IMG/VR virus record: IMGVR_UViG_3300010885_052266 | Coordinates: 1 to 64,000 of that record | Strand: one strand, 5' to 3' | DNA: 64,000 nucleotides | Source: a virus | In this document: positions 1-64,000 of the stretch, in pieces | Numbering within the stretch: position 1 is the first letter of the stretch | How the letters are laid out: each line of letters opens with the position of its first letter | The notes under the pieces: model-generated | Told to the model about the DNA's origin: nothing | Seen by the model: only the letters and a program-made list of their open reading frames with translations | Databases searched by the model: none | Made by a program: the position numbers and the translations under genes

Positions 1-92
1 GGAGCCGGCTCCCAGTGATTCCCGCAAATCAGGCGGCACGGGATGGCTACGTCACATTTCTGTGTCCCGTCAAATACATTATCATGTTCGGG

Positions 93-1787
93 TTAGCGGG
101 CGTTCTTCCCGAGAAGGGCCGCCGCGATGGCCGCGATGGCCTCGATGTTGGACGGCATGCCTTCGGCAGGGGCAGGGGATTGCTCGCCAGCCTCGGCGGC
201 GCGCCTGGCCTTCTCCTCCGCGACTCTCTCCTGCTCGACCTGATACGGGCTTTTCAGCGTCCCGACCTCTACCCCCTTCTCCCTGAGCTGCGCCTCATAG
301 AAGCCGGCGATCCCGAACGTGTTGTTGACCAGACGGTCGAACGCCGAACTCGCCGCATCGACCTGGTCGTCGTGCCCGCCGGTCGGGAAGCTGGTCAGTT
401 CGGTCAGGAACGCCTCGTTCCAGTCGCCCTTCTGGATCCACACCATCTTGGCGCCCGCCCGTCCGGCCCATCCCATGGCGCGGGCCAGCTTGTCGCCAGT
501 CACCGGATCGGCATAGATCGAAAACCGGCTCAGGACGACCATAAGGCGTTGGGCCCACATCTTGCCTGCCGCACCCGGGTCCTGCGGTATCTGGATCGGC
601 ACCTGCGTCCCGTCCGCCTCGGCGCGTCGCAGCATGCGGTTCTCGACCTCGTGCGGCTCTTCCCGGAACCGCTCGGCGTGACCGATGATCCAGCGTTGCG
701 CCGATGGTGACCAACCCACCTTGACCGAAGCGGTGTAATCCGGATCGGATTTGATCAGCTTCTTCTCGGACCCGGCGAGGTCCCAGCCGCGAACCCATCG
801 CGTGTCGAACGGCGCCGTCTCGACGACCGGGAACCAGGAGCGTTTGAAGATACCGCCCTCGCGTGGCGAAGGCCTCTGTTGGAGCTGACCGGCTGCTGCG
901 TATATCCCCAGCCTCCCCTTGAGGCGATCCAGCTCCTTGCGAGGGACGTGAGCTGGCCAGAGCAGCTCGCCGGCCTCCTTACGGGGATCACGGAACCAAC
1001 GATGCGGGTGGTCCGGCTCGAATTCCGCCGGCAGGCAGAGATAGGTCCAGTCGTCGGACTCCTTGGACATGACGTGGCCGAGGAGGTCGCGCTCATGCAC
1101 ACGCTGCTGGATCAGGACATAGGCGCCGGTCTTCTGGTCGTTGAGGCGAGACGACATCGCCTCGTCCCACCACTCCAGCACCCTAGTCCGTTTCTTTTCT
1201 GACTCGGCCTCCAATACATTGTGCGGATCGTCAACAACTATGACGTCCGCCCCCTCTCCTGTCAGCATACCAGTAACCGACGTGGATAGTCTAAACCCGC
1301 TCTTGTCGTTGTCAAATCTGATCTTGGTGTTCTGATCCTCGGTCAGATTGTGCGAGTCGCCCCAACGCTTCCGGTACCAATCGCTGGCCAGGATGCGCCG
1401 GCACCGGACCGAGTCCCGGATCGACAGGGCATGGGCATAGGAGGCATAGAGGAACCGCCGCCAAGGGTGTTCAACCCAATCAAAAGCTGGCCACGTAACT
1501 GAAACTGAGACAGATTTCATATGACGAGGCGGCACCGCAATTGCGAGACGTTTTATGTGCCCCGCGCTGACTCCCATGAGATGGTCGCAGATCGCGTCGA
1601 TGTGCCAGTTCGACACGTAGGGCGTGCTGGCACCCTCGATCAGGTGCCAGGATAGAGGGATGAACTGGCTCAGGCCGTCCTGGGCGACGATGTGGCGATC
1701 CAGCTCAACGATAGCTCCGTCCGGATCGGAAAGCGCCCACGCGGAGAACTGGTCGAAGTCTGGGTCCGCGTGGGACGATTCGCTCAT
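93..1787 (-). CDS. terL: Terminase large subunit (TerL), intact
   Basis: This is the phage DNA-packaging motor: an ATPase fused to an RNase H-like nuclease that cuts concatemeric DNA and pumps it into the prohead. Visible motifs are a Walker A-like stretch PPRHMKS at residues 86-92 (lysine 91), a Walker B VIVVDD at 182-187, and a C-terminal nuclease with acidic residues in WDLA (Asp336) and HDDQVDA (Asp473, 474, 477). At 564 residues the length is normal for the family. The ATG overlaps the stop of the preceding tiny ORF as ATGA, indicating translational coupling. It is the last complete gene of the leftward packaging operon; transcription then leaves the window. A degenerate paralog lies upstream at 2330-3478. 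The tail after about residue 510 is Ala/Glu-rich. Confidence 0.93.
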   Translation of the reverse strand: MSESSHADPDFDQFSAWALSDPDGAIVELDRHIVAQDGLSQFIPLSWHLIEGASTPYVSNWHIDAICDHLMGVSAGHIKRLAIAVPPRHMKSVSVSVTWPAFDWVEHPWRRFLYASYAHALSIRDSVRCRRILASDWYRKRWGDSHNLTEDQNTKIRFDNDKSGFRLSTSVTGMLTGEGADVIVVDDPHNVLEAESEKKRTRVLEWWDEAMSSRLNDQKTGAYVLIQQRVHERDLLGHVMSKESDDWTYLCLPAEFEPDHPHRWFRDPRKEAGELLWPAHVPRKELDRLKGRLGIYAAAGQLQQRPSPREGGIFKRSWFPVVETAPFDTRWVRGWDLAGSEKKLIKSDPDYTASVKVGWSPSAQRWIIGHAERFREEPHEVENRMLRRAEADGTQVPIQIPQDPGAAGKMWAQRLMVVLSRFSIYADPVTGDKLARAMGWAGRAGAKMVWIQKGDWNEAFLTELTSFPTGGHDDQVDAASSAFDRLVNNTFGIAGFYEAQLREKGVEVGTLKSPYQVEQERVAEEKARRAAEAGEQSPAPAEGMPSNIEAIAAIAAALLGKNAR

Positions 1788-1861
1788 GTGGTCACGGAGA
1801 TTCCGAAGTATTCGTTCAGTCGGGAGATGGCGTCGACGACTGTCTGTTCGAGGTCAGTCAT
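1784..1861 (-). CDS. Tiny coupled ORF (25 aa) before TerL
   Basis: A 25-residue ORF whose ATG overlaps the end of the zinc-finger gene by 8 nt and whose stop overlaps the TerL start (ATGA), so it fills the gap in the coupled chain exactly. Its C-terminal part, LNEYFGIS, closely resembles LDEYFGIS in the C-terminal extension of the TerL paralog at 2330-3478. It may be a real micro-gene or mainly a coupling device that passes ribosomes to TerL. Nothing suggests a biochemical function. Confidence 0.42.
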   Translation of the reverse strand: MTDLEQTVVDAISRLNEYFGISVTT

Positions 1862-2195
1862 TGGCTTGGCCTCCCTGTTTCCCACAGTCCCGCCGACGCC
1901 TATTATACACCGCCGAGTAAGCTTTAATCTTCGCCTGCCCGCGCTCCGACTCCTTGTATCGTTTCGCTCCTGCCAAAGTAGCTTCACGCACGCGCGGGTC
2001 GCCTAAGCGTATCCGCAAGGTCTCTCGGTTACGCTCCTTTTGCCGCTCGTGTAAAACGGGGTTACTTTTGACGGCGGCGTCCAGTTTCGCCTTGCGCTTC
2101 TTCCGCAGCGAGGCTGAGCATGTCACCGAGCACGTCAGGGCTCGCCCATCGGTTTCGAAGGCCAAGCCGCAGATTATGCACGCCTTCTCAGCCAT
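1854..2195 (-). CDS. Small zinc-finger protein (113 aa)
   Basis: The chosen start (MAEKACIICG) has a strong GGAGG seven bases upstream; the longer reading frame is not needed. The N-terminus carries CIIC followed by CSVTC, a likely four-cysteine zinc site, then a long Arg/Lys-rich helical region that could bind nucleic acid. It overlaps the preceding 51-residue gene by 8 nt and the following 25-residue ORF by 8 nt. Small CxxC proteins are common next to phage terminases, but this one is not a recognised HNH nuclease: no His-Asn-His signature is visible. Confidence 0.72.
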   Translation of the reverse strand: MAEKACIICGLAFETDGRALTCSVTCSASLRKKRKAKLDAAVKSNPVLHERQKERNRETLRIRLGDPRVREATLAGAKRYKESERGQAKIKAYSAVYNRRRRDCGKQGGQAND

Positions 2196-2343
2196 GGCTC
2201 GTATCCTCCATTCTGGCCCTTCCGATCTTGCTGTCCGGCGACGCGAGATCGAAAACCACGAGGCGGCGGTGGGTGGCGCCGTGCTGGTCCAGGTAAGCAA
2301 GGACGCGTCGCTCTATCGGGCGAAGTGCTTCATGTTCCGCCAT
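2188..2343 (-). CDS. Small hypothetical protein, possible HTH (51 aa)
   Basis: Starts with ATG inside the last codons of the TerL paralog (14-nt overlap) and ends 8 nt into the zinc-finger gene. The stretch RPIERRVLAYLDQHGATHRR resembles the helical core of a small winged-helix protein. No good Shine-Dalgarno is visible, so translation probably depends on ribosomes terminating on the TerL paralog, which in turn suggests that paralog is translated to its end. Confidence 0.55.
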   Translation of the reverse strand: MAEHEALRPIERRVLAYLDQHGATHRRLVVFDLASPDSKIGRARMEDTSHG

Positions 2344-3478
2344 GCGACGCCGCGGCCGAGAGAGCGACCCACGCGATATGAGCCAACCGCTGTGGGCAGT
2401 CTTCATTCGGACAGTCCCTGGCGGGTTTGACCCCGTGATCACAGCCTGTCCCATACAGGCTCTCAGAGATTCCGAAGTATTCGTCCAGGCGAGCCAGGCC
2501 GGCGCGCAGGTCTGGCCGGTCCGCCTGGCGCTGAGGCTCAGCGCCGCATGTGCAGACGTCACCCAGATGCTCTCTGATCGCGCAGCCCGCGTGGTGATCG
2601 GGCACGCTCGCTGCCCTTACACCCTGAGGTGGCGAAGGCCTCTGTTGGAGCTGCGCGGCTGATGCTGCAGGCCCGAGAGCAGCCTTGAGAGTGTTGACAT
2701 CCTCCCGCGGGAAACGCTCAGGCCACAGCAGCTCGCCGGCCTCCTTGCGAGGATCCCGTATCCAGCGGTGCGGGTGGTCTGGCTCGAATTCCGCCGGCAG
2801 GCATAGATAGGTCCAGCCATTCGGCTCCTTCGCCATGACGTGCCCAATGAGATCGTCGTGGTGAGAGCGGGTCTGGACCACCACCATGGCGCCGTTCACC
2901 GGGTCAGCGAGGCGAGTGGTCATGACCTCGTCCCACCACTGCATCGCCTGGGTCCGCAGTTTGTCGGACCACACGTTGATGGGGTCGATCAAGGTGTCTC
3001 CGATCAGGAAGTCGCCCGCCTCTCCCGCGAGAGGGCTGCCAACCTCCACCGCTTTGAGAGAGCCTCCCTTGTCGTTCTTGTTCCCGAACGGGCCTGTAAG
3101 AGCGTGAGTATGACCCCAGCAAGCCCGGTATCCGTCGCTCTTCAGAAGCCTGCGGGCTGCCATCGCTGGAACGTAATCACGGTTGGAAGAGTAGGCCCGA
3201 ATGAACCGTCGCTCAGGATGCTTGATCCAGTCGTAGGCAGGCCACGCACCCCGGACCACGCTCGACAGGCCGTGCCGCGCCGGCACTGCAATCGCGAGAC
3301 GCTTGATGTGCCCGGCACTCACGCCGTCCAAGTGGTCGCAGATCGCGTCGATATGCCAAGGCGACAAATAAGATTCGAAAGCGCCAGCGACAAAAGGCCA
3401 GACGTGGGCGATGAACTCCTTCAATCCGTCTTTTGCGACGGTTGCCCGGACCTCCTCGATATACTCGTCCTCGGTCAT
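2330..3478 (-). CDS. TerL-like pseudo-ATPase with replaced C-terminus
   Basis: Residues 20-300 align throughout with the TerL at 93-1787 (shared WHIDAICDHL, SAGHIKRLAIAVP, WTYLCLPAEFEPDHPHRW, RDPRKEAGELLWP, QLQQRPSP), so this is a paralog. The Walker A lysine is gone (PARHGLS, Leu71), the Walker B is eroded (FLIGDT at 157-162), and the RNase H nuclease half is absent. After QLQQRPSP the protein switches to about 90 unrelated residues containing CTC and a LDEYFGIS motif shared with the ORF at 1784-1861. The start has a good AAGGGAAAGAG Shine-Dalgarno. It should not be able to hydrolyse ATP in the canonical way. It may be a decaying duplicate or a regulatory or structural partner of TerL; retention of an open frame and coupling to the next gene favour function. 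Confidence 0.8.
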   Translation of the reverse strand: MTEDEYIEEVRATVAKDGLKEFIAHVWPFVAGAFESYLSPWHIDAICDHLDGVSAGHIKRLAIAVPARHGLSSVVRGAWPAYDWIKHPERRFIRAYSSNRDYVPAMAARRLLKSDGYRACWGHTHALTGPFGNKNDKGGSLKAVEVGSPLAGEAGDFLIGDTLIDPINVWSDKLRTQAMQWWDEVMTTRLADPVNGAMVVVQTRSHHDDLIGHVMAKEPNGWTYLCLPAEFEPDHPHRWIRDPRKEAGELLWPERFPREDVNTLKAALGPAASAAQLQQRPSPPQGVRAASVPDHHAGCAIREHLGDVCTCGAEPQRQADRPDLRAGLARLDEYFGISESLYGTGCDHGVKPARDCPNEDCPQRLAHIAWVALSAAASHGGT

Positions 3479-3569
3479 GCTCTCTTTCCCTTCATCTTGC
3501 GTTGGTGTCGTGCAGAGGAGTCAGCCCCTCCAGCAGTCCCGTCATGGCCAACGCGGCGTCATTCACGCC

Positions 3570-3989
3570 TTAGCGATAGACGTCGTCGATTGGCTTCATC
3601 CGATCCTTTGTGCCCGCCCTCGTCAGCATTGTTAAGCTGACCCGTAACGAGCCGACCAACGGTCTGCCCAGGACGTTTGGGGGAAAAACCTCGACCTGCG
3701 CCAATCCTTCATTGATGATTTTCTCAGTGAGGCGAGCCGTCGTTGCCGCCACTATCCTTGGTATGAGCGCCTCAGAACCGGCACGACTGGACTGCAACAA
3801 GGTCAGGTCGTACGTCGCCGTTTCCGCCATGACGACCGCTTCAAGCCGATTGCATTCCGGACACGGATACTGGCGCCGCGCGACCGTGAGGGAGGCCCTT
3901 GGGTCGTATGCCTTGGCGGTCACCCGTTCGCGGGGATACAGGAAGATAAAGCCCGTGCCACCGCAGATGTCGCAGTCGTCTCGTGCCAT
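3570..3989 (-). CDS. Zinc-ribbon-like hypothetical protein (139 aa)
   Basis: The start is placed at MARDDCDICGG, where the ATG overlaps the stop of the preceding 73-residue gene as ATGA and GAAGG lies upstream. Two cysteine pairs, CDICGGTG near residue 6 and CPEC about 40 residues later, resemble the zinc ribbon of DnaJ-type CxxCxGxG proteins. The rest has no recognisable motif. It sits in the coupled chain between the DUF1643 gene and the TerL paralog. Function unknown. Confidence 0.7.
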   Translation of the reverse strand: MARDDCDICGGTGFIFLYPRERVTAKAYDPRASLTVARRQYPCPECNRLEAVVMAETATYDLTLLQSSRAGSEALIPRIVAATTARLTEKIINEGLAQVEVFPPNVLGRPLVGSLRVSLTMLTRAGTKDRMKPIDDVYR

Positions 3990-4210
3990 CACACCTTCAC
4001 TCCTGCCACGCGGACTTTTCCCGCATCGGTCAACACCACGTTCGCGAAGTCGCGCGTCTCGCCCCACACCAGGCGCACAACTCCCTCGCTCTGCCACACG
4101 GCGATTTGCCTCCACCACAGGCTGCCCGCCGGCACGGATCGCTCGGTCGCAAAGTAGGCGAGCGTCACAGGCTTTCGCTCCGCCAAGGATTGCGGCCTGC
4201 TCCGCCTCAT
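3989..4210 (-). CDS. Hypothetical protein (73 aa)
   Basis: A short protein starting MRRSRPQ, with its ATG overlapping the DUF1643 stop (ATGA) and its own stop overlapping the next gene (ATGA). The longer same-frame reading upstream is only a shadow of the DUF1643 gene. It contains WWRQIAVW and ends in a beta-rich segment. I do not recognise the family. Confidence 0.65.
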   Translation of the reverse strand: MRRSRPQSLAERKPVTLAYFATERSVPAGSLWWRQIAVWQSEGVVRLVWGETRDFANVVLTDAGKVRVAGVKV

Positions 4211-4773
4211 GGCTGAAACGCCACGAACGGGGTGTCGTATCCGATCCTGCTGGAATGCTTGGGCCACCCCGACTTTGTCAGGCCCAGGCAGAGCAACGGG
4301 AATCCCCAGCGGCGCAGCTGGACGAACAGTTCGCGCGCATGCTGCTCCAGCACCGGCGGAACCTGACCTGTCGCCACAATGATCTTCGTAGCCTTGGCGG
4401 CGAAGCTGGCGATAAAGAAGGTGTTTTCGACGTGCTGAACCTCGTCCGCTGCCTCCAGGTCGCCGGGGTTGGTGGCGCGATACGTGCCGACGTTGACCTT
4501 CACATAACGCGTCAGGCCCAGCGTGGTCCTGGTCCAGGTGTATTCCTTGCGCACGGTCAGATCGTCCTCGGTCTCGCTCGCGGCGGATGGGTTCATGCCG
4601 ATCCACAGCGCGAAGGGGAGATCGTCGGGAAGGACCTCGCGATCGCTGTCCCAGACCCGTTCGAGCCACAGAAGATGCTCCTGGCGCTCGCCCGCAAAGC
4701 TGGCCGATCCCCGGACGCCGGGCAGCATGGGCCAAGGCCGCGCGCCGGCCTCGTGTGTCGTGGTTGCGCTCAT
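4207..4773 (-). CDS. DUF1643 family protein
   Basis: This 188-residue protein shows the hallmarks of DUF1643: a central WIGMNPSAASETEDD motif, then a YVKVNVGTYRATNP region, and a late LFVQLRRWGFPLLCLGLTKSGWPKH stretch (shown in part; the key elements are GLTK and GWPKHP-like). The family is common on phages and in restriction-linked loci; its biochemical role is unknown. The start at 4773 has GGACGGAAA upstream. It belongs to the leftward terminase operon. Confidence 0.82.
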   Translation of the reverse strand: MSATTTHEAGARPWPMLPGVRGSASFAGERQEHLLWLERVWDSDREVLPDDLPFALWIGMNPSAASETEDDLTVRKEYTWTRTTLGLTRYVKVNVGTYRATNPGDLEAADEVQHVENTFFIASFAAKATKIIVATGQVPPVLEQHARELFVQLRRWGFPLLCLGLTKSGWPKHSSRIGYDTPFVAFQP

Positions 4774-4791
4774 GGTGACTTTCCGTCCATT

Positions 4792-4866
4792 TTACGCCGC
4801 GTTCATCGCGGCGACTGTTACGCGCTCCAGTTCTTCGAAGACGTAGAGTGTAGTCGAGCTATTCAT
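4792..4866 (-). CDS. Tiny coupled ORF (24 aa)
   Basis: A 24-residue ORF (MNSSTTLYVFEELERV...) with ATGA overlap to the 101-residue gene upstream and GGGGACGGA in front. It ends 18 nt before the DUF1643 start. Positioning supports translation, but the protein is too short to classify. Confidence 0.4.
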   Translation of the reverse strand: MNSSTTLYVFEELERVTVAAMNAA

Positions 4867-5168
4867 GGTGATTCCGTCCCCTGCATCGCGGATAGCTCCA
4901 GGCGGCCCAGCTCGGTGATGTGCCAGCCGCGTATCGTCTCGGTCACCAGCCTGGGGACAAGCCAACCCTCCGCCTCCATGGCGCGCACCGCGGGCCTGAC
5001 GCCCCAGTCCCACAGGCCTATTTCGGTCGAGGCGCTGAGCAGCGCGGCACGCAGCTCGTCGACGTCGAACGACATTGGGTCCAGGTCCGGCGGTGCGGTG
5101 CCGGACGAGCGGGCCGGGCCGCCGAACAGGCCTCCGATGTGGTCGTAGTCTCGGTGCGACCCGCTCAT
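4863..5168 (-). CDS. Hypothetical protein, possible winged helix (101 aa)
   Basis: Both ends overlap neighbours by ATGA. The middle (DELRAALLSASTEIGLWDWG, then VRAMEAEGWLV) and the end (WHITELGRLEL) resemble small winged-helix proteins whose last strand reads TxLGRxxL. No catalytic residues are visible. It probably acts in regulation or is an accessory to packaging, but this is a guess from shape only. Confidence 0.65.
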   Translation of the reverse strand: MSGSHRDYDHIGGLFGGPARSSGTAPPDLDPMSFDVDELRAALLSASTEIGLWDWGVRPAVRAMEAEGWLVPRLVTETIRGWHITELGRLELSAMQGTESP

Positions 5169-5509
5169 GTGGCAGCCTTCGCCACGTCTACCGCGTCGGC
5201 GCGGAGGTCCTCCCAGATTTCCTGGCTGTCAGAGCCTTCAGCTTTGATGCAGACGTGGCCGTTGGTCAGGGTTACGGCCATATGGCGGCGCCTTCTGCCT
5301 TCGCGGATGCTCATGCTGACGACCGTCCAACCCGCGAGGTCTGGATGAGCCCACGGCACATCGCCCGATGCCTCCTTTGCTTCCAATTGTCTGGCGACAT
5401 CGGCGAACTCAGGGGCCGTCGGATCAACATACGGATGTCCGCAAAACTCCCATTTCAGGGCGACCGTCTGATCTTCGACGTACTTATTTACCTCATCTGA
5501 TCTGCTCAT
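5165..5509 (-). CDS. Hypothetical protein (114 aa)
   Basis: Start chosen at MSRSDEVNKYVEDQ, where ATGA overlaps the previous gene; the upstream in-frame extension is a shadow of that gene. The C-terminus ends in ADAVDVAKAAT, almost the same as the last residues of the neighbouring 80-residue protein (ADAVDVAKDAL), and the DNA under it is also nearly identical. Otherwise unrecognised. Confidence 0.65.
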   Translation of the reverse strand: MSRSDEVNKYVEDQTVALKWEFCGHPYVDPTAPEFADVARQLEAKEASGDVPWAHPDLAGWTVVSMSIREGRRRRHMAVTLTNGHVCIKAEGSDSQEIWEDLRADAVDVAKAAT

Positions 5510-5748
5510 AGAGCATCCTTCGCGACGTCTACCGCGTCGGCCTCCAGCTTCGCCGCGCGCATGCCGGCGAGGAATCCTGCCTGCCACGTGAATTTGGCGA
5601 ATTCAGGGATGCCGTGGGCCTCCCCCCACGCGACAAGGTCCGCCGGGCACTCTCGCACTGCCAGCAGGCATGCCCGGAGGCGTGCTGCCATCGCATCCTC
5701 TCGCCTCTGCGCTCTGGCGAGAACGAGGGTCTCTTCCTGGCTGCTCAT
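5506..5748 (-). CDS. Hypothetical protein (80 aa)
   Basis: A helical, Ala-rich protein with the segment FTWQAGFLAGMRAAKLEADA, in which the AGxxAG spacing is typical of small phage proteins that carry aromatic-glycine helices. Both ends are coupled by ATGA overlaps. Its last dozen residues repeat those of the next gene. Confidence 0.65.
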   Translation of the reverse strand: MSSQEETLVLARAQRREDAMAARLRACLLAVRECPADLVAWGEAHGIPEFAKFTWQAGFLAGMRAAKLEADAVDVAKDAL

Positions 5749-6107
5749 CGCTTCCCCGACGTCGCACGGAACGCGTCCAGGTTGGCGATCGAGGCCTTGG
5801 CCTCATCCAGGGCCAGACGCCGCAGCCCCTCCGCTGCACCGCCTGGATGACTGCGCGCGTCCCAGGTCAACGCGTCCCAGGTCAGGCCGACGGCCCACTC
5901 CGGGGCTTTCGGGTTCTGCGTCCACACGGTCCAGATCGTGGCGGCCACGACCTCTGCCTCGGCTTCGAGGCGGTGCGCCGCGATGATCTCCGCCTGACGG
6001 GCATCGTTGACGGACATCTCGCCGGCGCTGATCGCGTCGAGGCGGGATGCTTGGGTGGCCATGCTCATGGTGCCGAGCGCGGCCATGGGGTCACTGGCCA
6101 CGCTCAT
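5745..6107 (-). CDS. Hypothetical protein (120 aa)
   Basis: Start at MSVASDPMAALG, with GGAG about ten bases upstream and ATGA overlap to the 36-residue gene before it. The longer frame to 6365 is not supported. The protein is mostly helical (AGEMSVNDARQAEIIAAHRLEAEAEVVA is one predicted helix, given in outline) and has no recognisable motif. Confidence 0.62.
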   Translation of the reverse strand: MSVASDPMAALGTMSMATQASRLDAISAGEMSVNDARQAEIIAAHRLEAEAEVVAATIWTVWTQNPKAPEWAVGLTWDALTWDARSHPGGAAEGLRRLALDEAKASIANLDAFRATSGKR

Positions 6108-6214
6108 GCCGCCATCGCTCCGGTGAAGTTCGCCTCGGGCGCCGGCCGCACATTCGCCCGCACCACCGCAGCGGCATGGCCTGGACAAACCGAGTTGCCG
6201 ATCCGCCTGATCAT
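6104..6214 (-). CDS. Mini-gene resembling motif X of cytosine methylases (36 aa)
   Basis: A 36-residue ORF starting MIRRIGNSVCPGHAAAVVRA. This matches the C-terminal motif X of C5-cytosine DNA methyltransferases (pattern xRxIGNxVxPxxAxAxxxx) and nothing else of the enzyme: no PCQ or ENV motif lies nearby on either strand. Its ATG overlaps the stop of the 65-residue gene and its stop overlaps the start of the next gene, both as ATGA, so it is in the translated chain. It is probably the remnant of a methylase gene kept in frame. An independent function is possible but unproven. Confidence 0.6.
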   Translation of the reverse strand: MIRRIGNSVCPGHAAAVVRANVRPAPEANFTGAMAA

Positions 6215-6408
6215 TTCTGCACCTTTGTGCCAACGAACCGCCCGTTCGGCGCGCCGCGAGAGGCAAGTTCGCGATCGACGTAAATCGCCACGTCAAGAAT
6301 GGCCTCCCATCGCGCCAACCAATACCGGTCCCGATCCCACACGACTGAGTGCCAGTGTCGCTCAACCCGACAGAACTTCACGCTGAACTTCGCGCCTCGG
6401 TACTGCAT
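6211..6408 (-). CDS. Hypothetical protein (65 aa)
   Basis: Starts one base after the TerS stop and overlaps the next mini-gene by ATGA. It is rich in Trp, Arg and Val (VERHWHSVVWDRDRYWLARW) and looks like a small mixed alpha/beta protein. No known family. Confidence 0.6.
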   Translation of the reverse strand: MQYRGAKFSVKFCRVERHWHSVVWDRDRYWLARWEAILDVAIYVDRELASRGAPNGRFVGTKVQK

Positions 6409-6409
6409 G

Positions 6410-7309
6410 CTACGCCTCCTGGCCGGTCTGCTGGCGTCGCGCGGCTCGGCTGGCCTCGGCCAACAGCTCGCGCATCTTCCAGGCCGATTTCGTGTCGAGA
6501 CTCTTCAGCACCTTCCCCGGACTGCTGGGATCGGCGGCTGGCCCGGTGTTGTTGGTGATGACGACCCCGACCCCGACCTTCGTCTTCTCCGGGGTGGCGA
6601 TCCCCAAGACCTGGCGCTCTAGGCCGATGCCCTTGGACAGGATGTCGCATGCCGCCTTCAGCAGTCCGGCCAGCGTCTCTCGATCCGGATTGACCCCGCA
6701 CAGGTTCATCACAGCCTGCTGCTTGAGTGCGAGGGTCACGCCATCTGTCGTGTTGGCCGGCACTGTCGCGGCCATGATCAGGCGCAGGATGCCAGTGCCG
6801 ACCTGCTGCATCTCGCCGGCACGAGTGAGCTGCGCCCTGATGCGATCGGCATGGATGCCCGCCATCTGCACCACCACGGCGTCGCGCCGGCTTTCGAGGT
6901 CTTCGACGCTGGGCACCATACCCGACCGGCCCACATCCGCGGCCCGGACGTGTTCAGCCTCATCGGAGGCTGGCTCAGGCGCGGGATCAGACTCCGGCAC
7001 CGGGTCATAGATCCTCATCTCTTGGATCGCCTGAACAACTGCCGGATCAGGCTCAGGCTCGGGAGCTGGGGCCTGAGCCTCCTGCTCCCGCCTGATGTCG
7101 GCCACGATTTGCTCGGCGGCTGCCACAGAGATCAGCTCGTCGACCTGCTTCTTCCATCCCTCTTTCGCCTTCCGGCGATTGATCGTCGTTCTGGACGCAA
7201 AGCCGTATTTCTTTTGCAGGCTTGGGACGCCGATGGGCGTCGTCTCGTAGAGGCGCCTGATCTCATCCCAGGGTGGCAATTCGACTTTGCCTTGCAGCGT
7301 CCTAGGCAT
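6410..7309 (-). CDS. terS: Terminase small subunit-like protein
   Basis: A 299-residue protein with an N-terminal helix-turn-helix (WDEIRRLYETTPIGVPSLQK, then TINRRKAKEGWKK) of the kind used by small terminases to recognise packaging sites. A Pro/Glu-rich linker follows at about 80-130, and then a long helical oligomerisation region. It is the first gene of the leftward cluster that ends with TerL, the usual order. The upstream 237 bp have no gene and should carry the promoter. Assignment rests on the HTH, length and position; a general HTH regulator is the alternative. Confidence 0.72.
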   Translation of the reverse strand: MPRTLQGKVELPPWDEIRRLYETTPIGVPSLQKKYGFASRTTINRRKAKEGWKKQVDELISVAAAEQIVADIRREQEAQAPAPEPEPDPAVVQAIQEMRIYDPVPESDPAPEPASDEAEHVRAADVGRSGMVPSVEDLESRRDAVVVQMAGIHADRIRAQLTRAGEMQQVGTGILRLIMAATVPANTTDGVTLALKQQAVMNLCGVNPDRETLAGLLKAACDILSKGIGLERQVLGIATPEKTKVGVGVVITNNTGPAADPSSPGKVLKSLDTKSAWKMRELLAEASRAARRQQTGQEA

Positions 7310-7546
7310 CAGAGCCTCCCAACCGATAGAAAGCGTCTAACACATCCTAATGTAATGAGCTACTGTTTTGTGTCATTGTCACAGCGCCCCCTGGAAGGGA
7401 TGTGTCAGATGGCGATGCGCGAGGCCACGAGACTGCTCACTTATATTCCAATGACTTACCGGGGGAGTTTTCTCTGGCTGACGAGGTGACACAGATGCGC
7501 AGGGGGGCGCGGGCCGGTTAACGTGCCACCCTGTGCCACCCGTGTG
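7310..7546. promoter_or_regulatory. Non-coding control region upstream of TerS
   Basis: No credible gene on either strand. The heptamer TGTGTCA occurs at 7369-7375, 7401-7407 and 7543-7549, and inverted (TGACACA) at 7487-7493. TGCCACC is directly repeated near 7524-7540. The minus strand contains a -10-like TATAAG. I read this as the promoter and operator region of the packaging operon; which boxes are used cannot be told from sequence alone. Confidence 0.45.
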
Positions 7547-7885
7547 TCAGGGGGCACTGACAGCCAAGCGCTCGGCCCGATCATCGTCGGTGTCGCTTAT
7601 CAGCACCGCCCGGCCCAGGTCGGTAAGACCGAGGACTTCATCCCCGACGCTGGCCATTCCCACAAGCCCGAGCAAAGCAATATCCTCGGGTGTCGCGGGC
7701 CGCAGCTCGGCGAGACCACATGTGACGAACAGCTCCTCGATCTCGATGCCGGTCTCGACGTAGAACGCCCACACCTCGCGTGCGAATTTGATGGCTGCTG
7801 CTGTGCGCGGGTCAGGCTGGGGCAACTTGCACAGGTCACCCGCGGCGTTCAGCGCAACGATCTCCAGGTTTTCCGAATGGCCCAT
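7547..7885 (-). CDS. Hypothetical protein (112 aa)
   Basis: Last gene of the 9.6-7.5 kb leftward group, starting 4 nt after its neighbour ends. It contains an acidic mid-section (YVETGIEIEELF) and ends in a wHTH-like strand (VLGLTDLGRAVL). No known family. The stop lies against the TGTGTCA-rich control region of the TerS operon. Confidence 0.65.
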   Translation of the reverse strand: MGHSENLEIVALNAAGDLCKLPQPDPRTAAAIKFAREVWAFYVETGIEIEELFVTCGLAELRPATPEDIALLGLVGMASVGDEVLGLTDLGRAVLISDTDDDRAERLAVSAP

Positions 7886-7889
7886 GGCG

Positions 7890-8297
7890 TCAGCTTCTCA
7901 CATAGCGGGCCGCGCGCGTTATCAGGCCGGGAGCGTGCACTGGCAGTACGCTGCGTTCCCTGACATAGGTCCCGACGTCCTCGACCGAGCGGATCGGCCA
8001 GCGTCGGCCGTGGTCCTGGATGTAAGCGTCGCCTTTCATGCCGAGGGCTTCGTAGAGGAAATAGGTCGCCAACTCGTCACCGAGGATGTGATCGAGCAGG
8101 GCCACGACCGCCGTCTCGATCTTTTCGTCCATGGCGAAGATGTGGGTGCTAAATATCTGCTCCCCCTGCACCTTCCCTATAGCGAGGTTGATCTCGTCGT
8201 ATGCGGCCTTTCGGTCAGCCAGCACCTGCAGTAGCGCCAGCGCGTGGTCGATTTCGTCGTGAGCCGGGACGCCCGACGCCTCTGTTTCATTCGACAT
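7890..8297 (-). CDS. Hypothetical protein (135 aa)
   Basis: Overlaps the end of the 79-residue gene by 11 nt. Mostly helical: DEIDHALALLQVLADRKAAY, then a long helix through AVVALLDHILGDELATYFLY (each given in part). No catalytic or metal-binding motif is visible. Confidence 0.65.
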   Translation of the reverse strand: MSNETEASGVPAHDEIDHALALLQVLADRKAAYDEINLAIGKVQGEQIFSTHIFAMDEKIETAVVALLDHILGDELATYFLYEALGMKGDAYIQDHGRRWPIRSVEDVGTYVRERSVLPVHAPGLITRAARYVRS

Positions 8298-8526
8298 TTC
8301 GTGCGCTCCATCTGGTGCATCCGCCCGGGATACGCGGCATCCCGCTCTGGATGCCGTCCCGATACTCGACCACGCCCCAAGCCGTGCAGCCGAGGCGTTG
8401 GTCGGAATGCTGGCAGGCGTCGCAAGCGTTCCTCCATGCGTGGAACGCTGAATTGTCGTCCCCTGCGAACGGGAGCGTGCCGCCCGGCTTCTGGGGCCTG
8501 GTGCGGACCGCCTCGATCGCCTTCAT
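8287..8526 (-). CDS. Cysteine-containing hypothetical protein (79 aa)
   Basis: Start taken at the ATG (MKAIEAVRTRPQKPGG) that overlaps the preceding stop as ATGA, rather than the GTG four codons earlier. It has three cysteines in CDAC and RLGC plus one later, and a WGVVEYRDGIQSGMP segment. A small metal-binding protein is possible. Confidence 0.6.
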   Translation of the reverse strand: MKAIEAVRTRPQKPGGTLPFAGDDNSAFHAWRNACDACQHSDQRLGCTAWGVVEYRDGIQSGMPRIPGGCTRWSARNVE

Positions 8527-9404
8527 GACGCAGACCACCCGGTCAATCGAACGTAGACCGGCGGCATTTTCAACTCCGCCCGCCGCTTGTTCAGCCGGTC
8601 GATGTCATGCATGTCCCTCATCACCACGCCGCAGGCCTCGCCGATCTGCTTCAGCTGCGTCCATGTGCAGCGGATCATCGCCTCGGTGCCCGCCGGCCAT
8701 TCGCGCGGCGGTGGGTCCTGCGGCAACGACGGCGCACGCGCCGGGACGGGCTTAGATGACGGAGTCGGCTGCGGCAGCTTGGCGGGTTTCGCAGCTTGCG
8801 CCGGTTTTAGCGCCTTGGCGGGTTTCGCAGCCCGCGCCGGTTTTAGCGCCTTGGGCGCCACTGTCACTTCCGACCGCGGCCGTGTCGAATTCTTCCGCTC
8901 TGTAGGAACAGTCGCCGCGATCTTCACCGGCCGCTCAATCAACCCCTTGTGCATCAGCCGATTTCGCAACGCTTCAACTGCTTGCTCGCTGCGCCCATCT
9001 AACCGCCTCGCCAACCCTGCAGCTGTCAAATCGTACCCATGCGCAATCACGGTCGCCTTCTCATCGTCCGTCCACCGGCGGTCCGGCTGATTGCATGGCG
9101 GCTGTTGGGCCTGGCGCCGCGGTAACCCGAACCGCTCGCGCCATGAGTTGATAGTGTCGGCGTTCACGCCCATCTCGACGCCGATCGCCCTATAGGACAG
9201 CCCCTCGGTCCATAGCGACCGCAGCTTGTCGAAGTCGATGTCGCCGTCCGGCGCCAGAGCCCCGTATGGCACCAGGGCGCGGTATCTGCGCTTCGCCGCG
9301 TGTTTGCTGATCGAGAACGCGCGCCCCAGGTCCGCGAAGCTCTCGCCGGCTTCGTGCCGCCGCACCAACTCCGCGTCAGTCCGGAGTAGATCTCCGTCCG
9401 TCAT
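8523..9404 (-). CDS. Multi-HTH DNA-binding protein with duplicated C-terminus
   Basis: 293 residues; the start at MTDGDLLRTD has an AGGAG Shine-Dalgarno and ATGA overlap with the RHH gene. Three HTH-like segments follow one another: residues ~7-45 (DLGRAFSISKHAAKRRYRAL), ~50-95 (LSYRAIGVEMGVNADTINSW, GcrA-like) and ~110-160 (WTDDEKATVI ... LARRLDGRSEQAVEALRNR, Myb-like). A Lys-Pro-Ala repeat linker then leads to a C-terminal module (WTQLKQIGEACGVVMRD ... LNKRRAELKMPPVY). That linker and module are nearly duplicated, in opposite orientation, in the gene at 16842-17231. Likely a phage transcription regulator; target unknown. Confidence 0.78.
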   Translation of the reverse strand: MTDGDLLRTDAELVRRHEAGESFADLGRAFSISKHAAKRRYRALVPYGALAPDGDIDFDKLRSLWTEGLSYRAIGVEMGVNADTINSWRERFGLPRRQAQQPPCNQPDRRWTDDEKATVIAHGYDLTAAGLARRLDGRSEQAVEALRNRLMHKGLIERPVKIAATVPTERKNSTRPRSEVTVAPKALKPARAAKPAKALKPAQAAKPAKLPQPTPSSKPVPARAPSLPQDPPPREWPAGTEAMIRCTWTQLKQIGEACGVVMRDMHDIDRLNKRRAELKMPPVYVRLTGWSAS

Positions 9405-9634
9405 GTGGCTCTCCTGCGGACTTTGGCCGCGTCCAGGCCGATCTGAAGCAGGCGGCGCAGCGTCGCTGCCTGGGACGGGATCAGGTTCTTGTGCTGATAC
9501 TTCTCGACCGCGGCCCACGTGGGTTCGGGCAGACCGATGGTCTTTCGCTGAATAGGAGCCGGCGGCTTTCTCATGGTGGCAAAGGTGCCTTCTGTGCTGT
9601 TGGTGTCTCTGGTGCTTTTCCGATTGACAGCCAT
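9401..9634 (-). CDS. Ribbon-helix-helix-like small protein
   Basis: The C-terminal half (KTIGLPEPTWAAVEKYQ, then SQAATLRRLLQIGLDAAK) fits the strand-helix-helix pattern of RHH DNA-binding proteins. The start is uncertain: ATG at 9634 is used, with alternatives at 9658 and at 9574 (MRKPPAP). It heads the leftward operon that includes the multi-HTH protein and faces a divergent rightward operon, so autoregulation through the 9635-9726 gap is likely. Confidence 0.62.
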   Translation of the reverse strand: MAVNRKSTRDTNSTEGTFATMRKPPAPIQRKTIGLPEPTWAAVEKYQHKNLIPSQAATLRRLLQIGLDAAKVRRRAT

Positions 9635-9726
9635 AGGGGATCGCGTGCAACACATCAATATGTTTTTAACACCGTCGTGTGGTCAGTCGGTATGATCCTG
9701 CCGCTCGCAACCAAAAGGAACGCGCC

Positions 9727-10050
9727 GTGACAAGTGTCCGCCTTGAGAGCTCCCCCCCCGTTTCGCGCATGATCGTCTTCCTTTGGCAGCACCAGAATAC
9801 GGGCCTGGGCATGCCGATGACGGTGTGGTGCCAGGGGAACGTCGATGGGTCCTACTACGTCGATTGGGACCTGGCGACCATCCTCGCGGGCGGCGAGACG
9901 GGCGGGGATGTGAGCCGCATGGCGATGCAGATGTTCGCCAATCTCCTGCTCGCGGCCCGGGGTAAATTCCGTGAGGTCACCAAGGACGAGGCCGACCGCA
10001 TCGCGATTGCTGCGTATCCCGTGGAGCGGGTAGGAGTGACGCTCCAATGA
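9727..10050 (+). CDS. Hypothetical protein (107 aa), GTG start
   Basis: The GTG at 9727 is chosen because AAAGGAA precedes it; the longer frame from 9679 lacks such a site. A -10-like TATGAT lies at 9691-9696 in the divergent gap. The protein contains MIVFLWQHQNTGLGMP and a helical MFANLLLAARGKF; no family is recognised. Its stop overlaps the next start as ATGA. Confidence 0.65.
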   Translation: MTSVRLESSPPVSRMIVFLWQHQNTGLGMPMTVWCQGNVDGSYYVDWDLATILAGGETGGDVSRMAMQMFANLLLAARGKFREVTKDEADRIAIAAYPVERVGVTLQ

Positions 10051-10292
10051 CCGCCTTGGTATTCGAACACGATGGCTGGGTCGTCTTAACCTCATCGTGG
10101 ACCGTCGCCAGCCGGGACGAGCGAACCGTCACGATCTGCTATCAGTGGGGCGGACCAGGGATTGGCTTCTTCACCAACAGCGTCGCCAACGCGAAAGTGA
10201 AGCTGCCGATCCCGATGCGGAAGTTTCTCGACACCGTCATCCAGGACAGGATCGGCGTCGTCGATCTCCGCAAGCTCTACGCTCCGGGATGA
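10047..10292 (+). CDS. Hypothetical protein (81 aa)
   Basis: Coupled to the previous gene by ATGA. Beta-rich start (LVFEHDGWVVLTSSW) and a short helical end. Unknown function; it travels with the preceding gene as a pair. Confidence 0.62.
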   Translation: MTALVFEHDGWVVLTSSWTVASRDERTVTICYQWGGPGIGFFTNSVANAKVKLPIPMRKFLDTVIQDRIGVVDLRKLYAPG

Positions 10293-10348
10293 TCGGTTCC
10301 CTATAGGCAGCGGCGGTTAAAAACGCGAAAGAACGAGGTAAATAGATC

Positions 10349-11032
10349 ATGTCGGACGCTGAAGCGCGCAAAGGACGCCGTATCATGCGAGCCTTTGACG
10401 AAAATACTACCCTATGCGAACCATGTAATTTGTCGTTTATCACGCACTGGTGGAAGGTGAAGGGTGTGGGCGACGAGGTTGGTCCAGTCTGGAGCGGGGC
10501 AAGGCTAGCGTCCTGCAAAGGAACGAGCCCCGAGTGCACAGGAGCGCTCGCGGCTCTGCAAATCGTTCACGGCAAGAGAGCGGGTAGGCGAATTTTGAAC
10601 GAGGCCGTGGCAGTGGAGCGTGCCGCGATGCGCCCTGAACAGGCGGGGGGCGATCTTTCCAAGACCTCGTTCAAGCACGTCGTGGGCGGGCAATCCACGA
10701 TCCTGGACAGCGTCCGACAGTTGATCGCCGAGAACAGGCCGGAAATCGACGCCCTGGGATCAATGTGGCAAAAGGTAGAACAGGCCGTAAGGAAAGAGCG
10801 AGGGAGCCTGAAGGATATCGCCGTTCTCTATGTGCATACGCTGCAGCTCGAAATGCTCAGGCGGGCCATTTTCCGACGCAACCACAACCCCGCCGATGTG
10901 AAAACTTACCTCGAAGCGCTCGCTGAGCAGGTTGCCAGTGACGCCGACGCTATCGAAGAACATCACGCCGGCATCCGGCCGTTTTTCAATGATGGTACCT
11001 CTCCCGGCGACGAAGACGACTGGGACTGCTGA
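10349..11032 (+). CDS. Hypothetical protein (227 aa)
   Basis: GAGG lies upstream of the ATG. Near the N-terminus, CEPC and a later pair of cysteines (SCKG, PECTG) could bind a metal; the rest is a long helical protein ending in an acidic tail (GDEDDWDC). Base composition is slightly less GC-rich than its neighbours. It ends head-on against the ASCH gene with no gap; the junction holds a TGATCA repeat. Unrecognised. Confidence 0.7.
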   Translation: MSDAEARKGRRIMRAFDENTTLCEPCNLSFITHWWKVKGVGDEVGPVWSGARLASCKGTSPECTGALAALQIVHGKRAGRRILNEAVAVERAAMRPEQAGGDLSKTSFKHVVGGQSTILDSVRQLIAENRPEIDALGSMWQKVEQAVRKERGSLKDIAVLYVHTLQLEMLRRAIFRRNHNPADVKTYLEALAEQVASDADAIEEHHAGIRPFFNDGTSPGDEDDWDC

Positions 11033-11548
11033 TCACCTGATCACGGCGGGGTCGTGCCACCAGGACCAGATGCCCTGGAATCCCCTGGCCGGCACCGGCT
11101 CATCCAAGGGCCGCACGTCCCCGAATTCCCAGCACCAGCGGCTCTCGCTGTAATCGCCCAGGAGATCGTCCCTGATCGCGCGGCCGTTGTCGAGGACTGG
11201 GCCATCGTCCGTCACCGACACGACCTGGTGGGCACCGATGAGCGTGCCAGTGGCGAGAACGGCCCCGTACGGTGGGTCTACCATGACAGAGGCCAGGATG
11301 GACGCCTCTCGCCGCGATGCGCCATAGGACGCCAGCGCGGCCTTCATCACCTCCTTGTATTCCGCGTCCGGGATACGCTTGATGCCGGCGTGGATCGCGA
11401 TGCGCTGGCCGACGAATCCCTGTCTCACGGCGTAGCGTTCGAGCGGCGACCAACTGCGAGTCTCGAACGGCTTCACGCCCAGGGCCAGCAGCGAGGCCCA
11501 TGGCTGGTGGAGCGTCAGGGCCGGCATGTGATGGTTGGCGGCGGTCAT
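11033..11548 (-). CDS. ASCH domain protein
   Basis: The N-terminus PALTLHQPWASLLALGVKPF, followed by ETRSW, is the classic start of ASCH-domain proteins (PUA-like beta-barrel fold, RNA or modified-nucleotide binding; some members are nucleases or deaminase-linked). At 171 residues it is a stand-alone ASCH protein of the usual phage type. It is the last gene of the 15.0-11.0 kb leftward operon, with ATGA overlap to the preceding gene. Confidence 0.83.
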   Translation of the reverse strand: MTAANHHMPALTLHQPWASLLALGVKPFETRSWSPLERYAVRQGFVGQRIAIHAGIKRIPDAEYKEVMKAALASYGASRREASILASVMVDPPYGAVLATGTLIGAHQVVSVTDDGPVLDNGRAIRDDLLGDYSESRWCWEFGDVRPLDEPVPARGFQGIWSWWHDPAVIR

Positions 11549-11862
11549 AGGTCTCGCGTCCTCCTGCGCTTGGCCCGCGGTGGCGGGATGATCTGCGGCC
11601 CCCCATCTCCCGTGCGGCCGGTCCCTTCCTCGTCAGGCTCCCTGGGCGCCGGCAGGACGGGGGTGGCCATCTCAAGCTGCTTGGTCAGTTCCATGAACTG
11701 CCTCACGCCCCGCAGGACCTGCCGGGCCGAGTCAGCGCGCGCCCTGGCGACTGGGATGGTGATCTTGCCTGCGCGGAGCAGCTCGTAATCCTCCAGCAGG
11801 TGGTCCACGAACCGGCCCAGGTCGAACCGTTCCGTGAGCGGGCCAATCAATTCGTCAGGCAT
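11545..11862 (-). CDS. Hypothetical protein (105 aa)
   Basis: Overlaps the preceding zinc-binding gene by 8 nt and couples to the ASCH gene by ATGA. The N-terminal two-thirds are helical (LGRFVDHLLEDYELLRAGK), the C-terminus is basic and proline-rich. No family recognised. Confidence 0.65.
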   Translation of the reverse strand: MPDELIGPLTERFDLGRFVDHLLEDYELLRAGKITIPVARARADSARQVLRGVRQFMELTKQLEMATPVLPAPREPDEEGTGRTGDGGPQIIPPPRAKRRRTRDL

Positions 11863-12274
11863 GCTTTCCCTCCAGGCGGCGAATGGCTGCGTTCGCGATG
11901 TTGATCATCTCCTGATCCCGCCAATCCATCCTGTTGGTCGGCACCATTGGCCCGGCAGTACACTTGAAGCAGGCACGCAGGTTCCACACTTCGCGGGGGC
12001 TGCCGCGCATGCTCCACCTGTCGTTTTCGGTCTCGCAGAGCCGGCACCGCACCTTCGGGCGCTCCGACTCGCGTTCCGGTGGAATCACCTCTTCCCAGTC
12101 GATTGTGATCTTGATCTTCTCGCGCTGGGCCTCTGTGATAGCTCGGATGCGGTCGTTGTTGCGCACGATGGTCCAGAACGCGGCCTGCCGGGCCAGTCGC
12201 TTGGCCTTTGCCGCGGCGGCCAGTGCCTTGCCGTGCTCGGTGAGGACCAGGAAGGGGCCGTCGGTGGCCCCCAT
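11855..12274 (-). CDS. Hypothetical protein with CxxC pairs (139 aa)
   Basis: Starts at ATG within TAATG, overlapping the NDK-like gene stop. Two cysteine pairs, CRLCE and CFKC, about 35 residues apart, could form a zinc site. The N-terminal half resembles a small regulator (FLVLTEHGKALAAAAKAKRL). Unknown function. Confidence 0.65.
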   Translation of the reverse strand: MGATDGPFLVLTEHGKALAAAAKAKRLARQAAFWTIVRNNDRIRAITEAQREKIKITIDWEEVIPPERESERPKVRCRLCETENDRWSMRGSPREVWNLRACFKCTAGPMVPTNRMDWRDQEMINIANAAIRRLEGKHA

Positions 12275-13113
12275 TACACGGGCGCCACTGGCGGCACGCC
12301 CTGCTCCTGACCAACCGGGATGAGCCCGGATCGGAGGGTCGAGACAGAGGCTTCCGCCGCGGCAGGACCGCTACTCGGCTCCGTTGCGATGTCCGGCTCG
12401 ACCGGGGGAGGCGGTTGGACCGGCGCCTTTCGCCCCATGACCTGGTCCATCACACCGGGGTCCTGCTTCGCCGGCGAGATGTAGCTGACCTGTAACTGGT
12501 AGGAGCGCCATACTCCATCATTACCATCGATGTCGGACTTCCGGGTCACCTCGACGGCGCCCAGATTCAGGAGCATACGAGCGAGGCTTTGAAGCGCCCT
12601 GTCGGTCTCTCCGACCAGATAGGGCGGGAGCCGGCTCGCAACGTCGTCCCTGACGGCGAAGGTCCAGTTCGCTTTGGAGAATCGCTCGGGCGGCAGCAGC
12701 TGCGGGAAGAACAAGCCTATTTCCCGGGCCGCCGCCTCGACTGAGTCGGAGCCGTGCAACCCATTCGCGGCTTTCTCGGCCGGATCGCCGTAAAGGTGGC
12801 GGAGATGACCCGGGCGCCGATCCTCGATCGACGCTGGACCGATCAGGGCTCGCCACACCTCGACAGCGTAGACGCGCTCCAGCACCAGCAGGATGGCGGG
12901 TTGATCCGGTGCAACGATGCTTGACATGAGGCGCCCGAAGTAAGCCGCCGTCTCATGGACCTGATACAGGTCAGTTGCCTGCCTCGTGGTGATCGGTGCC
13001 TGTAGCGCGCGAACGATCGTGAAATCGGCATCGAGGACGTGCTGCATGATCGCCCCGGCATGGCCCGCGGCCACTGCGCCTGGTTTGATCATGGCAAAAG
13101 TGCGTTCGGTCAT
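12274..13113 (-). CDS. ndk: Nucleoside diphosphate kinase-like protein with C-terminal extension
   Basis: Residues 1-138 follow the NDK fold in order: MTERTFAMIKPGAV (active-site Lys10), the ERVYAVEVWRALIG helix, PGHLRHLYG, and NGLHGSDSVEAAAREIGLFF with the phospho-acceptor His120 and Asn117. The enzyme family moves phosphate between nucleotides through a phosphohistidine and balances dNTP pools. Departures are KPGAV instead of the usual KPDAV and a changed segment before Asn117. About 140 further residues, ending Pro-rich, are not part of any normal NDK (about 140-150 residues total). The start has GGGGAGA upstream. Activity looks possible but is not assured. Confidence 0.85.
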   Translation of the reverse strand: MTERTFAMIKPGAVAAGHAGAIMQHVLDADFTIVRALQAPITTRQATDLYQVHETAAYFGRLMSSIVAPDQPAILLVLERVYAVEVWRALIGPASIEDRRPGHLRHLYGDPAEKAANGLHGSDSVEAAAREIGLFFPQLLPPERFSKANWTFAVRDDVASRLPPYLVGETDRALQSLARMLLNLGAVEVTRKSDIDGNDGVWRSYQLQVSYISPAKQDPGVMDQVMGRKAPVQPPPPVEPDIATEPSSGPAAAEASVSTLRSGLIPVGQEQGVPPVAPV

Positions 13114-13156
13114 CTGTGTGTCTCCCCGGTACGGGTGTTGGTTTGGGCGCGGTCGA

Positions 13157-13504
13157 TCAGGCCCGCTTCAGCTTGGCCAGCTCGGCAAAGGGATCGGGCT
13201 TGACGGTGATCTGCTCTGGCAGCGGAGGAGGTCGCTCTCTCTGCCCCGAGGGCCGCCGCGTCTCGTCGCTAGTGCCTTGGCGTTTCGTGGCGGGGCGGGT
13301 CACACCCAGTTTCCGGCGCAGCTCGGCACAGGCGATGCGCGGCCCGGCGTCACTGCTCGGCGTGCCAGAGAACACGAATTCCGACGCCTTCCCTTGGAAG
13401 ACGAAGGTGACGCAGGGATGCTTGCGCTTGTGGCCCAGCGCGATGTTCGTGGCGCCGGCACGCTGCAGCTCGGCCACGATGGCGCGCTCGATCGGCGAGG
13501 TCAT
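13157..13504 (-). CDS. Hypothetical protein, HicA-like fold possible (115 aa)
   Basis: The first 65 residues (IERAIVAELQRAGATNIALG, then HKRKHPCVTFVFQGK and a PSSDAGPRIACAELRRKLG helix) match a small alpha-beta-beta-alpha pattern seen in many phage proteins and reminiscent of HicA/dsRBD-like folds. A basic Pro-rich tail follows. No antitoxin partner of HicB type is adjacent. Coupled by ATGA to the gene before it. Confidence 0.62.
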   Translation of the reverse strand: MTSPIERAIVAELQRAGATNIALGHKRKHPCVTFVFQGKASEFVFSGTPSSDAGPRIACAELRRKLGVTRPATKRQGTSDETRRPSGQRERPPPLPEQITVKPDPFAELAKLKRA

Positions 13505-13827
13505 GTGCGATAGACCTTCTCGCGGATCGTATCCAGGGACGCGTCCTGCTTCTCGCTGACCCTGACCGCCCGGCCTTGGCTCAAGACCTTGGCCTGCACG
13601 CTCGACAGGAAGTTCTTTTCCCAGTCGTTCAGGCGGGCGCAGGGCGCTGCGTCCCGCAGGAGTTCGACCAGCTCGGCATAGTCCCGGTCGTTCAGCTCAC
13701 CATCGGGCGGGTCCTCGCCTCGCTCGATCCGCTCGCGCCGTTCCCGTTCGGCCCTGACCTGCTGGCGTGAAACATACGGGTCGACACCGCCGCGCAGGGC
13801 TACCCTGTGGGATATCGAGGTGGTCAT
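13501..13827 (-). CDS. Hypothetical phage protein (108 aa)
   Basis: The C-terminal half (LNDWEKNFLSSVQAKVLSQG ... LSEK-like VSEKQDASLDTIREKV) is a motif often seen in small phage proteins near replication or recombination genes; its role is unknown. N-terminus is Arg/Glu-rich. ATGA overlaps at both ends. Confidence 0.66.
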   Translation of the reverse strand: MTTSISHRVALRGGVDPYVSRQQVRAERERRERIERGEDPPDGELNDRDYAELVELLRDAAPCARLNDWEKNFLSSVQAKVLSQGRAVRVSEKQDASLDTIREKVYRT

Positions 13828-14015
13828 CGCATCGCTCCGGTCGGCGAGGCCCCCTGGGCGCTGGTGGGCAGGAAAGTGCCCGGCCTGCCCCGCCTCTCAC
13901 GTTCGGCTGCGGCCAGGAGCTTTGCTGCGTCCGTGAACTTGAATTCGACACCATTGGGTTCGCGGCGGATCATCGCCTCGATCTTGAGTGCGCCTGGTAC
14001 GATCTTGTCAGCCAT
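13824..14015 (-). CDS. Hypothetical protein (63 aa)
   Basis: Small coupled protein (start MADKIVPGALKIEAMIRREP); 8-nt overlap with the methylase gene upstream and ATGA with the gene downstream. No family recognised. Confidence 0.6.
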   Translation of the reverse strand: MADKIVPGALKIEAMIRREPNGVEFKFTDAAKLLAAAERERRGRPGTFLPTSAQGASPTGAMR

Positions 14016-14616
14016 CTTTTGTCGCTCCCGTTTCGTTGAACTTCGTTGCTTCGTTGCCCCACGAGTCCCAGCCCTCGGCCGCCTCGCGGGCGAACAGCTC
14101 GCAGCGTGGGCCGGGCCACAGAGTCTCCAGGTCCTGGCGCATCCGGTCTGGCTTCCTGGAATGCTCGCGGACCGGCGCGACGATGAGATTGCGGACGTTC
14201 CTGACCTGTTGGACCGGCTTGCCGCGCGTCCCGAGCAGGAAGAATTCAGCGGCAGACCGGTAGCAATAGCCTGTGCCGAAGGCCCACTTGGTGTCCGTGC
14301 TGCTGCGCTTGGCCCATGCGCCGGCCGTCTTGTAGGTGAACCCCCATTTGCCGATCAGCTCGATCGCGAGCGGGAGCAGCGGGGCCGTGGCCCACATGAC
14401 CAGGGCGCACCCATCCTGGTGCGCCAGAGCGCCGACCGGCAGAGCGGCGAGCTGATCGCGCGACATGCAGTCGTAATGGGCGAGAGGGTTCTTCTTCTCG
14501 CCCGCGGCGGAGTAGTTCTTGAAGAACGAGGGCGGATCGACCAGCACGATCCGGTAATGCCCCTCCCGCAGATCGCCGAAGGGCCATGACGCATCCAGGG
14601 TGCCGGGAGACGTCAT
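14008..14616 (-). CDS. MT-A70 family adenine methyltransferase
   Basis: A 202-residue protein with VLVDPPSFF at residues 24-32, the MT-A70 catalytic position (usually DPPW; here DPPS), then MWATAPLLPLAIELIGKWGF, AWAKRS and the late GTRGKP ... REHSRKPDRM segment typical of phage N6-adenine methylases of this family. Substrate is expected to be adenine in DNA, probably to evade host restriction. The Trp-to-Ser change in the catalytic tetrad occurs in some phage members but makes activity less certain. Confidence 0.85.
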   Translation of the reverse strand: MTSPGTLDASWPFGDLREGHYRIVLVDPPSFFKNYSAAGEKKNPLAHYDCMSRDQLAALPVGALAHQDGCALVMWATAPLLPLAIELIGKWGFTYKTAGAWAKRSSTDTKWAFGTGYCYRSAAEFFLLGTRGKPVQQVRNVRNLIVAPVREHSRKPDRMRQDLETLWPGPRCELFAREAAEGWDSWGNEATKFNETGATKDG

Positions 14617-14630
14617 GGCCCTGGCCTCCG

Positions 14631-14972
14631 TCAGGCCTCCGCTGCCTTGGGGCTCGTCGTTGCTGCCGTCGGCGTCTCGGCGGGCGCCGGCGCGGGATCA
14701 AGGGTGACCTGTCCACCAATCACGGGGATCTCCACTGGCTGCGGGCCGGCGGGCGGAACCGGCGCGGCGGCGACGGGCTGGTTGCGGGGTGTTTCCAGGC
14801 AGGAGATGATGCGGTCCGGCCCGAGATGGTAGTTCAGGGTCTCGCCGTCATCGAGCGTGGCGACCGTCCGACTCTGGCCGGTAGGTGTTCCGGTGTCGTC
14901 GAGGATATGCTCGACGACGTTGATCAGTCCGTTGTTCGCTTTCGCGCTCGTGATGATGACCTGGGATGACAT
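14631..14972 (-). CDS. Hypothetical Pro/Ala-rich protein (113 aa)
   Basis: The start at MSSQVIITSAKANNG has an AGGAGAGG Shine-Dalgarno; the longer frame to 15032 would begin in the promoter gap. The N-terminal 50 residues are beta-rich (TVATLDDGETLNYHLG), the rest is a Pro/Ala tail. First gene of the leftward 15.0-11.0 kb operon. Unknown function. Confidence 0.66.
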   Translation of the reverse strand: MSSQVIITSAKANNGLINVVEHILDDTGTPTGQSRTVATLDDGETLNYHLGPDRIISCLETPRNQPVAAAPVPPAGPQPVEIPVIGGQVTLDPAPAPAETPTAATTSPKAAEA

Positions 14973-15174
14973 GCGCCTCTCCTGCGGGTGACTCGCGACC
15001 TTACCAAAACTGGCAGAGCCTTGATTTTGCACAATTCAATACCATATATCAATGTGCATAAACATTTTAATGTTATATCCGCGCGCGGCGCAAGCCGTAA
15101 ATTGCCTCCCACAAGCCTTGCCTGCCCCATGGCAGGCGTGACCAGCCGCCACAACGCGGCTGAAAGGCTCTGAA
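14973..15174. promoter_or_regulatory. Divergent promoter region with inverted repeat
   Basis: A 200-bp AT-richer gap between the leftward operon and the rightward 15175 gene. It contains the inverted repeat AACATTTTAATGTT at 15061-15074 and AT-rich -10-like words (CATATATCAAT, GTTATATCC). Promoters for both directions and a shared operator are expected here. Confidence 0.5.
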
Positions 15175-15489
15175 ATGAACTTACCGCTCCATACCGTGCC
15201 GTCTCTGGGCACAATCGCGGCCCGCTCCCTGGCCACCAACGTGCCGCTTGCGGCAGCGGTGGCGCTGTGCGCGGCCGCTATCCTGATCGTGACCCAATGG
15301 ACACCATCCTGGGTCCGCTCGCGGCTCTTCCTGCGCTCGCTCACGGCGAGCCATGTCCCCGCGACGCTCCTGAACGAGTATCTCGAAACGGCCGACCCGA
15401 TCGCTCGGGCCAGGCGGGACATCCTCTCGCCCGATCTTGACCCCGAGATCGTGGCTGAGCTGCGCAAGGCTCTTGCCGCCGCAGCATGA
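15175..15489 (+). CDS. Small membrane-associated hypothetical protein (104 aa)
   Basis: Residues ~20-42 (TNVPLAAAVALCAAAILIVT) form one hydrophobic segment long enough to span a membrane. A helical cytoplasmic tail follows (LDPEIVAELRKALAAAA). AAAGG precedes the ATG. First gene rightward from the 15.0 kb divergent region; function unknown. Confidence 0.65.
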   Translation: MNLPLHTVPSLGTIAARSLATNVPLAAAVALCAAAILIVTQWTPSWVRSRLFLRSLTASHVPATLLNEYLETADPIARARRDILSPDLDPEIVAELRKALAAAA

Positions 15490-15491
15490 CA

Positions 15492-15589
15492 GACCGGCCC
15501 GTGGCTCAGCGCCACGGGCCGCGCTGCTTCCTACCCCGCCACCGGCGGGGCTGATGCGCTGCTCAGTTGAAGCGGCCGAAAGGAAGACA
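15492..15589 (+). repeat. Paired-hairpin intercistronic element (divergent member)
   Basis: Between two genes lie a strong hairpin, CGGCCCGTGGC / GCCACGGGCCG, and a second, CCCCGCC / GGCGGGG, followed by GAAAGGAAG and the next ATG. The design matches the 25-40 kb elements (two stems, then Shine-Dalgarno), though the sequences differ. The first hairpin has no U-tract, so it is not an obvious terminator. Confidence 0.6.
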
Positions 15590-16336
15590 ATGACCACCCC
15601 ACAGCGCACAATCGTGCGCGCCAACAAACTGATGGCCATCGAGCCATTCCAGTCATCCGAGGAGACTCGATACTATCTCAACTGCGTTCATATCGAACCG
15701 CACGCCGAAGGCGCGATCCTGGTTGCCACCGACGGTCACACCCTGGCCGCCATACTCGACCGGGACGCCCATGTGGCCGGCCTACCCGCGATCTGGGATC
15801 ACCAGATCAAGGGCCGGGTCGGAAAGCGCCTCTCGGCTTGGGCCAAGGCGAATCCGGAGCGCACCATCTGGTGCGATATGCAGCTCAGGCACCCGAACGG
15901 GAACCCTGACATGCTGTCCATCGTCGCGGCCGATAACCCCCAGCAGATACTGCTGGGCAACGGCCAGACGTTGCTGCAGCTGCCCGAGCGCCTCTGGATT
16001 GACGGGACGTTCCCCGAATGGCGGCGAACCGTGAAGCCGATGCCCCCCGAAACGCGCACCAAAGCGCCGAACATCTCGGGGTCTTATATGAAACGCTGTG
16101 TCGACTTCTTCGTGGCTATGACTAGCGAACGGGACGTGCCCATCACGCTGCACCAGACAAACCCTACCGGCCCTTTCCAGGCCGGCCCTGTCCGGGTCAC
16201 ATCCCCAGGGGTCCATGACGTGTTTGTCCTGGTCATGCCGATGGGCAGTGCCCCTCCGACGGAAGCAGAATTCCACCCCTACTGGCTGGAGCTGCCCGGA
16301 GACGCGCAAACCGAAGAGGTGGCACGAGTCGCCTGA
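15590..16336 (+). CDS. DNA polymerase III beta (sliding clamp)-like protein
   Basis: A 248-residue protein with RYYLNCVHIE ... ILVATDGHTLAAI (residues 27-55), the motif of sliding-clamp domains (NGIxIE, LVATDGHRLA), and GTFPEWRRTVKP at 139-150, matching the clamp FPDYRRVIP motif. Cellular DnaN has three such domains in about 370 residues; this one is about two domains long, as in other phage clamp-like proteins. It would tether a polymerase or compete with the host clamp. GAAAGGAAG is the Shine-Dalgarno. The gene stands just before the candidate origin. Confidence 0.7.
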   Translation: MTTPQRTIVRANKLMAIEPFQSSEETRYYLNCVHIEPHAEGAILVATDGHTLAAILDRDAHVAGLPAIWDHQIKGRVGKRLSAWAKANPERTIWCDMQLRHPNGNPDMLSIVAADNPQQILLGNGQTLLQLPERLWIDGTFPEWRRTVKPMPPETRTKAPNISGSYMKRCVDFFVAMTSERDVPITLHQTNPTGPFQAGPVRVTSPGVHDVFVLVMPMGSAPPTEAEFHPYWLELPGDAQTEEVARVA

Positions 16337-16841
16337 TTTGGTGTAATGAAACCCGCTCCGGCGGGTCGCCCCATAAGGGCTTGATAATACAGAAAACACC
16401 CCCATATCTATTAGGCATACCGGACCGAATAGCCGGTCCTGGCGAACCTGCTCGGATTACACATCACAACGACTACCGAGCCCGTCGCGCCGCAAGGCGA
16501 CGTTCTGCCTTCCGATCCCAGTATTGGACCCGATCGATGAGGCGCAGAATAGCGCGCTTGTCCCATAGGACTGGGAGATGACCAGCGGTGCGAGACGTGC
16601 CTAGCTGATATCCAACCACGAAAGCCGAGAGTGGCCCATCCATTGGTGTCCGAACCCTCGGCACTGCGGACCCAGTTCCGCACTGACAAAAACCCCCACT
16701 GAAAGGAGAAATCCTCCAATTCAGAAACCCGCCGGTCCTCCCCTCGCGGCGGGTTCCACAGGCGCAATCCCTGTGGCTGATGAACATATCTGCGCGTGCG
16801 CCCGTCACGAGAACACCGGGCCGAAACAGAGGATGAAATCC
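16337..16841 (+). ncRNA. Non-coding structured block, copy 1
   Basis: About 500 bp without a convincing gene. In order: a paired-hairpin element (ACCCGC-TCCG-GCGGGT, then GCCCC-ATAA-GGGC) at 16350-16380; hairpin GGACCG-AATAG-CCGGTCC near 16423-16440; a small GCAA-loop stem near 16484-16500; a GCCGAG/CTCGGC stem with an interlaced GTCCG/CGGAC stem at about 16622-16675; and a second paired-hairpin leader (AACCCGCC/GGCGGGTT and CCACAGG/CCTGTGG) at 16731-16786. The whole series recurs at 17232-18115, with base changes that keep stems paired. A TTG-initiated 66-codon frame exists at 16381 but is not kept in the second copy. Confidence 0.55.
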
Positions 16842-17231
16842 ATGAACATCTCCATCCCCGAGCAAGCTGCGAAACCCGCCAAGGCGCCAAAGCCGACGCG
16901 GGTTGCGAAACCCACCAAGCTGCCGCAGCCGACTCTGTCATCTAAGCCCGTCCCGGCGCGTGCGCCGTCGTTGCCGCAGGACCCACCGCCGGGCGAATGG
17001 CCGGCGGGCACCGAGGCGACGATCCGCCGCACATGGGCGCAGCTGAAGCAGATCGGCGAGGCCTGCGGCGTGGTAATGAGGGACTTGTATGACATCGACC
17101 GGCTGAACAAGCGGCGGGCGGAGTTGAAAATGCCGCCGGTCTACGCTCGATTGGCCAAGCTGTCTGCGTCATACGGTGCTTTCGCGTCTCAACCCAACCG
17201 CCTTGATCTTCAAGAGTTGGAACTCGACTGA
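16842..17231 (+). CDS. Chimeric protein: MNISIPE leader joined to HTH-protein C-terminus
   Basis: 129 residues. The first seven (MNISIPE) and 120 bp of leader are the same as those of the 18116 gene. From residue 8 on it matches the Lys-Pro linker and C-terminal module of the multi-HTH regulator at 8523-9404 (LPQDPPP, EWPAGTEA, WAQLKQIGEACGVVMRD, LNKRRAELKMPPVYARL), then has about 20 unique residues. It thus looks like the product of an inverted duplication landing behind a copied leader. The DNA-binding HTHs are missing, so it could act as a dominant-negative or titrating partner of the regulator if the C-terminus mediates assembly (inference). Confidence 0.72.
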   Translation: MNISIPEQAAKPAKAPKPTRVAKPTKLPQPTLSSKPVPARAPSLPQDPPPGEWPAGTEATIRRTWAQLKQIGEACGVVMRDLYDIDRLNKRRAELKMPPVYARLAKLSASYGAFASQPNRLDLQELELD

Positions 17232-17329
17232 AACCCGCTCCGGCGGGTCACCCAATAAGGGCTTGATAATACAGAAAACACCCCCATATTTATTAGGCAT
17301 ACCGGACCGAATAGCCGGTCCTGGCGAAC

Positions 17330-17640
17330 CCCCGATGGGGGCTTGAAGCCAGCACCGTTCAAGAGTCCGGTCGGCGCGGCGATCATCGCCGATCCCGATT
17401 TTCCCTATCACCTTTGCGTCCCAAGGCAGGCCGAGTTTCTGCCGGCGCACACGGGACGGCCCGGGTCACGCGCCAATCCGGCGGAATACCCCCGGAATAA
17501 CCCGGAATTATCCGGTTTTTCGCCGGTTTTTAGACAAAATCCGGCGGATATAGCAGATATATTCAGGTGTTTACTTGAATTACTGCGATTATCCACAATA
17601 TATACTATACCAGAGCGGAACAGCCCGCTCCCCTACTCGG
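17330..17640. other. Candidate replication origin (AT-rich, DnaA box)
   Basis: A perfect DnaA-box consensus TTATCCACA lies at 17589-17597, flanked by an AT-rich stretch (17536-17612, with several TATA words) in otherwise GC-rich DNA. Just upstream are short iterated words: CGGAATACCC, CGGAATAACC, CGGAATTATC, then CGGTTTTTCG and CGGTTTTTAG (17480-17533). This iteron, AT-rich region and DnaA-box order is typical of replication origins. The clamp-like gene upstream fits. It is an insertion relative to the sister block at 16.4 kb. Confidence 0.55.
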
Positions 17641-17802
17641 ATTACACACGACCAAGACTACCGAGTCAGTCGCACCAAAAGGCTGCGCCATTCTCCCCTT
17701 CCGATCTCCAATCATTGGAACCGATCGCCGAGGCCGGCAGAATGAGCGCGGACCCCGTAGGGACGGGACGAGTCGATAGTGCGAGACGTGCCTAGCTGAT
17801 AT

Positions 17803-17970
17803 CCAAAGCCGAAAGTCGAGAGTGGCCCATCTACCGGTGTCCGAACCCTCGGCTCTGCGGACCCCCGTTCCGCATTGAAGCAACCTCCAAAGCCGAAAGT
17901 CGAGAGTGGCCCATCTACCGGTGTCCGAACCCTCGGCTCTGCGGACCCCCGTTCCGCATTGAAGCAACCT
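17803..17970 (+). repeat. 84-bp tandem duplication of a structured unit
   Basis: Two successive, essentially identical 84-bp units (17803-17886 and 17887-17970), each holding AGCCGA pairing with TCGGCT and GTCCG pairing with CGGAC in interlaced order. Copy 1 of the block has only one such unit (about 16606-16690), with different bases at paired positions. Confidence 0.75.
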
Positions 17971-18115
17971 CCAACTATGAAAGGTTCTTGCAATCCAGAA
18001 ACCCGCCGGTCCTCCCATCGCGGCGGGTTCCACAGGCGCAATCCCTGTGGCTGATGAACATATCTGCGCGTGCGCCCGTCACGAGAACACCGGGCCGAAA
18101 CAGAGGATGAAATCC

Positions 18116-18406
18116 ATGAACATCTCCATCCCCGAGAACGCGGTCACCGACGCTGTGGCCGCCGCGATCGAACGCAATCCCCTGGTGGCCGGCATCGTTG
18201 CCGGCGCCGCGGTCGCCACGGTCGCGGTTCTCGCCGCACCTGGTCTCTACCGCCTCGCCCGATCCGGCGCGGCAGCAGTGGCCGACACCGCCGATCATCT
18301 GGCATCCCGCTTGCGGGGCGCCTTTCGTCGGAACCCCCAGCCGGACATGAACAAGCCCGGCCCCACGGTCGCCGCCGACGACTTCGTCGATGCGGCGGCC
18401 GCCTGA
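18116..18406 (+). CDS. Small transmembrane protein (96 aa)
   Basis: The ATG at 18116 is eight bases after AGAGGA; the longer frame upstream lies in the structured leader. NPLVAGIVAGAAVATVAVLA forms one membrane segment at about residues 20-42, then an amphipathic helical tail (ADTADHLASRLRGAFRRNP). It is read from the structured 17.2-18.1 kb leader and ends at a strong terminator. Function unknown; the shape resembles small phage membrane proteins such as DUF883-like or superinfection-exclusion proteins, without proof. Confidence 0.68.
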   Translation: MNISIPENAVTDAVAAAIERNPLVAGIVAGAAVATVAVLAAPGLYRLARSGAAAVADTADHLASRLRGAFRRNPQPDMNKPGPTVAADDFVDAAAA

Positions 18407-18414
18407 ACGATACC

Positions 18415-18455
18415 AAAGCCCTTCGAGTCACCCGACTCGGAGGGCTTTCGTCGTT
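18415..18455 (+). terminator. Intrinsic terminator
   Basis: AAAGCCCTTCGAGT, loop CACCCG, then ACTCGGAGGGCTTT forms a long stem just after the 18116 gene, followed by CGTCGTTT. Position and shape fit a Rho-independent terminator for the structured-region transcript. Confidence 0.8.
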
Positions 18456-18508
18456 TCCGGGGCTGGACACGGGATCGGCGACGCCTCAGCAACAGGGCGC
18501 AGGGATGC

Positions 18509-18593
18509 CCCGGGGTAGCTCAGCGGTAGAGCGAGGGGTCCGCCTTCACGGCGTGCGACGTCAGGGTCGCCGGTTCGATTCCGGCCCCCGGTC
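18509..18593 (+). tRNA. tRNA-like sequence, atypical anticodon arm
   Basis: Clear tRNA landmarks: TAGCTCAGCGGTAGAGC (D arm), a GCCGG-TTCGATT-CCGGC T arm, and an acceptor stem CCGGGG/CCCCGG with a C-U mismatch at the first pair. CCA is not encoded. The region between D and T arms is about 35 nt, long as in class II tRNAs, and no standard 5-bp anticodon stem with a 7-nt loop can be drawn cleanly; one option places a UCA anticodon, another CCG. It could be a decayed tRNA, an integration scar or a tRNA mimic. Confidence 0.55.
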
Positions 18594-18770
18594 CGACGCA
18601 GCCACCTCCGCTTTCTCAGCCTGCAAGCTTCGTTCGATCAGACGGCGGATCGCTTCGGCACGGGATGGGAATTGGGGTTGCTCTCGGCGCCAGTCATCAA
18701 TCCGACGTAGGAACTCCTCCGTCGCCCGCATCTGGAAAATCTTATCATGGGTCAATGCCATGGGGTTCAT
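18561..18770 (-). CDS. Ribbon-helix-helix protein (69 aa)
   Basis: FQMRATEEFLRRIDDWRREQ, followed by FPSRAEAIRRLIERSL, is a textbook RHH DNA-binding domain, as in many phage and plasmid repressors. The last residues (DRGPESNRRP) are translated from the antisense of the tRNA-like T arm, so the gene has run into or been cut by that sequence. No Shine-Dalgarno is seen. The perfect palindrome at 18801-18816 lies 30 bp upstream and is a likely operator for it. Confidence 0.75.
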   Translation of the reverse strand: MNPMALTHDKIFQMRATEEFLRRIDDWRREQPQFPSRAEAIRRLIERSLQAEKAEVAASDRGPESNRRP

Positions 18771-18782
18771 GTATATGATGTG

Positions 18783-18816
18783 TTGACATGATGCAAGGGT
18801 GCATGTAATTACATGC
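18783..18816 (+). promoter_or_regulatory. TTGACA promoter element and 16-bp palindromic operator
   Basis: TTGACA at 18783-18788 is followed after 17 nt by TAATTA, which sits inside the perfect palindrome GCATGTAATTACATGC (18801-18816). A repressor bound there would block rightward transcription of the RMF-like gene and lie close to the start of the divergent RHH gene. The -10 match is weak. Confidence 0.5.
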
Positions 18817-18876
18817 CAGCCGAACGGGGCGCTACCAACACCCCGCCCGGCCTAACCCAGAGCAGGAGACCGATCC

Positions 18877-19092
18877 ATGCCCGTGGAATTGCTGACGACA
18901 CCAGCCCGCGAGAAAGCCTGGTATGAGGGGTATCAGGCTGGCAAGGCGGGTCTCCCGCCTTTCGCGAACCCCTATTCCGTCGGGGCTTTGTTCGATCCCG
19001 AGCAGCTTGCCGAGTCGTGGATACAGGGCAGGCAAGCCGGAGTTGATCGCCGTTACACCAAACGCCGTCGACACGCATGGAACCGAGCATGA
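18877..19092 (+). CDS. RMF/CrpP-like small protein (71 aa)
   Basis: AREKAWYEGYQAGKAGLPPF ... NPYS ... LAESWIQGRQAG follows the ribosome-modulation-factor / CrpP pattern (GYxAGxxG ... NPY ... WxxGxxxG). RMF itself dimerises ribosomes in stationary phase; phage relatives are of unknown function. AGGAGA precedes the ATG. It is the first rightward gene after the RHH operator. Confidence 0.7.
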   Translation: MPVELLTTPAREKAWYEGYQAGKAGLPPFANPYSVGALFDPEQLAESWIQGRQAGVDRRYTKRRRHAWNRA

Positions 19093-19303
19093 CCGACCCC
19101 CGCCACTCCTAACCCGCGCCAGCAACATCCAGTCGGCCCGGGCGCAGACATTCGAAGGTCTACGGGTAAAGGCCCGAGCGTTGGCCTGGTGCCACGGCGG
19201 GGAGATCGACTTCGATGTCCTTGGGATCGCCGGCGGGTCGACCGATCAGAACCTGCTGGTCGGCATGGTCTCAGACCTGGCGCGAATGCTGACCGCCGCC
19301 TGA
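19093..19303 (+). pseudogene. Start-less ORF, probable gene remnant
   Basis: The frame ending at 19303 encodes RASNIQSARAQTFEGLRVKA then a segment ALAWCHGGEIDFDVLG and LLVGMVSDLARMLTAA, which reads like a real C-terminal domain of a small phage protein. No ATG, GTG or TTG lies between it and the end of the RMF-like gene; the only in-frame start is deep inside that gene in another frame. Either a frameshift has removed its start or it is translated by unusual coupling. Confidence 0.45.
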
Positions 19304-19400
19304 CGGCAAGACTCGACTCTGGGGTCCGGTTCACACATAGTTATGTTCTCACGAAGCTTGTTGTGGGTTTTCTCTTCCTCCTGTCACGGGACGCCATGCC

Positions 19401-20231
19401 ATGCCGAGCAACATCATCCCCTTCGATTTCGAGCGTAAGCGTGTCCGGATCATCAGAGACGAGAACGGTGCGCCGTGGTTCGTCCTGGCCGACGTGTGCC
19501 GGGTGCTGGAGATCGGCAACTCTCGCCAGGTCGCCTCCAAGCTGGACGATGACGAGCGTCGGAAATTGGACATGTCCCCAGAAACCTGGGGGGTCACTAT
19601 TAGTGACGGCGCCAACATCAATGACTTAGGGGCGGGTGAAGGCAACAATGAGGCGTGGATCATCAATGAGTCCGGCCTTTATTCCCTGATCCTCCGCAGC
19701 CGTAAGCCCGAGGCGAAGCGGTTCAAGAAGTGGGTCACGGCCGAAGTCCTCCCCTCGATCCGCAAGACGGGCGGGTATGGCACACAGCGCGACCCGATGG
19801 AGGCGCTGGACGATCCCGACACGCTGCGTAGCCTGCTCCTGAGCTATTCCGGCAAGGTAAAGACCCTCGAAGTCCAGGTGTCCACGCTGGCCCCGAAGGC
19901 CGAGGCGCTGGATCGCATCGCCACCACCGATGGCAGCCTTTGCATCACGGACGCGGCCAAGACGCTTCAGGTGCCGCCGCGCGAACTGTTCCGGTACTTG
20001 CGCTCCAACGGTTGGGTCTACAGCCGAGCGGGCGGGTCGGAGATCGGCTACCAGGAGCACATCAACGCCGGGCGACTGGAGCACAAGACCACCACGGTCA
20101 GCCGATCGGATGGCAGCGAGAAGGCCGTGACCCAGGTCAGGATCACTCCGAAAGGGCTGACCGGGTTGGCCATGGCGTTCCGCAAGAGCCAGCCTGTACC
20201 GGTTCAGGCGGTCAGCGCCAGTCTCCTGTAA
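19401..20231 (+). CDS. ant: Phage antirepressor (BRO-N plus KilA-C-type domains)
   Basis: 276 residues. The N-terminal BRO domain shows VRIIRDENGAPWFVLADVCR, VLEIGNSRQ and the ESGLYSLILRSRKPEAKRFKKW signature (given in part). The C-terminal antirepressor domain has ITDAAKTLQVPPRELFRYLR, NGWVYSR and VRITPKGLTGLA. Such proteins antagonise the prophage repressor to trigger lytic growth. It lies beside an XRE protein, as in many immunity regions. Confidence 0.92.
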   Translation: MPSNIIPFDFERKRVRIIRDENGAPWFVLADVCRVLEIGNSRQVASKLDDDERRKLDMSPETWGVTISDGANINDLGAGEGNNEAWIINESGLYSLILRSRKPEAKRFKKWVTAEVLPSIRKTGGYGTQRDPMEALDDPDTLRSLLLSYSGKVKTLEVQVSTLAPKAEALDRIATTDGSLCITDAAKTLQVPPRELFRYLRSNGWVYSRAGGSEIGYQEHINAGRLEHKTTTVSRSDGSEKAVTQVRITPKGLTGLAMAFRKSQPVPVQAVSASLL

Positions 20232-20341
20232 CCTCACGGCGCCGGCACGATGGCAAGGACAACCACCGCTGCTACGATGTAGCGATCATCCCCGACCATC
20301 CAGGCCAACGGCGGTCGACCAGGTATGAACGCCATCTGGCC

Positions 20342-20358
20342 TATAGCGAGTTTCGCTA
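20342..20358. promoter_or_regulatory. Inverted repeat (possible operator)
   Basis: ATAGCGA, spacer GTT, TCGCTAT: a perfect 7-bp inverted repeat in the 229-bp gap between the antirepressor and the XRE gene. It could be an operator for the XRE protein or a small hairpin in the antirepressor 3-prime UTR. Confidence 0.4.
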
Positions 20359-20460
20359 TCTGAAACTGTGTCGTCATTCATAAGAGTAGCCTGACATTCC
20401 GATTTCTCGAACACATAACACTGGAGTTGCGCCAAACATAAGAATGTGTTTATATGCATT

Positions 20461-20721
20461 ATGAATCCTGATTCCGTAGACCAGCTTGTCGCCCAGATCA
20501 GAATGCGAGCCACGACTTGTGGTCTGAGCAAGATCAGATTGGCGAAGCGCGCCAAACTTCATACCAACACGCTGAGGTTGATGGGGAGCGATCGCTGGAA
20601 TCCGTCCCTCACCACCCTTAGGAAGCTGACCGGCTTCCTGGCTACTTGTGATGTCCCTGGAGCGTCCGAGCAGGTGACCGAGAGGCAATCTGCCTCCACA
20701 CCGGAATGTTCGTCAACATAA
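20461..20721 (+). CDS. XRE-family HTH protein (86 aa)
   Basis: GLSKIRLAKRAKLHTNTLRL followed by NPSLTTLRKLTGFL is a Cro/CI-type HTH (lambda-repressor fold). The chosen ATG (MNPDSVDQLV) has no Shine-Dalgarno; TATATG about ten bases upstream could be a -10 box, giving a leaderless message as for lambda cI. Probably a Cro-like or CI-like regulator of the neighbouring antirepressor region. Confidence 0.75.
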   Translation: MNPDSVDQLVAQIRMRATTCGLSKIRLAKRAKLHTNTLRLMGSDRWNPSLTTLRKLTGFLATCDVPGASEQVTERQSASTPECSST

Positions 20722-20737
20722 TTTTGATCACACCTCA

Positions 20738-21316
20738 ATGACGGCGCCAGGAGGATCACCCACGGCGCCATATCGCCGCAAACCCGTCCAGTGGGAACGG
20801 CGCCTTCAGAAGGCCATCGTGCAGTTCCACGCGACCTGCCTGGTCAACCCCCTCGACGCCATACTCTTCGCCGTGCCGAACGGCGAGCTGCGCGACCCCG
20901 CCACGGCCGGTATGTTGAGCGGGAGACGGCGCAAGATCCCTGGGCTACCGAAGTTGAGCGACGCCGAGCTGATGCGTCCGGCCGGCCTCGGCGTGCTGCC
21001 CGGTGTGAACGATCTCGTACTGCTCCTGCGCCTGGCCGAAGTCATGCTGCTGGAAGTGAAGGTCCCGGAGAACGAGATGCACGCCGCCGGGCGATCCTCA
21101 GACGAGCAGAAGGCTTACCGGCGCGCAGTGACCGCGCTGGGCCATAACTACCGTCTGCTCGAATCGGTCGAGGACTATCAGCGCGTCCTGGTCGAGAAGC
21201 AGGTCCCGCTCCGGATCGTGTCGATGTTCCCGGTCCAGGTAGAGATGCCGCCGCCCCCGCCGGGACTGGTGATCCCGACGAGGTTCAGGCGAAAGCGCCG
21301 GATCAGCCCGAAGTGA
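20738..21316 (+). CDS. VRR-NUC domain nuclease
   Basis: 192 residues with FAVPNGELRDPATAGML, LGVLPGVNDLVLLL, LLEVKVPEN and SSDEQKAYRRAV, the PD-(D/E)xK-type VRR-NUC signature: catalytic Asp in GVNDLV and Glu-x-Lys in LEVKVPE, then the Gln-x-x-Tyr helix. Members are structure-specific endonucleases (Holliday-junction or flap cleavage) in phage recombination and replication. No Shine-Dalgarno is visible upstream. Its end overlaps the convergent 21303 gene by 14 bp. Confidence 0.87.
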   Translation: MTAPGGSPTAPYRRKPVQWERRLQKAIVQFHATCLVNPLDAILFAVPNGELRDPATAGMLSGRRRKIPGLPKLSDAELMRPAGLGVLPGVNDLVLLLRLAEVMLLEVKVPENEMHAAGRSSDEQKAYRRAVTALGHNYRLLESVEDYQRVLVEKQVPLRIVSMFPVQVEMPPPPPGLVIPTRFRRKRRISPK

Positions 21317-21989
21317 ACAGGTCGCCCCACACGTAGACATCGGCCGTCGCGGCGGCGCCCTGCGCGGTGGTCAGCGACAACGTCGGCACGATGGTCTTGG
21401 CGTAGACCGTGTTGCCCGGGGTCGCGGCCACAGTCAGGTTGGTCACCAGGGCTGCGGTGGTCAGGGCCGAATAGGCCTGGCCCGCGGCCACGATCGCATC
21501 ACCCCCCTTCGACGCCGCGGAATAGATGCCGCCGGCGGCCGTGGTAAGCGAGATCGAGGCATTCTTCACGCTGATCTTGGTGACACGGAACGCCGAATTC
21601 CCCACGAACATCGAGATGGCCTGGTCGGTCGTGACGTTCATGTTGGCGCCGATCAGACGCCCGAGAAGGCCGCGATCCAGCGACACCCATTTCGCCGCGG
21701 CTGCCGTGGCGTCGACACACATGTACGTGCCGCCAAACGTCACGTTGACCCACAGCGAGCCGACCGCGTAGTCCTGGGTCGAGTCGTTGGACGCCGCCGG
21801 GTCGGTCGTGGCGGCGACGTTGTCGCGGCGCGCGGACGGTGTGTACCCCATGGCGAGGAATGCCGGAACGTCGCGGGTGTCGGCCTGTACGTAGCCGCTT
21901 GCGGTTGGTAGGTAAATGATACCCGTCGGCATGCCATACACCTGGGTATAGGCGGCCTGGGTCGGGGCCTTCATCGGGATGGTGGGCAC
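21303..21989 (-). CDS. Virion-type hypothetical protein (228 aa)
   Basis: Beta-rich and low in charged residues, with Thr/Ala-rich repeats (ALTTAALVTNLTVAATPG, PTLSLTTAQGAAATADVYVW) and YAVGSLWVNVTFGGTYMCVD, a style seen in phage fibre or decoration proteins. A structural role is likely by composition, which is unexpected beside replication genes. Convergent with the nuclease gene. Confidence 0.6.
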   Translation of the reverse strand: MPTIPMKAPTQAAYTQVYGMPTGIIYLPTASGYVQADTRDVPAFLAMGYTPSARRDNVAATTDPAASNDSTQDYAVGSLWVNVTFGGTYMCVDATAAAAKWVSLDRGLLGRLIGANMNVTTDQAISMFVGNSAFRVTKISVKNASISLTTAAGGIYSAASKGGDAIVAAGQAYSALTTAALVTNLTVAATPGNTVYAKTIVPTLSLTTAQGAAATADVYVWGDLFTSG

Positions 21990-21995
21990 TGCGGG

Positions 21996-22832
21996 TCACT
22001 CCGTCGTCGGGGTTGCTGGTGCCTTCCCAACGGACGAGGTCGGTTCCCGAGGCAATGCGGCCCCTGCCCCGGCCATGGCTCTCAGGCGCATCCGGGCCAG
22101 ATCAGCTACGCCGGGATCCGGCGATCTGGCCTGTTCCTCGTAGGCAGCCCTGAGCTGGTCTGGCGTCAGGAAGCGCGGCTCCCTGCTCTGCGCTGGCAAC
22201 TCTCGGGCCTCTGGATGGGACGCTCGTTGTCGCGCCGCGTCCATCTCGAAGGCTGCCACCATGTCGCGGACCGCGGACCGCTCGGCCGGCGTGGCCGGGT
22301 CGCGCGGCTTCGGGATGTCGGCGTGCAGTGACGGCACGGCGACCCTGGCAATAGCCTCCAGCGCCTCCATCTGCTTGATCAGCTGGTTGGCCTCCACCTC
22401 CAGCACGCCGATCAGCTTCGCAGCCGAGGGCCAGAAGTCGCTCACCTTGACCAGATCGGCATAGGTCTTGGGGTTAAGCACCAGCATGGGCAGGCCAGCC
22501 GAGGCCGCCATGACCGCATCGAGGCGACCATCGTAGAGGGGCCTGTCCGGAGGATTTCCCACGGCTTTCGTCAGGGGTCGTAACCAGCGGTCCAGGGCAT
22601 CCCTGGTGATCTTCAGCCGTAGAGCGGCGGCATAATCGCGTGCGGCAGCGCCGGCGGCTTCGCTCTGCCCGTCCGTCAACGGCTGCCGGTAGGGCCGCAT
22701 CTCCGGGTTGATCCACTTCCCAACCTCTTCCTCCAGCCAGGGCGCCAGGATCGGCACGCCCGGGGCGGAGGATCGCGCCGGGACATCGTGCCCGTCACGT
22801 CCCTGCGTCACCCGTTTTGCTAATTCGTTCAA
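21996..22832 (-). CDS. Hypothetical protein (278 aa), TTG start
   Basis: The start is placed at TTG within CATTGA, which overlaps the stop of the replication gene by four bases (TTGA). The longer frame to 23300 is a shadow of that gene. Helical protein with WINPEMRPYRQPLTDGQSEA and a central LDRWLRPLTKAVGNPP; Gln/Ala-rich C-terminal tail. It probably assists the adjacent replication protein. Family not recognised. Confidence 0.66.
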   Translation of the reverse strand: MNELAKRVTQGRDGHDVPARSSAPGVPILAPWLEEEVGKWINPEMRPYRQPLTDGQSEAAGAAARDYAAALRLKITRDALDRWLRPLTKAVGNPPDRPLYDGRLDAVMAASAGLPMLVLNPKTYADLVKVSDFWPSAAKLIGVLEVEANQLIKQMEALEAIARVAVPSLHADIPKPRDPATPAERSAVRDMVAAFEMDAARQRASHPEARELPAQSREPRFLTPDQLRAAYEEQARSPDPGVADLARMRLRAMAGAGAALPREPTSSVGKAPATPTTE

Positions 22833-24016
22833 TGCACTGTCTCCAGTTCTGCTTCGACGTATCCGTCGATGATTGGTCCCGTGGTTGCTGCTTCGCCCAG
22901 GGCGACCCGGGCGGCCTCCTCCTGGTCTTCGATCTCGCGGAGCCAGGACAATCGGTCGTTGCTCGCCGGGGGCCGCAAAGGCTGGTCCGCCACGATCACG
23001 TCCTCCCACTGGCACGCCTTGAGCCAGACACAGGCCTGCCGGCGCAGTTGGACCTGCCGATGCAGGGCCTGGGTCCTGGCTGCGTTCAGCAGGATCATGG
23101 GATCCACGCCTTGCTGTCGGACCTTGAGGTAGGCGGCGCGGGCCTCGGCCTTGCGCTCCAGGCGGCCATAGGAGGCGAACCAAGTCTCGAATTCGCCCTC
23201 CATCGCCTCGTCCATCCCGGTGGGCCGCTTGAGCCGGGTCGTGCCCTGCCGGATGCGCTTTGGTGGTGCTGGAGGATCGGCGAGGGCCGGGCCTGGGCAC
23301 GGCTCCTGCGCCGGGGGGGCTGCGTCGATGGTGAGGGGCGCCCCGCTGGCAGGCGCGGCCATGGCGGGCGCAGGGGCTGGCCCCGGAGGCGCCGCTGGAA
23401 CCGAGACCGGCTCTACGGCGATGGGAGGTTTGGCATCCCCCGCATGCAGCCCAACCGCAGGGATATCCTGCTCGCCCGCTCGCTCATCCGCCAGGATGGG
23501 CGAAGCGAACGGCAAAGCCGGTTCGGCGACGAGAGAATCTTCCTTTCTTCCCTTCTTCCCTTTCTTAGATTCTTTAACTTCTTTTATCTTGGTCCCTGTG
23601 CCGTCCCTGTGCCGTCCCTGTTCGGTCCCTGTGCGGTCCCTGTCACCTGAAGCATCATCCGGAGCCAATTGATATAAGACGTAATTGTTTATCGTCCATG
23701 TGGTCCCGACTCTCGCATCGTTCTGGGTTTGCGACTCGCTGATCATGCCCTCGCGAATCATGTTTCGCAGCACCTTTCGGACCTTGTTCCGGTGCATCGC
23801 GATGCTCTCAGACAGCAGCCGTTCGGACGCCACCAACTGCCCCGTCTTTAAGGCCACCTGTCCCCAGCGGGTCCTCATCGTGCAAGGACGCCATGCCGCC
23901 ACTGACAGCATGAAGGCGAACAGGGCCGCCTCATGCCCGTCGGCGAAAACCGGATGGCCCCAGACCTTCCGGTAAAGCTTGATGTAGCCGATGTCCGAGT
24001 TCGCCGCCCCGCTCAT
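22829..24016 (-). CDS. Replication initiation-type protein (winged helix plus loader-like C-terminus)
   Basis: 395 residues from MSGAANSDIGYIKLYRKVW. Residues ~8-125 are a winged-helix domain with WGQVALKTGQLVASERLLS and a wing ending TTWTINNYVLYQL, as in phage O-like / DnaD-like replication proteins. A long Pro/Ala linker follows. Residues ~280-350 (EFETWFASYGRLERKAEARA AYLK, then ACVWLKACQWEDV) match the C-terminal module of primosomal or helicase-loader proteins. Presumed role: origin recognition and helicase loading. Coupled by ATGA to its shorter paralog upstream. Confidence 0.78.
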   Translation of the reverse strand: MSGAANSDIGYIKLYRKVWGHPVFADGHEAALFAFMLSVAAWRPCTMRTRWGQVALKTGQLVASERLLSESIAMHRNKVRKVLRNMIREGMISESQTQNDARVGTTWTINNYVLYQLAPDDASGDRDRTGTEQGRHRDGTGTKIKEVKESKKGKKGRKEDSLVAEPALPFASPILADERAGEQDIPAVGLHAGDAKPPIAVEPVSVPAAPPGPAPAPAMAAPASGAPLTIDAAPPAQEPCPGPALADPPAPPKRIRQGTTRLKRPTGMDEAMEGEFETWFASYGRLERKAEARAAYLKVRQQGVDPMILLNAARTQALHRQVQLRRQACVWLKACQWEDVIVADQPLRPPASNDRLSWLREIEDQEEAARVALGEAATTGPIIDGYVEAELETVH

Positions 24017-24408
24017 GATTGGGGCGCTCCAAGCGAGAATTTCGACATGTTGACAGCCCAGACTGTCCCAGCTTGCTGGTTGGGCTGATGCTGGGACCTG
24101 CCGACCAACCCGGCCTGGACCATCCTTCCAAACAGGTTCCGGACCGCGTCCGGGTGCATCTCGAATTCCTTCGACAACTCGCGTTCGGACGTGAGGACTT
24201 CCCCCGTCTTGAGTGGCACATCCCCCCACTGCGTCGTCACTGTACCGGGCACCGGGGCTGCGGCCGTCATCATCCAGACGAACAGACTCGCCTCAAGGCC
24301 ATTGCGGAAGACTGGGCTTTTCCAGACGTCGCGACTGATCAAGACAGCATGGGTATCGGGTCCGCTTTCCGCGATCATGCCCAAGTCACTTCGTGATATT
24401 TTCGACAT
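24013..24408 (-). CDS. Winged-helix paralog of the replication protein (131 aa)
   Basis: Start at MSKISRSDLG with GGATGG upstream. VWKSPVFRNGLEASLFVWMM, WGDVPLKTGEVLTSERELS, FEMHPDAVRN and GTVWAVNMSKFSL line up along the whole winged-helix domain of the next gene, without its linker and C-terminal module. A tandem duplication product; it may co-bind the origin or regulate the full-length protein. Confidence 0.75.
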   Translation of the reverse strand: MSKISRSDLGMIAESGPDTHAVLISRDVWKSPVFRNGLEASLFVWMMTAAAPVPGTVTTQWGDVPLKTGEVLTSERELSKEFEMHPDAVRNLFGRMVQAGLVGRSQHQPNQQAGTVWAVNMSKFSLGAPQS

Positions 24409-24750
24409 TTTCAGCCATCCACTCGCTATGGAGGCCATTCCAGTGTTGAGCCCAGACCAATACGGTGCTACGATGCACAGCATCACCGGGTCACAACCGG
24501 GTTGCCCTCCGGTTCTGACTTGCCCCTCGGCCGCGACACGGCCGGGGGGTTCGTGTTTTGGGACCCTGACACACCGCAGGGTGGTTTGCAACAACCGTGG
24601 GTGTCAGACCCGACCCAGGGCCGGCGCGGCGAAGCACGATGCGGACCCACCTAACGAGGCGCGCGTGTCGGGCGGGCAATACTTGAAATAATTTCAGAAA
24701 TCACCATATAGACTATGGGCAATCACGCCCATTATACTGGAAATACTGAA
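24409..24750. promoter_or_regulatory. Divergent control region with promoter and operator
   Basis: No gene. Rightward: TTGAAA at 24683-24688, 18-nt spacer, TATAGA at 24707-24712, likely the promoter of the 15-kb small-gene operon. TGAAAT-A-ATTTCA (24684-24696) is a perfect inverted repeat over the -35 and a probable operator. Leftward promoters for the replication genes must lie in 24409-24520. A terminator-like hairpin separates the two halves. Confidence 0.55.
24523..24559 (+). terminator. Terminator-like hairpin
   Basis: CCCCTCGGCCG, loop CGACA, CGGCCGGGGGG gives an 11-bp stem (one T-G pair) followed by TTCGTGTTTT on the plus strand. It would stop rightward or antisense transcription before the small-gene operon promoter. 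Confidence 0.6.
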
Positions 24751-25176
24751 ATGGCAAAGATACTCGCCGTATCGGCGGTTCTTACCCCGCACCAGCGGGC
24801 CGAGATACTGTCCCGCGTCACCCCGGCATTCACCCAGGTCTACTGCATGCAGTTTACCTGGGCCTATCGGGTCTCTCTTGGGTTTGGCTTCCCTCGTGGG
24901 GAGATCGAACTCGGCCTGGATGGGATTTACCGGGGGGATGACGCAGACGTCCTGATCGGCTGGGTTAACAACGGCCCTGTTCGCCACCAAAGACACAGGC
25001 CGGACGGCAAACTGGTCCATGTAACTCTGTCAACGCGACCCGGCACACCGCCGGCAGCATCGTTGGCGGGCATGCCAGAACGACCGGCCTGGCAGACGAT
25101 CGCTCCGATCGTTCTGAACATACGTCTGGCAAGACGGAACGCCACTACGCTTCGTCCTGACAATATGGCGGCATGA
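24751..25176 (+). CDS. Hypothetical protein (141 aa), first gene of long operon
   Basis: ATG at 24751 (MAKILAVSAVLTPHQRAEI) fits a promoter with TATAGA at 24707; an upstream ATG at 24715 would leave almost no leader. Contains YCMQFTWAYRVSLGFGF and GVIRG-like GIYRGDD. No family recognised. It is followed by the first paired-hairpin element. Confidence 0.65.
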   Translation: MAKILAVSAVLTPHQRAEILSRVTPAFTQVYCMQFTWAYRVSLGFGFPRGEIELGLDGIYRGDDADVLIGWVNNGPVRHQRHRPDGKLVHVTLSTRPGTPPAASLAGMPERPAWQTIAPIVLNIRLARRNATTLRPDNMAA

Positions 25177-25245
25177 GCAACGCGGCACAGCCGCGAAACC
25201 CCGAGCAACGGGGTTGCCTGCATGTCGCAGGCATGAGGACATACT

Positions 25246-25326
25246 ATGAGACACACCAAAGCACGAGACGCGCCTACCCGCTATCTTCGCGCAAGCGGAG
25301 ACCGCCGTGTTGACCTTCATCCTTGA
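25246..25326 (+). CDS. Small ORF (26 aa) after the first paired-hairpin element
   Basis: ATG placed exactly where every other element starts its gene (ATGAGGACATACT then ATG). Encodes MRHTKARDAPTRYLRASGD..., 26 residues, basic. It overlaps the start of the next gene by 20 nt, so it may serve to bring ribosomes to that GTG. Confidence 0.5.
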   Translation: MRHTKARDAPTRYLRASGDRRVDLHP

Positions 25327-25450
25327 GGCGATTGGTGTCGTGGTCGGAGCATATCTGCTTCTGACCGTCGTGCAATTTGTCGTCTATGGGTTCTTGTCAC
25401 TTTCCGTAGCGATAATAACATGGATAGTCGTCAGGAAACTGTTCTTCTGA
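25307..25450 (+). CDS. Small membrane protein (47 aa), GTG start
   Basis: GTG at 25307 has GCGGAG upstream. The product is almost wholly hydrophobic: FILEAIGVVVGAYLLLTVVQ, then a second span ending SLSVAIITWIVVRK. Two membrane helices, no signal cleavage site. The TGA stop is the first base of the next paired-hairpin element, as for its neighbours, which supports the call. Could be a small holin-like or host-takeover membrane peptide. Confidence 0.62.
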   Translation: MLTFILEAIGVVVGAYLLLTVVQFVVYGFLSLSVAIITWIVVRKLFF

Positions 25451-25496
25451 AACCCGCTCCGGCGGGTCCCCGGCATTTCGCCGGGATGAGGAAACC

Positions 25497-25742
25497 ATGA
25501 TCCGAACCCGACTTTTTCGGTATGGCATTATCCGGGTCGAGGATAAGCATCTCGATCAGGACAAAGCGAACCGCCGCATCGACGCCCTGATCAACGAAGT
25601 TCACAAGGGCGTCCACGGAACCGGCGAGTTCCATATCCATGCCGATCATGTCAACGAACACGGCCTGTTCACTGGTCTGTTCTACGAGACGCCGACGTTC
25701 TTCCATCCTTGCAAGGAGACGAAGCTATGGAAACCCGCGTGA
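25497..25742 (+). CDS. Hypothetical protein (81 aa)
   Basis: Starts after the ATGAGGAAACC element. LNxEVHKGVHGTGEFHIHAD-like middle (INEVHKGVHGTGEFHIHADH) is His-rich. The last codons (WKPA) and stop lie inside hairpin 1 of the next element, so the element has been absorbed into the coding end. Unrecognised. Confidence 0.65.
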   Translation: MIRTRLFRYGIIRVEDKHLDQDKANRRIDALINEVHKGVHGTGEFHIHADHVNEHGLFTGLFYETPTFFHPCKETKLWKPA

Positions 25743-25783
25743 GCGGGTCGCCCCGCAATGACGCGGGCCTGAAAGACATCGCC

Positions 25784-25990
25784 ATGACATTGATCAGCCG
25801 CGATCCATTTGCCCGGCAGGAGCTACACCGCGTCTTGGTCGAAACCACGAAGGGTTGCGACTGGTGCGGCGGTAAGCGCCGGTCCGGCAAAAAGCTGTTC
25901 CAATACCAGACCGAGACAGATGGCGGCAGGACAAACCCCCACAAGGGCCTGTTCTGCGACAAGGACTGCCACGACTCCTACCACGGATAG
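25784..25990 (+). CDS. Zinc-finger-like protein (68 aa)
   Basis: ATG chosen directly after the element (MTLISRDPFARQELH). CDWCGGKRRSGK and FCDKDCHDSYHG supply four cysteines and two histidines in a short-protein zinc-finger layout (CxxC-x~30-CxxxC). DNA or RNA binding is possible. Confidence 0.68.
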   Translation: MTLISRDPFARQELHRVLVETTKGCDWCGGKRRSGKKLFQYQTETDGGRTNPHKGLFCDKDCHDSYHG

Positions 25991-26053
25991 GCAGTCCGCC
26001 ATGAAACCCGCTCCGGCGGGTCGCCCGCATCCCGCGGGCCAGAGGACCCCGAA

Positions 26054-26617
26054 ATGCAGTCCAACCTGCCCTTCTGCGACGATCCGTACGAGAGTGCGGA
26101 CGACGCCACGCTGCCCATGCCGACCCTGTGTCGTCCCGAGGATGGCCTGACCCCTGCCCCACCCCCCGGGTGGTTCAACGTCCTGTCCTACCTGAAGGAG
26201 GCGCAAACCCTGGATGTCGGCTGCTGGATCTGCGCCCTGCAAACTGTGCAGGAAGAGGAATACCAGCACGGCAAGAAACTGCACCGAGTGGCCCGCGACG
26301 GCGAAGGTAATCGCTACCTCGTGGTCCACCCCGACCTCGCCGAAGCGTGCTGCGACATGATCGAGTCTTTCAACTCGGCATTGATGCACTGCAACTGCGG
26401 CGGGTCTGATTGCCTGGCCGGACCGGAACAGTTCCGAGCCGCCCAGGTATTCGCGACACGCCGCTGGGCCGGCCTGACACTTTCGCAACGGATCGAAATT
26501 CTCGGCTCCTACGAGGAAGGTGATGACGACAGCATCGCAATTGCGATGCAGGGTCCAGCCATCGTATCTACGTTCGGAAACACCATGCTTTTGATGGAGG
26601 TCGCTGGACGTATCTGA
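26054..26617 (+). CDS. Hypothetical protein (187 aa)
   Basis: Rich in cysteine for its size (CWIC, CCDM, CNCGGSDC), so it may bind metal. The N-terminal 50 residues are Pro-rich. No family recognised. Paired-hairpin elements on both sides. Confidence 0.7.
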   Translation: MQSNLPFCDDPYESADDATLPMPTLCRPEDGLTPAPPPGWFNVLSYLKEAQTLDVGCWICALQTVQEEEYQHGKKLHRVARDGEGNRYLVVHPDLAEACCDMIESFNSALMHCNCGGSDCLAGPEQFRAAQVFATRRWAGLTLSQRIEILGSYEEGDDDSIAIAMQGPAIVSTFGNTMLLMEVAGRI

Positions 26618-26666
26618 AACCCGCTCCGGCGGGTTGCCTGTATCCCACAGGCCAGAGGACAACAAA

Positions 26667-27137
26667 ATGATCCTTACATTCAACCGCGCCGGCGTTGAGA
26701 AAATGCTGGCTCACACGCTTGAAGCAAAAGAGCACAACCGAACTTTCGACACAACCGGCAAGCCCAAGCCCAGCCTATGGCTTGTGGGGGATCAGGGCAT
26801 TTACCTGATGTCCAACGGCAAGCCCGGCCTGAGCGCGGAGGACCCGGAGAGCCCCGAACGACAGTTCATCGTCTACGCCAACGAATGCAATCCGGATCGG
26901 ATGGCATTCGACGACTGGTGGGACATAAAACAGCGTTCGTTTGGAGGAGACGATGGCGTCGAAACAATTGACGCAACTTCGTTCCAAAAAGTTCTTCGAG
27001 AGGCGACCGGACCGCTCCGAATGTCGGTAACTGCGAGCATGATAGCGCTCGCGATCCCCAAGCCCGGCCCAGCGAAAGCGAGCAAGCTTTCGGGCAAGAC
27101 CCCTTCCCGGGGATCTGCCAAGCTGGCCCCGGCCTGA
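26667..27137 (+). CDS. DUF3085-like protein (156 aa)
   Basis: PSLWLVGDQGIYLMSNGKPG, then VYANECNPDRMAFDDWWDIK and RSFGGDDGVE follow the DUF3085 pattern (LWLVxDQGxYLMSN ... YAxGCxP ... FGGDDxxE), known from plasmids and phages with no assigned function. The C-terminal 40 residues are basic and low-complexity. Start after AGAGGACAACAAA. Confidence 0.75.
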   Translation: MILTFNRAGVEKMLAHTLEAKEHNRTFDTTGKPKPSLWLVGDQGIYLMSNGKPGLSAEDPESPERQFIVYANECNPDRMAFDDWWDIKQRSFGGDDGVETIDATSFQKVLREATGPLRMSVTASMIALAIPKPGPAKASKLSGKTPSRGSAKLAPA

Positions 27138-27194
27138 ACCTGAAACCCGCTCCGGCGGGTTGCCTGGCAATCCCGCCGGGCGTGAGAAACCACA

Positions 27195-27665
27195 ATGTCA
27201 AAGCACGGTTTTGACCCGCTCTGCCGGTCAGGCTTCGACATCGACGCGAACGAAGATGAGAGCCATTTCTACGAGGAATGGCTTGTCGTCTATTCGGCCG
27301 ACTTCGGCTCGATCCGGGAAGAATGCAACGCACACGCCTTGGTCAAAAGCCTGAACGACAAGGAAACGTATAGTTCCTGCATATACTACACGGACTGCGG
27401 TTCCTTCGTCGTTCTGGTTGACCCGGAGTGTGATACAGCCATCAAGACGGCTCAACTGCTTGTTGAGTTCATCGCGGCTGGCAACGATCTCGACCCCGCT
27501 AAATATCTCAAATCGTTGGACGAGGCGTGCCGGGACGACTGGTTCGAAGCCGACTTCTCCGAACGGGTCGATCTGCTGATGCTGGCCGATGGCGACATCG
27601 GCTTGGTGGTCAAATCTGACCCGCCCGACGTCGTAATGCCGTTCCTGCAAGAGCGACACGAGTGA
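27195..27665 (+). CDS. Hypothetical acidic protein (156 aa)
   Basis: Strongly acidic, with IDANEDESHFYEEWLVVYSA and a late DWFEADFSERVDLLML. No motif recognised. High acidity is common among DNA-mimic and anti-host phage proteins, but that is only suggestive. Confidence 0.68.
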   Translation: MSKHGFDPLCRSGFDIDANEDESHFYEEWLVVYSADFGSIREECNAHALVKSLNDKETYSSCIYYTDCGSFVVLVDPECDTAIKTAQLLVEFIAAGNDLDPAKYLKSLDEACRDDWFEADFSERVDLLMLADGDIGLVVKSDPPDVVMPFLQERHE

Positions 27666-27716
27666 AACCCCCAAGGGGGTCACCTGCAATTCCGCAGGTC
27701 TGAAACAGAGGCCTCA

Positions 27717-27956
27717 ATGGCAACCGAATACCACGCCCTCTGGGAGGAAAGCGGAGACAACTGCCTGGACGATCGAAAGGTCGGCCAACTGCTGCGGCGC
27801 TGCGATCTGCCGAGCGCCTTCGCCTTCCTCCGGCTCATCGCGGGTCGAACGAAAGTCGCCCCGCTCTGCCTGATCCTGGACGACGGCAAAACGGCACTCA
27901 TCAAAGTGATCCCGGAAGCCGACTACAAGAAAGGCATGACATATCAGTCTATCTGA
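27717..27956 (+). CDS. Hypothetical protein (79 aa)
   Basis: Compact alpha/beta protein: VGQLLRRCDLPSAFAFLRLI, then TKVAPLCLILDDGKTALIKV. Follows a paired-hairpin element of the ACCCCC/GGGGGT type. Unrecognised. Confidence 0.65.
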   Translation: MATEYHALWEESGDNCLDDRKVGQLLRRCDLPSAFAFLRLIAGRTKVAPLCLILDDGKTALIKVIPEADYKKGMTYQSI

Positions 27957-28016
27957 AACCCGCTCCGGCGGGTCGCCCGCACCACGCGGGCCTGAATGAA
28001 AGGAACCATCCAATCG

Positions 28017-28388
28017 ATGCAAATCGAAATCGTGAACCGCTGCCCTCACGGCGTCACACTGATCGACTCCGAGGGCCGCCCCCGCACCTATGAGCAGGTC
28101 GGGCCAGCGGTTCGTATCGAGACCGAGGCCGGACCCGCTGTGGGTGTGGCTTCAGGCGTGCCGATCCATGCGCCGTCCCGGATCACCGGCATCACCAACC
28201 TGCCTCCCAAGCGGGACGGGACCGTGATTGTGGTGTCCAAGATCGCTGCCATGGAAATTGCCCGGCAGCTCCCGGAGCGAGACGACGTGGTCTACCCCGG
28301 ATCAGCACCAGACGAGAAAGCGGTGCGCTCTGGGGATGCGCGCCGTCGTGTGCTGGGCGTGACACGCTTGGTCCGCGCGACTGAATGA
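28017..28388 (+). CDS. Hypothetical phage protein of NxxPHxVTL type (123 aa)
   Basis: Start chosen at MQIEIVNRCPHGVTLIDSEG, with AAGGAA upstream; an ATG 21 bases earlier is less likely. The NRCPHGVTLIDSEG opening, a central AxVGVASGVPI segment, VIVVSKIAAMEIARQLPERD and VVYPGSAPDEKAVR resemble a widespread small phage family of unknown function (NLTPHxVxLxDxxG ... YIVSxxVAxAxxRxDVxxPG). Confidence 0.7.
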   Translation: MQIEIVNRCPHGVTLIDSEGRPRTYEQVGPAVRIETEAGPAVGVASGVPIHAPSRITGITNLPPKRDGTVIVVSKIAAMEIARQLPERDDVVYPGSAPDEKAVRSGDARRRVLGVTRLVRATE

Positions 28389-28439
28389 AACCCGGCTGGT
28401 CCGGGTCGCTGGCATTACGCCGGCATGAGGACCACGCAC

Positions 28440-28712
28440 ATGCGAGAAATTATCTATCGACCCGTCGCGGGGGTGAAATGCCCGGACGGGAAGACCCGAA
28501 CCGTTCGGGCCAGATCCACGATCTACAGCAAGGGCCTGCATCCCGACACCGCCTTCTCCGTGCCTGCCTATGTGCAGGTCTCGGGCAAGACGGTGTCGGG
28601 CTTCATCGCCCCGGCCGATGGTCTTGCGTTCCAGCAGGAACATGGCCCCGAGCTGGAGTTCACCCCCTTCTCGGGGCGCCGCAACCACGACGTGTTCGAG
28701 AAACCCGGTTGA
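28440..28712 (+). CDS. Hypothetical protein (90 aa)
   Basis: ATG at 28440 follows ATGAGGACCACGCAC. MREIIYRPVAGVKCPDGKTR and YVQVSGKTVSGFI suggest a small beta-barrel. The final residues EKPG and the stop lie within hairpin 1 of the next element. Confidence 0.65.
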   Translation: MREIIYRPVAGVKCPDGKTRTVRARSTIYSKGLHPDTAFSVPAYVQVSGKTVSGFIAPADGLAFQQEHGPELEFTPFSGRRNHDVFEKPG

Positions 28713-28753
28713 TCCGGGTTGCCCGCAATCCCGCGCGGCATGAGTAAATCAAA

Positions 28754-29587
28754 ATGAAACAGAAAGCACCGACCAATCATCAAAAGGCAATCGCCGACGA
28801 GATGAGAAAGGTCAGCGGTCGGCATACCATCTATCAGGTCTTCAACGACTTCGTGGAGATGGCAGCCTTAGCCTTGCGCAACACCTGCGACTTTGCCAAT
28901 CGAGACGCCAGAGAGCGACGCTACCTGGATATCGAAGGCAAATACGAGCGCAAGGACGTGAAAGCCTTCCGAAGAATGATGGGAGAGCTGATCGCGGCTA
29001 TGGAGGCGGGCCCCGAGGATGTCCTCGGGGCCGTGTTCCACGACCTGGAACTGGGCAACAAATACACAGGCCAGTTCTTCACGCCCTACCACGTGTCCTA
29101 CATGATGGCCAAGATGACCATGCACGACCTGAAGGGCCATCCAGCCTTGCAGGAGCCGGGCGGGTTCATCACCGCGGCCGAACCGGCCTGCGGTGCTGGC
29201 GGCATGATTGTCGCCATGGCCCATGCCTGCATGGACGAGGCGGTGAACTTCCAGGAACAGCTGCACGTCATGGCGGTCGATGTCGATCCGCGCTGCGTGC
29301 ACATGTCCTACGTCCAGGCCGCCCTGCTCGGCATTCCGGCGATCATCCACCTGGGGAACTCCCTGACGCTGGATATCCGGGAAGCTTGGCCGACACCGGC
29401 CCACATCACGGGCCTGTGGGCGTACCGCCTCCACCGACGCGGCATCGATGAGGCTGACGCCACCTGGTGGCGTCAGCACACCTTGGCCCAGCGGGCATCC
29501 ATGCTCGCTGAGCACGATGTCGACCTGGGCCAGATCGATGCGCCCCGGCCTCCCAGGGTAATCCTGGAGAGCCGGCAAGCGACATAA
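28754..29587 (+). CDS. Type I-like N6-adenine methylase fragment
   Basis: 277 residues. GNKYTGQFFTPYHVSYMMA (residues ~101-119) and AAEPACGAGGMIVAMAHA (141-158) are the HsdM-type motifs for SAM binding, followed by VMAVDVDPRCVHMSYVQAAL. The catalytic NPPF/NPPY motif expected about 70 residues later is missing: the region reads HLGNSLTLDIREAWPTPAH. The protein can probably bind SAM but should not methylate by the usual route; related phage proteins of this truncated type exist. Possibly an anti-restriction decoy (inference). Confidence 0.8.
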   Translation: MKQKAPTNHQKAIADEMRKVSGRHTIYQVFNDFVEMAALALRNTCDFANRDARERRYLDIEGKYERKDVKAFRRMMGELIAAMEAGPEDVLGAVFHDLELGNKYTGQFFTPYHVSYMMAKMTMHDLKGHPALQEPGGFITAAEPACGAGGMIVAMAHACMDEAVNFQEQLHVMAVDVDPRCVHMSYVQAALLGIPAIIHLGNSLTLDIREAWPTPAHITGLWAYRLHRRGIDEADATWWRQHTLAQRASMLAEHDVDLGQIDAPRPPRVILESRQAT

Positions 29588-29652
29588 GCCGCCTGACTCC
29601 TGAAACCCGGTTCGCCGGGTAGCTGGCATGACGCCAGCCTTAGGAAATCACA

Positions 29653-30339
29653 ATGAACACAGCAAACGAGACGCGCGCCCTCGTCGAGCAGGTCAAGGCC
29701 GAGGTATTGGCCGCCCTGCCGATAATCGCCATTGGCGACAAGGTCACGCGCTTGATGGAAATGGCCTTCCCCGACTTCAATGAAATGGGAAGGCGCCTGA
29801 TGCCCAACCTTGGCACGATCACCAACGACGTCCTTGCCAAGCACGGTCTGTCCAAGCTGCCGGTCGACACGATGCGCTACCTGAACGGGGCGATTATCGT
29901 GCACAGCCGTGATGAGGTCGACAAGAGCCACCACGTCGCCGTTCAATTCCGCGACCAGATCATGGAAGAGCGGCTCGACATCGCGCTGGGCCTGTCCCCC
30001 TTAACCGTGGGGCCGGCCGAGCTGATGGCCGTCATGCACGAAGCGACGTTCGAAGCTCCCTTGGAGCCTGCCCTTTCCGAACTCTACATGTGGGCCGCGC
30101 GGGCCGCGATCGAACACAAGTCCGGTCAGGTCTACCCCTACGCCAAGGAAAGCAGCGGCGGACCCCGGCGGCTTACCGAGGACGATGTGCTGAACAAGCA
30201 CCCCTGGTGCGACGAATACCGGCAAATCGCCGGCTCGATCCGCAACAAGGTGGTGGCCGAGGCCAAGAGCCGCGAACGGTCCGGGAAACCGGCCCAGACG
30301 GCACCACAAGCCGCGACGGACCTGTTCGCCACGGCTTGA
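29653..30339 (+). CDS. Hypothetical protein (228 aa)
   Basis: Largely helical; includes VTRLMEMAFPDFNEMGRRLM, YLNGAIIVHSRDEVDKSHH and a basic C-terminus. No catalytic motif or family recognised. Flanked by paired-hairpin elements; the inverted motif CACATTATAGTGTG (30359-30372) follows the stop. Confidence 0.68.
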   Translation: MNTANETRALVEQVKAEVLAALPIIAIGDKVTRLMEMAFPDFNEMGRRLMPNLGTITNDVLAKHGLSKLPVDTMRYLNGAIIVHSRDEVDKSHHVAVQFRDQIMEERLDIALGLSPLTVGPAELMAVMHEATFEAPLEPALSELYMWAARAAIEHKSGQVYPYAKESSGGPRRLTEDDVLNKHPWCDEYRQIAGSIRNKVVAEAKSRERSGKPAQTAPQAATDLFATA

Positions 30340-30358
30340 CGCATTCGATGTGAATCAC

Positions 30359-30372
30359 CACATTATAGTGTG
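30359..30372. promoter_or_regulatory. Repeated inverted motif CACAYTAYRRYGTG, copy 1
   Basis: CACATTATAGTGTG. Sister sites: 34343-34356 (CACATTACGATGTG), 40032-40045 (CACACTACAGCGTG) and 44006-44019 (CACACCGTAATGTG, inverse of CACATTACGGTGTG). All lie in intergenic DNA. Likely an operator for one phage regulator; may mark internal promoters. Confidence 0.5.
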
Positions 30373-30437
30373 TAGCCACGAAACCCGGCCAGCCCGGGTT
30401 GCTCGCAATCCAGCGGGCCTGAAAACTGGAAACCATC

Positions 30438-30794
30438 ATGCAAGGCATGAAGCTGACAGCCCTGGCTTACCACCGCAACGGCGTGGCGGGCGAGGGATTC
30501 TGGGCCGTCGCGTTCACTTGGCGCAGCGGCCTCCGAAAGCCGATCAACATGGTCGCCACCGTGTTCGAAAGCAACGAACACGACGCAGCCGAGGTCCACC
30601 CCTGCACCGGCCACCTGGCAGTGCTGGATGCGACCCTCGCAGCTCTCGGCTTGGTAAAAGCCAGATGGCGCGGCGACGACTTCGAGCCGCAACTGCGGCA
30701 GTGGATCGCACAGCACCATGCGGCACAGGCGGCCAAGCAGGCGGCCAAGCAGGCGGACAAGCTGGCGAAGGCCGAGAATGACGTCGCCGCCTGA
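30438..30794 (+). CDS. Hypothetical protein (118 aa)
   Basis: MKLTALAYHRNGVAGEGFWA followed by FTWRSGLRKPINMVATVF resembles a small phage protein family with an HRNGVxGxxFxxVxF start. The C-terminus is an Ala/Lys/Gln coiled segment with AAKQ repeats. Function unknown. Confidence 0.7.
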   Translation: MQGMKLTALAYHRNGVAGEGFWAVAFTWRSGLRKPINMVATVFESNEHDAAEVHPCTGHLAVLDATLAALGLVKARWRGDDFEPQLRQWIAQHHAAQAAKQAAKQADKLAKAENDVAA

Positions 30795-30852
30795 CTACCG
30801 AAACCCGCCCTGGCGGGTCTGCGGGCATCCCGCCCGCAATGAGGAAATTACA

Positions 30853-31572
30853 ATGAGTTTGTTCGACCAGTTCGCCGCAACCCTGCGGCGAAAGACGGAA
30901 TTCTCAGAGGCGTCATGGGAGATCGGCGGCAAGCTTGAATTGCTGCTGTTCGATGACGCGATCTCCGAAGCCAAAAGGCGTTTTCCAAAACGTCGGATCG
31001 GCACGGGACGCGATGGGTGGATAAAGGCCCAGAACGTCCTGCCCCCGGAGGTCTACGCCGCCATCAAGGCACCACTCGAATTAAGGTTCGAGAAGTGGCG
31101 GGAGGACCGGCAGCAAAAACTGGATGAGTTTGACGCCCTGTTGAAGATCCTGGCCGGTCCAGCCGAAATCCCCAAGACCGAGGAGCCTTTCTGTGCCCGG
31201 ACCATATCGGGGACAGATTTCGGCAGCCAGGGCTCCGGCGCCAACAAATACGCGAGCGGTATGGCGGAATCCATCGCCGATGACGCGCGCTTCGTTGGCC
31301 TGTCAGCTGAGGTCAAATCCCGGGTGTATCTCACTACAACGGGGAGCTGGCCGCAGACGTACATGTCCTACGACGTGTTCGTGAACACGACCCCCGACGG
31401 TTGGGCCGCTGCCATGATGAAGCCCCGCATAGAGATGCGGGAGGTCATCCGGCTTTGCTGGAAGCGGGGCGTAAACCCCCGCGTCTACTACCCGTTTCTC
31501 CCGTACGACTATGAGGAAAAGCAGGGCATCGGCCATTTCGGAGATGATCTCAACGAACGCGCCGCAGCCTGA
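30853..31572 (+). CDS. Hypothetical protein (239 aa)
   Basis: ATG after ATGAGGAAATTACA. N-terminal helical half (LFDDAISEAKRRFPKRRIG), then a Gly/Ser-containing centre and a C-terminal IRLCWKRGVNPRVYYPFLPY. No family recognised. Confidence 0.68.
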   Translation: MSLFDQFAATLRRKTEFSEASWEIGGKLELLLFDDAISEAKRRFPKRRIGTGRDGWIKAQNVLPPEVYAAIKAPLELRFEKWREDRQQKLDEFDALLKILAGPAEIPKTEEPFCARTISGTDFGSQGSGANKYASGMAESIADDARFVGLSAEVKSRVYLTTTGSWPQTYMSYDVFVNTTPDGWAAAMMKPRIEMREVIRLCWKRGVNPRVYYPFLPYDYEEKQGIGHFGDDLNERAAA

Positions 31573-31628
31573 ACCCGAAACCCGGTTGATCCGGGTCCCT
31601 GGACTCCTTCCAGGATGAGGAAATCAAC

Positions 31629-31982
31629 ATGATGAAAACGACTGCCAGCGCACGCGGGAAGGCGGCACCACCGCCGGAAGACGCCCCGATCGTGACGCGA
31701 GACGACCTTACGCTCCTGGGCATGATGAACCTGCGAGTCATGTGCTTTCGGCCCGAAACCGTCGGCAACGTCGGTGTCCCGAGGGACATAATCGGCCTGG
31801 ACGGCAATACTGCCATCCTTTGGCGGTCCGCGAGCGAGTCCCGCTACGAATTTGACGGTTGGGCCCCCTGGCACGACGGGATGAACGGCGGGCACAGAAA
31901 GACGCTCGCCTCAGCCCTCCACTGGGTCCAGCGCGCGAGAGATATCCGGGCCGGCTCGGCCACGGACTTCCGCGGCTGCTGA
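31629..31982 (+). CDS. Hypothetical protein (117 aa)
   Basis: The element TGAGGAAATCAAC precedes the ATG. DLTLLGMMNLRVMCFRPETV and ASALHWVQRARDIRAG are helical; the middle is aromatic-rich (YEFDGWAPWHDGM). Unrecognised. Confidence 0.65.
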   Translation: MMKTTASARGKAAPPPEDAPIVTRDDLTLLGMMNLRVMCFRPETVGNVGVPRDIIGLDGNTAILWRSASESRYEFDGWAPWHDGMNGGHRKTLASALHWVQRARDIRAGSATDFRGC

Positions 31983-32037
31983 CCGCACTGAAACCCGCCC
32001 AGCGGGTCGGCCCATCCCGGGCCATGAGGAAATCAAC

Positions 32038-32322
32038 ATGAGCAAACCAAACCCTGATCCGTTCGCCATCGGCCTGGACATCGACGATTTGTTGATCGGC
32101 TATCGCGCGGTGCACGAACTGGTTAATGCTGCGAACGTCATGGCCAACCGGCTTGGCACGCGCAGCCCCTTTGTGCGCCTGCTGCAAGCCACCGCCGAGA
32201 TGCTCGACGAGGTCCTGCAGCCGGAATCGACGCATGAGCAAGTCAAGCACATCCGGGACCGCCTCCAAGGCGAACGCGCCGCTCTGACCGCTATCTACGG
32301 TCCACTCAGCGAGGCGCGATGA
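32038..32322 (+). CDS. Hypothetical helical protein (94 aa)
   Basis: Almost all helix (LLIGYRAVHELVNAANVMAN ... LLQATAEMLDEVLQPESTHE). Directly coupled by ATGA to the XRE gene, with no paired hairpin between, so the two may form a regulator and partner pair. Confidence 0.65.
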   Translation: MSKPNPDPFAIGLDIDDLLIGYRAVHELVNAANVMANRLGTRSPFVRLLQATAEMLDEVLQPESTHEQVKHIRDRLQGERAALTAIYGPLSEAR

Positions 32323-32582
32323 TCATGAATCGTCGCCCCCCGATCTGCGAGCTGGTCGGTCGCAACGTGCGGCAGGCGCGGGTGAGTCGCTCAATGTCGC
32401 TGACTAGTCTGTCGGCCGCCTCCCGAATCTCCCGGTCCTACATCATCAGCCTGGAGCATGGACGCCGAAACCCCAGCCTGTTCATTCTTGACAACTTGGC
32501 CAAAGCCCTAGGGGTCGAGACGCGCGATCTGCTCGCGCCTGAGAAACCCGGTTTATCCGGGTCGCCGCCTTCTGCGGCATGA
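32319..32582 (+). CDS. XRE-family HTH regulator (87 aa)
   Basis: VGRNVRQARVSRSMSLTSLS, ISRSYIISLEHGRRNPSLFI and LDNLAKALGVETRDLL form a full Cro/CI-type HTH. The coding sequence then runs right through the next paired-hairpin element (EKPGLSGSPPSAA), stopping only in its ATGAGG. A phage regulator within the small-gene operon; it may act on the operon promoter or on the CACAYTA sites. Confidence 0.8.
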   Translation: MIMNRRPPICELVGRNVRQARVSRSMSLTSLSAASRISRSYIISLEHGRRNPSLFILDNLAKALGVETRDLLAPEKPGLSGSPPSAA

Positions 32583-32592
32583 GGAAATCAAC

Positions 32593-33147
32593 ATGCTCTC
32601 AACACGAGAACCCCCCGTGCGACCCGCGACCCTCGCGGAGGAATTCGCACTTGAGATGAAGTTCCGCCCTACCCACGTCATCACCGAGTCCGGCATCGAG
32701 CCAATCACGGCGGTGCCCGTCGCTCCCGACCCAGTGCAGATCGCGCTGATGGAGGAGCCGGACGTGCTGGTGACGGGGGCGATGTGGTCGGCGGCCGGCA
32801 TGGCCGGACAGATCGACATCCTGGCCGCGGTCGGCCTGCCCGCCGACCTGGTCGGAGCCGGAGACGTCTTGGATGTGTTTACCGAGCAGACCAGACTTTG
32901 GCTGCGCGGCTGGCAGATGCAGGTCAACACCGGCTCTTGCTGGGGCACCAGTGGCAGCATCGGCCGCCAGGCCAACGATCTGATCCAGGCAGGCTACCTG
33001 CTTTGGTCCAACGACCCGGTCAAAGACTGGGCCGGCTATGACCTGCCGACCCGGACCAGCGTGATGTCCGGCACTCCGGGCAGCGCGGCGTACGTCAATC
33101 TGATGAACGGCCCGCGCTACCTGACGTGGATATCGGTCATCCGGTGA
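32593..33147 (+). CDS. Hypothetical protein (184 aa)
   Basis: Starts after TGAGGAAATCAAC. FALEMKFRPTHVITESGIEP, AAVGLPADLVGAGDVLDVFT and a Gly/Ser/Trp-rich centre. No family recognised. Confidence 0.68.
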   Translation: MLSTREPPVRPATLAEEFALEMKFRPTHVITESGIEPITAVPVAPDPVQIALMEEPDVLVTGAMWSAAGMAGQIDILAAVGLPADLVGAGDVLDVFTEQTRLWLRGWQMQVNTGSCWGTSGSIGRQANDLIQAGYLLWSNDPVKDWAGYDLPTRTSVMSGTPGSAAYVNLMNGPRYLTWISVIR

Positions 33148-33201
33148 CCCACGAAACCCGCTCCGGCGGGTCGCCCGTATCCCACGGGCATGAGGACTGA
33201 A

Positions 33202-33477
33202 ATGACAATCAGATCAATCACCATGGACGAGCTTCTCGCGAAGTTCGATCATTGCACGCGCCCGGCTATCCAGATGCTGCCGAGGAAGCAACCCACGGCG
33301 ACCCACATCGCCCTGTTCGAGAACCTCCAGGCGGACAGCAGCGCGCTCGGCGCACGCACAGCCGTGCTGGTCGGACCGGACAACACCTTCAAAACCCTGG
33401 AGGAGATCGACGGTCGGCACCTGGGCGACCTGCCCAGCCAGCGCCAATACGCCGTCGCCGCAGTGGCTCTGACATAG
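33202..33477 (+). CDS. Hypothetical protein (91 aa)
   Basis: ATG at 33202 (MTIRSITMDELLAKFDHCTR) follows ATGAGGACTGAA. Contains LPRKQPTATHIALFENLQAD. Unrecognised; paired-hairpin elements on both sides. Confidence 0.64.
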   Translation: MTIRSITMDELLAKFDHCTRPAIQMLPRKQPTATHIALFENLQADSSALGARTAVLVGPDNTFKTLEEIDGRHLGDLPSQRQYAVAAVALT

Positions 33478-33530
33478 CCACGAAACCCGCCCCGGCGGGT
33501 CGGCCCATAACGGGCTATGAGGAAATCACC

Positions 33531-33938
33531 ATGACATCGAGAGTTTTGATCAACGAGGCGTCACAAGCCTCCACACTCGACCCGGCGTTCACCCTTGAAG
33601 GGAGGAGCGTCGGCGACATCCTCAAGGATGTGAACGCGGCCATGCAAGCGGCCGGGATCGAGGCGGAGGAGTATGACTTCAGCGACATGACCAGATACCT
33701 CGACGCCGCAAATCGGGGGTGGCCCACCATACCAGCATGGGTCGCCTGCTTTCCCGTCTGCGGTACCAACGAGGGGTTTTACGTCCACATTGAGCTGATC
33801 TTCCGGCAGGAGATCCCCAATCTCCAACGCCGTCTGATCGGACTGGCGAAGTGCTACACCTGGGAGAACGCCCTGCAGATGGCCGCCTTTGCCGCGACCA
33901 TCTTCGAGGGAAAAGACTCCTGGAGGTATCGGACATAG
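33531..33938 (+). CDS. Hypothetical protein (135 aa)
   Basis: MTSRVLINEASQASTLDPAF at the start after TGAGGAAATCACC. Mixed alpha/beta with a FPVCGTNEGFYVHIELIFRQ strand region. No family recognised. Confidence 0.66.
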   Translation: MTSRVLINEASQASTLDPAFTLEGRSVGDILKDVNAAMQAAGIEAEEYDFSDMTRYLDAANRGWPTIPAWVACFPVCGTNEGFYVHIELIFRQEIPNLQRRLIGLAKCYTWENALQMAAFAATIFEGKDSWRYRT

Positions 33939-33996
33939 ATCCCGAAACCCGCTCCGGCGGGTCCGCAGGCATACCGCCTGCACTGAGGAAATCACC

Positions 33997-34359
33997 ATGA
34001 TCCCGAAACCCATCTTTCGAACCCCCAACCGGTTCGAGAACGCACTCATGATTCAATCGGGCGCCTGCAACGGCGCTGCGATCGCCGGCTCGCTGCATCA
34101 GGCGTACCGGGAGGCGCGGGAAGAATACCGCGACACCGACCGGACGAACCGAGACCCTGCGGTGCAGATGATCCTGCACCAACTGTGCCACCTGGGCCGC
34201 ATCTCGACGGACGACTACTCCCATCCGAGTGGTTTCCGCTACGATCGGGCCTACCGCGAGTGCGTGGATCGCTGCCAGTCCTACAGGACGCTGGTCCTGC
34301 TCGGCGAAGCCGACCGGGCTTGCATCTTTGTGTGCGACTCACCACATTACGATGTGTGA
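33997..34359 (+). CDS. Hypothetical protein (120 aa)
   Basis: Helical, with AAIAGSLHQAYREAREEYRD, ILHQLCHLGRISTDD and a C-terminal YRECVDRCQSYRTLVLLGEA. The inverted motif CACATTACGATGTG covers its last codons. Unrecognised. Confidence 0.66.
   Translation: MIPKPIFRTPNRFENALMIQSGACNGAAIAGSLHQAYREAREEYRDTDRTNRDPAVQMILHQLCHLGRISTDDYSHPSGFRYDRAYRECVDRCQSYRTLVLLGEADRACIFVCDSPHYDV
34343..34356. promoter_or_regulatory. Inverted motif CACAYTAYRRYGTG, copy 2
   Basis: CACATTACGATGTG, over the last codons of the 33997 gene just before its paired-hairpin element. One of four sites described at 30359. Confidence 0.5.
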
Positions 34360-34412
34360 GAAACCCGCTCCGGCGGGTCCGCAGGCATACCGCCTGCACT
34401 GAGGAAATCACC

Positions 34413-34832
34413 ATGAACCATCGAATCGTTATCACCGACCCGCTCAGGGTGCGGGCCATGATCCAGTATGCTCGCCAGCACCGCTGCGAGGAAAAGCTCG
34501 GCATGGCGCTGATCCGCCTCCTGGAGGTGGCAACCATCGGTATGATGAAGCCCTACGCCGGCAGCGACGCTGACAACCCGAAATTCAAGCTGGAGCCGAC
34601 CGACGTTCCGATCACGGCTGTGATCGGCGCTGACCATGCTCCCATGTCGCTCGGTTTCGCGCTGTTCCGTGGCGCTGACACGCCCCAGGTTCCGTTCGGA
34701 AAATACGACGTCACCTGGGCCGGCGGCTTCATCTACGAAGGTCCGCGCCAGCCTCTCAACGGCTCGGCACCGGCGCTGACGGTCAACATCGGCGGCGACT
34801 CCAGCCAGCATAGCTGGTCGGTGCACACGTGA
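34413..34832 (+). CDS. Hypothetical protein (139 aa)
   Basis: N-terminal helix MIQYARQHRCEEKLGMALIR, then a beta-rich half (FKLEPTDVPITAVIGADHAP). Its leader element is identical to those before 33997 and nearly to that before 35102. Stop overlaps the next ATG (TGATG). Confidence 0.66.
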   Translation: MNHRIVITDPLRVRAMIQYARQHRCEEKLGMALIRLLEVATIGMMKPYAGSDADNPKFKLEPTDVPITAVIGADHAPMSLGFALFRGADTPQVPFGKYDVTWAGGFIYEGPRQPLNGSAPALTVNIGGDSSQHSWSVHT

Positions 34833-35044
34833 TGCCGACCTGCCTCTCTGCGGCCGAGCAGGCTCTCCAGCTGAAAGAGGCCGGTGAGCGCCTCGTGCTT
34901 GCGTTGAGAGCGCAACGCGCCGCTTACAACGCGTGGCAAGCCGCCCCGGCTGGACCAGGCTGGGTCCCAGCTCTGGAAGCCTACGACGCGGCCAACAAAG
35001 GCGTCGATGACGCCCAACTCGCCGTGGACGCGCTCCACGTCTGA
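34832..35044 (+). CDS. Hypothetical helical protein (70 aa)
   Basis: Coupled by TGATG; no paired hairpin before it. EQALQLKEAGERLVLALRAQ and LEAYDAANKGVDDAQLAVDA are two helices, probably a small coiled-coil. Confidence 0.62.
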   Translation: MPTCLSAAEQALQLKEAGERLVLALRAQRAAYNAWQAAPAGPGWVPALEAYDAANKGVDDAQLAVDALHV

Positions 35045-35101
35045 ACACGAAACCCGCTCCGGCGGGTCCGTAGGCATACCGCCTGCACTGAGGAAATCAC
35101 C

Positions 35102-35389
35102 ATGACAGAATCCGAAACAATCCAGCGGACCGTCTTGGTCCGACTGAAACGCAAAGTGATCACATATCAGCACCAAGACGTTGAACTGAAGTTCACCGAC
35201 GCTGATGTGCGGGAGGTCCGGCAGATCCCGGACGGCGAGCGAATCTGGGCCGACGAAATAGAGTTTTACGCTTTCGAGGTTGCCGAACTCCTGGATAAGC
35301 CCGATCAATGGGTCGAAACCCGGCCGGAAGCGTTCGAAGAACTCGACTCCGAGATCGAGGACGCCGATCCGCCGCTCCCGACCGAATGA
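35102..35389 (+). CDS. Hypothetical acidic protein, paralog A (95 aa)
   Basis: IQRTVLVRLKRKVITYQHQD, VELKFTDADV and FEELDSEIEDADPPLP are shared with the next gene, so the two are tandem paralogs. The acidic FEELDSEIEDADPP tail could be a DNA-mimic or docking tail. The stop is the first TGA of a CCGCCC/GGGCGG-type element. Confidence 0.68.
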   Translation: MTESETIQRTVLVRLKRKVITYQHQDVELKFTDADVREVRQIPDGERIWADEIEFYAFEVAELLDKPDQWVETRPEAFEELDSEIEDADPPLPTE

Positions 35390-35438
35390 AACCGCCCACC
35401 GGGCGGTCGCCTGCATCCCGCAGGCATGAGGACTTACC

Positions 35439-35747
35439 ATGACTGACCAAACACCAGTCGGCGGCCGCAGCGAGCACATTGAACGGACTGTTACGGTTCG
35501 GCTCAAGCGGAAAATCACCCGCTATCAGCACCAGTACGTCGAACTGAGGTTCACCGATGACACGGTTCGTGGAGCGTGGCAGATCCCACCTGGCACGCCT
35601 GTCTCGGCCAACGAAATCGAGGCTTACGCCTGTGAAGAGGCTGAAACGATGGACGTGTTCGATAAGTGGGTCGAGACGAACCCGGACTCGTTCGAAGAAC
35701 TCGACTCCGAGATCGATGATGCCGATCCGCCCCTCCCGAAGGACTGA
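35439..35747 (+). CDS. Hypothetical acidic protein, paralog B (102 aa)
   Basis: Paralog of 35102-35389: IERTVTVRLKRKITRYQHQY, VELRFTDDTV, FDKWVETNPDSFEELDSEID (each given in part). The N-terminus has a few extra residues. Function unknown. Confidence 0.68.
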   Translation: MTDQTPVGGRSEHIERTVTVRLKRKITRYQHQYVELRFTDDTVRGAWQIPPGTPVSANEIEAYACEEAETMDVFDKWVETNPDSFEELDSEIDDADPPLPKD

Positions 35748-35799
35748 AACCCGCTCCGGCGGGTCCGCAGGCATTCCCGCCTGCGATGAGGAAATCAGC

Positions 35800-36168
35800 A
35801 TGATCACAGGTGTTCACGAGATCACACCGGCCACCTCCGAGATTGTCGACGCCGCAGCCGACGTCGTGCGGATCCACGATTACAATCCGCACGAGACCCC
35901 GCCGATTCTGCTCGCCATCAGCGAGTCAAGGAGCGACGAGGAGACCGCGGCCTTGGGCAGAGCGTTCCTTGCTCGTTACGCAAATAGCAGGCTCCCGTCC
36001 TATAAAACCGCCGTGACCCGCATCCAGTGGGCACTGGTGGCACATGGACCCGTCAAGCCAATGGCCGATCCGGATATCGACGAGGCGTTGGCGCTTGCTG
36101 AGCGCCCTCTGGATACCCCGTCGCTCGATACATCCTTCCACGACCACGAAATGAACGTGGATTGCTGA
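35800..36168 (+). CDS. Hypothetical protein (122 aa)
   Basis: MITGVHEITPATSEIVDAAA at the start, then DEETAALGRAFLARYANSRL and an acidic C-terminus (DIDEALALAE ... FHDHEMNVDC). Not recognised. The next element begins 25 bases after the stop. Confidence 0.66.
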   Translation: MITGVHEITPATSEIVDAAADVVRIHDYNPHETPPILLAISESRSDEETAALGRAFLARYANSRLPSYKTAVTRIQWALVAHGPVKPMADPDIDEALALAERPLDTPSLDTSFHDHEMNVDC

Positions 36169-36245
36169 TCGGGCCCGAACGGAGCGCCACCAATGAAACC
36201 GCCCACCAGGCGGTCGCCTGCATCCCGCAGGCATGAGGACTTACC

Positions 36246-37466
36246 ATGAACGTAATGACCAAACCGATCCTCGATGACGACGCCACGGTTGGCGTGCGCA
36301 AGGTCGACGCGACCCGCGGGCAGAACCGCGGCGAGGTGTCGTCACAATGGTTCCGGCGCGGCGACGATGAGCGATTCCTGTCGCTCACGGAGCTGATGGA
36401 ATTCGTGTCGCGCCGCCGCGACGCGTCGATCGAGGAGAAAATCAAAGCCGGCCAGATGCGCTTCCAGGGCTCCGAGGAGGAGACGGAGGTGCTGAAGGCA
36501 TTTCTGCCCGATGGCCGGCCCATCCAGCCCACCCATCATTCCTTCGGCCAGTTGTGCCAGTTGGGGAAGATGGGCCGGGCCACCGAGGTTTTCCGGTCCC
36601 AGCCGAGCTGGCTGGCCGGGCTGAACCTCAGCTACGGCCTGTCCCGCAACGTGCGGGACGAGCCGGTCAAGGTCTACGCCGACGGCGAGAAGATGATTCT
36701 TCGCGCCGCCACCGGTCCTGATTACGGCCGGATCTTCGACGCGACGCTGGTCGAGTCCGTGATGAAATTCGCGGGCAACGGCACCAGCGATTCGCGCTGG
36801 AAGGTTCCGGGCGTGATGAACTGGTCCGATTCGACCTATAATCCCTACGTGGACGTGACCAAGGAGACCACAACCTTGTTCGCGTCCGACCGGGACGTCT
36901 TTGTCTTTCTGTGCGACGACACGCACCCCATTGAAATTGGCAAACTCGACAACGGCGATCCCGACCTTATTTTTCGCGGTTTCTACTGTTGGAACAGCGA
37001 AGTCGGGACCCGCTCGCTCGGTATCGCGACCTTCTGGTTGCGGGGCGTTTGCCAGAATCGCAACCTTTGGGGAGTCGAGGACTTCGACACCTTGCGGATC
37101 GTGCACACCAAGTACGGCAACGATCGCTTCGTTCGCGAGGCGGCGCCGGCGCTTGAGCGTTATGCCACCAGCGAGCCCACCAAGCTCCTGGCCGGCATCA
37201 ATGCAGCGAAGAACGCCAAGGTGGCGAAGGATGATGAGGAGCGCACCAAGTTCCTCACATCCGACGCACTCGGCTTTTCCTTCAAGCGTGCGCAGCAGAT
37301 CATCGAGACCTGCGAGCGCGAGGACGGACGCAAACCCGAGACAGCGTGGGACATGGTCAACGGCATTACCGCCGTTGCTCGGACCATTCCGCAACAGGAC
37401 CTGCGCCTGGATGTCGAGAAAGTCGCATCCAAGCTGATGGACCGGGCCGCGCGCAACGCGGCTTGA
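36246..37466 (+). CDS. DUF932 family protein
   Basis: 406 residues with FLSLTELMEFVSRRR, THHSFGQLCQLG, WLAGLNLSYGLSRN, FLCDDTHPIEIG, DLIFRGFYCWNSEVGTRSLG and TFWLRGVCQNRNLWGVEDF, the conserved track of DUF932 (phage and plasmid proteins, sometimes called YqaJ-linked or gp-like). The biochemical function is unknown, though its neighbours are often recombination genes. It is the largest gene of the small-gene operon. Confidence 0.82.
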   Translation: MNVMTKPILDDDATVGVRKVDATRGQNRGEVSSQWFRRGDDERFLSLTELMEFVSRRRDASIEEKIKAGQMRFQGSEEETEVLKAFLPDGRPIQPTHHSFGQLCQLGKMGRATEVFRSQPSWLAGLNLSYGLSRNVRDEPVKVYADGEKMILRAATGPDYGRIFDATLVESVMKFAGNGTSDSRWKVPGVMNWSDSTYNPYVDVTKETTTLFASDRDVFVFLCDDTHPIEIGKLDNGDPDLIFRGFYCWNSEVGTRSLGIATFWLRGVCQNRNLWGVEDFDTLRIVHTKYGNDRFVREAAPALERYATSEPTKLLAGINAAKNAKVAKDDEERTKFLTSDALGFSFKRAQQIIETCEREDGRKPETAWDMVNGITAVARTIPQQDLRLDVEKVASKLMDRAARNAA

Positions 37467-37523
37467 CCACCTGAAACCCGCTCCGGCGGGTCGCTGGCAT
37501 TCACGCCAGCATGAGGAGACAAT

Positions 37524-37850
37524 ATGCCCCACACTCCAGGCCCTTGGGCCGCTGGCGCATCTCTGATCACGAATTGGTCCCAGGAGCGGCAGGACAAGCG
37601 AAACACCGAGGGTAGAACGCGCACCGTTGAGATCGCGCTTGTCCGTGAACCCTTACGCATCGCGCGTAACGGTCCCGACACCATGGGCGAATACGAGGCC
37701 AACGTGCGGCTGATCACGGCCGCGCCTGACCTGCTGGAAGCACTGCGTGCCATCGTGCATCAGGTGCTGCAGGGCTCAGTCCTGGAACGTGATGCTTGCC
37801 TACGACAGGCCCAAGAAGCCATCGCCAAGGCGACCATGAAACCCGGCTGA
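37524..37850 (+). CDS. Hypothetical phage protein, HTPGPW type (108 aa)
   Basis: MPHTPGPWAAGASLI at the start and ANVRLITAAPDLLEALRAIV are the two motifs of a widespread small phage family (HTPGPW ... ANAxLIAAAPDLLEAL) with no known function. The last codons (TMKPG) and stop lie within hairpin 1 of the next element. Confidence 0.78.
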   Translation: MPHTPGPWAAGASLITNWSQERQDKRNTEGRTRTVEIALVREPLRIARNGPDTMGEYEANVRLITAAPDLLEALRAIVHQVLQGSVLERDACLRQAQEAIAKATMKPG

Positions 37851-37899
37851 GCCGGGTCGCGCCGCCACACCGCGGCGCCTGAAAAGGATACTCACATAA

Positions 37900-38907
37900 A
37901 TGCAAGAAACTGCTCTGGCTCATCACGAGCCGGATCTTCCATCGTACGACCACATCATTGTGGCGTTCAGTGGCGGCAAGGACTCACTCGCGTGCGTCCT
38001 GCATTTGCTTGAGCTGGGCGTGCCGGCGGACAAGATCGAGCTGCACCACCATCTCGTCGATGGTGGTGGCGGAACGGCTCTTATGGACTGGCCGGTGACC
38101 GAAGCCTACTGCGCGGCAGTCGCGCAGGCGCTTGAGATGCCATTGCTCCGCTCCTGGCGGTGCGGTGGCTTCTTGCGCGAGATGACCCGAGACAACCAGC
38201 CGACCGCCTCGATCATGTTCGAGCGGCTCGATGGCACACTCACAGAGGTCGGCGGCAATGGGCCAAAGGGGACGCGCCTGCGCTTCCCCCAGGTCTCTGC
38301 CGACCTCTCGGTGCGCTACTGTAGCGCCTATCTGAAAATCGACGTGTGCGACGCGTTGATCCGCAACGATGACCGCTTTCGCGGCACACGCACGCTGGTG
38401 GTAACCGGCGAGCGTGCCGAGGAAAGCTCGGCCCGGGCCCGCTATGCGGTGTTCGAGCCGCATCGGGCGGATCTGCGCGACGGACGGCGCTACCAGCGCC
38501 ACGTCGACGCCTGGCGGCCCGTCCACGGCTGGTCACGCGAACAGGTATGGGCGATCATCCAGCGCCACGGGATCATCCCGCACCCGGCCTATTACATCGG
38601 CTGGGGCAGGCTGTCCTGCTTGTGCTGCATCTTCGGAAGCCCGGACCAATGGGCTTCCATCAAAGCGATCGCGCCCTGGGAATTCGACCGGATCGCGCAA
38701 TACGAGAGGCAATTCGGCACCACCATCCATCGGACCGAATCGGTGGTTGCGAGGGCCGCAAAGGGGAAACCCTACGCGGCAATCGAGGCCAACCCCGATC
38801 ATGTCTCGACATGCCTGGATATGGCATTCTATGCCCCGGTTCGCTGCAACCCCGCTGACTGGCTCATGCCGGCCGGCGCGTTTGGCGAGAACACGGGGCC
38901 AACCTGA
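37900..38907 (+). CDS. PAPS reductase / PP-loop family protein
   Basis: 335 residues with the PP-loop FSGGKDSLA at residues 23-31, RYCSAYLKID, VTGERAEESSARA and a cysteine cluster SCLCCIFGS near residue 225, as in the phage branch of the phosphoadenosine-phosphosulfate reductase family (PF01507). PP-loop enzymes adenylate their substrate. In phages and in Dnd-type systems relatives support sulfur chemistry on DNA or nucleotides, but no dndB, D or E gene is present. Function is therefore open: sulfur or base modification, or a defence-related role. Confidence 0.82.
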   Translation: MQETALAHHEPDLPSYDHIIVAFSGGKDSLACVLHLLELGVPADKIELHHHLVDGGGGTALMDWPVTEAYCAAVAQALEMPLLRSWRCGGFLREMTRDNQPTASIMFERLDGTLTEVGGNGPKGTRLRFPQVSADLSVRYCSAYLKIDVCDALIRNDDRFRGTRTLVVTGERAEESSARARYAVFEPHRADLRDGRRYQRHVDAWRPVHGWSREQVWAIIQRHGIIPHPAYYIGWGRLSCLCCIFGSPDQWASIKAIAPWEFDRIAQYERQFGTTIHRTESVVARAAKGKPYAAIEANPDHVSTCLDMAFYAPVRCNPADWLMPAGAFGENTGPT

Positions 38908-38959
38908 AACCCGCTCCGGCGGGTCGCCTCGCAATCACGCGAGGCAAGAGGAATTCAAA

Positions 38960-39304
38960 ATGGAAAAAGAAGAACCATGGCGCCGGGAAATTGTCCGGCG
39001 TGACGTCGTATTCGCGTCACTCGATGAGCTGGGGAATATCCTCTCGAAAAAACAGGCCAAGGCGTTCGTCTGGCCGGACGAGGGAGAATTCCGCGGCGGT
39101 GACTGGCACTTCAACGATGAGCACCGCGGCCAATACGAGCCTCTGATCATCGATCCGCAGACGGCGAAAGCGATGACCGTAATCCATGACTCCCTGAGCC
39201 CCAGGAACCAGGCGACGTTTGCCGGACATGTAAGCAAGGGGCGGGGCCACTTCGGGGTGTGCTTTGAATTCTCCTGGAAGCATGTTCGCTTTGGCTCGAC
39301 CTGA
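38960..39304 (+). CDS. Hypothetical protein (114 aa)
   Basis: Starts MEKEEPWRREIVRRDVVFAS after AGAGGAATTCAAA. Acidic and aromatic centre (VWPDEGEFRGGDWHFNDEHR). Not recognised. Confidence 0.66.
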   Translation: MEKEEPWRREIVRRDVVFASLDELGNILSKKQAKAFVWPDEGEFRGGDWHFNDEHRGQYEPLIIDPQTAKAMTVIHDSLSPRNQATFAGHVSKGRGHFGVCFEFSWKHVRFGST

Positions 39305-39359
39305 AACCCGCTCCGGCGGGTCACCTAGCGCCGATGCGAGGCATGAGGAAACTGAAACT

Positions 39360-39596
39360 ATGACAGACTACCTTATCACCGAACTCGACGACGGTTTCCA
39401 CGTCCGCGTCCTTGCTGCTGCCAGGACCACAGAAACCGCCTATAAGAAGTTCGCCAAAGAGAGCCGGGCCCGATGGGCTGCAGGCCAGACTTTTTTTAGC
39501 CCTGTACGTCGCGTCCGCGGTGGCCGCTCGCAAGTTCACGGCATGCTGGACCGCGACGTAGCGGCGCTGCCCACTTGGGGCGATGACGCACCCTGA
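39360..39596 (+). CDS. Hypothetical protein (78 aa)
   Basis: MTDYLITELDDGFHVRVLAA then a helical TETAYKKFAKESRARWAAGQ. The element before it has one mispaired base in stem 2. Not recognised. Confidence 0.63.
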   Translation: MTDYLITELDDGFHVRVLAAARTTETAYKKFAKESRARWAAGQTFFSPVRRVRGGRSQVHGMLDRDVAALPTWGDDAP

Positions 39597-39646
39597 AACC
39601 CGCTCCGGCGGGTCGCCCGCATCTCCGCGGGCCAGAGGAAACCACG

Positions 39647-39970
39647 ATGGCCCGAAACGCCATGATCGGCTCCGGAGAGCGGTTGCGCAGCAAAACGCGG
39701 CGCTGGCTCTCTCCTTTTCCGACCATCAACACCCACACCGAGCGTTCCACCCGCGCCACCCTTGCGCGTGTGGCGACGTGGCTGGTCGAGGAGGCGCGTG
39801 CCGAGGCGCGAGCGACCCGAGATGATTGGGCCGCGACCCTGCTCAGGGGATGCAATCCCCGCAACCTGTCGCAGTCCGACATGGACACGCTGAACCACTT
39901 TCTGTTCGGCGATGTCGACGGGCCCGGCCCTGAGCATCGCGAAGCGCCGCACCCCTCTCTATTCGAATAG
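39647..39970 (+). CDS. Hypothetical protein (107 aa), last gene of operon
   Basis: Helical protein with TRATLARVATWLVEEARAEA and a C-terminal FLFGDVDGPGPE. Followed two bases later by the operon terminator. Not recognised. Confidence 0.66.
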   Translation: MARNAMIGSGERLRSKTRRWLSPFPTINTHTERSTRATLARVATWLVEEARAEARATRDDWAATLLRGCNPRNLSQSDMDTLNHFLFGDVDGPGPEHREAPHPSLFE

Positions 39971-39972
39971 CC

Positions 39973-40011
39973 TAGCCCCACCGGGTCCGCCCGGTGGGGC
40001 TATTTTCGTTT
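39973..40011 (+). terminator. Strong intrinsic terminator of the small-gene operon
   Basis: TAGCCCCACCGGG, loop TCCG, CCCGGTGGGGCTA, then TTTTCGTTT. A 13-bp perfect stem with a U-tract directly after the last paired-hairpin gene; note the contrast with the operon elements, which lack any U-tract. Confidence 0.92.
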
Positions 40012-40031
40012 CAACATTTCGGTTGACTCGA

Positions 40032-40045
40032 CACACTACAGCGTG
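40032..40045. promoter_or_regulatory. Inverted motif CACAYTAYRRYGTG, copy 3, with TTGACT
   Basis: CACACTACAGCGTG lies between TTGACT (40023-40028) and the leader peptide of the recombination operon, so it is well placed to be the operator of that promoter. The -10 is poor. Confidence 0.45.
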
Positions 40046-40082
40046 GGATGGTGGCGGCGTTCGAGAGACACGGAGCGAATTC

Positions 40083-40124
40083 ATGATGCTGCTGAGCAGC
40101 TGCCCGCGGGGATACCCGCGATGA
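40083..40124 (+). CDS. Leader peptide (13 aa) of the recombination operon
   Basis: GGAGCGAATTC followed by ATGATG gives an excellent ribosome site for MMLLSSCPRGYPR. Its TGA overlaps the start of the next gene (ATGA). The sequence just before that start, CGCGGG-GATA-CCCGCG, is a hairpin that would hide the downstream start unless a ribosome opens it. A translational-coupling leader is the simplest reading. Confidence 0.5.
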   Translation: MMLLSSCPRGYPR

Positions 40125-40441
40125 CGGACCGGCGAGACTGGAAGTCCAGGTCGGTAGCCCAGCCGGAACCCGGCTATTTCCGATACAGGATGGTCCGCAA
40201 TGGGCCGTTTGTCCCTGCCCGCATTTGCCACGAGGATGGCCTCTGGTGGGCCATGATCGAAGGCAGGGCCAAAGAGAAGGCATCTGACCCGGCCGCTGCG
40301 CCGAAGGTCTACCCGATCTGGCACGGCGCCGAGATGATCTCCGAGCGGCAATACTGGGCCGATATGGCGAAACGCGGCCTGCCGAATGCCTTGCCCGCCA
40401 ACAAGCCCATCGACCTGACCAACCTTCCCCCTTTGTTCTGA
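40121..40441 (+). CDS. Hypothetical protein (106 aa)
   Basis: Start MTDRRDWKSRSVAQPEPGYF, overlapping the leader peptide stop. YRMVRNGPFVPARICHEDGL and PKVYPIWHGAEMISERQYW are typical of small phage proteins next to ERF/RecT genes. Function unknown. Confidence 0.68.
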   Translation: MTDRRDWKSRSVAQPEPGYFRYRMVRNGPFVPARICHEDGLWWAMIEGRAKEKASDPAAAPKVYPIWHGAEMISERQYWADMAKRGLPNALPANKPIDLTNLPPLF

Positions 40442-40452
40442 AAGAAGAGGCA

Positions 40453-41463
40453 ATGAACGATTTCAATGTTCCGACGCGCGGCGTTGGCGACAATAGCGGC
40501 GATGTGCCTGAACTGTTTACACTCGATCCGGAGCTGATCCGGGAGCAGCTCGGCCAGGACTATGGGTCCATGGTGCGCAAGCGGGACGAGCTGCTCGCGG
40601 GAGTCGCTCGGCTCTGCCTCACGTACACGACAAAGGCGCGGTTCCCCACGCTCGAAGCGATTACCAACGCCACCGACATTCAGGTCGGGGCAGTGTGCGT
40701 CGTCGACCGATCGGGGGAGTTGCCCCCATGTGCCGTGCTCATCGAACGGCGCAAGGAAGCAACCGGACGCCAGACCTCAATCCTGACCGCCGCTGAGACG
40801 ATCCGCCACCTGCTGAACACGATCGCGATCCCAGACGAAGAGGTTGCCGCCCGGGTCGTGTCGTTCGTCAGGCAGATCAAGGATCACCTCAAGCCGGTCG
40901 AAGCTGCTCGGGTCAAAGAGAAGGGCCCCTATGACGGAGCCGCCTCGGCCGTGCAGAGCTTCTTCAAGGCAACCATCGCCGACCCGCTCGGCGCGGCAGC
41001 CTCCGGGATCGAGACCGGTCCGCTCAAGACCTATGCCGCGGAGAAGGCGGCGGCCGAGAGGCGCCGGCGGGAGGCCGAGGCCGAGGAGGCCCGCCAGAAG
41101 GCCGAGCAGGCCAAGCAGGAGGCCGAGGCCGCGCGCAAGGCAGCCGAGGCGGTCATGACGGAGCGTGCCCTCGATCACGCCATCGATACGACGGACCGCG
41201 CCATTGTCGTGACCGAGGCGGCCGAACGCCTGGAGCGCCAGGCCGCGGCTCCGGTGCGGGATATGGCGCGCACACGCGGCTCGGCAGGCGGCGTGCTGTC
41301 GGCCCGATCGGTCTGGAAGCACCGGGTCGTGGATCCCGACAAGGTTCCGGATGATTTCTGGGTCATCGACCACGACAAGCTGGCCGCCCTGGCGCGGCAG
41401 GATAAGGCCGGCGCGTCCGTGCCCGGTGTCGAATTTTTCGACGATGTGACTGTGAGGGTGTGA
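40453..41463 (+). CDS. Coiled-coil protein of the ERF module (336 aa)
   Basis: AGAGG before the ATG. Residues ~195-235 form a highly charged coiled coil (AAERRRREAEAEEARQKAEQ ...). The end (SVPGVEFFDDVTVRV) matches a C-terminal motif of proteins that usually precede phage annealing proteins. TGATG overlap to the ERF gene. Role unknown, probably structural partner in recombination. Confidence 0.72.
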   Translation: MNDFNVPTRGVGDNSGDVPELFTLDPELIREQLGQDYGSMVRKRDELLAGVARLCLTYTTKARFPTLEAITNATDIQVGAVCVVDRSGELPPCAVLIERRKEATGRQTSILTAAETIRHLLNTIAIPDEEVAARVVSFVRQIKDHLKPVEAARVKEKGPYDGAASAVQSFFKATIADPLGAAASGIETGPLKTYAAEKAAAERRRREAEAEEARQKAEQAKQEAEAARKAAEAVMTERALDHAIDTTDRAIVVTEAAERLERQAAAPVRDMARTRGSAGGVLSARSVWKHRVVDPDKVPDDFWVIDHDKLAALARQDKAGASVPGVEFFDDVTVRV

Positions 41464-43028
41464 TGGATCAGCGCGTCGAAATTTCTCTCCCGAGCGATCC
41501 CGGCCCGGCCGAGCACATGACCGCGGAGGCGATGCTCAACCCGGCATTGTTCATGTCGCCCCGCATCGACCAATTATCCAAGGCGCTGAGCGCAGCGCAA
41601 GGGGAGATGCAAAATCCGAAAAAGAATGAGACCGCGACTGTTACGTCACGACGGACGGGCACAACCTTTCAGTATTCCTATGCCACGTTGTCGGCAATAC
41701 TTGACACGGTGCGCGCTCCTCTGAAGAACAACGGTTTATTCCTCTCGCAGATTGTGACGGGAAACGACCTGACCGTCATGTTGTGCCATGAGTCTGGCCA
41801 ATGGATGCGGGCCGGGATCCGCCTCCAACCCGCAGATTCCGGACCACAGGCGTTTGCCTCTGAGCTGACCGCATACCGCCGACATTTGATTCAAGGGCTG
41901 CTATCGATCAGCGCCGAGGATGACGATGACAGCAACATCGCCGAAGGCAACAATGTCACGCCAGGTCCCCGAGACCAGAGGCGCTGGGATCCCGAAGCGC
42001 CGGCCCAACCGGCCGAGGCGGACCCGTTGCTGGCCATGGCCCTTCGCACCCACAACGTCCGCGAGGGTGGTAACCTGCTGCGCCTCTGGATGGTCCAGGG
42101 CCGCGAGCGCGTCGAAAAGATGCGGCGGCAGGAGGACCAGCAGGAGCAGTTCTGCGCGGTCATCGACGCCGTTGCTAAGGCACTCCAACGAAGTTTAGGC
42201 ACGGTGCTGGCCAGCGCCTGGAAGGCGATCATGGTCGCCACCACACGGGAGCAAGAGCGTGCTGTCGTGGAAAAGATGGACGGCGAGTGGGCTGATACCC
42301 TGGCCGCGTTCCGGGCCGCCGAACCAGCGGTACACCAAGACCTGATGCGTCACGTGACCGCGCGGCGCGAGATCATCGCGGCCAATGTGAAGGCCGCCCA
42401 GGCCGAGGCCGATCGGATCGCGAAGGAGGATGCCGCGAAGGGGCCGCCGTTCGAGTATCGCGTGGCGGATTTCGTGGGTGATTTTTCGGACGAAATCTAC
42501 ACCAGTGCCGAGACCTGGGCGCGGGCATACGAGGCCATGTATCGCGCCACGCCGCCGGAGCACCTGCCGCTCCTCGCCGAGCACAATGCCGAAGCGTTGA
42601 TGGATGCGGTGAAGCACTTCGGGGCAGAGGTTCTCCTGACCGACCTGCACCGGGAGGAAGCACCACGAGACGATGCGGGCGCGGCCCGTCCGATGGTCAC
42701 GGCGACACGGATAGCCGACGGCTCTGTGACTACCCCGACGTTCACCACCAAGACACCCCCGGCACCGCCACTGTCCGAAGAGGAAGCCCTGGTAACGCTG
42801 CCGAAAGGGCGCGGCGAGGGCTACGACCTGGCCCTGTATCTGAAAGCGATCGGCGCATCCTTGGACGGGACGGTCCGCACCATCGCCGACATGGACGTCT
42901 GGGAGCGGGTGAATTCGCCGATCTACCTGTCGGACAAGCTCCAAGGCGCGGATAGCACACGCATGCGGGTGTTCCGCGCCGTGGCGGCCCGCAAGCGTGG
43001 CCTCGGCATCCAGATCGACGCCGAGTGA
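41463..43028 (+). CDS. erf: ERF family ssDNA-annealing protein with long C-terminal extension
   Basis: Residues ~60-185 carry the ERF motifs FQYSYATLSAILDTVRAPLK, GLFLSQIV, ESGQWMRAGIRLQ and the AYRRHLIQGLLSISAEDDDD block (each in part), as in P22 Erf-type recombinases that anneal homologous ssDNA. After about residue 185 come some 330 further residues (helical, then a Pro-rich linker, then a small module) not found in standard Erf proteins of about 200-250 residues. Upstream coupling by TGATG. Confidence 0.86.
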   Translation: MDQRVEISLPSDPGPAEHMTAEAMLNPALFMSPRIDQLSKALSAAQGEMQNPKKNETATVTSRRTGTTFQYSYATLSAILDTVRAPLKNNGLFLSQIVTGNDLTVMLCHESGQWMRAGIRLQPADSGPQAFASELTAYRRHLIQGLLSISAEDDDDSNIAEGNNVTPGPRDQRRWDPEAPAQPAEADPLLAMALRTHNVREGGNLLRLWMVQGRERVEKMRRQEDQQEQFCAVIDAVAKALQRSLGTVLASAWKAIMVATTREQERAVVEKMDGEWADTLAAFRAAEPAVHQDLMRHVTARREIIAANVKAAQAEADRIAKEDAAKGPPFEYRVADFVGDFSDEIYTSAETWARAYEAMYRATPPEHLPLLAEHNAEALMDAVKHFGAEVLLTDLHREEAPRDDAGAARPMVTATRIADGSVTTPTFTTKTPPAPPLSEEEALVTLPKGRGEGYDLALYLKAIGASLDGTVRTIADMDVWERVNSPIYLSDKLQGADSTRMRVFRAVAARKRGLGIQIDAE

Positions 43029-43043
43029 GACCGGAGCACGGCT

Positions 43044-43415
43044 ATGTCGGACGATTGGCGCGACGCCGACGGCAACCTCGATCCCCAGCTGATCGGCCAC
43101 GATATCGAGACGCTGGGGCACGCCTGGGCCGGGCTGAGCCACGCGGCATCCCTCCTGGACAAGACCCAGACCGCGGTCTTTGCCCAGATGGTGTTGGCCC
43201 ACATGGAGGAGCACTCCGGGGTGAGCCGGGCCACGGCAGAGCTGAAGGTGCGTGGCTCCGATGACTGGATGAACCACATCTACGCGGCTCTCGATGCCCG
43301 TCGGAGAGCGAATGTGGCCCTGGTGAACTTCGAGGCAGGCAAGGCCCGGTTCGAGGCGATGCGGACGCAGGAAGCCAGCCGGCGTGTGGAAATGACAACT
43401 CTCGGGAGGCGGTGA
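43044..43415 (+). CDS. Hypothetical protein (123 aa)
   Basis: CCGGAGCACGG precedes the ATG. Helical, with LIGHDIETLGHAWAGLSHAA and ALDARRRANVALVNFEAGKA. Position between ERF and SSB suggests a recombination accessory. TGATG overlap to SSB. Confidence 0.7.
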   Translation: MSDDWRDADGNLDPQLIGHDIETLGHAWAGLSHAASLLDKTQTAVFAQMVLAHMEEHSGVSRATAELKVRGSDDWMNHIYAALDARRRANVALVNFEAGKARFEAMRTQEASRRVEMTTLGRR

Positions 43416-43957
43416 TGGCAGCGTCAATGAACAAGGTCCTACTGATCGGAAATCTGGGGAAAGACCCGGAAATCCGGAACACCCAGGACGGCAAGAAGAC
43501 CGCCAGCATGACCCTGGCCACGAGCGAGTCCTGGACCGACCGCGCCTCCGGTGAGCGCAAGGAGCGGACCGAGTGGCACCGCGTCGTCGTGTTCAACGAG
43601 ATGCTCGCCACGATCGCCGAGAAGTGGGCCAAGAAGGGTAGCAAGGTGATGGTCGAAGGCACCTTGCAGACCCGGAAATGGACCGGCCAGGACGGCGTGG
43701 AGCGATACTCCACCGAGGTCGTGCTCGGCCCCTACAAGGCATCTCTGATTATCCTGCATAGCAGCCACCGGGACGATGGCCACGCCGGCGACGCCGATAC
43801 GGGCGGGTCGGGACGTCGCGGCACCAGCGGGGCCGGCGGCGCGGCCGATCCTGCCCAGCGCGATGCAAGCGCACATTGGAGCCCAGGAGCGCCCACTCCC
43901 ACCCAGCGTGCGGACGGCAAACGCCACTTCGGCGATAACGACGAAATACCGTTCTAA
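43415..43957 (+). CDS. ssb: Single-stranded DNA-binding protein
   Basis: 180 residues. MNKVLLIGNLGKDPEIRNTQ, SWTDRASGERKERTEWHRVV and VEGTLQTRKWTGQDGVERYS are SSB OB-fold motifs; the Gly-rich linker ends in the acidic tip DNDEIPF that recruits replication and repair partners. GGAGG precedes the TGATG-coupled start. Works with the ERF protein. Confidence 0.95.
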   Translation: MAASMNKVLLIGNLGKDPEIRNTQDGKKTASMTLATSESWTDRASGERKERTEWHRVVVFNEMLATIAEKWAKKGSKVMVEGTLQTRKWTGQDGVERYSTEVVLGPYKASLIILHSSHRDDGHAGDADTGGSGRRGTSGAGGAADPAQRDASAHWSPGAPTPTQRADGKRHFGDNDEIPF

Positions 43958-44005
43958 CCCGCAGGATTGGAATAATTCCAGAATAGCGTTTTTGCGCTTG
44001 CCAAA

Positions 44006-44019
44006 CACACCGTAATGTG
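44006..44019. promoter_or_regulatory. Inverted motif CACAYTAYRRYGTG, copy 4
   Basis: CACACCGTAATGTG, the inverse of CACATTACGGTGTG, in the gap between SSB and the next gene. One base from the 34343 copy. Confidence 0.45.
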
Positions 44020-44065
44020 TGACCTCATGTTTATAGCCAACCAGGTCACACCGAAGGGGGACACG

Positions 44066-44449
44066 ATGCCGCCGGCACCACCACAACGAGATGACTCTAG
44101 CGGCTTTGCAAGCTTCGTGGATATGCTGGAGGCCCTGGAGGGCGGACAGCTCGTGCGCGACGCGACCGACGCGATGCACACGCTGTCTCATACGCTTCGC
44201 GACCACATGATAATGGGGCGAAAGGCCAAGGGCACGCTCAAGATTACGATCAATCTGAGCGCCGATCGCGGCCTGATCGAGGCGATCGCCGACGTTACCG
44301 TCAAGGAGCCGGCGCTGCCTCGCACGCGGTCGGCCTTCTACGCGACCGGATCAGGCCGCCTGACACGCGAGGACCCAACCCAGCCGAACCTGCCGCTGCA
44401 GGGCGTGGACGATCATCCCAGCGTTCGGCGCCTTCGGGGGGTCGATTAA
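44066..44449 (+). CDS. Hypothetical phage protein (127 aa)
   Basis: Start at MPPAPPQRDDSSG with GGGGGA upstream. KGTLKITINLSADRGLIEAI, then ADVTVKEPALPRTRSAFYAT and DPTQPNLPL, follow a common phage protein next to DUF2303 genes (beta-rich core, then xxxFYxTxxGxLxxxDPxQ). Function unknown. Confidence 0.74.
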   Translation: MPPAPPQRDDSSGFASFVDMLEALEGGQLVRDATDAMHTLSHTLRDHMIMGRKAKGTLKITINLSADRGLIEAIADVTVKEPALPRTRSAFYATGSGRLTREDPTQPNLPLQGVDDHPSVRRLRGVD

Positions 44450-44500
44450 AGCGGCGCCAGCCAACCCACCACCAGCGCAACAACCACAAGGAGCGCTATC

Positions 44501-45556
44501 ATGATCGATGCCGACTTCCTCACGAAACTGGACGAACTGACCAGCGCCAATACGGACATCCGTATGGTGAATGTCACGTCGCCCCCCGGACCGGAAGCTT
44601 TTATTGGCCGTGTCTACGGGATGGATGTGCCGCAGGGACGCAAATTTGAGGATTTGACAGCCAAGCTGCTGCAGACCCTGCCGAACCCGCTGTCCCGCAC
44701 GGGAACGCAGACGCTGTTGGACCTCGACTCGTTCGCGGCCTATGTGAACCGCTACAAATTGCCCAACTCGGCGTTGTACGCCGAGCAGGGCACCAACGGA
44801 AACGCGCCGAAGCTTGTCGCGATCTTCGATGAGCACGATGCTGTGAACGTGCCTGCGCCGCTCGACAAAGCCACGATCTTGGAGATGAGGGCCGCGCATG
44901 ACGCCTTGAACGACGATGCCGCAGAAGACGAACAGGAACCGTTCGTCCTGCCGACGGTTTACACGTCGGCCGACACTCCCCGCCCGCAGTGGCGCCGGTT
45001 CCGCGCCGATTACCATTTCCCTGCGCACGACGCCTTCAAAGCCTGGTCAACTCAAAACAAGCAGCCCTTGTCGCAGTCTACTCTCGCGGAGTGGATCGAG
45101 GATCACATCACCGATGTCATGGACATCAGCACGGCCGATCAGATCAAGGCGGTCAAAACGCGAGACCTGATCGGCCAGCTCAATCTGAGCTTGGGGAATC
45201 GTCTCCAGCTGCTGACCGCGGCGCGCGGGATGGCGGTGAAGGTGACCGAAGCGGTGCGGAGTGCCGTCAACACGAACGACGGCAGCATTTCGGTGGCCTA
45301 CGAGCAGACCCACGAGGCTGCCAGCAGGGACCCAGACCTGAAGGTTCCGACCGCGTTCGTGATCGCGCTGCCGGTGTTCGAAGGGGGCGCGGTGTTCCAG
45401 CTTCTGACCCGCCTGAAGTACCGGAAAGAAGGGCAGACGTTGAAGTGGTCCTTCGACGTGTACAACTTGAAGCGCGCCGTCGACGTCGCTTTCACATCCG
45501 CGTGCGACGACGTGGTCGCCGCGACGGGTCTGCCGCTCTACTACGCCAAAGTCTGA
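44501..45556 (+). CDS. DUF2303 (YfdQ-like) protein
   Basis: 351 residues with DLDSFAAYVNRY, AIFDEHDAVNVP, RRFRADYHFPAHDAFKAWS and LAEWIEDHITDVMDIS (each in part), the DUF2303/YfdQ track. Known from many temperate phages beside recombination genes; activity unknown. ATG follows AAGGAGCG. A terminator-like hairpin comes next. Confidence 0.84.
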   Translation: MIDADFLTKLDELTSANTDIRMVNVTSPPGPEAFIGRVYGMDVPQGRKFEDLTAKLLQTLPNPLSRTGTQTLLDLDSFAAYVNRYKLPNSALYAEQGTNGNAPKLVAIFDEHDAVNVPAPLDKATILEMRAAHDALNDDAAEDEQEPFVLPTVYTSADTPRPQWRRFRADYHFPAHDAFKAWSTQNKQPLSQSTLAEWIEDHITDVMDISTADQIKAVKTRDLIGQLNLSLGNRLQLLTAARGMAVKVTEAVRSAVNTNDGSISVAYEQTHEAASRDPDLKVPTAFVIALPVFEGGAVFQLLTRLKYRKEGQTLKWSFDVYNLKRAVDVAFTSACDDVVAATGLPLYYAKV

Positions 45557-45559
45557 AGA

Positions 45560-45596
45560 ACAGGCCGGGCGCTTCGCGCGTCCGGCCTGTCTTCGT
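45560..45596 (+). terminator. Terminator-like hairpin
   Basis: ACAGGCCGG ... CCGGCCTGT encloses GCGC-TTC-GCGC, followed by CTTCGTC. It closes the recombination operon; the U-tract is weak. Confidence 0.6.
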
Positions 45597-45610
45597 CTGG
45601 GAGGAAAACA

Positions 45611-45868
45611 ATGGAAAGAATACCAATGGTTCCGCCGTGGCGGGCCTATGTCTGGTCGACACCAGGAAGTACTGGCCTTGCGACAGTTATCGCCGAGATC
45701 AAGGCCGGTCCTATCACGGTCCAGTATGAAGTCAGGTGGGCAGACGGATGCACGGACTGCTTTGATCCGAGTGAAATCCAGCCCGCACCCAACGTATTTC
45801 CCTGGGGGCCAGTCGCCAGACTCCCCCTCTTTGAATCAGGAGAAGATCGTGTCACTGCCGCTTCATGA
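45611..45868 (+). CDS. Hypothetical protein (85 aa)
   Basis: GAGGAAAACA precedes the ATG. VIAEIKAGPITVQYEVRWAD and DCFDPSEIQPAP suggest a small beta-barrel (a SH3-like hydrophilic fold is possible). Overlaps the MarR-like gene by 20 nt. Confidence 0.65.
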   Translation: MERIPMVPPWRAYVWSTPGSTGLATVIAEIKAGPITVQYEVRWADGCTDCFDPSEIQPAPNVFPWGPVARLPLFESGEDRVTAAS

Positions 45869-46199
45869 CGTTTTGCGCCCATTCGTGGAAGAGAATGACT
45901 TACTGTCAGTGCGGGCACTGACAATCCTGAGTTGGATCGTGGCGAACAGCGACGAACCCGAGAAGCGCACGGTCCGGGCCATCCACGGCGAATTCGGCAT
46001 CCCGAAGCCGTCTGTGACCCGGGTGATGGATGCGCTGTTCCCCGTCTATGCAACGCGCGTGCCTGATCCGTCGGATCGACGCTCGGTGCTGTGCCAGGCC
46101 ACGCCCGTAGGCAGGCAGCTGATGGGCGCCCCTCCCGGTTCCGACGAGAGGGAAAGGACCCGCCCGAAGAGCCGCTCGGGGCAGGGGGCCGCGGTATGA
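45849..46199 (+). CDS. MarR-like winged-helix protein, GTG start
   Basis: 116 residues. The GTG has AGGAGA upstream; the longer frame from 45648 has none. LLSVRALTILSWIVANSDEP, VRAIHGEFGIPKPSVTRVMD and RVPDPSDRRSVLCQATPVGR are the MarR winged-helix core (HTH, then wing DPSDRR). Basic tail. Stop couples to the exonuclease-like gene by ATGA. Confidence 0.76.
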   Translation: MSLPLHDVLRPFVEENDLLSVRALTILSWIVANSDEPEKRTVRAIHGEFGIPKPSVTRVMDALFPVYATRVPDPSDRRSVLCQATPVGRQLMGAPPGSDERERTRPKSRSGQGAAV

Positions 46200-46855
46200 G
46201 GCTCCTGATCGCCAAGGAGCTTGCCGCCGAGCGGGAAGCCGCCCTCAAGCGTGCCCCGACCATGAGGCTCCTGATCGACACCGCCGGCACCGGAATTCAG
46301 AACTGGAAGCTGGACCGGCACCACCCCGATCAACCCTACCTGACCAGGCTGACTCTGCTCAGCGACGATCCGAGCGTCACGCTGCCGATCTGCTCGCTGA
46401 CGATGGCGCCGGTCGCCATCGATGAAGAGGCCCGGGCGTTCTACGGGATCAGCGACGAGGACCTCGCCGAGCGGGGCGACCATGCGGGGGAAGTCTTTGC
46501 CGGCTTCCTCCACCAACTGGCGAAAGCTGACTCCGTCGCGGGATACTCGGTCAATTCCCACAAGCGCCTGCTCGACCGCACCGCGCGTCACCTGGGCCTG
46601 CCCGATATCCCGTGGCCGCACAGCATCTGCCTGATGCAGCACGCCGCGCCGATCGTGCAGGTCCGCCGGGAGCGCGGGCGCTGGGTCTGGCCGAAGATGG
46701 AAGTTGCCTACCGGCACTTCGCCGGTACCAACCTGCCGCGCCCGTCTGACCCGCTCCAGGCGGGGATCGAGCTGATCAAGGCGGCTGGCGTGATCAATGC
46801 CGGGATCGAGGCGCACGGAACCGGCGCTCCGCCGGCGGGAGGCGACGGTGGATAG
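46196..46855 (+). CDS. DnaQ-like exonuclease with degenerate active site and insertion
   Basis: From the second methionine (46262) the protein follows phage 3-5 exonucleases: LLIDTAGTGIQNWKL, then HHPDQPYLTRLTLL, YGISDEDLAERG, and the late WPKMEVAYRHFAG. The family motif DTET reads DTAG here (Glu lost), HNxxFD is altered to VNSHKRLLD, and the HD near the end reads SDPL, so three catalytic positions are doubtful. The first 22 codons (46196-46261) are an in-frame insertion, a copy of DNA from 47190-47242 flanked by a 16-bp duplication. Probably inactive or repurposed. Confidence 0.7.
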   Translation: MRLLIAKELAAEREAALKRAPTMRLLIDTAGTGIQNWKLDRHHPDQPYLTRLTLLSDDPSVTLPICSLTMAPVAIDEEARAFYGISDEDLAERGDHAGEVFAGFLHQLAKADSVAGYSVNSHKRLLDRTARHLGLPDIPWPHSICLMQHAAPIVQVRRERGRWVWPKMEVAYRHFAGTNLPRPSDPLQAGIELIKAAGVINAGIEAHGTGAPPAGGDGG

Positions 46856-47144
46856 TGCCACAACGGCTACCGCGCTCGATCGCCTTACGCCCGAGCAAAT
46901 GGCGCGCGTCGAGGAAGCCCACGCTTTGGCCACCGTTGTCCTGGAACTTCTGAAGCCACTCACCAGGGCCGATCCGAGATCTCTGTTGGCGGTTTTGACG
47001 GTCGTGCTCGCCAACGTCGCGACATGGGTTCCGAACGCCACACCGGAGACCGACAAAGAGATGATGGACATCCTCGTGGCCAATGTCCATGCGACGTTGG
47101 CGAACGCTCGGCTCGAAGTAGCGCCACCGGCGGGGAACGCGTGA
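46848..47144 (+). CDS. Hypothetical protein (98 aa), GTG start
   Basis: GTG at 46848 has GGGAGG upstream and overlaps the exonuclease stop. LTPEQMARVEEAHALATVVL and LLAVLTVVLANVATWVPNAT are helices, the second hydrophobic. TGATG overlap to the next gene. Unrecognised. Confidence 0.62.
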   Translation: MDSATTATALDRLTPEQMARVEEAHALATVVLELLKPLTRADPRSLLAVLTVVLANVATWVPNATPETDKEMMDILVANVHATLANARLEVAPPAGNA

Positions 47145-47347
47145 TGGCTGAGCGGGTAGCTGATGACTTCGCCCACATCGCGGCGCGGACCAAGGAGCTT
47201 GCCGCCGAGCGGGAAGCCGCCCTCAAGCGTGCCCCGACCATGGGCGACACGTGCCGGCATTGCTCGGTCGGTTCCCTGACTTATCGGTCCGGAAAGCTGG
47301 TCTGCGATCGGTGCAGCCTCGACCCGGATGGAGGCCGGCATGGCTGA
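47144..47347 (+). CDS. Small zinc-ribbon protein (67 aa)
   Basis: FAHIAARTKELAAEREAALK is followed by CRHCSVGSLTYRSGKLVCDR, a CxxC-x~17-CxxC zinc ribbon. The DNA for the KELAAEREAALKRAPT stretch is the source of the 53-bp copy found in the exonuclease gene at 46212-46264. Overlaps the next fragment by 8 nt. Confidence 0.7.
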   Translation: MAERVADDFAHIAARTKELAAEREAALKRAPTMGDTCRHCSVGSLTYRSGKLVCDRCSLDPDGGRHG

Positions 47348-47459
47348 CGGCAGCAAGATCGAATGGACCAACGCGACCTGGAACCCCGTCACGGGATGCA
47401 CCATCGATGCGGCCCATGAGCGGGTCGCGGCCCGACGGGGCCGGCGGGGGATGCCATGA
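47340..47459 (+). pseudogene. Truncated DUF5131 (Gp37/Gp68-like) gene fragment
   Basis: ADGSKIEWTNATWNPVTGC is the exact opening of DUF5131 phage proteins (KIEWTxxTWNPVTGC), normally over 200 residues with CxxCYA next. Here it breaks after GCT into 18 unrelated residues and stops at codon 40. A deletion or recombination has removed almost the entire gene. Confidence 0.75.
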
Positions 47460-47629
47460 CTTTCAGTGGTGACGCACAAGCCGACCTCTGCCGACTACTC
47501 GGAAACGGCTGCTGGCCTCGCGTGATCCTGACCACGCCTTTCGTGCTCGTATGGGCGGTTCTCGCCGGGATCCGATTGGCAGGCAGGTGCGCGGGTTCGC
47601 TCTACGGCATGACGCGAGACGTCCAATGA
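47456..47629 (+). CDS. Small membrane protein (57 aa)
   Basis: ATGA overlap at both ends. VILTTPFVLVWAVLAGIRLA is a single membrane span; the rest is basic. May be a spanin-like or holin-like accessory given the nearby lysis genes, but no lipobox is seen. Confidence 0.55.
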   Translation: MTFSGDAQADLCRLLGNGCWPRVILTTPFVLVWAVLAGIRLAGRCAGSLYGMTRDVQ

Positions 47630-48507
47630 TACCGCCAGGCGCTGAAACACTCTTGCCGAACGCGCTGCTGATCGTGGCTGCGATCGATGCGGGACAACTC
47701 ACTGGCTCACATTATAGCCAAATGAGCGACGAAATCGGAGGCGCGATCCACAAGAACGCGGCGTGGGTCCGACGTCACGGCAAGCCGATCGACTCGGAGC
47801 TGCGCAATTGCGCAGCTCCGCAATGGGCCAATCTGAGCCCTCGCAGCTACTGCTCTCTGCGGCTAGATGGCATCATGCTGGCTCGCCTGCTCCGTTCGGC
47901 TGAGCCCAACGAGCAACCTCTGCAGGGTTGCAGGTGGTGTGGAACCAGCCGCGGGCCGGTAGGCGATATCTATGGGTGTCGCCAACTATACTCGTGTGGC
48001 TCGGTTCAGCAGTGGTGTCCGGACCAGGTCCCCGGCCTGCCGAAGCCTGAAATCCCACCAAGGCTGCGCTCGGCTCAGCACCAAGGCGTTTGGTTCCGAG
48101 CGTTTCCTTGTTCCAAGCTGCAACGGTCATTCGATCGGCCCAACGTCACCAGCGACGGCGTTGAACCGATTCCCGGCATGCTGGTCGACCTGAACAGGGG
48201 AAGCGGCGCCTATGGCCTCTACCAGACAGGGACCGTCCTTGCCTCAGCGTCCGGCACGGCGCTGGTCTCTTGGCCTGACCTGCCCGCCGATATCGTCGAG
48301 ACCAGCCAGCTCATCACGCCCGGCGCCAAGGATAACACCGGGCTGACCGACTACCAGGCCAAGGTCTGCGCCGCGATCCGAGACGGCCGATTGGTTCTGA
48401 CCAACGAAGGCGGCGTGCAGGTCGGTCGGATCGATGGCGCCAAGATTTGCGCCGATGCCCTTGCCGTGATGCGGGAGCGGGGCTTCCTCGCCGGGCTTGA
48501 GTCATGA
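47626..48507 (+). CDS. Hypothetical protein (293 aa)
   Basis: Start MIPPGAETLLPNALLIVAAI within ATGA. Cysteine-rich centre (CRWCGTSRG ... YGCRQLYSC) may bind zinc; the C-terminal third (DYQAKVCAAIRDGRLVLTNE) is ordinary alpha/beta. No family recognised. Confidence 0.68.
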   Translation: MIPPGAETLLPNALLIVAAIDAGQLTGSHYSQMSDEIGGAIHKNAAWVRRHGKPIDSELRNCAAPQWANLSPRSYCSLRLDGIMLARLLRSAEPNEQPLQGCRWCGTSRGPVGDIYGCRQLYSCGSVQQWCPDQVPGLPKPEIPPRLRSAQHQGVWFRAFPCSKLQRSFDRPNVTSDGVEPIPGMLVDLNRGSGAYGLYQTGTVLASASGTALVSWPDLPADIVETSQLITPGAKDNTGLTDYQAKVCAAIRDGRLVLTNEGGVQVGRIDGAKICADALAVMRERGFLAGLES

Positions 48508-48932
48508 AGCCGACGAACGCTGGCCGCTCGCTCGGAAATGTTCTGCAACGCGAGGCGCGCTTCAGGGCGTCTGGCCAATGGCCGGCCTGGCGCTGGCAGG
48601 ACTTGCCCGACGGCGTCCCCGGTGCCTCGGGCTGGTCGGCCGATGTCAGGCGGGTCGCCGAGAACGGTGTGTTCGTTGTCCTCGTCCGGGACCTGGACGC
48701 CGGGCCGTTTGGCAAGCTCCAGCACGCCATGATCAGAACGACGTCGGCGACCGAGGTCACATGGCGCGAGAAGCAGCGGATCAAGGACGAGCTGTTCGGC
48801 CGGGAGCGCACCGCGATCGAGGTGTTCCCACCGGTCAGCGAGCTGATCGACGAAGCCAACGCCTACCACCTCTGGGTGTTCCCGCCCGGCACGCTGCTGC
48901 CGTTCACCCTGGCGAGGCGGCCTGCACAGTGA
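48504..48932 (+). CDS. DUF7694-like phage protein (142 aa)
   Basis: VFVVLVRDLD ... HAMIRTTSATEVTWREKQRI, then IEVFPPVSELIDEANAYHLW and VFPPGTLLPF, match a phage family of unknown function (WRxxQRIKNEL ... EAVELYP ... ANxYHLWV). ATGA and GTGA overlaps to neighbours. Confidence 0.75.
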   Translation: MKPTNAGRSLGNVLQREARFRASGQWPAWRWQDLPDGVPGASGWSADVRRVAENGVFVVLVRDLDAGPFGKLQHAMIRTTSATEVTWREKQRIKDELFGRERTAIEVFPPVSELIDEANAYHLWVFPPGTLLPFTLARRPAQ

Positions 48933-49184
48933 CGGCGTGCGCTTCCCTGCTGTGCGATGCCTGTGCCCATCCCGGTCGGTGCTGCACGGGCTTTGAACTG
49001 AATGGCGGCTCGTTCGGCGCCGGCGAGACTGCACTGGAGATGCTGGTGCGCATGGCAACAATCACGACCGCCACGAACGCGGATGGCAACCCGGCCGTGG
49101 TGCTCGGCAAGCAGCCCCTGCCTCAACCCCTACGACCGCGATCGCTGCCACCGCGCGGTCCTGATGGAGCTTGCAAACCGATGA
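48929..49184 (+). pseudogene. Frameshifted YkgJ-like cysteine-cluster gene
   Basis: GTG at 48929 begins MTACASLLCDACAHPGRCCT, a CxxC ... CC cluster as in YkgJ-family proteins. Near 49085-49120 the readable protein changes frame: the next frame carries SPCLNPYDRDRCHRAVLMEL and ends with TGA overlapping the endolysin ATG (ATGA), as a normal neighbour would. In the original frame the sequence instead reads on into the endolysin. A frameshift, programmed or mutational, is the likely cause. Confidence 0.55.
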
Positions 49185-50170
49185 GCGAAGATCCGAAGCC
49201 AATCTATCTGCCGAGTCGGCTCCACTTCGCCGATCTGCCGGGCACAGTCAGCCTCGACCCGGGGAACGTCAAATTCCTTTGGCTGGGACCGACCATACCG
49301 GTTCCGGCCGGACCATACAGGCGCCCTATCCTGGGAGACGAGCCACTCCCGACTCCCCTGGCGACTCCCCTGGCGCCGCAAGCGGAAGCAGGGACAGTGT
49401 CCCAACCGCCGGTCGCGTCCGGGTTGGTCACGGATGCTCCGTCGAGCCAAGGCGCGGTGGCGACATCGGCCGATCCGGCCTCGTCCAACCCAGTGCCCGA
49501 CTTTCCCGTCGAGACGTCGCCGCCTGTCGCAACCCCGGTCCCGGCGCCACTGCCCGGTCTGGAAGCCGCGATCCGTGCCTGCGCCCCGCGCCTGACCGAT
49601 GCGCAGATCGCGTCCTGGGTCGACGCGCTGACGGAGACTCTGCGGCGCAACCGCATCGACACGCCGCGCCGGATTGCCGCGTTTGTCGGCCAGTGCGCGC
49701 ATGAAAGCGGCGGCTTCACGGTGATGCAGGAAAACCTGAACTACCGCGCCGAACGCCTGTATCAGGTCTGGCCGGCACGGTTTCCGAACCTTGCGGCGGC
49801 GAACGAGTGCGCGCGCAACCCGGAACGGTTGGCCAACCGTGTCTATGCAAACCGTATGGGCAACGGCGATGAGGCTTCAGGCGATGGCTGGCGCTTTCGC
49901 GGTCGTGGCCTGATCCAGTTGACCGGTCGATCCAACTACCAGCGCTTCGCCAACAGCCTGGGCTGCACCATCGAGGAAGCGGCCCAGCGCGCCGAAACGC
50001 CGCGGGGCGCCGGGGAAAGCGCGGCGTTCTTCTGGTCGGCCAACAGCCTGAATACCCTGGCCGATGCCTGGTCCATCGACGCCATGACCCGCAAGATCAA
50101 TGGCGGCACCGCGGGCGCGGCCGAACGCCGCCACCTGTGCGACGCCGCCCTCGCCGCCATCGGAGAATAG
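49181..50170 (+). CDS. Endolysin, GH19 family
   Basis: 329 residues from MSEDPKPIYLPSRLHFADLP. Residues 1-125 are a Pro/Ala/Ser-rich extension without a known cell-wall-binding motif. From ~130 comes a GH19 (chitinase-like lysozyme) domain: AAFVGQCAHESGGFTVMQEN with catalytic Glu175, YRAERLYQVWPARF and GWRFRGRGLIQLTGRSNY. The enzyme cuts peptidoglycan at the end of infection. It is followed directly by the holin. If read from the frame-joined 48929 start it would carry an extra 84-residue N-terminus. Confidence 0.9.
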   Translation: MSEDPKPIYLPSRLHFADLPGTVSLDPGNVKFLWLGPTIPVPAGPYRRPILGDEPLPTPLATPLAPQAEAGTVSQPPVASGLVTDAPSSQGAVATSADPASSNPVPDFPVETSPPVATPVPAPLPGLEAAIRACAPRLTDAQIASWVDALTETLRRNRIDTPRRIAAFVGQCAHESGGFTVMQENLNYRAERLYQVWPARFPNLAAANECARNPERLANRVYANRMGNGDEASGDGWRFRGRGLIQLTGRSNYQRFANSLGCTIEEAAQRAETPRGAGESAAFFWSANSLNTLADAWSIDAMTRKINGGTAGAAERRHLCDAALAAIGE

Positions 50171-50171
50171 A

Positions 50172-50825
50172 ATGTTTGCAGCATTACTGCCGCTTGTCCT
50201 GAGCCTGGCCCCGCAACTCGCGGGCATGATCTTCGGATCGAAAGGCGGAGAGGCCGCCGATCAGGTCCTTGGCATCGTCAAGACCGTGGTCGGCGTCGAT
50301 CCAACAACATCGGAAGGCGCCGCCGCCGCGGTCGCCGCCATCCAGGGCAACCCCGATGCGGCGCGGGAGTTGCAGACGAGGCTCGGGGAACTGCATCTGC
50401 GCATGCTGACCGAGCAGAACCGGGAACAGGACCAACAGCGCGAGGACGCCCTGAAGGAGCTGCAAAGACGGTTGACCGATGTGGGGTCCGCGCGGTCCCA
50501 TACAATCGCCCTGGCCGGAACGAACAGTCCACTGGCGTATGGCAGCATGATCCTGTCGGGTTTCATCCTGATCGCCTTTTCGATCATGCTGTACGTGGTA
50601 CTGACCAGCCAAATGCCGCAGGACAACGCCGCCTTGGCCAACGTCCTGCTGGGCACCTTGGCCGCCATGGCAACCCAGGTCGCCAATTACTGGTTGGGAT
50701 CGAGTTCAGGCAGTGCGGCAAAGAACTCGGCATTGGCCGGGGCGCATAATGCGCTGGCCAACAGCGTGCCGGCCGATCTGGCGCGCTCGGTCGGCCCCAG
50801 CGAGCCGCCCGGTCGGTTCCAGTAA
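50172..50825 (+). CDS. Holin of the 3-TM gene-transfer-agent type
   Basis: 217 residues. N-terminal hydrophobic segment (LLPLVLSLAPQLAGMIFG), a charged helical middle, then YGSMILSGFILIAFSIMLYV and LANVLLGTLAAMATQVANYW followed by LGSSSGSAAKNSAL, the tail typical of PF11351-like holins. It forms membrane holes that release the endolysin. Confidence 0.8.
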   Translation: MFAALLPLVLSLAPQLAGMIFGSKGGEAADQVLGIVKTVVGVDPTTSEGAAAAVAAIQGNPDAARELQTRLGELHLRMLTEQNREQDQQREDALKELQRRLTDVGSARSHTIALAGTNSPLAYGSMILSGFILIAFSIMLYVVLTSQMPQDNAALANVLLGTLAAMATQVANYWLGSSSGSAAKNSALAGAHNALANSVPADLARSVGPSEPPGRFQ

Positions 50826-50868
50826 ACGTCGCGGGAAATTGCGCCCCGGTTCGCACCGGCTGAGTCCG

Positions 50869-51147
50869 ATGCACGGCAGTCGGTTCGTCGTTTGGGAGAG
50901 ATTTACTGGCGTCAGGCGACGCTCAAGCATTACCGCATCGGGGGACGGTGGCGGCTACCTAGCGACGGTGGCGGCAGCGAAGAAGCTGCACCAGATCGCG
51001 CCGCTTCAGTTGGTGCGGGCCCTCGGACCGGCGACGGGATGGTACCGGCCAGTGTGCGAGCTTCGCTGGCCACCCTTTGATGAATCCCCACACGGCGAGC
51101 TTCGCTGGCCGCCTTTTGATGACCTCTTACACGGGAAGGAACCCTGA
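50869..51147 (+). CDS. Hypothetical protein with tandem CELRWPPFD repeat (92 aa)
   Basis: The last 30 residues hold two copies of ELRWPPFD(E/D), from a 39-bp direct repeat at about 51058-51135. A weak TGAG precedes the ATG; codon use is plausible. It fills the 320-bp gap between holin and the 51150 gene. Could instead be non-coding repeat DNA. Confidence 0.45.
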   Translation: MHGSRFVVWERFTGVRRRSSITASGDGGGYLATVAAAKKLHQIAPLQLVRALGPATGWYRPVCELRWPPFDESPHGELRWPPFDDLLHGKEP

Positions 51148-51149
51148 TA

Positions 51150-52247
51150 ATGGACGACGTATCAGACGATATGCGAGAGATTTTCCAGGCGGCCGGGATG
51201 TCGGAAGACCAGGCCGATGATTTGCTAAAAGCCGCTGAGATGCTCGTGGGGGGGGATGGCCGATTGCTCGTGAAGCCATGGCGGCTGACGCCAGAGGCGA
51301 CACGGAAGGCACTTCTGGAAGAACAGGTGTCGACGGAGCTCGGCGGCGCGTGGGAAGATCAAGACGACACGGAAGAGGCCACACAGGCCGGCCTGGAAAG
51401 CGCGATTACTCTGCTCAGGCAGGGGCGACTCATCTGGCTGGACGAGGTGCCGCCGCTTGATGTGCTGGAGCGGGAATCGGGCCGCGGACAACAGATGTTT
51501 TTTGATGGCTTCATTCGCCATCCCTTTCAGGACGGCTATATCCTGGCGTTCAACAACAGCAGCTTTAACCGCGAAAACGCGGCAGGCATGAAGGAATTTG
51601 CAGAGGTATTCGAGAAGCTAGGCGTCACCGACGCCGCTAGCGGTCACGTCATGGTGATCGAGCCACGGGCCGCCGAAAAGGATGACCTCGGTCCGCCGAA
51701 AGTCGACGTATTCGCTTTTGCCGCGATGGAAGTACAGGGGGAGAAGTTACTCACGCCGTCCGTGGAATTCATATTTCATGTGACGAAAGACGGTCTCAAG
51801 GCCGAAGACCCGGACGGCCTTGATGACGCCTTCCTCGAACCGCAGCAGCGTTTGGCTGTGAACCACCTGCGTCACCAATGCTCGCACATGCTGTTCTATG
51901 GGTTGATGATCTTGAATACCGAGTTCGTGCCAATCGAGGCCGTGCCAGCCCCTGAGAAGCTCAACAAGCAACGGGTTAAAAGTGGAAAGGACCCACTGCC
52001 TGGCTTCACCAAAGTCCACACCGAAGACTACATCACGGCTCTGACCGGCAAACCCAAGGCGCGATCCGAGGATGCGCAGGGCGGAACGCACGCCTCCCCT
52101 GTCCCGCATCTGCGCCGCGGCCATCGTCGATGGCTGGACGCCGAGCATACCCGCTCGACATGGGTTAGGGATTCGCTCGTCAACGTCCGCAAGCAGGTGT
52201 TCGGCGACCGGACGCGGTCATTTTACGACGCCAGTAAGCTGCATTGA
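51150..52247 (+). CDS. Conserved phage hypothetical protein (365 aa)
   Basis: A 365-residue protein with acidic N-terminus (SEDQADDLLKAAEMLVGGDG) and the conserved-looking end GGTHASPVPHLRRGHRRWLD ... TWVRDSLVNVRK, seen in phage proteins of unknown function. AAGGAACC lies upstream. It ends just before a bidirectional hairpin facing the tail genes. Confidence 0.72.
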   Translation: MDDVSDDMREIFQAAGMSEDQADDLLKAAEMLVGGDGRLLVKPWRLTPEATRKALLEEQVSTELGGAWEDQDDTEEATQAGLESAITLLRQGRLIWLDEVPPLDVLERESGRGQQMFFDGFIRHPFQDGYILAFNNSSFNRENAAGMKEFAEVFEKLGVTDAASGHVMVIEPRAAEKDDLGPPKVDVFAFAAMEVQGEKLLTPSVEFIFHVTKDGLKAEDPDGLDDAFLEPQQRLAVNHLRHQCSHMLFYGLMILNTEFVPIEAVPAPEKLNKQRVKSGKDPLPGFTKVHTEDYITALTGKPKARSEDAQGGTHASPVPHLRRGHRRWLDAEHTRSTWVRDSLVNVRKQVFGDRTRSFYDASKLH

Positions 52248-52258
52248 GTAGGACGGGA

Positions 52259-52291
52259 GGCGAGGCCGGCTCCACCTGAGCCGGCCTCGCC
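52259..52291. terminator. Bidirectional terminator-like hairpin
   Basis: GGCGAGGCCGGCTC, loop CACCT, GAGCCGGCCTCGCC: a perfect 14-bp stem in the gap between the convergent lysis-side and tail-side operons. No clear U-tract on either strand, so it may act with Rho or as a blocking stem. Confidence 0.6.
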
Positions 52292-52390
52292 CTAGCATCA
52301 GGAGCGGCGCGGTGGCGTCTTTTTCACCGTGGCCTTATCGGCCCCACTGGCCGTATCCGTCTCCGTTGCTGCGGCCTCGGCGGCCGGCGT

Positions 52391-52756
52391 TTACGCAGTC
52401 TCCTCCTCCGCCGGCGCGACGACAGGCGCCTCGGTCGAGGCGCCCTCGATCGCATCGATCAAAGCCATCACCCCGCTCGACGCCACGGTGAAGTTCACCT
52501 TGTCCAGACGCATCCGCAGGTATTCGTAGTCCGCATCCTCCAGCGCGAGGTGCGTCTGGCCAAGCTGGGCGTCGAGGGTGTTCAGGACACGCATCGCGCT
52601 GCGCACGCCCTGGACATTCATGCCGTTCGGGTCGAACTGGCACATGTTCCTGATGTGCTCCGCAAAGACGACATCCGGGTGAATCACCGCTTCGCCTTTG
52701 TCGGTAAAGCCCCGGATCGCCCCGCTCGGGACCGTCTTCAGTTCGATGTATTTCAT
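52391..52756 (-). CDS. Hypothetical tail-region protein (121 aa)
   Basis: Start MKYIELKTVPSGAIRGFTDK with GGATGG upstream. LNTLDAQLGQTHLALEDADY and LRMRLDKVNFTVASSGVMAL; Ala/Glu-rich tail. Its position downstream of the tail fibre suggests a structural or assembly role. Confidence 0.66.
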   Translation of the reverse strand: MKYIELKTVPSGAIRGFTDKGEAVIHPDVVFAEHIRNMCQFDPNGMNVQGVRSAMRVLNTLDAQLGQTHLALEDADYEYLRMRLDKVNFTVASSGVMALIDAIEGASTEAPVVAPAEEETA

Positions 52757-52829
52757 GCCTGCCATCCATGATTTGTGACACGGCACAGGGAAATGTGGGC
52801 GGTCGCCGGGTCAAAGGGCTCGGACGGAG

Positions 52830-53150
52830 TCAGCCCTCCTCGGCGCCGACGAACTGAGGCATGTCAGCGATCACCTGATACAGCGCGCCGCGCGGGTCGG
52901 CGGACCACGGCACGATGGCCCCGGCAAGGTCTTCCATCGGAATGCCTATCACCCTGGTGTCGACGTGGTCCTTCTTGTCCATCCTGGCCGCCTGGTTCAT
53001 GTATCCGAGCAGGGTGACCCGGACCACGCCGGTCTTTTCGACCCCGTCCAGCTCGAACGCCTCATCGTAGTTCCAGTGCGCCGTTTCGATCCTCCAATAC
53101 TGGAGTGTCATCCCTGTCCGCTGGTATTCGAGGGCCTTCAGAAGTGCCAT
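52830..53150 (-). CDS. Hypothetical tail-region protein (106 aa)
   Basis: MALLKALEYQRTGMTLQYWR, ending 2 nt... its ATG is 3 nt from the tail fibre stop. Beta-rich with VVRVTLLGYMNQAARMDKKD. Probably a tail-fibre accessory. Confidence 0.68.
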   Translation of the reverse strand: MALLKALEYQRTGMTLQYWRIETAHWNYDEAFELDGVEKTGVVRVTLLGYMNQAARMDKKDHVDTRVIGIPMEDLAGAIVPWSADPRGALYQVIADMPQFVGAEEG

Positions 53151-53152
53151 GG

Positions 53153-56100
53153 TTAAGCTCCGATCAGACCGTGGGTGGTCGCCGCCGCTTGAAGGGCCAT
53201 CACGCGGCCGGCGAGCTGCGCCAGCGTGACAGTGGCCGTGTCGTAGACCGTCGCCTTGTTGGTGGTCCCGGTCATGGCGGCCCAGCCGGTGTCGTGGGCG
53301 CCGACCACCTGCGTGCCGTTGATCTGTAGCACTTTCCCGGACGCGAGGTTGATATGGTCGAGTGCGCTGATGATGCCCGTGCCCTTGGCATCCAGGATCA
53401 GGTTTACATCGGCATTCGCGCCGAGAGCCGAGACGGTCACCCCATTGCCGGTGGCGCCGCCGGTGATCGCGACGTAGTTGACAGCGGACGCGGTGTTGGT
53501 GACGGCCAACTGGACGCCGCCTGACGCCGCAAAGGTCATGCCGCCCGTGCCGCCTCCAGCTATCGCAATAGCCGTACCGCTTGTCGTGTTAGGTGTTATC
53601 GACACCGTATTGCCGGACGATCCGATAGTTACCACACCATTCGGCGATATGCTCAGCGCCGACACTGGCGGTGCAGCATTGGAGGTTAAAAAATCCAATG
53701 TAATCTGATTGCTGCCATTGTTAGTAGCTCTAATCAATGCGTCGCGTGTATTTACGCCGTTGTTCCCCGGATCGAGCGAAATTGCAACCGCAGTGCTGGC
53801 CGTCAAAGAGGCATTTATTAACCTCATCGAATAAATTGTCGCCCCCGCAGCGGTTCCACTGACTTGAACCGGACCCGAAGCGGTCAGCAACCCAGCCGAA
53901 TGCGTGAGGGTGTAATTGCCCGCGTTGAAGTTGATAACCGCGCCCGAGGCCAAAAACGCATCCGCCCACATGAGCGACGTTGTTCCGAGCGCGGTGCCGT
54001 CTGAAACTGCTGGCGAAAGTGCCGACAATGTTAGCTGCATCTCGGCCGCGCTGTTGACCGCCCATCCAAGGGTATTCGCCGCAGGTAGGTACATACCATT
54101 GGTCGGCACGGTTGAACTGGACGGTATGAACGCCGTTGCAGTGAATGCAGCCGACCCGGTGACGGCTGGAGTGATCGCTACGACACCAGACCCCTTAGCA
54201 TTTAGGATCAGGTTGATATTAGTGTCACTGCCAAGCGCTGATATCGTCACGCCGCTCCCGGTAGCACCCCCCGTCAGGCTTGCATAATTAACAGAACTGG
54301 CGGTATTCGTGATCTGGAATTGGATTCCCCCCGCTGTGGCAAAGTTTATACCACCCGTGCCAGCGCCCGTGATGGTGGCTGCCGTGGACGACGACGTGTT
54401 CGGCGCGATTGTGATCGTGTTGCCAGACGCACCGAACGTGGTGATCCCGGCGGCGTCGATCACCACCCGGTCCACCAGTGTCGTGGTGCCGAGGGTCGTC
54501 GTGCTGAAAACGATCGCCGTGCCATGCGCCGTCCCCGACCACGCCTCGTCGGTTCGCAACGCTATACGGACCTGCTCACCGCTGTAGGCCGATCCGTCGT
54601 ACCCTCGACCCGATATCGACCCCAAAATACTGCCGGTGCCGAGGCCAACTGGAGCCGCATTCGTGCCTAGCGATTTCCGGAATGTCAGGTATCCCTGCCC
54701 GGCGAACGTATCGACCAACAGGTATGCGTTGGCAGAATCCGCCTGAGTGGCCCGGAAGACCGTGCCGGACAGGTTCCCAGGAGCGGTCGCGGCGTTCAGG
54801 TTTAGAGCAATCGAGCCCAGGGCCTGGATCATGTGGACGCCGTCGTCCGCCACACCGCCTACCAACATCCGTCCCGCGCTGGTCAGCGCCCATTTTTCGA
54901 GAAAAGTGTTGGCCGTCGCGGCTTGGAAGATCGAGAACCGAGACGCGCCCCCGAGGGTGGACTCCGCGACCGGGCCGATCCGCACGCGCCCGCCCGGTCC
55001 GCCGGTCGAAACATCAAGGCTATTAAATTCGAGTTTTGCCCAAAGGTTCCCCGTGTCCCAGCCCGAGCCATTGGCTGAGTCCACGATCACAATACCGTTC
55101 GCGACGGCTGTCCCGGACGTGCCGTTTGACGCCGTGTTGATCGTCAGAAGTCCACCGTTCGAGCCAGACGGTCCGACAAGAACCAGTGTCGATGACGTGA
55201 TAGTCATCGCCGCAGACCCCGAGGTGGCTGATCCGCCTGACACCACAATACGAGCGTCGTAGTCAGGCGAAGATGCACTCGAATGGAAGTCAATGAACGG
55301 CGTTGACGTGCCGACACGTCCCGTCAAACCTATTTCGATGCTACTCGACCCGAAATGTACTTGATTATCTGTGCCGTAGTAGGCGAATACGGCTCCGTCC
55401 GAGCGGAGGCTGCTACCCGCATATACTGTCCCTACCACCCCCAACCCACCAGCAACAGTCAGGGCGCCCGTGGTGGAAGAAGTCGACGCCGTGGTCGGTT
55501 TCACCGCGATGACCGTTGATGTTCCGGTCAGGATCTGCGTCGTGTTGGCCGCCAACGCCACCGTGTTCCCCGAGGACAGATACATCCCGTTCACCGGGAC
55601 GGTGCTCCCGGTCACGATCAGGGACGCAGCCGTAGCCGAACCCGTCACCCCTAGCGTGCCGCCCACCGTCGTCGCACCGCCGCTGCCCTGGATCGCCAGG
55701 ACCGACACCCCGGACTTCGTCAGATTGACGGTCAGCCCGGCCCCGTAGCTTCTCCCGATCCGGATCAGAGCCTCGGTCGCCACGTTGGTTTCGGTCGATG
55801 CGGAGGCGGTCCACGCCGATCGAAAGAGTTCGACGCCGTCCGGGATCGTCGTGGTGATGGTGCCGCCCGAGACGTAGGCGGTCCACCCCGAGGCGTTGAT
55901 CGTGCCCCCCTCGGCGGTCTGCAACTCGAACGTGTTCGTGGTCGCGTTTGCGACGCGATAGGAAATCTTGATCGTCCCACCACCCGTATAGGTGCCGAAA
56001 TTCGTGGTATCGACCGCAACCCCGCTCGGATAGGTCAGTGTGAACGTGTCGTTCGTCCGGTTCGCCACGACATAGTACGGATTGCCCACCAGCTGATACA

Positions 56101-59100
56101 TTGACGTTTTGGAGGTAGAGCTGCCGAACCCGCTCAGTCTCACCCTTGCGCCGTTGGGCAGGCCGTGCCCTGTCTTGGTGAATACTCCCGGGTTGGCCTG
56201 GGTGACCGACGCGATGGTCTGCTGGTTGACCTGCGTCATGCCGACGACTGCCGTGGCATCGAACACGGTGCCGTTTGCCAGCCCGTGCGCGTTTGACGTC
56301 ACGACCGGCGGGTTGGCCGCTGTGATCCCGGTGATGGTCTTGTTGATGACCGAGGTCACCTTGATGAACACATCGCCTCCGGTCTTGACCAACGAGCCAA
56401 TCCAGTAGCCGGTACCGGGCGTAGAGCCGATCGAGACCGTCGCGGTCTTGAACCTGTTGACATTCAGGCTGGCGCCGGTCGACGTTCCGGTCAGGGCGAC
56501 ATAGCCGACTTGTAGCTCGCCGCCGTACGTGCCTTGAGTCAGCTCTCCACCGTCCCACTGCATGATCTGCCCGGTGAAGATCGCCTCCCGGAAGTGAAAG
56601 CCCTTCGCGAGTTGTGCCGGGGCGTTGATGTAGTCAGACCCGCCCGTCAGGTGCATCAACACCCCGTCGGAAGCGGCAGGGAAGGCCGACCCGTACGTTG
56701 CTACGGCAAATATGGTCTTGAAGCGGCCGTTGTATTTATCCGGAGCTGCGGCCGTACCGGCGTTCGAAACGCTTATCGCGGTCCAGTCACGCACTGGCTG
56801 AACCGCATGATCACCGATTGTCGTGATGAGAAGACCGGTACCGTTGACGAAGCTCGTCCCGACGACGGCCATCAAGTCGATTTCCATGCCGGTCAGGCCG
56901 CGGCGAAAGGTCGCCCCTGCGTTCAAGGTCGCCTGGAGGTTGGCAGCGTAGATGTTGCCCCACCCGTAATTGTTATCTAAGCCAAAGCCTTCAGCAATCC
57001 CACCGGCGTTGTTCGACGCGTTGTGCGAGAATTTCCCGCCGATCATGCCGGTGGAGTCGTTGATCAGCTGGGTGTCGCCCATTTCCGATATCGACGCGTC
57101 GATCGCGGTGCGGCCGCCGTTGTACCCTGCGTTCAGGATGCCGGCGATATTCAGGTAATCGAGCGAACCGCCGGTCAGCAGCTTGGCTGTGTCGTCGAGA
57201 GACCCCATGCCGACATAGTAGCCGGAGGTCGTGCTGACGCCAGAATAGGACGACTTGAAAAACGCGAGAGGCGGCACTACCGACGCCGTCGAAGCTAAGG
57301 TGAGGGCCGGATAATGCGAGGTATATGTGGAGAAGCTCCGCGCCTTGACCCCCCCCTTTACGTCTACGTTGAGCGCCTCTGTGGTCGCAAGGTCCGGCCC
57401 AAAGTAGGCCATGTGCGGGTCAGCCAGCGTCCCCAGGTTGCGGCGCAGGTCCAGCATGGTTTCCCCCGCGCCGCTCTGGTTGTATATACTGGCCTGGAAT
57501 CTTTGGGAGAACTCCACGGAGACGGTGGCGCCGGTCAGCCCGCCGCCCGTGACCGGCTCAACGGCGAGACTGGTCGGCAGCACGCTATAGTTGCCCTGCA
57601 CGGTGATCGTCAGTGCCCCGGTCAGCGCTCCGTCGCTGATCGTGCCCGTGGCCTGGAACTTCGTGCCTGTGCCGGTCGTGCCGGTCACCGTCACGGCACC
57701 GTTCGACCCGCCAGAACCGCCCGATACGACAGTGGCCGAAATCACATTCGTAGTCGGCGGCGTCCGGATCTTCGCTTTGCGGGTAGACCCGGTGTACCAT
57801 TCGATGGCGCGGTCCGCCGTGCCGTCGCCGACCAGCTTCAGGGTCGATGACGTCCCGGAGGAGCGCCCGATCGCCAGGCTCCCCACGACCTCGGTTGCCC
57901 CGCCGCTGGTGTTCAGCGACAGCGTGTTGGCCGCGGCCCAGGTCGGGGTCAGCACGGCACCACTGCCTGAGCCGCCGCTGACCGTGATTGTGCCTGGCGC
58001 GGCCGCGGAGACGTCCGGGGCCAGCACGGACACGGTGAGCAGGCCGATGCCCAGCGAGACCGTTGTCCCGACCAGACTCCCGCCCGTGACAGGCTCGACG
58101 GCCGTGTTGGTCGGATTGACCGTGTAATTGCCCACCACCGTCACGGTCGGCACCAGGACCAGCGAGACCGTTGCCCCGGTCAGCCCGCCGCCCGTAACGG
58201 GCTCGACAGCGGCATTGGTCGGGGCAACGGTGTAGGCGCCCACCACCGCCACGATGAGCGCGCCGGTCAGCACCCCAGAGCCGTTGATCGTGCCCGTGGC
58301 CTGGAACCGGGTTCCTGTCCCGGTCGTTCCGGTCAGAGTCACCGCCCCTGGCGTGCCGCCGGTGCCGCCCGCCACCACTGCCGCGGACAGCACCTGGTTC
58401 CCACCCAACACCCCGCCGGCCGATATGATGCCCGTCGCTTGGAACTTCGTCCCGGTGCCGGTCGTGCCGGTCACGGTAACCGCCCCTGGCGTGCCGGAGC
58501 CGCCGCCGGCGACGATGCGCGCGTTCAACACCTTGGTATTGGTCACGCGATACTGCGACCGCACGCCCGAGGTCAGCTCGGCATAAAGGATGTCGCCCGG
58601 GTAGTAGTTCCCCACGCCAGCCGCGCCTGACCCGGCGGTTGAGACGGAAACCGCGCTGACCTTGGCGAGCGGGATATCAATCTCGATCCCGCCCGCGACC
58701 TGCTTGATGAACAGGTTGGCCGAGCGGAACTGGCCTGTCCCGTCGATCGAGGCGCCGGGGACATGGATGGAGTGGCCTGATTGCTGGGAGAAATTGACGT
58801 TGCCGAACGCCACGCCCCGGGTAGCAAGGGGCGGCGGCAGGATGGCGTTCAGGGTCGCCCCGTCGCCGTTGTTCGTCTGAAAATTAGCGGTGATGAGTTC
58901 GGCCGTGGCTGCCATGGCCCAGCGACGGTCCCGCGTCCCGAACGCGATGCCTTGCGCCCAGGTGGCGGTCGCTCCGACCCCGTCGACCGCAATGGCCTCG
59001 CCGTCGATCGCGAAGACGATGTTACTCCGGCTCGCGGCGGTCCGATGCGCGGCGAGCAGGGTGACCCCGATCCCTCGCGCGTCCCGCACGCTGGCGCCGG

Positions 59101-60457
59101 AGCGGATCGCCAGACCGGCCTCGCCCCAGGCGGCGACCTCCGCGTAGTTCGTCGCACCTGAGTTCAGCGTGATCTGAGGACGCAGGGTGTGCACCGATCC
59201 GGCCGCGCCAGTCGTAAGGTCCGTGCCTCCCTGGCTGTAGGACCAACTCGACGTGAACTTGCCGATCGCGTGCAGCATGTCGCCGCGCACACCAATGGCG
59301 CCGGCCTGGGTCAGGGCGACCCGGAACGGAACGCGCCCGCCCTTGGCTGATCCGCCGCCCACCGTGTGCCCCACGAGCAGGACGCCAGCCCCTGTCGCTG
59401 CGTCGGGCGTGATGTCGGCAGTATCGGCCGAGATGGCGAGCTGGTGCAGCGCGTCCGCTGTGGTCCCGGTATAGGTCGCCCCGGTTGTGTTCCAGGCCAT
59501 AGCGAGAGCGGACACGGCATGGACGCTGGACTTGCCGGTCAAGTCATAGGTGGCAGCGGGACTCTGATACGCGACGGCCGACAGGACGTTTCCGACCGTC
59601 ACCGTGCTGGGAGAGGCAGCGCCTGGCGTGTTAAGGCCGGTGTTCGGTTGCACGATGAGCGCCGAGACGGAACCGGACACCCCGACCCGCAGACGATACC
59701 CGTTGGGGACCCGCAGGGCCATCTCGCGACCCGCCGGCACGGTCAGGGCCACCCCGACGATCGAGGAGACGGTCTCGTTGGCGATCGTGAGCGGCGCGGT
59801 GCTTGAGTTGAGCAGCGTGGTGGTCCCACCCACCGAGAGGGTCGTGCCGATCGTCGCGGCGTTCGCGATGACCAGGCCCGTGCCAGACCCGTTGCCCGTG
59901 ATGGTCCCGGACGCGGTGATGGCCGCTGCCGTCGTGGTGCCCGCAATCGCCAGGGTCGAGGACAGCGACACGGGATGCGAGAACTGGATTGCCCCCGAGC
60001 CGCTGCGGGTAATCAAGACGGGGTTGGAGCTGGTCGCGCCAGGGGCAATCGAGAGCGTGTTTCCGGTCGTGCCGACCGTCACGCCGGAGTTGCTGGATAC
60101 CGTGCCGGAAGAGCCGGTCGTGCCTTTGATCGAGCCGATCAGGTTCCAGGCCCCGAGCGTCTTCTGGTAGACGTTCCCGGTCACGATATCGAGATTGTAG
60201 TCGTAGTCCGCCCCGGTATCGGCCGACGGGGCGCCCGACGAATGGAGCCACGTGGCCGAGGTCGCATCGATCACGCCGTCCGAACTGATCGAGACGTTGT
60301 GGCCGGGCCGCACGAGATGCGACCTGATCTGCGAAAGCGAGGCGCGCCGGCCCGTCGAGACGCCGCTGACCACCTGGATCAGCAGCGTCTGGTCGGTATT
60401 GGCCAGCGTCGAGGCGGCGTCCAGTGCGTCGAACTGGATCAGGGTCGTATCGGCCAC
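53153..60457 (-). CDS. Giant tail fibre / receptor-binding protein (2434 aa)
   Basis: GTG start with GGAG upstream (TCGGAGTAGGCC). A 2434-residue Gly/Thr/Ser/Ala-rich beta protein. Signature repeats include GNTLSIAPG / GNTITIAPN / GNTVSITPN and AITGGATGNGVTVSALG. Between about 57.5 and 58.5 kb three to four units of the type AVTVTGTTGTGTKFQATG ... AVEPVTGGGLTGATVSL are iterated. The C-terminus (LQINGTQVVGAHDTGWAAMT ... LQAAATTHGLIGA) is a standard end of phage tail fibres. It is likely the main host-binding fibre; its size is large for a siphovirus. Confidence 0.88.
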   Translation of the reverse strand: MADTTLIQFDALDAASTLANTDQTLLIQVVSGVSTGRRASLSQIRSHLVRPGHNVSISSDGVIDATSATWLHSSGAPSADTGADYDYNLDIVTGNVYQKTLGAWNLIGSIKGTTGSSGTVSSNSGVTVGTTGNTLSIAPGATSSNPVLITRSGSGAIQFSHPVSLSSTLAIAGTTTAAAITASGTITGNGSGTGLVIANAATIGTTLSVGGTTTLLNSSTAPLTIANETVSSIVGVALTVPAGREMALRVPNGYRLRVGVSGSVSALIVQPNTGLNTPGAASPSTVTVGNVLSAVAYQSPAATYDLTGKSSVHAVSALAMAWNTTGATYTGTTADALHQLAISADTADITPDAATGAGVLLVGHTVGGGSAKGGRVPFRVALTQAGAIGVRGDMLHAIGKFTSSWSYSQGGTDLTTGAAGSVHTLRPQITLNSGATNYAEVAAWGEAGLAIRSGASVRDARGIGVTLLAAHRTAASRSNIVFAIDGEAIAVDGVGATATWAQGIAFGTRDRRWAMAATAELITANFQTNNGDGATLNAILPPPLATRGVAFGNVNFSQQSGHSIHVPGASIDGTGQFRSANLFIKQVAGGIEIDIPLAKVSAVSVSTAGSGAAGVGNYYPGDILYAELTSGVRSQYRVTNTKVLNARIVAGGGSGTPGAVTVTGTTGTGTKFQATGIISAGGVLGGNQVLSAAVVAGGTGGTPGAVTLTGTTGTGTRFQATGTINGSGVLTGALIVAVVGAYTVAPTNAAVEPVTGGGLTGATVSLVLVPTVTVVGNYTVNPTNTAVEPVTGGSLVGTTVSLGIGLLTVSVLAPDVSAAAPGTITVSGGSGSGAVLTPTWAAANTLSLNTSGGATEVVGSLAIGRSSGTSSTLKLVGDGTADRAIEWYTGSTRKAKIRTPPTTNVISATVVSGGSGGSNGAVTVTGTTGTGTKFQATGTISDGALTGALTITVQGNYSVLPTSLAVEPVTGGGLTGATVSVEFSQRFQASIYNQSGAGETMLDLRRNLGTLADPHMAYFGPDLATTEALNVDVKGGVKARSFSTYTSHYPALTLASTASVVPPLAFFKSSYSGVSTTSGYYVGMGSLDDTAKLLTGGSLDYLNIAGILNAGYNGGRTAIDASISEMGDTQLINDSTGMIGGKFSHNASNNAGGIAEGFGLDNNYGWGNIYAANLQATLNAGATFRRGLTGMEIDLMAVVGTSFVNGTGLLITTIGDHAVQPVRDWTAISVSNAGTAAAPDKYNGRFKTIFAVATYGSAFPAASDGVLMHLTGGSDYINAPAQLAKGFHFREAIFTGQIMQWDGGELTQGTYGGELQVGYVALTGTSTGASLNVNRFKTATVSIGSTPGTGYWIGSLVKTGGDVFIKVTSVINKTITGITAANPPVVTSNAHGLANGTVFDATAVVGMTQVNQQTIASVTQANPGVFTKTGHGLPNGARVRLSGFGSSTSKTSMYQLVGNPYYVVANRTNDTFTLTYPSGVAVDTTNFGTYTGGGTIKISYRVANATTNTFELQTAEGGTINASGWTAYVSGGTITTTIPDGVELFRSAWTASASTETNVATEALIRIGRSYGAGLTVNLTKSGVSVLAIQGSGGATTVGGTLGVTGSATAASLIVTGSTVPVNGMYLSSGNTVALAANTTQILTGTSTVIAVKPTTASTSSTTGALTVAGGLGVVGTVYAGSSLRSDGAVFAYYGTDNQVHFGSSSIEIGLTGRVGTSTPFIDFHSSASSPDYDARIVVSGGSATSGSAAMTITSSTLVLVGPSGSNGGLLTINTASNGTSGTAVANGIVIVDSANGSGWDTGNLWAKLEFNSLDVSTGGPGGRVRIGPVAESTLGGASRFSIFQAATANTFLEKWALTSAGRMLVGGVADDGVHMIQALGSIALNLNAATAPGNLSGTVFRATQADSANAYLLVDTFAGQGYLTFRKSLGTNAAPVGLGTGSILGSISGRGYDGSAYSGEQVRIALRTDEAWSGTAHGTAIVFSTTTLGTTTLVDRVVIDAAGITTFGASGNTITIAPNTSSSTAATITGAGTGGINFATAGGIQFQITNTASSVNYASLTGGATGSGVTISALGSDTNINLILNAKGSGVVAITPAVTGSAAFTATAFIPSSSTVPTNGMYLPAANTLGWAVNSAAEMQLTLSALSPAVSDGTALGTTSLMWADAFLASGAVINFNAGNYTLTHSAGLLTASGPVQVSGTAAGATIYSMRLINASLTASTAVAISLDPGNNGVNTRDALIRATNNGSNQITLDFLTSNAAPPVSALSISPNGVVTIGSSGNTVSITPNTTSGTAIAIAGGGTGGMTFAASGGVQLAVTNTASAVNYVAITGGATGNGVTVSALGANADVNLILDAKGTGIISALDHINLASGKVLQINGTQVVGAHDTGWAAMTGTTNKATVYDTATVTLAQLAGRVMALQAAATTHGLIGA

Positions 60458-60526
60458 GGCCTACTCCGAGACGGTCAGGGTGCTCATGGCCCGAAGGCGA
60501 ACATCCCCGGTCGCCGGCTCAAGGCT

Positions 60527-60679
60527 TCAACGCAGAAGGTGAGCGATCCAGATTGCCGGGGCGGGGTTGAAGGTCAGAAACATGCTGACGGTGACGCCAC
60601 CGAAAGCGGCCCAGTCCCTGACGCGCCGCCATGGCTTTTCGGCGTGGTATTCGGCGAATCGCCGCATCGCTCCCTCCAT
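60527..60679 (-). CDS. Small membrane protein (50 aa)
   Basis: TGATG overlap with the preceding gene. RDWAAFGGVTVSMFLTFNPA then PAIWIAHLLR gives one membrane span. Together with the 60679 gene it forms a pair of small membrane proteins within the tail cluster; a lysis-accessory role is possible. Confidence 0.6.
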   Translation of the reverse strand: MEGAMRRFAEYHAEKPWRRVRDWAAFGGVTVSMFLTFNPAPAIWIAHLLR

Positions 60680-60942
60680 CAATGCAACTGCGTCCAGACC
60701 CAGGCGGCGAAGGCTGCCGCGCCCCCCAACAGTGCGCTGCTGACTGCCCCGATGGCTCCCTTGGTCAGCACGCCGCCGATCCACCGCAAGGCGATCCCGC
60801 CCCAATTGAGCCAGGTCAGAAGGCATCGCAGCAGCCTGATGTCGTCGGTTGATAGCGTCCGGGAGGCCGGTGCCCCGCGATCCTGATTTTGTCGTCCATT
60901 GTTGTCGGTGCCCCTCAGCTGGTTGTCCTTATCGTCGCCCAT
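60679..60942 (-). CDS. Small membrane protein (87 aa)
   Basis: LLTWLNWGGIALRWIGGVLT and KGAIGAVSSALLGGAAAFAA are two membrane segments after a polar N-terminus. Holin-like size and layout. Confidence 0.64.
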   Translation of the reverse strand: MGDDKDNQLRGTDNNGRQNQDRGAPASRTLSTDDIRLLRCLLTWLNWGGIALRWIGGVLTKGAIGAVSSALLGGAAAFAAWVWTQLH

Positions 60943-60963
60943 TCCGTGCCCCGCCTGAACGCG

Positions 60964-61584
60964 CTAAGGCGTGGGCCAGATCACCGCGCCCACAATGGAA
61001 GAGATTTCATCGCCGTCGGTCGCTTGCGCAATTCGGAGCTTGGCCTCACGCCGGAGCGCCTTGATCTGGGCGCCCGCGCTGTGCCAGGCGGCCCGCGCGG
61101 CCAGGGTAGCCTCCGCTATCTCGCGGATCGATTTCTCACGCCCGACCGCGGCCTGGGCGGCCTGCTCAGCGACGAGCCAGGGATAGTCGGCAGGGTCGAG
61201 GGGATCGGCCGCGGCCAGGGCACGCTCCGCGTCCGCCGCGCTGGCCTCGTATTCCAGGGATTGGCCCGCGCCGGGAGTGAGCCAACGCTGCCGCGCTCTT
61301 TCGGCTTGGGTGTCGATGTCTCGCTCCGCGCGAGAACGGAGCACCGACAGGGTGGGATCGGCTCGCGGCGCGGGAATCAACTCACCTTCCACGAGCCGCC
61401 AATTGGTGGAGCCGTCGAGCCGGGCCGCCTGGGCCGCTAGCAGGGGGATCAGGTCCGGCTTACGTTCCCACCGGCCCGAGGCAGCGTCGGGCGACGTGTA
61501 CCCGATGTTCGTCAGCTGTCCGTCAGGCGCGACTCTGACGAAACAAACCTTTCCGTCGGCGCCGATATAGTCGGTCCAATCCAT
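60964..61584 (-). CDS. Hypothetical tail protein, possible fibre chaperone (206 aa)
   Basis: TGATG coupling with the gene before it. MDWTDYIGADGKVCFVRVAP then a long helical C-terminal half (DAERALAAADPLDPADYPWL ...). The mix of a small head and a long helical tail resembles tail-fibre assembly proteins. Confidence 0.65.
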   Translation of the reverse strand: MDWTDYIGADGKVCFVRVAPDGQLTNIGYTSPDAASGRWERKPDLIPLLAAQAARLDGSTNWRLVEGELIPAPRADPTLSVLRSRAERDIDTQAERARQRWLTPGAGQSLEYEASAADAERALAAADPLDPADYPWLVAEQAAQAAVGREKSIREIAEATLAARAAWHSAGAQIKALRREAKLRIAQATDGDEISSIVGAVIWPTP

Positions 61585-61781
61585 CACCGCTTGATCACCA
61601 TCCCGACCATATGTACTTCTTTGATGGTGGAATCCGCACTCGCTCCATCGTATTTCATTTGGACGTCGTAGTCATAAGTCCCAGCAGCGGGGAAATCTAT
61701 CTTGAACGAGCAAGAATCCGCTGCGACGTACGGGCCTAAGACAACCTGCCCATCAGACCGCAGCACTCTATAAACGATCAT
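61584..61781 (-). CDS. Hypothetical small tail protein (65 aa)
   Basis: Beta-rich (VYRVLRSDGQVVLGPYVAAD, FPAAGTYDYDVQMKYDG). ATGA overlap with the tail-tip gene. Likely a small tip or fibre component. Confidence 0.66.
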   Translation of the reverse strand: MIVYRVLRSDGQVVLGPYVAADSCSFKIDFPAAGTYDYDVQMKYDGASADSTIKEVHMVGMVIKR

Positions 61782-64000
61782 ACACCAGCCCCTCCTCCGT
61801 CGCCCTCTCCGCCACCGCCACCACCGTTGTTGCCGCCTTGCGCGACCGCTGAAACGCCATCCGTCACGGTGCGCACATCGATGCGCACCTTGGCATTTGC
61901 CGGAACCACCAGGCTCACGCTGGCATAGGTGACCCAGGACGCCGTCGGGGTGGTCGCCGTTCCCATGTAGTCCGTATCAGTTGCGGTGATGCTCTGCGTC
62001 TGGATCTCCGAAGTCCCAACCGCAAGATTGTCGATTTGCGCGCTCTTGATGACTGCCGTGCCGATCTGGGCGCTGTTTGCCAGGATGAAGTTGGCCGCGA
62101 GATGGGTTGCCGAGATCGCGGCGGCGCTGATCTCTGTCGCCCGAACGGCACCGGCCGCGATCTTGCCGAACGTCACCGCGTTGGCGGCGATTTCGCCCGC
62201 CGTGATCGACAAGGCAGCGATCTTGCCGGCGGTGATGGCACCAGCCGCAATCTCCGAAGCCGTGATAGCGCCGGCCGCAATCTTGGCCGTGGTAATGGCC
62301 CCGGCGTTGATCTCGGCCGTGGTGACCGCGTTGGCCGCGATTTCGTTGGCCGTGACAGCGTCCGCCGCGATCTTGGCGGTGGTGATGGAGCCGGCGCTGA
62401 TCGCCGTGGCCGTGACAGCGTTGGCCGCGATCTCGCCTGCCGTGATGGACCCGGCGGCGATCTTGGCGGTGGTGATCGATCCGGCTGCCAGCTCGGCGGC
62501 CGTGATCGACAGGGCGGCGATCTTGCCAGCCGTCACCGACCCGGCGGCCAACTCGTTGGCCGTGACCGCGCCGGCCGCCAGTTTAGCGGTGGTGATGGCC
62601 CCTGCGGCTATTTCGCCTGCCGTGATAGCGCCGGCGGCGATTTTGGCGGTGATGATCGATCCCGCTGCCAGCTCGGTGGCCGTGATCGATAGTGCGGCGA
62701 TCTTGCCGGCCGTGACCGATCCGGCGGCCAACTCGTTGGCCGTGACCGCGCCGGCCGCCAGTTTAGCGGTGGTGATGGCCCCTGCGGCTATTTCGCCTGC
62801 GGTGATGGCGCCGGCAACGATTTTGGCGGTGGTGATCGATCCGGCTGCCAGCTCGGTGGCCGTGATCGAAAGGGCGGAGATCTTGCCGGCTGTGATCGCC
62901 CCGGCCGCTATTTCGTTGGCGGTGACCGCGCCGGCTGCCAGTTTGGCGGTGGTGATGGCCCCAGCCGCGATCTCACCCGCCGTGACGGAATTGGCCGCCA
63001 GTTTTGCCGTGGTGATCGATCCGGCTGCCAGCTCGGCGGCCGTGATCGAAAGGGCGGCGATCTTGCCGGCTGTGATCGCCCCGGCCGCTATTTCGTTGGC
63101 CGTGACCGCGCCGACTGCCAGTTTGGCAGTAGAGATCGAGTTGTCCGTGATCTGGGTTGAAGTTATCTGCCCGGTGATCTTGGTCGCGGCTATTGCTGCG
63201 ATCTGGGCATTGCTGATCTGGCCGGATATTTTCGCCGCCGCGAGGTCCGCAATCTGCGCGTCGGTGAGCTGCCCGGTGATCTTGGTAGAAGCGATCGCGG
63301 CCAACTGTGCGTCGGTGAGCTGCCCCGAGACCTTTGCCGCCGCGATTGCCTGGATCTGGGCATCGGTCAGTTGGCCGGTGATCTTGGTAGAAGCGATCGC
63401 GGCCAACTGTGCGTCGGTGAGCTGGCCAGATATCTTCGCCGCGGCGAGGTCGGCGATCTGGGCGTCGGTCAGTTGCCCAGTGATCTTCGTCGCAGCGATC
63501 GCGGCCAGCTGCGCGTCGGTGAGTTGCCCCGAGACTTTGGCGGCCGCGATCGCGGCCAACTGTGCGTCGGTGAGCTGGCCGGAAATCTTCGCCGCGGCGA
63601 GGTCGGCGATCTGGGCGTCGGTGAGCTGCCCGGTCACCTTCGACGCTGCCACACCCACGATCTGGGCGTTGTTGACCTGCCCCGTGATCTCGCCGAGGTT
63701 GATCAACTCGACCCATACCCCGGCTCGGTACTGGTAGAGCTTGTTGTCCACCGTGTTGAAGGAAACGGCGTCCTCGACTCCCGGCTCGGAAGTCCCCGTC
63801 ATCAGCAAGACAGGCTTGATCGATGCAGCGAATTTCGCGGTGTTGATGATCCCGTCGGCCAGATCGTCGGTGATCAGCAGCGTCGTGGTGGCGGAAACCG
63901 GGCCGGCGAAGGCCCCGGCGACTACCGGGGTGCCAAGCGCGATCCCCCGGACCCAGTAGAACCAGGTGCTGTTCGGCACGAGGACGGCGCTGTCCGCATC
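61778..64000 (-). CDS. Tail-tip (J-like) protein, C-terminal part; incomplete at the window edge
   Basis: The frame stays open to position 64000, so the N-terminus lies outside. STWFYWVRGIALGTPVVAGA resembles the end of a fibronectin-like domain of host-specificity protein J. Then follow two repeat arrays: TGQLTDAQIADLAAAKI-type units (about 63.2-63.65 kb) and GAITAGEIAAGAITTAKLA-type 11-residue units (about 62.1-63.13 kb). A jelly-roll-like segment (ATTPTASWVTYASVSLVVPA) and a Gly-rich tail close the protein. The GTG at 63979 is unlikely to be the true start. Confidence 0.84.
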   Translation of the reverse strand, partial: DADSAVLVPNSTWFYWVRGIALGTPVVAGAFAGPVSATTTLLITDDLADGIINTAKFAASIKPVLLMTGTSEPGVEDAVSFNTVDNKLYQYRAGVWVELINLGEITGQVNNAQIVGVAASKVTGQLTDAQIADLAAAKISGQLTDAQLAAIAAAKVSGQLTDAQLAAIAATKITGQLTDAQIADLAAAKISGQLTDAQLAAIASTKITGQLTDAQIQAIAAAKVSGQLTDAQLAAIASTKITGQLTDAQIADLAAAKISGQISNAQIAAIAATKITGQITSTQITDNSISTAKLAVGAVTANEIAAGAITAGKIAALSITAAELAAGSITTAKLAANSVTAGEIAAGAITTAKLAAGAVTANEIAAGAITAGKISALSITATELAAGSITTAKIVAGAITAGEIAAGAITTAKLAAGAVTANELAAGSVTAGKIAALSITATELAAGSIITAKIAAGAITAGEIAAGAITTAKLAAGAVTANELAAGSVTAGKIAALSITAAELAAGSITTAKIAAGSITAGEIAANAVTATAISAGSITTAKIAADAVTANEIAANAVTTAEINAGAITTAKIAAGAITASEIAAGAITAGKIAALSITAGEIAANAVTFGKIAAGAVRATEISAAAISATHLAANFILANSAQIGTAVIKSAQIDNLAVGTSEIQTQSITATDTDYMGTATTPTASWVTYASVSLVVPANAKVRIDVRTVTDGVSAVAQGGNNGGGGGGEGDGGGAGV
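62150..63650 (-). repeat. In-gene repeat arrays of the tail-tip protein
   Basis: At DNA level units of about 33 bp (11 codons) repeat some thirty times at 62150-63130, and units of about 51 bp (17 codons, GQLTDAQIADLAAAKIS type) about nine times at 63180-63650. The protein would form an extended helical or beta-helical rod. Such arrays change length by slipped pairing and may tune rod length. Confidence 0.8.

Follow-up and report, generated by a model that had tools for sequence, protein, structure and literature searches.

The question raised by this locus is whether a second gene related to the large terminase subunit (TerL), encoded between terS and an intact terL, still gives rise to a useful protein or is the remains of one. 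The window analyzed here comprises 64,000 bases (1–64,000) of a 100,879-base IMG/VR virus record. The genuine TerL (P0002; 564 aa; 1787–93, strand −) has intact ATPase and nuclease domains, and matched the PHROG 38 profile at 2.9e-81 and Terminase_6C at 7.7e-12. In the whole record, the only second TerL-like stretch was the ORF at 3478–2330 on strand − (P0001, hereafter the paralogue), which starts with ATG and encodes 382 aa with no internal stop. A probable TerS (7309–6410, strand −) was recognized by a weak match to PHROG 1206 (1.6e-5). Structural genes, including that for the portal, share this strand and occupy the far end of the record.

The order of genes along strand − is tight. The stop of the paralogue lies in an overlap of 14 nt with a 51-aa HTH-like ORF (2343–2188, strand −), which is followed by a 113-aa treble-clef ORF (1854..2195, strand −) with a weak likeness to DUF2116 and its own Shine-Dalgarno sequence, by a 25-aa leader ORF (1784..1861, strand −) that overlaps the TerL start codon, and by TerL itself. 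The original prediction had credited the paralogue with a good ribosome site and with coupling to the next gene. The purine stretch AAGGGAAAGAGAGC-ATG indeed represents a plausible site, although not a strong consensus one, and translational coupling of the 51-aa ORF to the paralogue is plausible from their overlap and from the lack of a Shine-Dalgarno sequence proper to this ORF.

The terS–terL interval (window positions 1787–6410) is unusually long and packed with small ORFs, among them a DUF1643 protein at 4207–4773 as well as the treble-clef and HTH ORFs, and it may constitute an accessory-gene slot. PADLOC, run on seven proteins of this region, matched no known defence gene. A near-perfect 26-bp direct repeat (24/26) containing GAATACTTCGGAATC was also observed at window positions 1797–1822 and 2466–2491. 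It is translated as RLNEYFGIS in the TerL leader ORF and as RLDEYFGIS in the paralogue tail, and may be either a DNA site or a shared peptide. Its 15-mer pattern, with an expected count of 0.02, has no third copy in the window.

Catalytic residues and domains of the paralogue

As originally proposed, the paralogue keeps the TerL scaffold. Its residues 6–286 (2621..3463, strand −) aligned with residues 26–311 of TerL at 54% identity, and a match to PHROG 38 (8.8e-37) covered residues 16–286 only. The alterations described for the two nucleotide-binding motifs were also borne out. At the former Walker A (3263..3286, strand −), VPPRHMKS in TerL corresponds to VPARHGLS in the paralogue, with the lysine (K91) replaced by Leu71 (CTG), and at the former Walker B (2990..3010, strand −) VIVVDDP corresponds to FLIGDTL, in which the first Asp stays and the second, catalytic one is replaced by Thr162. 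In the comparison of 211 TerL loci, the Walker A lysine was present in 210 out of 210 relatives and the Walker B Asp pair (DD) in 208 out of 208.

Losses in the ATPase core went beyond those originally listed, with R124, D125, R166, T176, N216 and Q228 of TerL also being replaced. In a 65-row family alignment, the paralogue was off consensus in 33 of 99 highly conserved columns, mostly within residues 64–163, and it kept 24 of 34 near-invariant residues. The Walker A lysine and the catalytic aspartate of Walker B are among the ten lost (P87, K91, V97, R124, D125, R166, T176, D187, N216 and Q228, numbered as in TerL); judging from their position, R166 or Q228 might act as arginine finger or sensor.

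The nuclease domain is missing as well, in agreement with the original prediction: Terminase_6C gave no match, and homology to TerL ends at residue 286. No convincing nuclease remnant was detected between the breakpoint and TerL (2700–1781), where the best match (E 0.011 over 22 residues, at low stringency) was taken as chance. The domain is replaced by a new, unrelated C-terminus of 96 residues that begins after the homology end at nt 2621 (2330..2620, strand −; 96 aa plus stop). This Cys/His-rich tail resembles a Cys/His-rich small protein, and its synonymous codon bias gave no clear coding signal. Neither a search of the tail against viral contigs and phages nor a search of the whole paralogue against viral contigs retrieved relatives of the tail, and the latter search retrieved none of the paralogue either. 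Compared with active TerL proteins, the paralogue is therefore deficient in the Walker A lysine, the Walker B catalytic acid and the RNase H-like nuclease, and its sequence supports its classification as a catalytically inactivated TerL copy.

The fold itself is predicted to have been retained. In the AlphaFold model, residues 1–280 mostly showed pLDDT values above 90 and adopted a confident TerL ATPase fold, a confidence that owes much to the live TerLs in the underlying alignment, and the tail remained below 50. The leading PDB matches to the model were TerLs, the first being PhiV-1 TerL bound to Avs3 (8dgc).

Distribution among relatives and origin

The combination of paralogue and TerL is known from one genome only. 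Neither 81 whole records nor the surroundings of the 211 TerL loci yielded another copy of the ATPase domain, these being sets from which very close records may be absent. A degenerate DNA pattern for VPARHGLS matched five contigs, none with a TerL at that place. The nearest relative sharing both TerL and portal (G002) had no such second gene. The record of locus L004, the nearest relative found, also shares the portal gene (53%), and the terS–terL intervals of L003 and L004 are short (HTH and small membrane ORFs) and devoid of a second TerL. A search of open-access papers found split and tandem large terminases, and no case of an intact TerL accompanied by a dead paralogue.

Other unusual TerL arrangements were observed among the loci compared. 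In L031 (6351–9113), and at the same place in L032, TerL is interrupted in frame by an intein (Pfam Intein_splicing) inserted exactly at Walker B. In L240, from a Capsulimonadaceae MAG, a separate stretch resembling a TerL nuclease domain (2465–2929) lies approximately 3 kb from a full TerL. The TerL homologue of L016 (1961–3427) contains one in-frame TAG, possibly a stop-codon reassignment, an error or a break.

Regarding the paralogue itself, the completeness of the resident TerL ruled out an origin by splitting, from an intron or from an intein. Descent of the core from another TerL subfamily found no support, its closest phage match being CRP-901, a member of the same family. In the tree built from residues 6–286, the paralogue was the sister of the resident TerL (99/95), L003 and L004 being next closest. 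Its end branch was six-fold longer than that of TerL (1.61 vs. 0.27). Residues 6–170 again placed the pair together (split 99/93), and the core alone gave weak support (86/47) and a very long branch.

Just before the homology end, 25 nt of the paralogue (2629..2653, strand −) are identical to TerL positions 863–887. Within residues 222–286, amino acids identical between paralogue and TerL share the codon in 71% of cases, compared with a synonymous identity of 36–44% for the same stretch against L003 and L004, and of about 0.4 for most other pairs. In the core, synonymous identity between paralogue and TerL was 49%, near the level of other pairs. Because of the identical bases and the raised 3′ synonymous identity, we propose a late recombination with the resident TerL; these sequence traces point to an event in the 3′ part that would postdate the divergence of the core. 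The resident TerL looks mosaic too, with a core nearest to L070 and a 3′ portion nearest to L004 and L003. Given the position in the tree and this mosaicism, a tandem duplicate would fit the paralogue, and so would a close xenologue that underwent recombination with the resident copy at a later time.

The identical bases near the breakpoint and the 3′ synonymous identity of 0.71 would also suit a copy that persists as a sequence reservoir by recombining with TerL, supplying or receiving segments. We consider this very improbable, however, as the TerL core, closest to L070, shows no input from the copy, and core input of this kind would kill the motor.

Selection on the paralogue

The original prediction had also offered the alternative of a recent pseudogene with a frame not yet lost, and had named ratios near neutrality as evidence against a functional copy. 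When the paralogue branch was given its own omega in a codon model, omega = 1 was rejected (2dlnL 27.5, all 281 codons), as it was by part, with 2dlnL values of 13.1 for residues 67–170 (core) and 5.2 for residues 171–286. Only this test against omega = 1 was used, the fitted foreground omega being unreliable owing to saturation and to a branch length at its bound. Synonymous sites in the core were near saturation, yet the frame is open. In neutral simulations run to the observed divergence, 3–5 stops were expected in the homologous part, and the zero stops observed there had a P of 0.03–0.005 under neutrality; for the core alone, absence of stops occurred in 11% of simulations.

In all parts of the paralogue, retention was higher at conserved than at variable sites. 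Over the whole homologous part, 64/89 family-conserved sites were kept vs. 53/133 variable ones (p=2e-6). The N-terminal flank kept 17/18 conserved and 19/39 variable sites, with no raised synonymous identity, and in the ATPase core the excess was weak (15/35 vs. 9/41, p=0.044), hydrophobic core positions being kept only in part (24/40). Conserved positions were thus far better kept in the flanks (49/54) than in the core (15/35; p=1.5e-6), with the reservation that part of the 3′ conservation may stem from recombination with TerL.

Stops, frameshifts and an even loss of conserved sites, the marks of a pseudogene, were not found in the paralogue. An open frame despite strong divergence, the rejection of a neutral branch and the concentration of losses in the core all disfavour a recent pseudogene, which is unlikely. 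As read from its codons, the copy shows past purifying selection for most of its history. The ATPase core appears to have been specifically released from constraint, perhaps late, and the selection read from this one genome may predate the loss of catalysis.

A decaying relic is the most serious competitor, and we hold it to be possible, if doubtful. A TerL gained by duplication or acquisition would have been truncated and fused to a downstream stretch, its ATPase core being free to drift ever since, and the frame would have stayed open either fortuitously or through a requirement of the overlapping 51-aa ORF for translation across the paralogue. The nearly unconstrained core, the tail with neither relatives nor a clear coding signal and the restriction to a single genome are consistent with this, as is the mosaic appearance of TerLs in the family, in which fragments may arise often. 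On the other hand, a relic has to be reconciled with the lack of stops and frameshifts despite heavy divergence, with the rejection of neutrality even for the core alone, and with an N-terminal flank that retains all but one of its 18 conserved sites at ordinary synonymous identity.

Proposed role and comparison with known systems

Our preferred reading, to which we assign a probability of roughly 0.4, is that of a lineage-specific TerL paralogue turned pseudoenzyme and kept as a binding module for terminase partners; its protein would presumably be made and still useful. ATP binding, hydrolysis and nuclease activity would have been lost, with the ATPase fold retained for binding. The paralogue would bind a partner common to TerL, that is, TerL itself, TerS or the portal, and as a non-hydrolysing subunit it would slow or gate terminase assembly or packaging, with the Cys/His tail adding a new contact. 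Entry into the ring of TerL subunits or service as a packaging checkpoint, the two roles suggested in the original prediction, are possible.

A module confined to binding was preferred over a relic, a decoy or a reservoir because the predicted fold is kept, because ATPase-dead subunits are compatible with a working T4 motor, which then packages more slowly and pauses more (PMC8589836), and because of the genomic slot and the Avs context: in Pseudomonas phage JBD26, the terS–terL slot carries accessory genes, both defence and anti-defence (PMC10884400), and Avs1–4 sense TerL or portal (PMC12931631). The JBD26 slot and Avs sensing would also favour a decoy, in which a TerL look-alike titrates TerL-recognising defences (Avs1–3) by binding without triggering them, and so would the TerL held by Avs3 (8dgc) as the best solved-structure match. 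Nevertheless, 8dgc is just one of the solved TerLs, and PADLOC found no known defence gene among the neighbours tested; we regard a decoy as improbable. Equally slim are the chances of a broader version, in which a dead TerL would act as decoy or poison by occupying host TerL-sensing receptors or entering the terminase of competing phages, the native TerL being adapted to it.

If the paralogue is indeed a pseudoenzyme kept for binding, it would be a natural, genome-encoded dead subunit, implying that a pseudoenzyme can serve phages to tune or protect the motor, and it would offer a ready-made tool for studies of subunit coordination or of TerL-sensing immunity.

Compared with known systems, the paralogue shares with TerLs of the PHROG 38 / psiM2 ORF9 (TIGR01630) type the ATPase-domain fold, the N-terminal WHIDAICDHL block and the GELLWP...QLQQRPSP block. 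It differs from them in lacking the Walker A lysine and the catalytic Asp, further residues of the core and the entire nuclease domain. The gp16 protein of phi29-type phages (PMC7672431) is likewise a packaging ATPase whose nuclease function was lost, with a vestigial domain; however, gp16 has ATPase activity and is the sole motor of its phage, whereas here the ATPase would be dead and stands beside a full TerL. Two terL-like ORFs per genome, as here, are described for the Xanthomonas jumbo phages XaC1/XbC2 (PMC11273794) and for phiPDS1 (PMC10773633). Those of phiPDS1 are two halves of one TerL, in contrast to one complete and one catalytically dead gene in our case, and for XaC1/XbC2 the tandem alone is reported. 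The artificial T4 gp17 hetero-pentamers with dead subunits (PMC8589836) provide a model for modulation of a motor by a dead subunit, although those subunits are laboratory mutants that keep both domains, and the paralogue is natural and lacks the nuclease domain. Packaging motors in the cited papers contain one kind of ATPase subunit each. Judged by its sequence, the paralogue would belong to a known kind, the pseudoenzymes, and a dead TerL copy beside an intact TerL would be a new form of it.
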